Virus record (IMG/VR): IMGVR_UViG_3300017768_000052
Span: 1-29,184 of that record
DNA from: a virus
Strand: one strand, 5' to 3'
Length of the DNA stretch: 29,184 nucleotides
Shown: positions 1 to 29,184 of the stretch, piece after piece
Layout of the letters: every line of letters begins with the position of its first letter
How positions within the stretch are numbered: position 1 is the stretch's first letter
Notes under the pieces: generated by a model
What the model was told of the DNA's origin: nothing
Databases searched by the model: none
Seen by the model: only the letters and a program-made list of their open reading frames with translations
Program-made: the position numbers and the translations under genes

Positions 1-2455
1 ATGCTGGTAAGAATTTATTTATGTAAGCAGCTAAAGGTACACCAGACTCAGGCTTGTACTCTCTAATAAGGTCAAATATACCTCTTTTACCAGTTTCTAT
101 TTCATCAATAATTAACTGTTCGTCGTAACCAGGTACATCTCTAAATCTTCTAGCTATACGAGTTGTGATAGGCTTAAACGCTTCTAGTATGTCAAACAAA
201 CCTGCTTCACCTTGTTGTTCGTATACTTGTTGTACTTTATCAGATGCTTCTTTTGAGAACTGAGTAGTACCTTCTGCGTCTCGTCTACCTTCTACTAGTT
301 TACCTTTAGCACCTTCTGCAGCTACTTTTAGTATAGCTTTGTTTACTTTACCTTCTGATATACTTTTACTATAATCTTTTACAAAGTTAAAAACGTCTCT
401 ACCAGTGTCAAACTTCACTTGCTTTAATCCAGCGTTTTGTAGAAACCTTCTTATAGCATCACCAACCTTGGTCATTAATGTTTCATTGAACTGTAAAGAT
501 CCGTCTATAATAGACTCAGACATTATAGTTATAGTCTCTTCACCAAAGTTAGCATCTCTTTGTCCAGTTTTTGGATCTATGTAAGCGCTTATTCTATTTA
601 TAAAAGAATCTGAAACGCCACTAGTCTTATCGTTTACGTAAGTAACAAGAGCATCACCTAAAGCGTCTTGTATATTAGTATCTGCTCCAATGCTTTTGAA
701 AAGCACAGCGTGCAAAAACTCGTGAGCTGCAGTTCCAACAGCTGGTTTATCTTCGTTTAAAACAACTTCAAAGCTACCATCTCCAAACTGCTTTATAAAT
801 CCAAACTCTTGAGATGCCGCTTGGCCGTCAAACCCTTCTTCTTGCATGTTAGCTATTTGCTCAGCAGTCATGCGAGTGACTTTGCCTTGCTTACCTATTT
901 TAGAAAGTTCTTCAACCTGCTGTTCGACTACTTCAACTTGCTGTTCTGTTAACTGTTGAAGAGCTGTAGCGTTTATAGTTTCAATTTCTTCTGATAACTT
1001 TTTATCTTGATTGTTTAAAGCTCTAAAAGCATAACCAAACTCTTTATTAGTTATTTCACCATCTTTAACTTGTTGTTTTAAAGATGTTATATCAGAAGCT
1101 ACTTTGTCTTTTTGATCTATTATATTAATTAAAGACTGTCTTTGGTCTTCGTTTAATACATCGTTTATTTTTCTTTTCTCTGTTATATAAGTTTTTAAAT
1201 CTTGCTCAGCTTCTTGAATATCTAAAGCTATAGCATCTTTAACTTGCTTGTTTTTGGTTTGGTTTTTAGCGTAAGTTAAATCTGCTATTTTGTTTATTTT
1301 ATTGTTTACATCTCTAACACTAGCGTTATCACTTCTTATAGCTCTATTTACCGTGTTACCTGTAACGCTTATACCTGTAGATCCAAGAAAACCATTTAAA
1401 TAGCTTTCTAAACCTTTGTCGCTAAACAAGCCGTCAGCCATAGCTTTAGCTATTTCTACGCCGCTCTTACCTTCAGCAGCAGCCGTGTTGACTTCTTCTA
1501 TAGCGCTTTGACCAAGCTCTGTTAAACCTTCTTTATTACCAGTTAAGAATAATGTAGCTAACATAGTGCCTTTACCAGGTTGACCCATTATATAATTGCT
1601 TATGCCTTTAAACCCAGCGTACTCTAAACCACTAGCAACTATACCAAGTGTAGCCGGTACTGCAAACTCATCCTGTCCATTGGCTACTAGCTTATCAATA
1701 GCATCTGGATCATCCTCACCGTATACTTCTTTAGCTTTAGCAATGTTGTAATCAACGTACATTGGAGCTGTTATTTGTATAGGTAAAGAAGCTCCTCCGG
1801 TTAACATTGCTGGAACTATAGTTTCAACCATTGCTAAGTTGGCTCCAACAATACCACTGACGAAATCTGATGCGTCGGCTTGTTTTATACCAACTACTAT
1901 ACCTTCTCCAGTATCTTCATAAAGTTTTTGACTAGCTTCTAGCTCCTTAAATTTATCTACAATAAATTTATCTACTTCTGTACTTTGCGAAAACAAAGGG
2001 TCTACAGAAGCTATTTGCATTGCTTTTAATCCAAAAGCAGGTACGCTTTTAGTGAAAGTGTCTATAAGCCTTTGAGGCATGTTTATAAACTGATTACCAA
2101 CAGCTTCTTTGGTTTCTTGCTTTTCCTCTTTGTCTGTTACTAGATCTGTAATCATGTCAAAGATGTTTTCGGTAACCATACCTACTTGTTGACTAAACGG
2201 CGCTGATTCAAAAGCGGCTTGCTTAACTACAGCTTGAGTGTCAATTTTTGGTTGCTCCAAAGAAATATCTTCCGAGCTGGATGCCGTATCGCTTGTCGAC
2301 GTTACAGGGGCATCCTGCGTCGCAACGTCGCTTGTCTTTTCCACAAGACCTTGTTTTTTTAGAAAGTTGATATAAGTATCAACATCATAACCTTTCTCGT
2401 TAGCTTTGTTTTGTATATCTTCTAGGCTAACTGGATTACCATTTAATTCAAACAT
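1..2455 (-). CDS. Large internal virion/polyvalent-type protein with zincin metallopeptidase motif (C-terminus cut off by window edge)
   Basis: The reading frame stays open from an ATG at 2455 to the window edge, giving 818 complete codons without a stop. It starts with an ELNG segment common at the N-terminus of giant marine-phage virion proteins (recollection), then a Ser/Thr/Asp linker (residues about 39-66). Alanine- and glycine-rich hydrophobic stretches lie around 170-275, followed by Lys/Glu/Gln-rich helical, coiled-coil-like sequence to about 540. HEFLH at 578-582 is a zinc-binding HExxH motif; E639 or E640 could be the third ligand, as in gluzincins. The final residues (GVPLAAYINKFLP) match a motif I associate with phage polyvalent proteins. 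The gene starts 6 bases after the preceding stop, at the end of the ejection-protein block. I infer a protein packaged and injected with the DNA, with a protease domain. The length and the domains beyond residue 818 are unknown. Confidence 0.8.
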   Translation of the reverse strand, partial: MFELNGNPVSLEDIQNKANEKGYDVDTYINFLKKQGLVEKTSDVATQDAPVTSTSDTASSSEDISLEQPKIDTQAVVKQAAFESAPFSQQVGMVTENIFDMITDLVTDKEEKQETKEAVGNQFINMPQRLIDTFTKSVPAFGLKAMQIASVDPLFSQSTEVDKFIVDKFKELEASQKLYEDTGEGIVVGIKQADASDFVSGIVGANLAMVETIVPAMLTGGASLPIQITAPMYVDYNIAKAKEVYGEDDPDAIDKLVANGQDEFAVPATLGIVASGLEYAGFKGISNYIMGQPGKGTMLATLFLTGNKEGLTELGQSAIEEVNTAAAEGKSGVEIAKAMADGLFSDKGLESYLNGFLGSTGISVTGNTVNRAIRSDNASVRDVNNKINKIADLTYAKNQTKNKQVKDAIALDIQEAEQDLKTYITEKRKINDVLNEDQRQSLINIIDQKDKVASDITSLKQQVKDGEITNKEFGYAFRALNNQDKKLSEEIETINATALQQLTEQQVEVVEQQVEELSKIGKQGKVTRMTAEQIANMQEEGFDGQAASQEFGFIKQFGDGSFEVVLNEDKPAVGTAAHEFLHAVLFKSIGADTNIQDALGDALVTYVNDKTSGVSDSFINRISAYIDPKTGQRDANFGEETITIMSESIIDGSLQFNETLMTKVGDAIRRFLQNAGLKQVKFDTGRDVFNFVKDYSKSISEGKVNKAILKVAAEGAKGKLVEGRRDAEGTTQFSKEASDKVQQVYEQQGEAGLFDILEAFKPITTRIARRFRDVPGYDEQLIIDEIETGKRGIFDLIREYKPESGVPLAAYINKFLPA
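2271..2340. repeat. GC-rich linker segment with an in-frame 9-bp direct repeat
   Basis: Inside the large virion protein gene, a roughly 70-base stretch is much richer in G and C than its surroundings. The 9-mer tcgcttgtc occurs at 2289-2297 and 2328-2336, exactly 39 bases apart, so both copies encode Thr-Ser-Asp in the same frame (residues 41-43 and 54-56). The encoded peptide is a polar Ser/Thr/Asp/Ala linker between the N-terminal segment and the rest of the protein. The repeat is short and could be chance. Confidence 0.45.
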
Positions 2456-2461
2456 ATTCTA

Positions 2462-3859
2462 TTATTTTACGAGAGGGGTTGGGGTAGTTCTTAGTAAATT
2501 TGGATCACTCATATTAGGTAGTTCAAACTCTTCTTTTTTATCTTCACTTGTTGTTTGTAAAAACTTAGAGACAGTTGGATCTAGTTGAGCTAAATTAACT
2601 ATCGTTTGTTTATCTACAACCGCGGCATCAGGCAAAGGCTTTAGTGTTCCAGGATCGGCTTGGCTAAATCCGTTTTTGTTAGGCACGTAAACAGCTTTAC
2701 CTAACACAAACGCTTTGTTTTCGTTTAAACCTTCTACAATAGACATTTGAGCGTTGTACTGGTTAGGGTACATTTGTTGGAAAGTTTTAACACCACGTCC
2801 ACTACCACCTGGTTGATCAGTATTTCTCATGTTAGTGTCCATTAGCTTATCAAGTGTAAACTCTTTATAGTCGTTAAATAAATCGTACTCTCCAGACTTC
2901 ATGGCGTTTATTAACTCAACTTCTATAGCTGCGGCTACTTCTTCGGCATCTTCACTAGTTTTTATTTTAGGTATTTGAGCTGCTAGTTGTGGATATGCTT
3001 TTTCAAAACTTTTATCACTAGTTAGAAATGTTAAAAAATCATCTTTATATTGACCATCAAATATTATAGAACCTTTTTGATTAACGTCTTTTATACTATT
3101 AAATGTACCATTTACAGTTCTTTCTATTTTTTTATTTCTAGCATCTAAAGGTATATTTTGATTAGCTATTTTATAGACAGTATCATGTAAAGTCATGTTA
3201 ACGCTTGATTCAGCTTTTATATCGTGATTAGTTAAATCTTCAAGCTCATCTAGATATATAAGTCTATTACCTTGTTCTATTTCTTCAGTATTAGGATCGT
3301 CATCTATAGCCATAGGAAAAAAAGCGCGAGCATTTTCATCTATCTTTACTCTTTTCATGAATTCTTGATGATTATTTACCATGTAATCATACAAAACGGC
3401 TTGCATTGGATCATTAAAATTTGATCTTAGATCAACATTTTTTTTAACGTTGTTTAATGTTGTTCCAAGCTTAGTTAAACTGTCGTAGAGATCGTCTAAA
3501 CGCTTCTTAGCGTTGTTCATCATACCTCTACCACCTTCTTCGTCTCTCTTTTTTCTTTTAGGGTTTGTTGCTAACTTAGCACCTTCGTTGTACTCGTTAT
3601 ATATTTCGTCTATAACTTTTATTTGCTCTTCGCTCAAGTCTAAATCTGTAAAATCCTCAGGTGTATAATTTAAGTTTTTTTGAAGCTCTTTTTGAGATTT
3701 TACACTAGCTTCTTTTGCTTCTTTAAAACCTTTTATTATATCGCCTGCAGCGCCGATAATACTACTACCTAAAGCTTGAGCCCCAGCTTGTGTTACAAGA
3801 GGAGCGTTCATAGACCTATAGGCTTTAGCTACAGAATTTATTAAATTTACGTTTGCCAT
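2462..3859 (-). CDS. Putative internal virion (ejection/cargo) protein, 465 aa
   Basis: I do not recognise a named family. The N-terminus is Ala/Gly-rich and mildly hydrophobic (about 12-45), followed by a charged, probably helical region (46-130) with a Lys/Arg cluster near 100-107 and a glycine-rich GGRG stretch. The middle (150-350) is acidic and mixed; the C-terminus is Pro/Thr-rich. There is no signal peptide and no clear membrane segment. The gene sits between an Ala/Gln-rich putative ejection protein and the large metallopeptidase-bearing protein, with spacings of 13 and 6 bases. That position, after the tail genes, is where podoviruses and crAss-like phages often carry internal or cargo proteins. 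The start is preceded by an A/T-only leader. The role is inferred from position and composition only. Confidence 0.75.
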   Translation of the reverse strand: MANVNLINSVAKAYRSMNAPLVTQAGAQALGSSIIGAAGDIIKGFKEAKEASVKSQKELQKNLNYTPEDFTDLDLSEEQIKVIDEIYNEYNEGAKLATNPKRKKRDEEGGRGMMNNAKKRLDDLYDSLTKLGTTLNNVKKNVDLRSNFNDPMQAVLYDYMVNNHQEFMKRVKIDENARAFFPMAIDDDPNTEEIEQGNRLIYLDELEDLTNHDIKAESSVNMTLHDTVYKIANQNIPLDARNKKIERTVNGTFNSIKDVNQKGSIIFDGQYKDDFLTFLTSDKSFEKAYPQLAAQIPKIKTSEDAEEVAAAIEVELINAMKSGEYDLFNDYKEFTLDKLMDTNMRNTDQPGGSGRGVKTFQQMYPNQYNAQMSIVEGLNENKAFVLGKAVYVPNKNGFSQADPGTLKPLPDAAVVDKQTIVNLAQLDPTVSKFLQTTSEDKKEEFELPNMSDPNLLRTTPTPLVK

Positions 3860-3872
3860 TTTTTATTTTTTA

Positions 3873-4529
3873 TTAACTGCCTATAGCACTACCCGCAACA
3901 CTTCCAGCAGCGCCTATAACGCTACCTGCTAATCCCATCCACATTTGTGTGTTAGCTTGTCTAGCAGCTGTAGCAGCAGCTTTTCTTTCACCAGCCATAG
4001 CTAGTAATGTTTCTTGTCTTTGAGTAGCTCTATTATAAGCAGCTTCTTCACCCTGTTTTTGCATCATAAACTGTTGTTGTCTAGCACCCATTTGTCTTGT
4101 TTGAAGTGCGTCAGCGCCTTGGGCAGCTAGACGTTGATTAGCAGCCTCTTGTTGTCCTATACTAGCCGACGCTTGAGTAGCGCCTATTTGAGCTTGTCTA
4201 GCTAGGTTTGTAGCAAAAGAACCAAAACCACTGCCACCAGCAACAGCGGCTCCTTGAGCAGCAACATCACCTAGAGCCTGTCTAGCTGAATCTCTTTCAA
4301 ACTCTGCTTGTTGTTGATTTACAGTTAAGTCTTCGTATGGATTTACTAAGTTTTCAGAAAAATCTGGAGTATCTGCATATATATTACCAAGAGTACTAGC
4401 GCTTGAGTAAGCTCCCATTTGGCTTTGAAAATCTGCTTTAGCAGCTTTTTCTTCTCTTATTCTCTCTCTTCTTCTTCTGCCTTTAAAAGCTGAAGCTCTA
4501 TTTCTAAATACTTTTTCTCCTTTTGCCAT
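3873..4529 (-). CDS. Ala/Gln-rich internal virion protein, T7 gp14-like in architecture (218 aa)
   Basis: The N-terminus is strongly basic (an Arg/Lys cluster at about 10-30). A long Ala/Gln-rich helical segment spans about 70-190, and the C-terminus (196-218) is a hydrophobic Gly/Ala run containing AGSVIGAAGS. This layout of basic head, Ala/Gln helix and glycine-rich hydrophobic tail resembles small podovirus internal core or ejection proteins such as T7 gp14, which inserts into the outer membrane during DNA entry. I cannot show homology from the sequence alone. It is followed after 13 bases by the 465-residue protein and then by the large metallopeptidase-bearing protein, so the three may form one ejection set. 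Confidence 0.78.
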   Translation of the reverse strand: MAKGEKVFRNRASAFKGRRRRERIREEKAAKADFQSQMGAYSSASTLGNIYADTPDFSENLVNPYEDLTVNQQQAEFERDSARQALGDVAAQGAAVAGGSGFGSFATNLARQAQIGATQASASIGQQEAANQRLAAQGADALQTRQMGARQQQFMMQKQGEEAAYNRATQRQETLLAMAGERKAAATAARQANTQMWMGLAGSVIGAAGSVAGSAIGS

Positions 4530-4560
4530 TTTATATAATTTATGCTATTATAATTACACG

Positions 4561-4923
4561 TTATTTACTACTTTCATCTATATCAACACCTATAGAAAAT
4601 ATCTCTGCTTTCTCTAAAGAGTCATTAACAATTTTAACAGAAGAGAAATATCCTATTAAATCTGTAGAGTTTATAGAGTTCTCTTTGCTAAACATTATGT
4701 ACGCGCCTGAACTAGGTGGAGTAAAGTTGGCAGAGCCAGTATCTACGTATATTGTATTTATACTAGACTGTATACCTACACACTGACCAACATGTATTAT
4801 CTCTGACAAGCTCTCATTAGTAGAAAAACCTCCTGAAGTACCAGGTACAGAGTAATATATTTGATCACCAACTTGAAGTAAGTCGCTTACCCCTCCATTT
4901 ATTACAAGATTCATTGTTGCCAT
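4561..4923 (-). CDS. Small conserved phage protein, probably virion-associated (120 aa)
   Basis: A short, mostly beta-type protein. It opens with an MNLVING segment and a QVGDQIYY strand, followed by an alternating hydrophobic pattern. IMFSKEN lies in the middle of the second half and a KAEIFSIG strand near the C-terminus. I remember similar small proteins between tail and internal-protein genes of marine phages but know no function. Its ATG overlaps the stop of the upstream tail gene in a TAATG junction (position 4923), which suggests translational coupling to that protein and a role in the same structure. A 31-base A/T-rich gap with no recognisable signal follows it. Confidence 0.8.
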   Translation of the reverse strand: MATMNLVINGGVSDLLQVGDQIYYSVPGTSGGFSTNESLSEIIHVGQCVGIQSSINTIYVDTGSANFTPPSSGAYIMFSKENSINSTDLIGYFSSVKIVNDSLEKAEIFSIGVDIDESSK

Positions 4924-7900
4924 TAGTTTCCGTTTTGTACTCCTATTCCTGCGTTAGGACCAGATTGTATATTATTAGTCATTTTAGTTCCACTCCAGCT
5001 ATTAGTAAAACCTTGAGGTAAATTTTGATAATCCCAAGCTGACTGTATTATATCTATATACGCTTTGTGATTAGGATCTCCGTTATCTACAAAAAATATT
5101 CGCATAGCTCTATGCCTATTAGTGTCGTTTCTAGGTATACGAATTCTACCTGTATTATTAAGTATTTGACCACTAGTACCATCAATAAAGTTGAACGATG
5201 TTTTTGGCATTGTTGACGTGTGATCTCCCATATCAAATATTTCTGGAAATTCTCCGTTAGGGCCCTGCCAAGTACCATTATGAACATCATTGAAAGAATA
5301 ATTCATACCTCCATGTAAACTGTATATTTCAGTAACATCACTTACCGTGTAATCTGCAGCTGTTTGTATTGTTTGTGTACCAACAGGTGTTCTCTTACCA
5401 CCAGCTGGAGTTGAATCTACTACAGACGTTCCAGGCGATAACGAATACCCTGGAAAATCAAAAAATAAACCTCCACTACTGTTAGCAAAACCTCCATTTG
5501 ATCTATGTATGCTTTTTAACAGTGAAACAGGTGCAGCACCACCCGGTGCGGTACCAGGGTTTGGTTGAGAGTTTTGAAAATTAGGGAATATAGGATTTGA
5601 ATTGAAAGTGTGAAACAAAGGTGTATTACCCCAAGCTCCTTTTTGAGTAGGAGGAATACTGTCGTTAGCTGGATAAGTTGGATAATTAGCATAAGATCCT
5701 ACGCCAGTTATAAAATTATCGCGCATATACTGTATATCACTATTACTATCTAGTCCGGTGTTAGTAGAAGAGACCCAAGGAAATCCATACTCTGGTTGAC
5801 TTAAGTTTTCGTCAGTAAACTTCCAAGTAGTTTGAAAAAATACAGAAACGTCATTGTTACCTAAGCTTGGCATACCTTGTAACGAATTTATATCTATTTC
5901 TATATAATCTAAAGATTCTTGAGCACCATTCACTGTAGCTCCGATTGTCTGGCTTTGTACTCTATTAGGAGGTATAGTTACTGTTGCACCTTGAAAATAG
6001 GATTGCGCATAATCAGCAGCTATTATATATTGCCCTAAGTCATAAGGTTCTAAGCCTGTTGAAAGTCCAAATAAAGGATCAGCACCAGGAGCTAAAGGTT
6101 GTTTAACAAGTAAAAAAGCGTCAGGATATGTAGTTGGATCAAGATTATCAAATGGAACTAAAGGCTGAGGAGCTGTTGTTGAATAATCTACTCTGTCTGG
6201 ATGGTATATACCAAACCTGTAATATATATCTTTAATAGGGTTAGTATTTTGAAAACTAATATCTACATAGCATCTATGATCAGCATCTAGCATGGCAGCT
6301 CCTTGGTTATTATCCAAGTAATTTTGGTATTGTTGACTTGTACTATTGATGTTTAGCTTGTAATTTATTGGATTTACATTACTTCCCACACCTGACAACT
6401 GATTTAAGCTAGGAACTAAATCCATATCAAACACATTTGTATTAAAGTTGTACTGAGGACCGCCGGCGGCTGTTCCTACGTAGCTATTACCTGTGCCACC
6501 ATCCCCTGGAACACTGCCATACTCAGCATCGTTGAAGAACTGTCCACCTTGTTGGCTTTCAAAACCAGGACCAGCAATTGTCCAACCGTGGTTGTACCAA
6601 GCAACTTGAAGCACTTGTACTAAAGGAGGTTTATCACCAGCACATATTACAGGAACATTATTTAAGTTTAGGTGCCCTTGTTCTAGCTCAACCATTGTTT
6701 CAGAGCTAGCCCCACCACCATTGTAATATGCATAATTAGCTACCGCAATATTAGAGTTACCAGCTGCTATTGTGTTTTGGTAAAAAACTATTTGTTGGCT
6801 TGGCGTTAGATAGGTTAAAGTATTTAAAGCAAAGCTTTGCTCTGTTTGATTTGTTAAAGCTGTTAAGTCTGGAGGAATGTTGTATTCAAACCAAGACACA
6901 GGTGCCGCTTTTTGAACAACAGTAAGCGTGTCATCAGGTGACAAAGTAGTGTTTAAAGGATGTTTAGCGGTTATGTCAAAAGATCTATCGCCAAGCGTAT
7001 TGTTGTATCCAATGTTTATAGAGTTGTAGTGAAAATAATCATCGCCATCTTGACCAGTTCCAACACTATCTACATTAGCTGTGCTAGGATAGGTTGTTGG
7101 TTGATTTACTACTCCTAGCGTTGCAAAGTTGGTAAAAGAGTTAGCATTAGTAAGATTATCTTCTACAAAATTAGATAAGTTTATAATAGGCTCTCCTATA
7201 ACAGCTTGAGACGGAGCGTTAATATTTGGATTATCAAAATCTGCAACTGTTGTTACTCCATCACTACCTATGGTTTCACAAAGATATTGTACTACGAGAT
7301 TGTTAACGCCATCGTTTTCTAATAATATAGTTTTGTTTAAGTATTGCGTGTTACCGTAAGGCGAACCAAGAGGATAACCAGCATTATTAGCAGCTGTCCA
7401 ATCATAAAGCGTATCTCCTGGATGCTCTCCAGCAGCGTCATTTATAGCTCCAACAACTGGTAAATCGTCAGAATCAACCCCTACGGTAGGATTATTGTTT
7501 GAATCAAAAGTTTGATTTGGATCTGGAGCTTGAACAGATATTGTAGCTCTATGTATGTCAGAGTTATAACCTATGTCTTGCGTTATCTTACAGGTATCTT
7601 CTAAAGCAGGGTTGGTAGGATGCCTAAACCTAATTGTAGCATGTCTTTGAAAGTTTCCAGCAGCGTTTTGCTCGGCATTAAATTGAAGTAAAAACTCGTT
7701 GTTGGTGCTAGTATCGTTATTTATTGTTAAAAATTGCCCAGGTCCCTGAGATGTGCCCGTATGATCTAGCGTGCTTAGAATATTTTCGTTACCTGTAAAA
7801 GGATAGTTTGAACCATCGTCAGCTGTAAAATCTATAGATAATATCTCTAAATTAGTGTTTTGTTGATTTGCTATAGCTGGATTACTAAACTGGTCATTTG

Positions 7901-8318
7901 GATTTGCTTTTACAGAAATAGTTCCAGACTGCTGATTGTTGTTTATTGTTAAGTTTTGAGAAAAAACATGAGACGAATTTATAGCAGTAGGAAAAACATT
8001 ATTTATAGCTGTTACTGAAACAGTATCATTTTCTGATTGACTAACTTGATATGTAGCGTCTGGAGAGTTAGTTCCATTAAAATTACCGAATAGATGTATA
8101 AAACAACTTCTTGGAGCAGCGGTAGTGTTATCTTGTATTATAAAGTCACACTGCGTGTTGTTATTCGATATTTCAAAAGTTAAAAATCCACAACTTGTTC
8201 CAGCATTATAATTATTAGAAGTCCAACCATCATAAGGAGATAAGTTATTATTATTAGGACCGCTATTAACAGAGTTGTAACCGTTTACAGTTATTGGTAA
8301 TGAAAAACTTTGTGCCAT
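4923..8318 (-). CDS. Tail/adhesion protein with BACON-like repeats (1131 aa)
   Basis: A long Asn/Thr/Ser-rich, beta-rich protein with no membrane segment. At least four, perhaps five, units end in the Arg-hydrophobic-strand to terminal-Gln pattern typical of BACON domains: about 70-94 (ending YQVSQ), 225-247 (RHATIRFRHP to KITQ), 445-469 (RSFDITAKHP to VVQ), possibly 682-739, and 1070-1092 (RAMRIFF to DIIQ). BACON domains are Bacteroidota-associated modules thought to bind glycans or mucin, and occur in crAss-like phage tail proteins. The region 590-1060 is Gly/Pro/Asn-rich and unassigned. The gene starts one base after the stop of the 2549-residue tail protein and is joined by TAATG to the 120-residue gene. 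I infer a tail spike or fibre component that contacts the host surface. The domain call rests on pattern matching by eye. Confidence 0.75.
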   Translation of the reverse strand: MAQSFSLPITVNGYNSVNSGPNNNNLSPYDGWTSNNYNAGTSCGFLTFEISNNNTQCDFIIQDNTTAAPRSCFIHLFGNFNGTNSPDATYQVSQSENDTVSVTAINNVFPTAINSSHVFSQNLTINNNQQSGTISVKANPNDQFSNPAIANQQNTNLEILSIDFTADDGSNYPFTGNENILSTLDHTGTSQGPGQFLTINNDTSTNNEFLLQFNAEQNAAGNFQRHATIRFRHPTNPALEDTCKITQDIGYNSDIHRATISVQAPDPNQTFDSNNNPTVGVDSDDLPVVGAINDAAGEHPGDTLYDWTAANNAGYPLGSPYGNTQYLNKTILLENDGVNNLVVQYLCETIGSDGVTTVADFDNPNINAPSQAVIGEPIINLSNFVEDNLTNANSFTNFATLGVVNQPTTYPSTANVDSVGTGQDGDDYFHYNSINIGYNNTLGDRSFDITAKHPLNTTLSPDDTLTVVQKAAPVSWFEYNIPPDLTALTNQTEQSFALNTLTYLTPSQQIVFYQNTIAAGNSNIAVANYAYYNGGGASSETMVELEQGHLNLNNVPVICAGDKPPLVQVLQVAWYNHGWTIAGPGFESQQGGQFFNDAEYGSVPGDGGTGNSYVGTAAGGPQYNFNTNVFDMDLVPSLNQLSGVGSNVNPINYKLNINSTSQQYQNYLDNNQGAAMLDADHRCYVDISFQNTNPIKDIYYRFGIYHPDRVDYSTTAPQPLVPFDNLDPTTYPDAFLLVKQPLAPGADPLFGLSTGLEPYDLGQYIIAADYAQSYFQGATVTIPPNRVQSQTIGATVNGAQESLDYIEIDINSLQGMPSLGNNDVSVFFQTTWKFTDENLSQPEYGFPWVSSTNTGLDSNSDIQYMRDNFITGVGSYANYPTYPANDSIPPTQKGAWGNTPLFHTFNSNPIFPNFQNSQPNPGTAPGGAAPVSLLKSIHRSNGGFANSSGGLFFDFPGYSLSPGTSVVDSTPAGGKRTPVGTQTIQTAADYTVSDVTEIYSLHGGMNYSFNDVHNGTWQGPNGEFPEIFDMGDHTSTMPKTSFNFIDGTSGQILNNTGRIRIPRNDTNRHRAMRIFFVDNGDPNHKAYIDIIQSAWDYQNLPQGFTNSWSGTKMTNNIQSGPNAGIGVQNGN

Positions 8319-8319
8319 A

Positions 8320-11300
8320 TTATATGTTAGTATTGTTTACTGTTAATGGACTAGCAGAATTAAATGTAATACTAGCTTGTCCTACAGATATATTCACAAT
8401 TATTTCGTTATTTGCAACACTTGAAAGCTCGTCTATAGATCCCGTAGTGTAATCAATACCAAGATTAGTCAAGTTATTATTAGAAACTGTTATAGTAGGA
8501 TTTATATCGTAATTACTAATTGTAGGTAGATTACTGTTTATAACAACACTAGGATTACTAACTATATAACTAGAGCCTAAAAGTTGAACGCTTAAATCAA
8601 ATAAATGTATCAAACTATTCTGCGCAACACTTCCACTTATCTGATAAACAGACTGGCTAGTTGTTTGAGAAATTAAAGTTAACGCTACTTGAGCTTGATT
8701 ATTAAAAGTTATCTGTGGTACTTGATTACAGCCTTGATGATTTATAATAAGACTAGCTTCGTAAAGCAAAGATCCACCGTTAATAATACCGTTTATAGTT
8801 ATAGGTAAGTTTTGACTAGAGTCTATGTTAACAGGATTGTTCAGGACAATATCACCAACTACGGTGTTACTAGCTGTGTTAGAAGTGCCTGAGTCTGAAA
8901 ATAATACATAACCTGCAGGCCCAAAAGGAGAAACAGTAGCGCCAGTATCATCTAGTATAGTAGAATTACTTATGTCAGCTGTTAGATTCCCAGCAGCGAT
9001 AGTAAAATTATTATCAGGTGTTATTTCAATAGCGTTTAAAAAAGTTTGCTGTGGCGTTGTTGTTATGTTTATTAAAGCAGTTAAGAAGCTAGAGTTAAAA
9101 GTAACCGTGCAGTTTTGAGGTAAAGTTAATATAGGTGTTAAAATAAAACCTGCTGTTGGTAAGTTATCACCACTAGCGTTCTCTGCTAGATTACCTAAAC
9201 CCTGCATGCTAAACTCTGCAAAATCTAAATTATTTTCATTAGAACCACCATCTAAAGCGTTTACATGTACAGTTGTTTCTCCATGTATATAGTTAAACCA
9301 TTTGCCTTCTTTTTCAATAAACTCAGGAACACTACCAGTTTGTTTATCTGTAGATATTTCTTCTACATACCAGCCGTTTAAGTCGATAGAGTAATTATTG
9401 TAGTACTCGCCATCAGTTAAATTACCTACTATTTTAGCTTGAGTACCTTCGTAGCTTATTGTTCTAAAAGATTTAACTACTCCTGAAGCGTCGTTAAATA
9501 TAGAAGTTATAGTTGAATTAAACTGTTCTCCATAGAAATTATTAGCTAAATTAGTATAGCTAGGATCGTGATCGTATATCTCTCCTTTTTTAACAGTATA
9601 GTATTTGTTGTTAATACTAAAGCCAGCTTCAGGTATGAAAGATTTAAAGCTAACCCAACCGTCAGTAGGCTCGTTATAACTAACTGTGTATACTTTCTTT
9701 TTTGAATTTAAATTTACTAAATTATGTATTGTAACATTGTATTCTTCTCTACTATCGTCAAAGCTTCCAATTATAGCTTGAGTGTATTCTCCATCTGTAC
9801 CTATAGCCGTACTTAGATTATCGCTAAACCAATCACCCATACCTGCTTTAGATATTGGTGTTATGCCATCTCTAGAAAGTCTTAATATAGCGCCTTTACT
9901 TCTATCAGCAAAATAAATTCTATATTGATCAGAAGCAAAAGACTCAGGGTTTTGGCAGCCGTAGTCGGCTCCAAAGGGTATTGTTTGCCCAAGAACTCTA
10001 CTAGAAGCTAGAAGCTGAGCGTTGCCATCGGCGTTAAATAAAGCATCTTTACCACTAGATAGTATCTTTATTATTTTATTTTCACACAAAGCTATAACGT
10101 CATCCATAGAACCTATAGCATTTCTAGCGTGTAACTTAGTTATAGCTCCATATTCTGAATTTAAAGATTTTGTTATTTTATCAGCTAATATAAATTGATT
10201 TGTTTGATCTACGCCAGTTTTTTCATTATATATTTGAGAATATATTATATCGTGTTTTTTCTCTTCTTCTTTATAGCTGTCTAAAAACTTGTTAGCTTTA
10301 AATCCGCTTTGTTTACCTATAGCAGTATAAGGAAATAAAGTTCTAGCGTTAAAATCATCTCTAATTCTATCAGACTCCACGCCATTACCAAAAGAAATAC
10401 AATTATAAAAGTCATGACCAATACGCGTAGGTATATTATAGCCGTTGTAAGATACAGTATAAGGTTTTAAAAATATCTTATTTGTATTAACAACAATATC
10501 AGCCGCAAGCTCTGCGGTAACAAAACTTCCGTCTTTATTAGTAAATCTAACAAACGCTACTTTATCTTGATAATTATTTTGATTACTGGCTCTCAGTATA
10601 AACGCTTGAGCTACATTGGTGTTACAGGTAATAACACACATAGTTTTATGATCTAAGGTTGGAGCGTTTGGATTCGCCGTAGCACCGGAAGCTGGTTCTT
10701 TATGCCAACAACCATCTCCTAAGCCTAGTTGGAATATGCTAGCGCCTTGTATATCGCTAACCTTTAAAGAACTGTTAGCATCGTTAAACGTTTGCGCTTC
10801 ATTTGTAGGTGGACTAGTTTGACTTGCGTTAGTATCTTGCAAATCTATAGTTATAATAGCTTCTTTTTGAATAAATTGAGAAGCAGTTGTTTCACCAAGC
10901 TTTATAGGAAAAGAACTAGACATTTCCCAAAAAAATCCAAATTGATCTTCGTTTTCTTCTGTTATTTCAACAGTTTGAAAATCTGGTGCTACTTCAAAAA
11001 CAGCACCGCTTATAGCTGCTGTATCTGATTGCAGTGTTGGAGAAACAGATGTAAATATACTGTTTAAAGGATCATCTAGATATTCATTAAAATCATTATC
11101 TGCCTCTATCCTAACAAAGAATTTACTTTGAGAGTCTTGTCCTTGTATAGCTACGTTAACACCGCTAGAATCTAAAGCAGAAGAGTCTACTAAGTTTCCA
11201 TCAGCTCCGTTAGGTACTTCATTAGATATAGATAAAATTTTCCACTTAGCAGGAGATGTAACAGGCGTGTTTTCTCCATGTCTCTTTTTTAATGATAAAT

Positions 11301-14300
11301 AATCACCAACTTTAACTTTGTTAGCATCAGCAGAGTTAAAGCTTAACCAAGCATAAGCACCGTTGTCGTTGTTGTCGTAAGCTTTATGTAAAACTAAGTT
11401 GTAATATTCTGGAGCTATTTCTTTTATATAAAACTTGTACGTTTCCGCCCAAGAAGGAGCTTCGTTTAATACTCTAGTGTGTAATCTATTTAAATTAGAA
11501 CTTTGAGCTTTATCTAGCAACGTAGTACTGCTAAAATCTCCATCTTGATCTACTAAAACAGTAGACTCTCTTCCGTATTTATCACAAAAAACAACACCAA
11601 CTTCATAACTTCTTTCAGATTTTATAGACTTACTACCTTGAGAAATAGGTACATCTTCTTCGCTAGCAGGCGCAGATGTTACTGTAAACCTACTATGTCT
11701 TTTAGTTCCTTCAAGACCTATAGAGTCGTAAGCTTTGAAATAGTAAGCAGCGCTTGTAACGTCTGCTTCAAACCCATAGTTAGTCGCGTCAAGAGCTACC
11801 AAGCCGCCATTTAATAAACTATTGAACTCTTCGCCATCTCCTTCTTTTATTAAAAAATCAAAATCAAATCCAACATCAGTGTTGTCGTTTGCTGGAAATC
11901 TTTTTAAAGCAGCAGGAATAAATCCTAATCTACCTACAGGTAGACATTTTGAATTAGGATCATATTCTCCTCTAGTAGAATCATGAACCCAATCTAAACC
12001 TCCAGTTATAGGATTAATAGTTTCTGTTTGAGAGCTTGGATCAATATCTCCATAATAACTAACGTTTGAATTAAAGTTAGTAGTAAATTGTAAGCTACCA
12101 GTTTGCTTAACTAAATTACTAGAGTTTCCGCCTCCGGTAAACCAGTAGCCAGGACCTCCTTGACCATTCGATCCATTCCAAAAATAACTATTTCCAGTTC
12201 CATTACTATCGTATGTAGGATCACCAAATTCTTTTTGTCTAAACAAACCTCCTCTAGCAGCAGTTGATGTTCCACCAATAAATGTACCGCCAGCGAAAGG
12301 ATGCAAATTATAAGAAGTAGCGTCGAAACTAAATGGAACTTTAGTTGGAATATCTGTAAAATCCCAACATCTAAAAAACGCAGCTACTTTTTCTCCTTCG
12401 TTTAGATTTATAGCGCCAATATTACCAGTGTCTATTTCAGAGTAACAAACTGGAGGCCCTACGTAACTAGCGTATTGACCACCAGTATTATTTAATATCC
12501 AAAAGTGAGGGGCGAAAAGCGCACCACTAAAAACAGGTGTATCATCAAAGCCTATAGATATGTAGTTAGCTCCTGTAAGAAAGTTGGCGGCGTTAGTAGA
12601 TGTGCCATATTGATTTGCTGACATATCAAAGTTAGCTCCTGCAAATCTAAGTTCTGTATTAGTGTATTTATCGTTTAAAGAATCTTGTAAACTACTATCC
12701 CACTGTAAGTTAGCTGGTACACCTTGAAAATTTCTAGCATTAGCCGCTGTGATTGCTTGGTGACTTGCTAGATTTGGACTTCCATTGTTAACTATATCTT
12801 GGTAGTTAGCGCCGTAAGTATTACCTTGCTTTAAGTCATATAACTGATCAGGAATTATACTAGAAGAAGCCGGAGTACTATTTACAGTTTGAACTAAAGA
12901 GCTAGTTCTACCAGTAGGTATAGTTGGTTGACCGTTGTCGTCCACGTAATGTAACTGCAGCGCTCCAACAGCAGGCCTGTATATTGGAATATAAAAAAGA
13001 TTTAAAGGTTTTTCTTTTTCGTCAGTTATGGTTGAATGTAGAGGATTATTGTTATCATTACTACCAAGCAAAGTAGGTGCTGGTATGTAGCCGTGAGTGT
13101 AACAAGCTTTCCAAAGAAAACGCACGTTAAAGTTATAATTACCAGTAGCCTCAGCTTCGTAGAAGAAATGAGGATTAGATCCAGTTTCAATAGAAAAAGA
13201 ACTACCATAATCATATTCTTCTCTATTAAAAGGAATTTTAATTAACTTAGGAAGCTCTGATCCGTTTATAACGCCGTTTGCAAAAACTCCACCGTCTTGA
13301 GGCATTACGCCAACATTGCCTTGTGCGTCTTTAAAAGATGTTTCATCTGTTCCAGCTCCGTCTTGTAATGGCGCGTAATCTGTTATGTCAAATACCGAGC
13401 TAGCAGAAGGATATAAGTTAAATTCATTTACATTTGTAGTTCCAGCAATAGCGAAAGTATCACTACTAGTTATTCTAGGAGAAGCCCAGCCTGCAAGCTC
13501 AGTATGGTCATAAGATCTATTTAATCCTCCTACATAGTTGACATTATTAGTATTGTTAGCTGGATGTTGATATTGACCAGACTGACCATACTCTGGCGTT
13601 CCTGACAAACCAGTTCTATGAAAATTATATAAATCTAACCCTATATTGCAAAGATTAGTATCTTCATCGTAGAATATTGTTTGAGATGGAAACTCATCAG
13701 ACTCTATGTAGCTAACTAAATTTCCATATATGTTATTTCCAGCAGATGTTTTAATATCGTAGTTTTCAACATAATTACCATACATTATTCTATTAGCAAC
13801 AAACTCTTGTGCTTTTGCTTTTCTAGGTAAAACATCGTAAGTTCTATCTAGCTGATTAGTAGGTAAAACATTACCAAAAGCTTCAGCGTAAAGATTTAAT
13901 CTTCCTTTATCGTAAGGAGTAGCGTTACCAGCGTTGTATACAGTATTCCAATGTGTTCCAGAATAAGATGATATAGTGCTCAAAGAGTAGATGGCTGGAT
14001 AACTATCGTTTTCTCTATATAGTATTTCTACTTCAACAACGTCTTCAGGTATATCTTGAGTTATGAAGTCGTACAAAACTATAGAGTGAGCTCTATTTTC
14101 CATACCAGAATTTAAGCCCTTGTTAGCGTTCATAGAGTATCCACCAGGCTTAAAAGTTGGTATTGTATATGGAGATATAGAAGAGTATTCGTTATCTATA
14201 TATTTATATCTACTAGCAAAAGAAATAAATTTAGTTTCATAAAGCTTTTCTTTAGTAGCTAGAGTTGCTGTAAAGGTTGTTGGAGGTTGAGGCGCTGTAT

Positions 14301-15969
14301 AAGAGCTTGTAAAATTTAAAAATTCAACTTGAAATCCTCTATATTCATTTGATTGAGATCCAACTCCAGAATAAACTGTTAGTATTTTAACGTTACAACT
14401 TCCTATTGTAGAGCTTAGCTCTAGAACATCACCAATTTTAAAGTATGGTCTAATGTCTTGAGCTTGTATATAGAATATTTGTCCGGGCACAAACTCTGAA
14501 CCTACGGCTCCATTGTCTAAGGCAAAGTCTACAGTAGAAGATACACCTTGTATAATTTTCGTAACTGTAGTTGTGGTTATATTGCTATAATAATAACCTG
14601 TACCCGCTCCTGTAGTTGGATTAAGTATTTCTTCTGTAGCTACATCTGGATCTTGCCTTAAACCTCTAACGTCTACTCTTGGTGCTTTCTTAGGAGGTCT
14701 TTTTATTGCTGCTATATGCTCTTCTCTAGCATAGAAGTTAGTTATATCAGTTCTAAGCTCGTTATCTAGTAAAGAGTGATCTAAAAATCCACCCGCTAGT
14801 TTTTTAAATCTTTTTATATTTACTTTTTTAGGCTCAGTTCTACCATCTGTAAAAAATAAATAATCGTCAAACTTATTTATACCTGTTATTATATTTCCGT
14901 CTGGCGTTGAAGATGTATTTCCAACTGTTTCAACTCCAAACTCATCAAAAGTTACTTCTTTATCTTTTGAGCTATTTATAAAGTTCAACATCCTTGGAGC
15001 TGAGAAAACTAAAACAGCTCCGTCTAACATATTTTGAAAGCTATATACAGGTATATCAATCGCGCTATTAAGATTTTCTCTTTTTATAAGACTAACTTCT
15101 ACTATACCGTTATTAGCAGAACAGTTAGGAACATTTGTCACTATTACAGTGCTACCAGCCCAAAGATTACCTCCGTTAGGTAAGACGTTTCTAACTATCA
15201 TACCTTTTCGTATGCCGGCTGCTTTGTGAGTAATTGGTGCTCCAGGTTTAGATATTGATACGGTAGCTAATCCAGTTATAGTAGTTAAATCTTCTACTAA
15301 GTTTGCATGATTAATAGGATCTGACTGTATATCAACATCTGTAGCAGAGTCGTGCATAGGCATCTTAAATAAGTTACCTTGCTGAGGTAGTATTCTAGGA
15401 GCGTGTCTAGCTTCAAACACATCAACCACAACGTTTTTATAATTTCTAGTGGTATCTGATTCGTTTAAGTCTAGCTCAAATATAACATCTGACTTTATGC
15501 CTACTTTTCTATATAAGCCATTATATAAAAAACCAGAAGGAAACATAGAGCCAGTATTACCAGCCGCTGGTAGGTTAAACACGTTATATAAGGCTTGATC
15601 TATATTGTCATCATTATAAACATTGTTAGCTAAACTAACAAAGTTATAAACCTTATTATTGTTATCATCCGCGTGTAAACCTACTGTTTCAGCGTCATCA
15701 TGATAATTTTTCATTATAGAAAGATTATCAAGTATACTAGTGTTGTTTGGATTAAAAGTAAACCAATTATTAGTTTGTCCGCTTTGAGTTGTTAATATAG
15801 AAGTTACGGCTACATTACCATTTAAGTTCTGAGCGCTTCCAACATCCGCGTCTTCAGAAGTAGAAACTTGTATGTTTAATGCATCCCTGTAAGAGCCATT
15901 AGGTATAAGGCGTTCATCAAGGTCTTTATTCATTCGACCTTTAATAAAATTTCTTTTCAACTCCGCCAT
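8320..15969 (-). CDS. Giant tail muzzle/stabilisation-type protein (2549 aa)
   Basis: The N-terminus contains the KDLDERLIPNGSYRDALN motif (about 15-32) followed by NIQVSTSE, characteristic of phage stabilisation proteins (P22 gp10-like) that in crAss-like phages form the tail muzzle. Further family features are FDDYLFFTDGRTEPKKV at about 365-385 and the stretch DVIALCENKIIKILSSGKDA near 1960-1980. NPESFASDQYRIYFADRS with DGITPISK follow in what is probably a beta-propeller-like domain. From about residue 2260 to the end the sequence changes to Asn/Ser/Thr-rich strands resembling Ig-like modules, including LPITING, which recalls LPITVNG at the start of the next protein. At 7.6 kb this gene covers about a quarter of the window. 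It lies between the connector genes and the BACON-like protein. I infer the distal tail tube/muzzle with added adhesion modules. Confidence 0.85.
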   Translation of the reverse strand: MAELKRNFIKGRMNKDLDERLIPNGSYRDALNIQVSTSEDADVGSAQNLNGNVAVTSILTTQSGQTNNWFTFNPNNTSILDNLSIMKNYHDDAETVGLHADDNNNKVYNFVSLANNVYNDDNIDQALYNVFNLPAAGNTGSMFPSGFLYNGLYRKVGIKSDVIFELDLNESDTTRNYKNVVVDVFEARHAPRILPQQGNLFKMPMHDSATDVDIQSDPINHANLVEDLTTITGLATVSISKPGAPITHKAAGIRKGMIVRNVLPNGGNLWAGSTVIVTNVPNCSANNGIVEVSLIKRENLNSAIDIPVYSFQNMLDGAVLVFSAPRMLNFINSSKDKEVTFDEFGVETVGNTSSTPDGNIITGINKFDDYLFFTDGRTEPKKVNIKRFKKLAGGFLDHSLLDNELRTDITNFYAREEHIAAIKRPPKKAPRVDVRGLRQDPDVATEEILNPTTGAGTGYYYSNITTTTVTKIIQGVSSTVDFALDNGAVGSEFVPGQIFYIQAQDIRPYFKIGDVLELSSTIGSCNVKILTVYSGVGSQSNEYRGFQVEFLNFTSSYTAPQPPTTFTATLATKEKLYETKFISFASRYKYIDNEYSSISPYTIPTFKPGGYSMNANKGLNSGMENRAHSIVLYDFITQDIPEDVVEVEILYRENDSYPAIYSLSTISSYSGTHWNTVYNAGNATPYDKGRLNLYAEAFGNVLPTNQLDRTYDVLPRKAKAQEFVANRIMYGNYVENYDIKTSAGNNIYGNLVSYIESDEFPSQTIFYDEDTNLCNIGLDLYNFHRTGLSGTPEYGQSGQYQHPANNTNNVNYVGGLNRSYDHTELAGWASPRITSSDTFAIAGTTNVNEFNLYPSASSVFDITDYAPLQDGAGTDETSFKDAQGNVGVMPQDGGVFANGVINGSELPKLIKIPFNREEYDYGSSFSIETGSNPHFFYEAEATGNYNFNVRFLWKACYTHGYIPAPTLLGSNDNNNPLHSTITDEKEKPLNLFYIPIYRPAVGALQLHYVDDNGQPTIPTGRTSSLVQTVNSTPASSSIIPDQLYDLKQGNTYGANYQDIVNNGSPNLASHQAITAANARNFQGVPANLQWDSSLQDSLNDKYTNTELRFAGANFDMSANQYGTSTNAANFLTGANYISIGFDDTPVFSGALFAPHFWILNNTGGQYASYVGPPVCYSEIDTGNIGAINLNEGEKVAAFFRCWDFTDIPTKVPFSFDATSYNLHPFAGGTFIGGTSTAARGGLFRQKEFGDPTYDSNGTGNSYFWNGSNGQGGPGYWFTGGGNSSNLVKQTGSLQFTTNFNSNVSYYGDIDPSSQTETINPITGGLDWVHDSTRGEYDPNSKCLPVGRLGFIPAALKRFPANDNTDVGFDFDFLIKEGDGEEFNSLLNGGLVALDATNYGFEADVTSAAYYFKAYDSIGLEGTKRHSRFTVTSAPASEEDVPISQGSKSIKSERSYEVGVVFCDKYGRESTVLVDQDGDFSSTTLLDKAQSSNLNRLHTRVLNEAPSWAETYKFYIKEIAPEYYNLVLHKAYDNNDNGAYAWLSFNSADANKVKVGDYLSLKKRHGENTPVTSPAKWKILSISNEVPNGADGNLVDSSALDSSGVNVAIQGQDSQSKFFVRIEADNDFNEYLDDPLNSIFTSVSPTLQSDTAAISGAVFEVAPDFQTVEITEENEDQFGFFWEMSSSFPIKLGETTASQFIQKEAIITIDLQDTNASQTSPPTNEAQTFNDANSSLKVSDIQGASIFQLGLGDGCWHKEPASGATANPNAPTLDHKTMCVITCNTNVAQAFILRASNQNNYQDKVAFVRFTNKDGSFVTAELAADIVVNTNKIFLKPYTVSYNGYNIPTRIGHDFYNCISFGNGVESDRIRDDFNARTLFPYTAIGKQSGFKANKFLDSYKEEEKKHDIIYSQIYNEKTGVDQTNQFILADKITKSLNSEYGAITKLHARNAIGSMDDVIALCENKIIKILSSGKDALFNADGNAQLLASSRVLGQTIPFGADYGCQNPESFASDQYRIYFADRSKGAILRLSRDGITPISKAGMGDWFSDNLSTAIGTDGEYTQAIIGSFDDSREEYNVTIHNLVNLNSKKKVYTVSYNEPTDGWVSFKSFIPEAGFSINNKYYTVKKGEIYDHDPSYTNLANNFYGEQFNSTITSIFNDASGVVKSFRTISYEGTQAKIVGNLTDGEYYNNYSIDLNGWYVEEISTDKQTGSVPEFIEKEGKWFNYIHGETTVHVNALDGGSNENNLDFAEFSMQGLGNLAENASGDNLPTAGFILTPILTLPQNCTVTFNSSFLTALINITTTPQQTFLNAIEITPDNNFTIAAGNLTADISNSTILDDTGATVSPFGPAGYVLFSDSGTSNTASNTVVGDIVLNNPVNIDSSQNLPITINGIINGGSLLYEASLIINHQGCNQVPQITFNNQAQVALTLISQTTSQSVYQISGSVAQNSLIHLFDLSVQLLGSSYIVSNPSVVINSNLPTISNYDINPTITVSNNNLTNLGIDYTTGSIDELSSVANNEIIVNISVGQASITFNSASPLTVNNTNI

Positions 15970-15972
15970 GCG

Positions 15973-16854
15973 TTAGTGTTTTATGTGTTTAGACTTACCT
16001 CTAAATATTTGAGTAATCTCTTCTAGTTTAATATTAGATAGTCTGAGTTTAGCATTGCGTTTAGCATTCCTAGCTTCTTTTTTGTGGTAAGCAACTAAAC
16101 CTAAAGGAACGTTAGCTTTTGTAGATAGTATAGCGTATGCTATTTGTTTATATATTGCTTCTTCTGCAAACTTATGAACTTGCATTTCATCATCAGTCCC
16201 AAGACTATCACTTATGTACTCTAGTATTACAGTTTTACCAGAAATATTAGAGCTAAAATGTATAAAGCCTCTTAAATCATCTATGTAAAAAGATCCGTTT
16301 ATTTGAGCATGAGCAGGATCAAGACCGTATCTTTGACCAATTAAAAAATCATAATTATCATCGTCGTAATTATCTTGATTTTCAATAGGTGTTATTGAAG
16401 AAAAGTTAGTGCTAGTGTCAGACTCTGTAGTTAAAACTATTTCGTTATTAGTAAACTCATAAAAAGGCGCATCACCAGGCGTAGCTGTTTGAGCTATGTT
16501 TGATGGGTTACTAGTTTTTATCGCTGGATATAAAACGTGCTCTATACCACTAGCGTCAGACGTGGTTAGCTTCACATAGTTGACATAGTCTTGAGGCATC
16601 GGAAGTTTTAAAGTTGAAGGAACTACTATTTCGTAAGCTTTAGTAGATTTAAAAACGTCAAAGCTAAATTCTTGTAAAGCACGCTGAGCATGAAACACTA
16701 CTTCAGGTCTTTTAACTTTAGATATGATTTTATCCTCCCCAACGTATGCTATCATAAACTGATTTATAACATCTTGAAGAGATGTAAATTGATAATTACC
16801 TAAATCACTACTGTTATAATAACCGCTCGCTGTTGTTCCGTCTAATAACCCCAT
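15973..16854 (-). CDS. Putative head-tail connector/ring protein (293 aa)
   Basis: A soluble mixed protein. An N-terminal YYNSSDLGNYQF segment is followed by a helix with KVKRPEVVFHAQRALQEF (about 46-63). The central part is beta-rich (IVVPSTLKLPMPQDYVNYVK), FYIDDLRGFIHFS with GKTVILEYISD lies at about 188-216, and the C-terminus is a basic helix. I recall this combination from the gene after the capsid block in marine and crAss-like podoviruses, where such proteins form rings between portal and tail (gp11/gp4-like in other podoviruses). The stop lies three bases before the ATG of the giant muzzle protein, and the start follows the 380-residue protein by 4 bases. Ring function is inferred from position and remembered family. 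Confidence 0.8.
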   Translation of the reverse strand: MGLLDGTTASGYYNSSDLGNYQFTSLQDVINQFMIAYVGEDKIISKVKRPEVVFHAQRALQEFSFDVFKSTKAYEIVVPSTLKLPMPQDYVNYVKLTTSDASGIEHVLYPAIKTSNPSNIAQTATPGDAPFYEFTNNEIVLTTESDTSTNFSSITPIENQDNYDDDNYDFLIGQRYGLDPAHAQINGSFYIDDLRGFIHFSSNISGKTVILEYISDSLGTDDEMQVHKFAEEAIYKQIAYAILSTKANVPLGLVAYHKKEARNAKRNAKLRLSNIKLEEITQIFRGKSKHIKH

Positions 16855-16858
16855 TTAA

Positions 16859-18001
16859 TTATGCTTTTTCTTGTTGTTTTTCTTCGTTTACCATAGTTCC
16901 AGCTATACCGCTTAGTTGAGGTTTTTCTATAACTACGCCGGCTAATAGAAGTATTTTGTTTACTAACGTAGATTCTTCAGACTCGTGAAGCTCAAAGTCT
17001 GTAGTAGAACTAGCGTTATAAACGGCTTTTTTAGCAGGCCCAACGTTGTAACCCCAAGACACGCTTGTTGGTTGCTTAATATAATTACAAGTTACAGTAG
17101 AACCTGTCGCTAAAGCTGTTGGATATATAGTTATAGAGTTTATGCCTGATCTAACATACACTGGATTTTTAGTTGTAGGTCTAGCTAGCGGCGATTGATT
17201 AAACTTTGTTACTTCATTAGAGTTTACTTCAGCTACTGTCTTGTGATAAGTATCAGTAGTTTCTTTGTAAAAAACCTCACCAAGTCTATATAGATTTGTG
17301 GGTAGAGTAGTATTATCTATTTCGTAAACCTGAACATAGCCAATAGTTATATAATCACTATTATTACCGGTATCGTTGTTTATTATTTGTATGTTGTGAT
17401 TTCCAGTAGTATCAGCAACAAAAGTAAATTCGTTATTACCAACGTTTGGCTCTAAGTCTTCAAAAGTATGAGCTGCAGATCCAGCATCATTTATAATTAC
17501 GCTATAAGAAGTAGGTTCTTGCATATCTATAACGCTCCACTCAAATACATATTGTTTACCAGCTGTTAGCGTAAAGTTAGCGCTCGTGGTGCTAATGTTT
17601 CCAGCGTTAGCGTTTTGTAGTATTTTTATACCTCCATCAAAGTTGTTAGTGGAAGCTGGAGCTACATGAGTAACAGTTCCATTAGTACCATTAGTAGTAG
17701 TCCAATTTGTTATGTCAGCTTGAAAAGTGTCTTCAAAAGGAAGCGTTGACGCTGTTAAAGTAGATTCATTAACTCTAAATGCAGATATTTTTTCTTCTAA
17801 TATATGAAGCATATCAGAAAACTCTGTTGAGTTTCCTTTAGCTCTGTTAAATTGATTTATATCGTAAAAGTATTGCTCAAATATTTCTAGCTGAGCTTGA
17901 TTGGCTAATAAGTTAAATTCTTGAGGTGTTAGATAACCTCTTTGCTCTTTATTGGCCATAGCCAAAACTCTTTGATATACCGTGTTTATACTTACCGCCA
18001 T
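16859..18001 (-). CDS. Putative tail connector/ring protein with an inserted carbohydrate-binding-like module (380 aa)
   Basis: Residues 1-80 and 230-380 form one recognisable phage structural protein: helical VYQRVLAMANKEQRGYLTP and FNLLANQAQLEIFEQYFYD at the start, LPTNLYRLGEVFYK at 233-246, and a C-terminal half with YVRSGINSITIYP. Between them (about 86-228) is a different, beta-only, Asn/Thr-rich segment. It starts LPFEDTFQADITNWT and contains LTAGKQYVFEWSV and FVADTTGNHNIQI, the layout of a CBM4/9-type jelly-roll. I infer that a glycan-binding-like domain was inserted into a head-tail connector. The gene follows a 61-base spacer with a hairpin and precedes the 293-residue connector by 4 bases. 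The start is set by the first ATG after an A/T-rich leader. Confidence 0.8.
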   Translation of the reverse strand: MAVSINTVYQRVLAMANKEQRGYLTPQEFNLLANQAQLEIFEQYFYDINQFNRAKGNSTEFSDMLHILEEKISAFRVNESTLTASTLPFEDTFQADITNWTTTNGTNGTVTHVAPASTNNFDGGIKILQNANAGNISTTSANFTLTAGKQYVFEWSVIDMQEPTSYSVIINDAGSAAHTFEDLEPNVGNNEFTFVADTTGNHNIQIINNDTGNNSDYITIGYVQVYEIDNTTLPTNLYRLGEVFYKETTDTYHKTVAEVNSNEVTKFNQSPLARPTTKNPVYVRSGINSITIYPTALATGSTVTCNYIKQPTSVSWGYNVGPAKKAVYNASSTTDFELHESEESTLVNKILLLAGVVIEKPQLSGIAGTMVNEEKQQEKA

Positions 18002-18021
18002 TATTTATATTTTTATAGTTA

Positions 18022-18048
18022 AGCAACCACCCTAATAGAGTGGCTGCT
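18022..18048 (-). other. Hairpin in the spacer between two virion genes
   Basis: The 61-base spacer 18002-18062 holds a 9-bp inverted repeat: arms 18022-18030 and 18040-18048, with one G-U pair in the minus-strand RNA and a 9-base loop. No T-run follows on the minus strand (the downstream bases are mixed A/T), so it is not a classic intrinsic terminator. It could protect an RNA end, mark a processing site, or act as a weak attenuator. Confidence 0.5.
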
Positions 18049-18062
18049 ATACTATATAGTGA

Positions 18063-18899
18063 TTACGCGTTTAAGCGCTTTTCTATGTTGGAGTATATCT
18101 CCATACCTTCATCTGTTTTAAACCAAGCGGCTAGTGCAGAATACGGGTGCTCGTCAAATGGTACTGTCATTATTTTTCTATCATTAGATCCCCACATAAA
18201 ATAACGTTGATCAGATGATAACTTAATAATTCCAGCTTCTGTAGCTTTAATACCAAAGTTTCTAAGCTGCACGTTGTCATCATTAGTTAACTCTAAGAAC
18301 AAAACTGGATTTTGTCTAGCAAACAGTAGTAAATCTCTTCTAAGCTCTTTAGAACTCATCTTAACAACTTCAGAACCTTTTTCTACACGCATAATAGCTT
18401 CTGCCATTTCTATATCCATATTTCTAGCTATAGTTAATGCTTCAACTTCTAGCTCTAGCCAGTCAAGTTCATCTTTAGCTTCTTCAACAGGTTTAAACTC
18501 GTAAAAAAGTTTATCCTTATCAGGATGATACAAAGACAAAAGCTTTTGTAAAGTTGTTTCTTCTTTAGGAACAAACAAAGCTCCAGTTCTAAATATTATA
18601 TGAGCTAATCTTTGGTCGCCTATCATTTCATCTACAAAAGGAGTTTTTTGATTTTGACAATATTTTAACTCTCTTTGATAACCTTTTTCTTCATCAAACC
18701 AAAAAACATTTGAAGATTTAATAGATCTACTTAAAGGTTTTCTGTTAGACTTTAAATAATAAACTCTATCTTTTATCTCCCAACTTGGTTTTTTAGTTTC
18801 AAATTTTTTAGGTTCAACTTTTTTAGGTTTTGGTGCTTCAGCAATTGGTGCTTCAACAACAGGTACCTCTACCTTTTCTATTTTTTGTTTTTTTGCCAT
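18063..18899 (-). CDS. Unknown virion-region protein with low-complexity N-terminal linker (278 aa)
   Basis: I do not recognise a named family. Residues 1-40 are a Lys/Glu/Pro/Val/Ala-rich disordered linker with repeated VEAP/AEAPKPKK units. From about 41 a globular, helix-rich domain follows: IKDRVYYLKS, a mid-section with Leu-rich helices (DWLELEVEALTIARN), KELRRDLLLFARQNP, and a C-terminal part with SDQRYFMWGSNDRKI and HPYSALAAWFKTDEG. I have a memory of similar proteins directly after the capsid gene of marine phages, without a function. It is the first gene after the capsid terminator, so it is expressed either by read-through or from an unseen promoter in the spacer. A capsid-accessory role is a guess from position. 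Confidence 0.8.
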   Translation of the reverse strand: MAKKQKIEKVEVPVVEAPIAEAPKPKKVEPKKFETKKPSWEIKDRVYYLKSNRKPLSRSIKSSNVFWFDEEKGYQRELKYCQNQKTPFVDEMIGDQRLAHIIFRTGALFVPKEETTLQKLLSLYHPDKDKLFYEFKPVEEAKDELDWLELEVEALTIARNMDIEMAEAIMRVEKGSEVVKMSSKELRRDLLLFARQNPVLFLELTNDDNVQLRNFGIKATEAGIIKLSSDQRYFMWGSNDRKIMTVPFDEHPYSALAAWFKTDEGMEIYSNIEKRLNA

Positions 18900-18920
18900 G
18901 ATATAATATAATAAAAAATT

Positions 18921-18951
18921 AAAAAAAAAGATCGAGGACCGAAGTCCTCGA
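18921..18951 (-). terminator. Intrinsic terminator with UUCG tetraloop downstream of the major capsid gene
   Basis: On the minus strand a perfect 8-bp stem (arms 18944-18951 and 18932-18939) encloses a UUCG loop closed by a C-G pair. Two bases later comes a run of nine T (18921-18929). It starts 14 bases after the capsid stop codon and ends before the ATG at 18899. cUUCGg loops are unusually stable, and with the T-run this is a textbook Rho-independent terminator. It would set capsid mRNA apart from the downstream tail genes. Confidence 0.92.
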
Positions 18952-18965
18952 CCTAATAATATTGC

Positions 18966-20471
18966 CTACTTCATCAACATGAAGTTGTTAGCACCTTGAG
19001 TAACTAAACATCTTTCAGACAGCATGTGAATTCTCATTGCATCTAAAGCAGTAGTCGCAGCTCCAACAGAACCAGTAGTCCAAGTCTTCATTCTACGATC
19101 ATCTGTTTGGGAAGCACGGTAACGCACGTGTAAGAAAGGACGCTTAATGTTCTTACCTAACGTTTGATCATAAACAGTAGATACACCAGCTGGAACAATA
19201 ATACCTCTAATTGCGTTTGAAGCATTAGCATCATTAATTGATCCACGAGTAGCTTTATCGTTTAAGTAACGGAAGTCAGACTTATAGAAGTCGTAAGAAC
19301 CTCTACGGAATCCAGAGAAACCTAGGTTCAACGCCATATCTTCGTCGTTTTCAAATACTCCGTAAGAAGTACCACCAGCACCGTAAGAGTTCATAGAAGC
19401 TAACATATCGTCAAATGCTAAAGATGTAGCACGGTTAACGAATAACATGTTTTCTTCAATAGCTCCTTGAGAGTCAAACTCAGCTAAGATAGCATCAAAT
19501 TCAGCTAAATCAGTAGCAGCGTTAACACCAGTAACACCAGTAGTAACATTACCTCTAGATTCAATAGCAGCGAACAAACCTTCAGTACCTACATTTCCAG
19601 CACCAGCTGCAGATCCAGCTACAAGAGCAGAACCATCAATTGTAGAAGCAGCTAAGTTTAACTCGCTTTCTAGCATAGCCATTTCTAAGTAGTCGTTAAA
19701 ACGAGCTCTTGTGTCAGCTTCAGCTTTTAAGTACCATAAGTAACCAGATTGTCCAGCTTCACCAGAAACTTCTACCCAACCAATACGAGATGCATCAGAT
19801 CCTGATACTTCATAAAAGTCTTTTAAGATAATTGGCTTGTTAGTGAAAGTTGTAAATCTTGGCTCGTTAGCTCCTCTAGTTTCAGTAGCAGCACCGTCAC
19901 CAGCTGTTAAGTAGCTCATACCTTTACCATACTCAGATCCATAAACTAAAACAGTAGTAGTTTGACTACCACCTGTAGTTGATAAACCAGCAGTGTTTAA
20001 AGATGCGTGAGAATAAGGTTGTACATCAATGATGTCTGTAGCTACCGCTTCAACGATACATCTAACAACTCCTTCAGAGTTTGCTATTAAAACAGTATCG
20101 TTAACACGAACAGGTAAAGAACCAGAGACAACAGCTTGACCATCAATATCAACTTCAAGTTGAATTTGACCACCTGAAGCTGTACCACCAGCATTTGATT
20201 CAACGTGTCCTTTAAATGAAAGGTGTAACCTACCTTGTTCAGACCATACGACTTGATCAGAAGTCATAGCCTCTTCTGCGCCAACTTGAGAAAGGAAACC
20301 AGAAATTGTACGAGGTCCAAAAACCTCAGCTTCTTTTTCCATCAAGTCAGGCAGGTATTGTTGCGCCCAACCAGCGGTTGCTTGCGCAGTAAAATCGATG
20401 TAGTTTGAATTAAGTGCTTGTTGCTGTGGAGCAGGAACACTATTTAAACTACCACCTGCAGTAATTGCCAT
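18966..20471 (-). CDS. Major capsid protein, crAss-like HK97-fold type (501 aa)
   Basis: The protein has the expected length for a crAss-like major capsid protein. Family-typical stretches are AGWAQQYLPDLMEKEAEVFG near residues 33-52, NKPIILKDFYEVSGSDAS at 211-228, and GQSGYLWYLKAEADTRARF at 240-258 followed by an acidic helix. The C-terminal half contains ENMLFVNRATSLAFDDMLAS and ends in FMLMK. It assembles the icosahedral shell. Upstream are the scaffold-like gene (27-base gap) and portal; downstream is a strong terminator. Codon use differs from most neighbours: in the first 150 codons I find one ATA among nine Ile codons and several CGT, whereas flanking genes favour ATA and AGA. That fits high expression. 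It ends in TAG, which argues against recoded TAG in this phage. Confidence 0.92.
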   Translation of the reverse strand: MAITAGGSLNSVPAPQQQALNSNYIDFTAQATAGWAQQYLPDLMEKEAEVFGPRTISGFLSQVGAEEAMTSDQVVWSEQGRLHLSFKGHVESNAGGTASGGQIQLEVDIDGQAVVSGSLPVRVNDTVLIANSEGVVRCIVEAVATDIIDVQPYSHASLNTAGLSTTGGSQTTTVLVYGSEYGKGMSYLTAGDGAATETRGANEPRFTTFTNKPIILKDFYEVSGSDASRIGWVEVSGEAGQSGYLWYLKAEADTRARFNDYLEMAMLESELNLAASTIDGSALVAGSAAGAGNVGTEGLFAAIESRGNVTTGVTGVNAATDLAEFDAILAEFDSQGAIEENMLFVNRATSLAFDDMLASMNSYGAGGTSYGVFENDEDMALNLGFSGFRRGSYDFYKSDFRYLNDKATRGSINDANASNAIRGIIVPAGVSTVYDQTLGKNIKRPFLHVRYRASQTDDRRMKTWTTGSVGAATTALDAMRIHMLSERCLVTQGANNFMLMK

Positions 20472-20498
20472 AATTGTAATTTTTAAATGTTAAATAAA

Positions 20499-21677
20499 TT
20501 ATTTTCGTTTTTTAAATCCAAACTTAGAACCAGAATCACTTAACACTCTATACTTAACTCCACCTGTTTCAATCTCGCCATGAGTTTGTCTAGGTGTCAT
20601 ATCTACATTTTTAGATTTAGCAATACTATCTTTCATAGCATCTGCCTTGCCTTGTTCGTAGAAATGTTTAGCTATAGCATCAGCGTTGTTAGCTGTAAAA
20701 ATAGACTTGTGATACTCTTTAGCGTCTGCAACTTTATTGTCGTCCGTTAAAAACTTTTTAACGAAGTTGTCAATACTGCTCTGCTCTTGCTTCACCGTGT
20801 CTACATTTTTAACATTAAATCTATATCTTTTATCACCAACATTGTATTCAAAACCTTTGAAATTGTTGTTGAAAACTTTATCAGTTTCCTTAATAAAATA
20901 AGATTTAGCTGTTTCACTAGCTTTATTAGTCTCTTCTGACTCTTTGTTGTATCTGTTGAAGAAATCAATAGCTTTCTGTTGCTCATTAGTAAGCTTACTT
21001 CCAGCTTTAATATCTTCGTAATATTTAGACTTTTGCCCGTCTAAGTAGGCTTTAGCCTCGGCAACTTGCTCTTTTAAGGCTATTTTCTTTTTTCTAATAT
21101 CTTTTTCATCATCAACTTCCTCATCGTAAGAAAAAGTTTCATCCATTAAGAACGATCTTTCTTCAGCATCGAGATGAGGTTTAGTTAGTTTGTAATACTC
21201 TTGCAACACTGTTAAATTATCCATATCTGAATAATCCTGATTAAGCGCTACGTAATCCTCTAAGCTTCCACCAGTGTCTTCCATAAAGTCTACTAACTTC
21301 TGGATATTTTCTGGTAAAGACTTGCCAGTAGCTTCGGCTTCAGCAACAGCTTCTTCAACTTCTTCAGCAAGCTCTTCAACTTTTTCAGTTACCTCCTCAA
21401 CAACGGGTGCTTCTTCATCTTGAACCCGCTCTTCTTCTCCGGTAGGTTCTTCAACTGCTGCTTCGACGTTTTCTTCACGTACTTCTTCGCTAACTTCGGA
21501 TTCGTTGCGAACAGGTACCTCATCTGTGCTTTGCTCTGTAGTGGCATCTTCTTCTTCTGTTTTTTCTTTTGGTGGTTTACTTAAATCTATTTTAATAACG
21601 CTGTCGTCTCCGTCAGACATAAATTTAGTTTCTTCCACCTGTTGAGTTTCCTCAACGTTCTCTAGTTCTTGTTCCAT
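20499..21677 (-). CDS. Acidic putative head scaffolding protein (392 aa)
   Basis: Residues 1-118 are extremely Glu/Val/Thr-rich and presumably disordered, with repeated EE, VEE and EEV units. Residues 119-300 are helical and charged (LPENIQKLVDFMED, KKKIALKEQVAEAKAYLD), compatible with coiled coil. The C-terminus is basic and ends GFKKRK. An acidic, helical protein with a basic tail encoded between portal and major capsid protein is the usual profile of a scaffolding protein, where the basic end binds capsid protein. No protease motif is visible in it, so removal of scaffold may not depend on self-cleavage. It follows the portal gene by 25 bases. Function is inferred from position and composition. 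Confidence 0.8.
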   Translation of the reverse strand: MEQELENVEETQQVEETKFMSDGDDSVIKIDLSKPPKEKTEEEDATTEQSTDEVPVRNESEVSEEVREENVEAAVEEPTGEEERVQDEEAPVVEEVTEKVEELAEEVEEAVAEAEATGKSLPENIQKLVDFMEDTGGSLEDYVALNQDYSDMDNLTVLQEYYKLTKPHLDAEERSFLMDETFSYDEEVDDEKDIRKKKIALKEQVAEAKAYLDGQKSKYYEDIKAGSKLTNEQQKAIDFFNRYNKESEETNKASETAKSYFIKETDKVFNNNFKGFEYNVGDKRYRFNVKNVDTVKQEQSSIDNFVKKFLTDDNKVADAKEYHKSIFTANNADAIAKHFYEQGKADAMKDSIAKSKNVDMTPRQTHGEIETGGVKYRVLSDSGSKFGFKKRK

Positions 21678-21702
21678 AATATAAAATATAAAAAATTAGT
21701 AT

Positions 21703-24129
21703 TTACTTAGGTTCAAAGCTACCTAAGTTAAATCCACCTCCAAGTATATCATTACCGGCAGACTCAAACTTTTTAGGTGCTCCACCTGTTTTTCTTTGGT
21801 CTATAAGCTCACTTTGCTGTGAAGCTTGTATCTTAGTTCTTTCGTCTTTGCGATCTTCTTTTTCTTTTTCTCTAGACTTTTGACCTTCAACTTCTATGCC
21901 TTTCAACTGCATATTGTATTCAAATTCTAAAGCCATTAGTTGCTTTTTAAGCTCTGCTTCAGCTTGCATCTTAGCCATATCTATTTGACTCTGCGCTTGA
22001 GCTAGCTGAGCTTTTTGTTGTGTTATAGCTTGATTCTTTTGAACTTCAGCTTGAGCAGCTACCTGTTGAGCTTGTGCATTAGCTTGTGATTGAGCTTGTA
22101 TATTCTGCTGTTGCATCATTTGATCTTTTTCAGCTTTTTTCTTTCTTCGTATTTTAAGTAACTGATTAGCTAGTTTTATATTTTTAATCATACGAAGCTC
22201 AATAGCATCTTCAAGATCTATAAGACCACCTGATAAAGCCATTTGAATATTGTTTTCAAGCATTGCTTTTTCCTCTTCGTCTGGTGCTAGTTCTAAAAAT
22301 ATGCCAAAGTCATACAAGTGTAGCTCTGACATTTCTTCTAACGTAGCAACATTGTGTGCTCCTAAGGCTTGAACAAAAGCGTCAGCTGTCGGCGAATATT
22401 CTAGTATGTCAGATATTCTAAGTGATAAACACTCTGCTGTTTGCTGAGTTAGATATAAACCGGCTTGCAGTATATGTCTTGTAGCCGTATTACTATTTGC
22501 CGCTGCTAGCTTTTGCACTCCAACTAAAGCGTTTTTATCTGGCATGCTACCGTCACGGGCTTCATTAAGTCCGGTTACGTCGCGTATCATTTGTAAGTAA
22601 TAATTATAATTACCTATTAACGCCTGCATCTTGTTTCCACCGCTACCAGATGTGATTTCTTGAATAGGCACTTTACCTGGATTCATATCGCCATCTTGCG
22701 TAAATGATCTACCAATAACACTACCTGTTTGGAAGAACATATTTAAAGCTTCTTGTGGATTATAGTTTGTTCCGTTACCAAGATCAACTTCTGCTAAACC
22801 ATCAGCGTCTAAATAAACTCCGTCTGGAACCATCTTAGACATAACTTGTTGTAGCTTTAAGTGTGTAAGCTGTATCATATCTGCAAAGCCAGTGATACGA
22901 TTTACTAATGAATCTATTTTACCTTTATAAATTCTAGGCGCTACAATAGCATAGTTCATTTTAACTTTAGTATAATCACTTTTAGGTCGCATCATGTTCT
23001 TAGACATCTCCCACTTTAAAAGTCTATCAGTACCTAATATAATAGCGCCTTCATATAAAGTTTCTATAGATCTTTGTAGTCTAGCGTAATTACCTTCAGC
23101 ATCAGCAGGTGGATTAAAAGTGTCATCTTTTTCTATTACTTTTTCAGATCCACTACCAGTTTCTTTTAACTTATAAGTTTGGTTCATATATGTTTTATAA
23201 TTAAAATATAAAACTTGAACCATATTGTTGTCAGCGTCTTGATAAGACGTAGTGTTTCTATAACTATAATAGTTCTTATAGTTTTTCTTTTGTATATCTT
23301 CTAAATCTTCTTCAGTTAAAAAAGGAAACTGTTTGGCTAGCTCGTTAAATGGTATTTCTTTTACTTCACCTACGTAATATATATCTTCAAAGTATGGAGA
23401 GTCTGTGTGAGAGTAAACCATATTAGCAGGATCAACGTAATCTATTGTTACTCCTTCAGATGTGTTAAAAGAAGTTTTAACAGCACCAATACCTAAAACT
23501 GTTAGATCGTAGTAAAACCTCTTTTTAATAAGCTCATAATTATTACCTTCCATTAAAGTTGACAAAGCTTGCTCTTGTGATATTTCTACAGCTTGCTTGT
23601 ATGTTAGCTGCATGTGAAGCTCTAGCTCTTCTTTAGACTCTGGTAATTCATCAGGATTATTGTTGTACATGTCTACGTTAAACGCTTCTGCTACATAGTC
23701 GTTAAACTGAGCCATGCGCATGTCGTCTAATATATCGTTCATGTACTTAGTTCTCTTTTCAACACCAAATGGATCTTGAGAGTAAGCTTTAATATCGTAC
23801 ATCCTTTCAGACATACCGTTAACAACAATATCTACAAATTTAGGAATTATAGGAACTGGAGTCCAGTCTAGATTTAAATAAGACAAATCACCGTTGATAG
23901 ATAATTCGTCTTTATATTTTTGTATTGATTGTTCGCCTCTAGCATATTGTCTTAACTTATGATAATCGTTTTTAACAACGTTGTATTTAGCGTTTCGTAT
24001 ATTTTTCTCATTATTAAACCACTCTGCCTCTATAGCCTTTGCTACTTTCAACCCGTAGTCGTAGCTTACTTTTTCAATATCACTAACCGCTTGGCTAGGA
24101 AAATAACTCTTTACAACAGACTCTGCCAT
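21703..24129 (-). CDS. Portal protein, crAss-like/podovirus type (808 aa)
   Basis: The order terminase-portal-scaffold-capsid and the sequence both support this call. The N-terminal half carries portal-like features such as LRQYARGEQSIQKYKDEL (about 58-75), WTPVPIIPKFVDIVVNGMSE (about 89-108) and VTIDYVDPANMVYSHTD near 227-243. Around residue 530 lies the helix region RDVTGLNEARDGSMPDKNAL, found in many portals of this type. The last 150 residues are a Gln/Ala/Lys-rich coiled coil (AQAQQVAAQAEVQ and following) ending in a Gly-rich tail, probably reaching into the capsid lumen. The dodecameric portal sits at one vertex and is the DNA channel and motor dock. The ATG is two bases after the large-terminase stop, so the two are probably co-translated. 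Confidence 0.9.
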   Translation of the reverse strand: MAESVVKSYFPSQAVSDIEKVSYDYGLKVAKAIEAEWFNNEKNIRNAKYNVVKNDYHKLRQYARGEQSIQKYKDELSINGDLSYLNLDWTPVPIIPKFVDIVVNGMSERMYDIKAYSQDPFGVEKRTKYMNDILDDMRMAQFNDYVAEAFNVDMYNNNPDELPESKEELELHMQLTYKQAVEISQEQALSTLMEGNNYELIKKRFYYDLTVLGIGAVKTSFNTSEGVTIDYVDPANMVYSHTDSPYFEDIYYVGEVKEIPFNELAKQFPFLTEEDLEDIQKKNYKNYYSYRNTTSYQDADNNMVQVLYFNYKTYMNQTYKLKETGSGSEKVIEKDDTFNPPADAEGNYARLQRSIETLYEGAIILGTDRLLKWEMSKNMMRPKSDYTKVKMNYAIVAPRIYKGKIDSLVNRITGFADMIQLTHLKLQQVMSKMVPDGVYLDADGLAEVDLGNGTNYNPQEALNMFFQTGSVIGRSFTQDGDMNPGKVPIQEITSGSGGNKMQALIGNYNYYLQMIRDVTGLNEARDGSMPDKNALVGVQKLAAANSNTATRHILQAGLYLTQQTAECLSLRISDILEYSPTADAFVQALGAHNVATLEEMSELHLYDFGIFLELAPDEEEKAMLENNIQMALSGGLIDLEDAIELRMIKNIKLANQLLKIRRKKKAEKDQMMQQQNIQAQSQANAQAQQVAAQAEVQKNQAITQQKAQLAQAQSQIDMAKMQAEAELKKQLMALEFEYNMQLKGIEVEGQKSREKEKEDRKDERTKIQASQQSELIDQRKTGGAPKKFESAGNDILGGGFNLGSFEPK
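21705..21728 (-). other. Hairpin spanning the end of the portal gene
   Basis: A perfect 8-bp inverted repeat (acttaggt at 21705-21712, acctaagt at 21721-21728) with an 8-base loop covers the last portal codons and its stop. On the minus strand six T follow about nine bases after the stem, too far for a strong intrinsic terminator. It may be a weak attenuator or 3'-end stabiliser between portal and scaffold; it may also be chance. Confidence 0.4.
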
Positions 24130-24131
24130 AT

Positions 24132-26348
24132 TTATTGTTTAATTATTTTAGACATAGCTCCTTGATTGCTATATCTAGCTATATTTATATTCAGTTTGGT
24201 TCTTTGCTTTTCAGCTGTTGGTCTATATAAATGTCTATTACAAGCCATTATAGCTAAACCACTACTTATAGAAGCATCAAACTTCGTTCTCTTATTAATA
24301 TCAAACTTAGACCAGTCAATAAGAGTATCATTAAAATAGATATTACCGTATTCACCTGTTTGTTTAACACCAACGTAATCGTTTATATACATTTCAATAG
24401 CAGCAGCGTGGGCTTGTTTTATATCCTCACTCGAGTTAGGGATACCTCCCACTTCGCGCTCTGCTACCGATAACTTGTTCCAAAGTTTATCTGGTCTATT
24501 CATGCTAAAAGCTCTATAACCTCTGCGTTTAAAATAGTATAATAATCTTGGCTTGTTATTCTCTGCTAGTATTGGCATGCCGTAAAATACGCAAGCCATA
24601 AGTACATCTTCAAAAAACATTTCTGCAGTCTGTGGTCTAGCAAGGTATTCTAAAAAAAAGTGGTTTGGCGGAGCATCTTCCATGCTAAACTTAGTTAGTC
24701 CGTGCAAAGCTCCTTTAGAGCCTTTACCATCAACAGTTCCTGATATATCGTAACTATCGCAACCAAAAGCTCCTACGTGTTCGTTACCAGGATATTTAAC
24801 ACCGTTTTTTAAAACAACTCTATTTTGCATAGTTGTCGATGGTACCCAGCTAACATTAAATCTACCGTTTGGATCTGCCATAAAAACTACTTGAGTATCT
24901 TTTACGCCGTTGATCCATTGAAAGTTTCCTGAAGTAACAGCAGCGCTACTTCTAATACCTTCATTGTAATCTATTTGTTCGTATATCTTAACTAAGTTAA
25001 ATATACTATTTTTTGTTTCATCTCTAAACGCGTGTTCTTCAGTTCTTGGAAACTGCCTGTAAAACTCGTTTAACGCATCTTGATCATCGCGTAATCCATC
25101 TGCTTCGTTTTCCCAATGATCAATAACACCTATATCTATCAATTCACCGTCTGGTCCATGACACTCTCGTGTTGGGGTATTAAATACGGGTCGTCCAAAC
25201 TCATCAATAAAACCTTCATAGTTCCATTCCATTGGGATAAACAAAGAATATAAACCAGAACGTGTTTGACCATTTCTATTTCTTTTTGTAACATCGCTGT
25301 CGTTATATAACTTTTTAAAGTTATCACCACCTTTATCTAAAGCGTTAGATGTTGATCCCATCATACACTTACCTATAATTCTACTACCAAGACGTAAACA
25401 AGTTTTTGTAACACGCCAGTTGTTTAAAATATTATCAGGCCTTTCCCACTTGCCACTTTCATCGTGTACTAGCAGATTAAGTTTTTCTCCATCATAGCTG
25501 TTGTCACCTGTATTTTTCCAATCAATAGTAGTGTCAAGTCCAACCAGCTCCTCTTGCTTTTCGTTCGCCGTAATTTTTCTACGCGTAAACTTACTTGCAG
25601 GAACCCTATAAGCAAGCTCAGACTTAGGTCTGTCCATACCATCCTGTATGGGTTTGAAGAAGAACGGATAGTTAATAGATATTGGTACCACTTTGTCGGT
25701 AAACATTTTTTTAGCATCACCACCACTTTTAGATAATATTCCATATCTAGAGTCACTCGATATGGTTGCTAAGTTAACTGTTTCAGCGCTAGACATAAAA
25801 GAAAAACCACTACGTCTATTCTTTAAGTAGCACATGCCATAGCAACGCTTATCAGCTTTACACGCTTCCCAAAATATAAAAAACAGTCTGTTGGCTTCTC
25901 TAAAATCAGGTGCACCAACATCAATTTTACTCCACTGCAAGTACATGTAGTGGCTACCTGTTATATATGTAGGTTCGCCATTGTTCATAAACCAAAAACC
26001 TTCGTCCCTACGCTTAAACTCTTCGTCTATAAAATCGTACCATTTATCTTTGCTTTCTTCTGGATAACTTCTCCAGTCAAAGATATTTTTAAGTTTTTGT
26101 AACTCTTTAGGGTACTCTATTTTTTGCCATTTGTTGTTGTGCATGTGCACTGTTTGCGGTTTAGCTGGCAAGCCAATTTGCAAACCTTGTATCTCCAATA
26201 TCTGTCCAATTCGCCCAGTTTTAGAGATAACCACGATGTTATGTTCTTTATTGTATCCATACTCCCATTTACGTTTTTTGTTAAGTCGACTTATTGTAGT
26301 CTTCTTAACTGGTTCAACTATTTTATATAAGCTTTGCTCGTAACTCAT
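24132..26348 (-). CDS. terL: Large terminase subunit (738 aa)
   Basis: The two-domain DNA-packaging motor. The ATPase part shows KNRRSGFSF at 176-184 in the Walker A position, LNLLVHDE at 290-297 as Walker B with the catalytic Glu, and MGSTSN at 330-335 as the coupling motif. The C-terminal nuclease (RNase H-like) part offers D531 in GCDSYD, E596 in ILAENN and D691 in KFDASISSGLA as metal ligands. The Walker A lacks the usual GK(S/T), having Phe where Lys is expected; the Lys at 176 may be displaced, as in other deviant phage terminases. Overall it resembles crAss-like and marine podovirus terminases. Its ATG overlaps the stop of the candidate small subunit (ATGA), and the portal follows two bases after its stop. 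Confidence 0.93.
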   Translation of the reverse strand: MSYEQSLYKIVEPVKKTTISRLNKKRKWEYGYNKEHNIVVISKTGRIGQILEIQGLQIGLPAKPQTVHMHNNKWQKIEYPKELQKLKNIFDWRSYPEESKDKWYDFIDEEFKRRDEGFWFMNNGEPTYITGSHYMYLQWSKIDVGAPDFREANRLFFIFWEACKADKRCYGMCYLKNRRSGFSFMSSAETVNLATISSDSRYGILSKSGGDAKKMFTDKVVPISINYPFFFKPIQDGMDRPKSELAYRVPASKFTRRKITANEKQEELVGLDTTIDWKNTGDNSYDGEKLNLLVHDESGKWERPDNILNNWRVTKTCLRLGSRIIGKCMMGSTSNALDKGGDNFKKLYNDSDVTKRNRNGQTRSGLYSLFIPMEWNYEGFIDEFGRPVFNTPTRECHGPDGELIDIGVIDHWENEADGLRDDQDALNEFYRQFPRTEEHAFRDETKNSIFNLVKIYEQIDYNEGIRSSAAVTSGNFQWINGVKDTQVVFMADPNGRFNVSWVPSTTMQNRVVLKNGVKYPGNEHVGAFGCDSYDISGTVDGKGSKGALHGLTKFSMEDAPPNHFFLEYLARPQTAEMFFEDVLMACVFYGMPILAENNKPRLLYYFKRRGYRAFSMNRPDKLWNKLSVAEREVGGIPNSSEDIKQAHAAAIEMYINDYVGVKQTGEYGNIYFNDTLIDWSKFDINKRTKFDASISSGLAIMACNRHLYRPTAEKQRTKLNINIARYSNQGAMSKIIKQ

Positions 26349-26623
26349 TTCGATCTGCCTTCCGCGAAGCCTTTAAATACTCGTTCTTTCTTTTCTTCTT
26401 GTGTCTTTCCTTCCAGAATATTCTCTTCTTCTTGTACGCGGTTGAGGATTTCAAATGCATCAAATATAGCTAACTTTTTAGTAGCCGCAGCGTTCTTCAG
26501 TCTATCAGCAGACACATCATCTTCTGTGTTGGTAATGATTTGCTCTTCAGCAACTTTAATCAGCTCATCAACTGCTTTGCGCCCAGCTAGGATTATACGT
26601 TTCTTCGTTTCCTTTATGCTCAT
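26345..26623 (-). CDS. Candidate small terminase subunit (92 aa)
   Basis: A short charged helical protein: SIKETKKRIILAGRKAVDEL at the start, DRLKNAAATKKLAIFDAFEI in the middle and a Lys/Glu-rich tail. It lies directly before the large terminase with an ATGA overlap, the usual place and size for a small terminase subunit, which recognises the phage DNA. No helix-turn-helix can be claimed by eye. I chose the ATG at 26623; the frame is open to an ATG at 26719, but that would overlap the upstream gene by about 150 bases and encode a Leu-rich extension. The chosen start has an A/T-rich leader and still overlaps the upstream gene by 56 bases. Codon use (CTG, CGC, ATC, GCG) differs from most neighbours. 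Confidence 0.72.
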   Translation of the reverse strand: MSIKETKKRIILAGRKAVDELIKVAEEQIITNTEDDVSADRLKNAAATKKLAIFDAFEILNRVQEEENILEGKTQEEKKERVFKGFAEGRSK

Positions 26624-27158
26624 ATTTAATTGTAATAAATTTAGAGTAAACTCTATATAACTTTTCTCCGTCAATGATAAACTCATATTTAGAAAAAGGT
26701 GTAAATCCAACAACATCACCTTCTAAAAAAGATCCGTCAGTATATTTTATTATACCTCTTGTAGGATCTTCTATATCTTCACCCCAAGAGTTTTTGCTTT
26801 TTAAAGGTTTTACAAAACAAAACCCAGATGTTGGCTTCCACTGATCTTTGTTTCTATATAAAAATATTTGATCTTGACAAACTATATATTTATCCTCTGA
26901 AAACCAAGCTTTACTATTTTTCTCTACGCCTTTAACATCGTGCCATCTTCTAAACACATTGTGATGCACTATTACTTCTGCTCCTTCTTCGATATAATCA
27001 TTACCCAGCAAAGGACAACTAAGCACAGTAGCTTTACGGTTAACGTACTCATGATTAAATAACTCTGTGTTTATTATCAACTCTTTTTCTCCAACCTTCT
27101 TTTTATTGTTGTATCTTTCACCAGCAGGCGTAATAACAAAGTTATAAACGCTGTTCAT
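26568..27158 (-). CDS. Tandem GroES-like (co-chaperonin-type) protein (196 aa)
   Basis: The sequence reads as two beta-barrel halves with the same order of elements. Half one (about 4-102) has YNFVITP, a RKATVLS strand, EEGAEVIVHHNVFR and EDKYIVCQDQIFLYR. Half two (about 111-180) has GFCFVKPL, TRGIIKYTD, LEGDVVGFTPFSKYEF and GEKLYRVYSKFITIKYE. The pattern of VKP strand, G-V strand, GD-V-F, glycine-containing turn and YR-V-I end strand is that of GroES/Cpn10. Phage co-chaperonins such as T4 gp31 help the host GroEL fold the capsid protein, which would fit a gene just ahead of the head genes. I infer the fold; a structural rather than chaperone use is possible. Its ATG overlaps the preceding stop as TAATG, and its last 56 bases overlap the small-terminase candidate. 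Confidence 0.7.
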   Translation of the reverse strand: MNSVYNFVITPAGERYNNKKKVGEKELIINTELFNHEYVNRKATVLSCPLLGNDYIEEGAEVIVHHNVFRRWHDVKGVEKNSKAWFSEDKYIVCQDQIFLYRNKDQWKPTSGFCFVKPLKSKNSWGEDIEDPTRGIIKYTDGSFLEGDVVGFTPFSKYEFIIDGEKLYRVYSKFITIKYEHKGNEETYNPSWAQSS

Positions 27159-27379
27159 TAATACTCTAGGTTGTATTCAACAGATATAGCCATATTCTTA
27201 TTAAAGTCTTTCCAAGGTATAACTACTTTTTTCTTACGTATATAAATAGAATACTTTTCTTCTTCTTCTATTATATCACAGATTACATGACCGCCATACA
27301 CCTCCTGTCCAACAGAGTAGTGCATGGAGTCAATCTTGTAATCTTTGCCGACAGTTATCTTACGAATTAACTTTGACAT
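27158..27379 (-). CDS. Small conserved phage protein of unknown function (73 aa)
   Basis: A small, probably all-beta protein with LIRKITVGKDYKI, a GQEVYGGHVICDI strand pair, IYIRKKKVVIPWKDF and a C-terminal Ile/Val strand. I do not know a function; similar short proteins occur ahead of terminase genes in marine phages (recollection). The start overlaps the upstream gene by 20 bases and the stop shares TAATG with the GroES-like gene, which suggests coupled expression. Confidence 0.75.
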   Translation of the reverse strand: MSKLIRKITVGKDYKIDSMHYSVGQEVYGGHVICDIIEEEEKYSIYIRKKKVVIPWKDFNKNMAISVEYNLEY

Positions 27380-27662
27380 TTTCTTCAGCTTGTTTAATTA
27401 TAGAGCCATCGTTGATATTGATATTGTCTGTTCCGTAGTCTTTTTTAAACTCTTCTCTTAGTTCCGTAAGAACTCCGTTTAATTCTTGTATTACAGACAT
27501 AATAGAGTGTTTTTGTATTTCTAAACCTCCTATATCAGATTTAGCTCTATTAATGCCTCCAACGGCTCTCTGTAGTCTTTCTAAGTGTTGCTCACTAACT
27601 TTTTCTGCGTTAGGTTTTAAGTCAACAACCTTTTCACTTTTTGGTGTTTTTCTCTTTGCCAT
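27360..27662 (-). CDS. Small coiled-coil phage protein of unknown function (100 aa)
   Basis: The N-terminus is very basic (KRKTPKSEKVVDLK). Residues 20-75 form a likely coiled coil with heptad-like Leu/Ile/Val spacing (HLERLQRAVGGINRAKSD, then VIQELNGVLTELREEF), and NININDGSII follows near the C-terminus. I recall close relatives in marine phage genomes next to the packaging genes but no assigned role. It follows the 78-residue gene by 22 A/T-rich bases and overlaps the next gene by 20 bases. Confidence 0.78.
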   Translation of the reverse strand: MAKRKTPKSEKVVDLKPNAEKVSEQHLERLQRAVGGINRAKSDIGGLEIQKHSIMSVIQELNGVLTELREEFKKDYGTDNININDGSIIKQAEENVKVNS

Positions 27663-27684
27663 GATTTAATTTAATTAGTTAATA

Positions 27685-27921
27685 TTATAAAGGATTAGTA
27701 ATAGACCCTGGCATAGAGTCTTTACATTTATCTTTTTGATCTTGTGTTAATCTATCGTAATAAGAGTCTGGTATACAAACTATATATTCATATCCTGAAA
27801 CTTGTATAACTTCAGAAGTAGTTGTTGTATTAGTAGAGCTGTTCGGATAATTAAAATAAGTATCCATGTCAGCTAATACGCTGCCGCAGTCTGATTGTGT
27901 TGAATAGTAAAACTTACTCAT
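27685..27921 (-). CDS. Hypothetical protein (78 aa)
   Basis: I do not recognise it. It is Ser/Thr/Tyr/Asp-rich with three cysteines (positions 12, 49 and 64), a Thr/Asn-rich stretch in the middle (SSTNTTTTS), and a strand VSGYEYIVCIP followed by a polar helix DRLTQDQKDKCKD. There is no signal peptide or membrane segment. Its ATG overlaps the stop of the LamG-like gene as TAATG, so it may be made in fixed ratio with that protein. Confidence 0.65.
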   Translation of the reverse strand: MSKFYYSTQSDCGSVLADMDTYFNYPNSSTNTTTTSEVIQVSGYEYIVCIPDSYYDRLTQDQKDKCKDSMPGSITNPL

Positions 27922-28649
27922 TATAGTCCGTTTCTTGTATTAATGTCATTTCTAACGTTGGTTAAAACATCTCCACTTAAAGTCTCGTTGAATATAACAA
28001 CTTCATATATATGACCGTCAGTATTGGCAGAGTTATTTCTTTGTGTTGCTATTTGATTTATAGTAATAGGCTTAGTAGGATCTGAAGCATTGCTTCCGCT
28101 AGCTGGACTAGCTGTAAAGTGATCACCATTAACAAATACTTCTACAGAATCTGTGTCTCTATTTACTTCGTATAAAAACTTCGTTCCTGTACTCACAGTC
28201 TTACCACTAGTGTAATCAAATATAACAGTTTCAGTTCCAGAGCTAGATTTGTGTCTATAACTATTAGCATCTGTAATTCTAATAAATTCACCACTGTTAC
28301 CAGTGTTACCAAGTATAGTTTCGTTTGTTAAATTGTCAAGCTCTAAAACCATGAATATATGAAATTCTCCTAAAACAATGTTTGAACTAAGATCAAGTCT
28401 ATCGTCAGAGCCATCAAAATCAGCACCACCATCAGCAGCGGCAGGTTGAAAGCTAGCAGTTGTTTGCCTAGCGTGATTATCATTACCTGACTTATCACTC
28501 CATTGAGAAACATCACTACCGTTTAATGTTAGATTATCAGACCCATTAGGTAGCCAAAGCTGTAAACCAATAGATGGTCCAATAGCTACTAGTGAAAAGC
28601 CAGAGTCTATATAATCTGGATGCGTTATGCTAGTTCCTAATCCTAACAT
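27921..28649 (-). CDS. LamG/concanavalin A-like lectin-fold protein (242 aa)
   Basis: From about residue 28 the sequence shows a LamG_3-type lectin/glucanase fold: GLQLWLPNGSD, SDVSQWSDKSGNDNHARQ, GADFDGSDDRLDLSS, then beta strands with FHIFMVLEL, a strand-turn VEVFVNGD, and HIYEVVIFNETLS near the end. Such domains bind glycans or serve as adhesion and decoration modules on phage virions. The start is set by the TAATG junction with the upstream gene at 28649. An upstream in-frame ATG at 28712 would add 21 residues rich in Trp and Phe, but that stretch lies inside the preceding gene. A virion decoration or adhesion role is inferred. Confidence 0.8.
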   Translation of the reverse strand: MLGLGTSITHPDYIDSGFSLVAIGPSIGLQLWLPNGSDNLTLNGSDVSQWSDKSGNDNHARQTTASFQPAAADGGADFDGSDDRLDLSSNIVLGEFHIFMVLELDNLTNETILGNTGNSGEFIRITDANSYRHKSSSGTETVIFDYTSGKTVSTGTKFLYEVNRDTDSVEVFVNGDHFTASPASGSNASDPTKPITINQIATQRNNSANTDGHIYEVVIFNETLSGDVLTNVRNDINTRNGL

Positions 28650-28984
28650 TAAAATCCAAAGTAAAAAATAACACCACCAGCTGTAGAAGTTGGAGGGGTA
28701 AAGCTTTTCCATCTTCCGTATATAGTCATGCCTTTTGGAAACTTAGTAGCAGCGTCTGTTTCTGCAGCACCACCACCGTTGTTAGCTACAGCTGTAGTAT
28801 GACTAAAGTAAGCTGTGTCTACAACGTCTGTGTCAGCTACTAAAGTAGATAATACTGTGTCTTCTAAAAACTGTATAGCTACTATAACTTTTCCAGTAGG
28901 AGGTGTTACCTCAACTGCTTCGTCACTAAAACCACTACCTAATTGACCAAAGCTATAAGCTACATCTGTCGAATTTAATCCCAT
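28649..28984 (-). CDS. Small probable virion structural protein (111 aa)
   Basis: A beta-rich protein beginning GLNSTDVAYSFGQLGSGFSD, with TGKVIVAIQFLEDT in the middle and FPKGMTIYGRWKSFTP near the end, finishing in a Gly/Phe-rich strand. The pattern of a hydrophobic strand, then GxTIYGRW, recurs in small phage structural proteins that I recall without a fixed name. The ATG at 28984 was chosen because it sits 4 bases after the preceding stop behind an A/T-rich leader; a start at 29029 would overlap the holin-like gene. The stop is joined as TAATG to the LamG-like gene. Confidence 0.72.
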   Translation of the reverse strand: MGLNSTDVAYSFGQLGSGFSDEAVEVTPPTGKVIVAIQFLEDTVLSTLVADTDVVDTAYFSHTTAVANNGGGAAETDAATKFPKGMTIYGRWKSFTPPTSTAGGVIFYFGF

Positions 28985-28988
28985 AATT

Positions 28989-29184
28989 TTATTTATTATT
29001 AGTTTGTTCGTTTTTCTTTGAACTTCCACCGAAGAAGAAGTCTATAATTGTATTTACTTTGGCGCTCATAGCACCGAATATTGTAGAGATGAAACTAATT
29101 TCAAACTCTCCTAGTTCTATTGATTTTGTAACAAAGTAGTTAAACATTACAAATGTAATACCAAAATATGCTACAGTAAATAAC
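28989..29184 (-). CDS. C-terminal part of a holin-like small membrane protein (5' end outside window)
   Basis: Sixty-four residues are visible before a TAA at 28989-28991; the start lies beyond the window. The fragment begins in a hydrophobic segment (TVAYFGITFVMFNYFV), has a short polar loop, a second amphipathic or hydrophobic stretch (ISFISTIFGAM), and ends IIDFFFGGSSKKNEQ with a charged polar tail. A last hydrophobic helix ending FFFG-S-S-K-K is typical of small three-helix phage holins such as those of gene transfer agents. I infer a holin that would form the lysis pore, but other small membrane proteins cannot be excluded. Confidence 0.6.
   Translation of the reverse strand, partial: LFTVAYFGITFVMFNYFVTKSIELGEFEISFISTIFGAMSAKVNTIIDFFFGGSSKKNEQTNNK

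Follow-up and report, generated by a model that had tools for sequence, protein, structure and literature searches.

The stretch of DNA that we analysed (the window) is an entire IMG/VR virus record of 29,184 bases, and all of its long genes lie on the minus strand. Read along that strand, they come in the order terminase, portal, a scaffold-like protein (a guess from its position), capsid protein, two ring-like proteins and a 2549-aa protein with a muzzle domain, followed by proteins of 1131 and 120 aa, by two putative ejection proteins of 218 and 465 aa, and finally by a giant ORF. The portal and the capsid protein have relatives in named phages whose hosts are Flavobacterium, Cellulophaga and Maribacter, and the virus appears to be a podovirus-like phage of Flavobacteriia with marine flavobacterial hosts. 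The coordinates are collected in Table 1. Two further observations may be recorded here. The 2549-aa protein, with its crassvirus-type domain, sits in a phage related to Pervagoviridae, and a 263-aa ORF upstream of the terminase (27921-28712) resembles LamG/concanavalin-like domains at a score under the Pfam cut-off (PF13385, E 3.2e-5).

Table 1. Features of the window that bear on the giant protein (positions in the window; aa, residues of the giant protein)
Feature	Position	Strand	Remarks
2549-aa protein, crassvirus muzzle C-terminal domain	8320..15969	-	Pfam PF25729, E 1.2e-7; relative precedes giant in 91/94 loci
218-aa ORF, putative small ejection protein	3873..4529	-	position as N4 gp52
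465-aa ORF, putative second ejection protein	2462..3859	-	position as N4 gp51; function proposed from position only
Giant ORF, 5' part, 818 codons	2..2455	-	starts with ATG, runs off contig end
N-terminal region, aa ~75-430, Gly/Ala-rich with hydrophobic stretches	1166..2233	-	proposed packaging/ejection domain
Zincin-like metallopeptidase domain, aa ~536-700	356..850	-	HExxH segment, E640 segment, TGxDVFNFVKDY motif
HEFLH, aa 578-582	710..724	-	H, E, H kept in 94/94 loci
E640, probable third zinc ligand	536..538	-	94/94 loci; invariant in alignment
Sigma-70 region-2-like domain, aa ~737-818	2..247	-	cut at its end by contig edge; matches regions 2.1-2.2

The giant ORF was described in the first-pass annotation, which did not give its strand, as a virion-type protein of at least 818 residues in one frame that follows two putative ejection proteins. 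The length is indeed 818 aa counted from the ATG, and since the contig ends inside the ORF, with nothing adjoining its open end, the protein is truncated. What the missing part may look like can be judged from relatives. With the window protein as query we found 15 loci, and with its zincin alignment many more; the 94 viral loci analysed include a few overlapping pieces of one contig, and 59 remain at <85% identity in the zincin region. The patterns of the wider scan were DVFNFVK and EE..T..SES. Complete ORFs in this family encode 1810-3238 aa, and one member also lies on a flavobacterial MAG contig. At the usual thresholds the window protein matches no model of Pfam, PHROGs or NCBIfam, and direct tblastn with the giant protein or with its sigma-like block (see below) gives no match in the named phages.

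The description as a virion-type protein is supported by gene order and by homology of the N-terminal region. The ORFs of 218 and 465 aa do precede the giant gene, and the arrangement of muzzle, small genes and giant recurs in 91 of the 94 loci. An ORF similar to the 218-aa one is recognised by tblastn in 18 of the 94. A profile of family residues 190-420 matches the syntenic giants of the named phages Panino (8e-19), elemo (8e-18), phi38:1 (9e-11) and phi46:3 (1.5e-10). The phi38:1 protein, gp101, has a counterpart in Cellulophaga phage phi40:1, likewise called gp101, and MS/MS is the evidence on which that protein is annotated as structural. (The annotation of phi38:1 cites phi18:1, which leads to an unrelated phage and was set aside; the MS/MS annotation stands in phi40:1.) Presence in the virion is thus supported, by homology, for the N-terminal architecture of the family, and by the same homology and the gene order the giant of this phage is probably packed and injected. 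Further along the chain phi38:1 gp101 (Pervagoviridae; 1691 aa) differs from ours, since it lacks HExxH and gives no significant match to the sigma-like block. As a side observation, the giant of the Maribacter phage Panino (L018:8229-13718) is annotated as 'tRNA methyltransferase'; it has the ejection-type N-terminal domain and no HExxH.

The motif that first drew attention to this protein, HEFLH, is located at residues 578-582 as reported. It is not a chance motif, because HExxH is found in all 94 homologous loci even though neither pattern of the wider scan contained it, and the H/E/H/E site is kept down to about 26% identity. In an alignment of 60 sequences H578, E579, H582, E640, D687 and F691 are invariant. 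The first-pass annotation had staked the metal site on the conservation of the three HExxH residues among homologues, and they never vary; it had left the third ligand between E639 and E640. E639 is nearly invariant, with Q or I in some members, and E640 never varies, so E640 is the candidate that we retain, although its count of 94 is slightly biased by its presence in one of the two search patterns. In our opinion, this conservation argues for a metallopeptidase with a complete active site, whose fold and activity are predicted. Among the PHROGs families that many members match are 'metallo-protease' and 'peptidase', with 14 and 9 of 60 members respectively, and no family is matched by more members than the former. 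Searches with the zincin region against Pfam and PDB sequences gave nothing useful, the one PDB match of the profile being a chance match to a ribosomal protein, which we rejected.

One of the closest parallels is the virion RNA polymerase (vRNAP) of phage N4, gp50 (Schitoviridae; PDB 9pnr and others). This giant, too, is injected, and its gene comes after those of two smaller ejection proteins; it contains a zincin, the C1 domain, the structure of which has been solved (PMC12633501). When the family profile was aligned by hhalign with 13 N4-type vRNAP zincin domains (A4), a probability of 81% and an E-value of 1.2e-5 were obtained with HExxH in register, and none of 200 column shuffles that kept HELVH reached the score; a smaller profile of 15 sequences (A1) gave a weaker result (16%, E 0.0016). 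If the alignment is forced to full length, the window's GRDVFNFVKDY region falls on GEDMFSNLLFN of N4. At this moderate probability, the domain appears homologous to N4 C1 in register and beyond the motif itself. Applied to the syntenic giants of the named phages, the zincin profile gave a weak match in the elemo giant (HEIFH) only. Two other occurrences deserve mention on their own account: the N4 zincin profile matches residues 420-564 of a 1337-aa internal virion protein (PDB 9sfn chain G, E 3.8e-8), which suggests that ejection proteins of a further class also have this zincin type, and in the Manatee Spring phage the syntenic protein, of 3859 aa (L023:741-12320), has two HEFGH motifs, possibly belonging to two separate zincin domains.

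Behind the zincin lies a second conserved block, which contains the stretch 'GVPLAAYINKFLP'. The stretch is present as the first-pass annotation stated, but we identify it differently: rather than being merely typical of polyvalent proteins, the block resembles region 2 of sigma-70 factors such as RpoS, RpoD and sigma-K. When a profile of 33 block sequences (A5) was compared with all PDB sequences, the five matches at E<=10 were all sigma factors (best 8e-4). By hhalign, the block aligns with 16 real sigma factors at E 8.9e-7, and no shuffle out of 100 reaches the score; taken separately, the 23 window-like sequences reach 5.1e-5 and the other ten 9.7e-5, again with 0 of 100 shuffles each. The best score against Pfam Sigma70_r2, 3.6e-5 in L070, amounts to 23.9 bits for a cut-off of 24, and sigma-factor families of PHROGs match 10 and 2 of the 33 block members. 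The position is also consistent: of the 91 homologues that could be tested, at least 65 have the block behind the zincin, and a control stretch lying another 700 aa along the chain gives no match; a small sigma HMM run on single giants scores weakly, yet its best four matches all lie 70-84 aa behind the zincin, unlike those of reversed controls. We therefore regard the block as sigma-70 region-2-like, a prediction made at the level of sequence profiles; it may bind RNA polymerase (RNAP). The D..Q residues of region 2.2 are visible in L070 and L122 and not obvious in the clade of the window, so this binding may be lost or altered here. Nor do we file the giant as a sigma factor, because region 4 was not found: Sigma70_r4 has no match inside any giant of 15 relatives, and none is evident by eye behind region 2. 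A further difference from sigma-70 factors is that the block is fused into a giant late protein.

The resemblance raises the question of what transcription genes these phages have otherwise. In the long relatives (L138-L152) one standalone ORF, of about 250 aa, encodes a divergent sigma-like protein (MKKYN..NYIRYK...DLIQ.G..GL). Among 15 records of long relatives, 14 have a region-2 match outside the giant and 14 a region-4 match in a standalone ORF; in the L070 record the region-2 match reported is the one inside the giant. We considered whether the block descends from the sigma factor that the phages themselves encode, and rejected this: all 33 sequences align with that factor in the right register but weakly (E 0.0047, 0 of 60 shuffles), and comparisons by subsets are not clearly above shuffles. 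A Rpb1-type RNAP is found in none of the 15 long relatives, records which may be incomplete, while the control is positive in all 14 genomes. A T7-type polymerase (PF00940) was unmatched in 15 relatives, the positive control being equally silent, and three full-length giants have no Pfam RNAP match. A crAss-type polymerase (DxDGD) was rejected as well, since there are just two isolated DFDGD near the N-terminus. N4 gp50 has a T7-type polymerase; none is recognised here, and a sigma-like block stands behind the zincin. Other domains were noticed in some of the giants. Those of L075 and L091 have a P-loop block (MVGGPGAGKTN...) inserted behind the zincin, which resembles small kinases of the zeta-toxin type. 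In the C-terminal half, or payload region, of the L002 giant there is a HAD-phosphatase-like pattern (STFDFDETLI ... VFVLTARM ... FVDDALPNV) that Pfam does not match, and the last 30-60 aa of the giants of L002, L003, L004, L009 and L016 hold at least one Cys/His cluster (C.....GGRCKNM....K..C..HD), like a small zinc-binding tail.

How might such a protein work? We propose that the virion probably carries the giant and delivers it into the cell behind the two smaller ejection proteins, much as N4 does with gp52, gp51 and gp50, and that the N-terminal domain of the giant would handle packaging or entry into the cell. The likeliest job of the zincin would be to cut the injected polypeptide, parting the delivery section from the remainder. 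The sigma-like module could then dock on the clamp of the host RNAP and favour transcription of early phage genes until the phage has made a sigma factor of its own, while clade-specific payloads would follow behind it. In this joint model, which to our mind is about evenly balanced between being right and wrong, the 818 aa would make up roughly the first third of a giant cargo protein of the polyvalent kind. Against the model it has to be said that the N4 vRNAP, zincin included, is packaged unprocessed (PMC5512222); that phi38:1 gp101, counterpart of the protein confirmed by mass spectrometry, has no HExxH or significant sigma-like match; and that the 2.2 residues of the window clade are as indistinct, and region 4 as elusive, as described above. 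A more specific version, which we hold to be unlikely, is that the virion brings along a sigma-like module synthesised in the host infected before, which a built-in zinc protease frees, so that the host RNAP would read the early genes at once. This would be a counterpart to the polymerase that N4 injects, with the host enzyme borrowed instead.

The same domains can be read in other ways. Once injected, the zincin may act as an effector and cleave a protein of the host, such as a sigma factor, a protein of its defences or a factor bound to RNAP, with the sigma-like block only aiming it at RNAP. The zincin does adjoin that block in most homologues, and effector zincins have been proposed for polyvalent proteins (PMC5512222); yet this order of domains suits self-processing too and the host target is hypothetical. 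In our estimate the effector is possible, if rather unlikely. The late-gene position beside virion genes would also fit a zincin that works while virions are assembled and is then spent. It would trim the giant, or other cargo, ahead of packaging or in the course of it, as has been suggested for DdrB of P1, a precedent discussed in PMC5512222. Such a role leaves the conserved sigma-like block unexplained, and N4 cargo with the homologous zincin is packaged uncut (PMC5512222); we find this role quite improbable. Finally, both folds might be structural cargo domains with neither a catalytic nor a transcriptional role, as N4 C1 itself might be: C1 has HExxH, the passages of PMC12633501 consulted report no protease activity for it, and in the clade of the window the residues for sigma contacts have degenerated. 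On the other side, all 94 loci keep the catalytic residue E579, which mere zinc binding could dispense with, and we consider a purely structural role decidedly improbable.

The first-pass annotation called the protein its strongest candidate for an undescribed system, which for the protease itself is not supported. No domain is commoner in polyvalent proteins than the zincin (PMC5512222), N4 vRNAP has one as well (PMC12633501), ejected polyvalent proteins with a zincin are a theme already in print, and self-processing, host-targeting and assembly roles were all proposed for such zincins before (PMC5512222). Our giants share the features of the polyvalent zincin-like MPTases described there, being large multidomain proteins encoded beside late virion genes, with HExxH and a later conserved glutamate; the difference is that the window protein escapes the three model collections searched. 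Only the sigma-like fusion is therefore offered as new. Iyer et al. 2017 (PMC5512222) nowhere use the word 'sigma', and no mention of a virion sigma factor was found among the open-access papers searched, subscription papers lying outside that search, so the transcription-factor-like part seems to be undescribed.

These proteins form a viral family that is common yet uncharacterised, and which can now be tied to the N4 model of ejection. How phages without an RNA polymerase of their own take over transcription in Bacteroidota is poorly known, and a sigma-like module next to a protease, in what is probably virion cargo, is a concrete and testable proposal of how they may do so.
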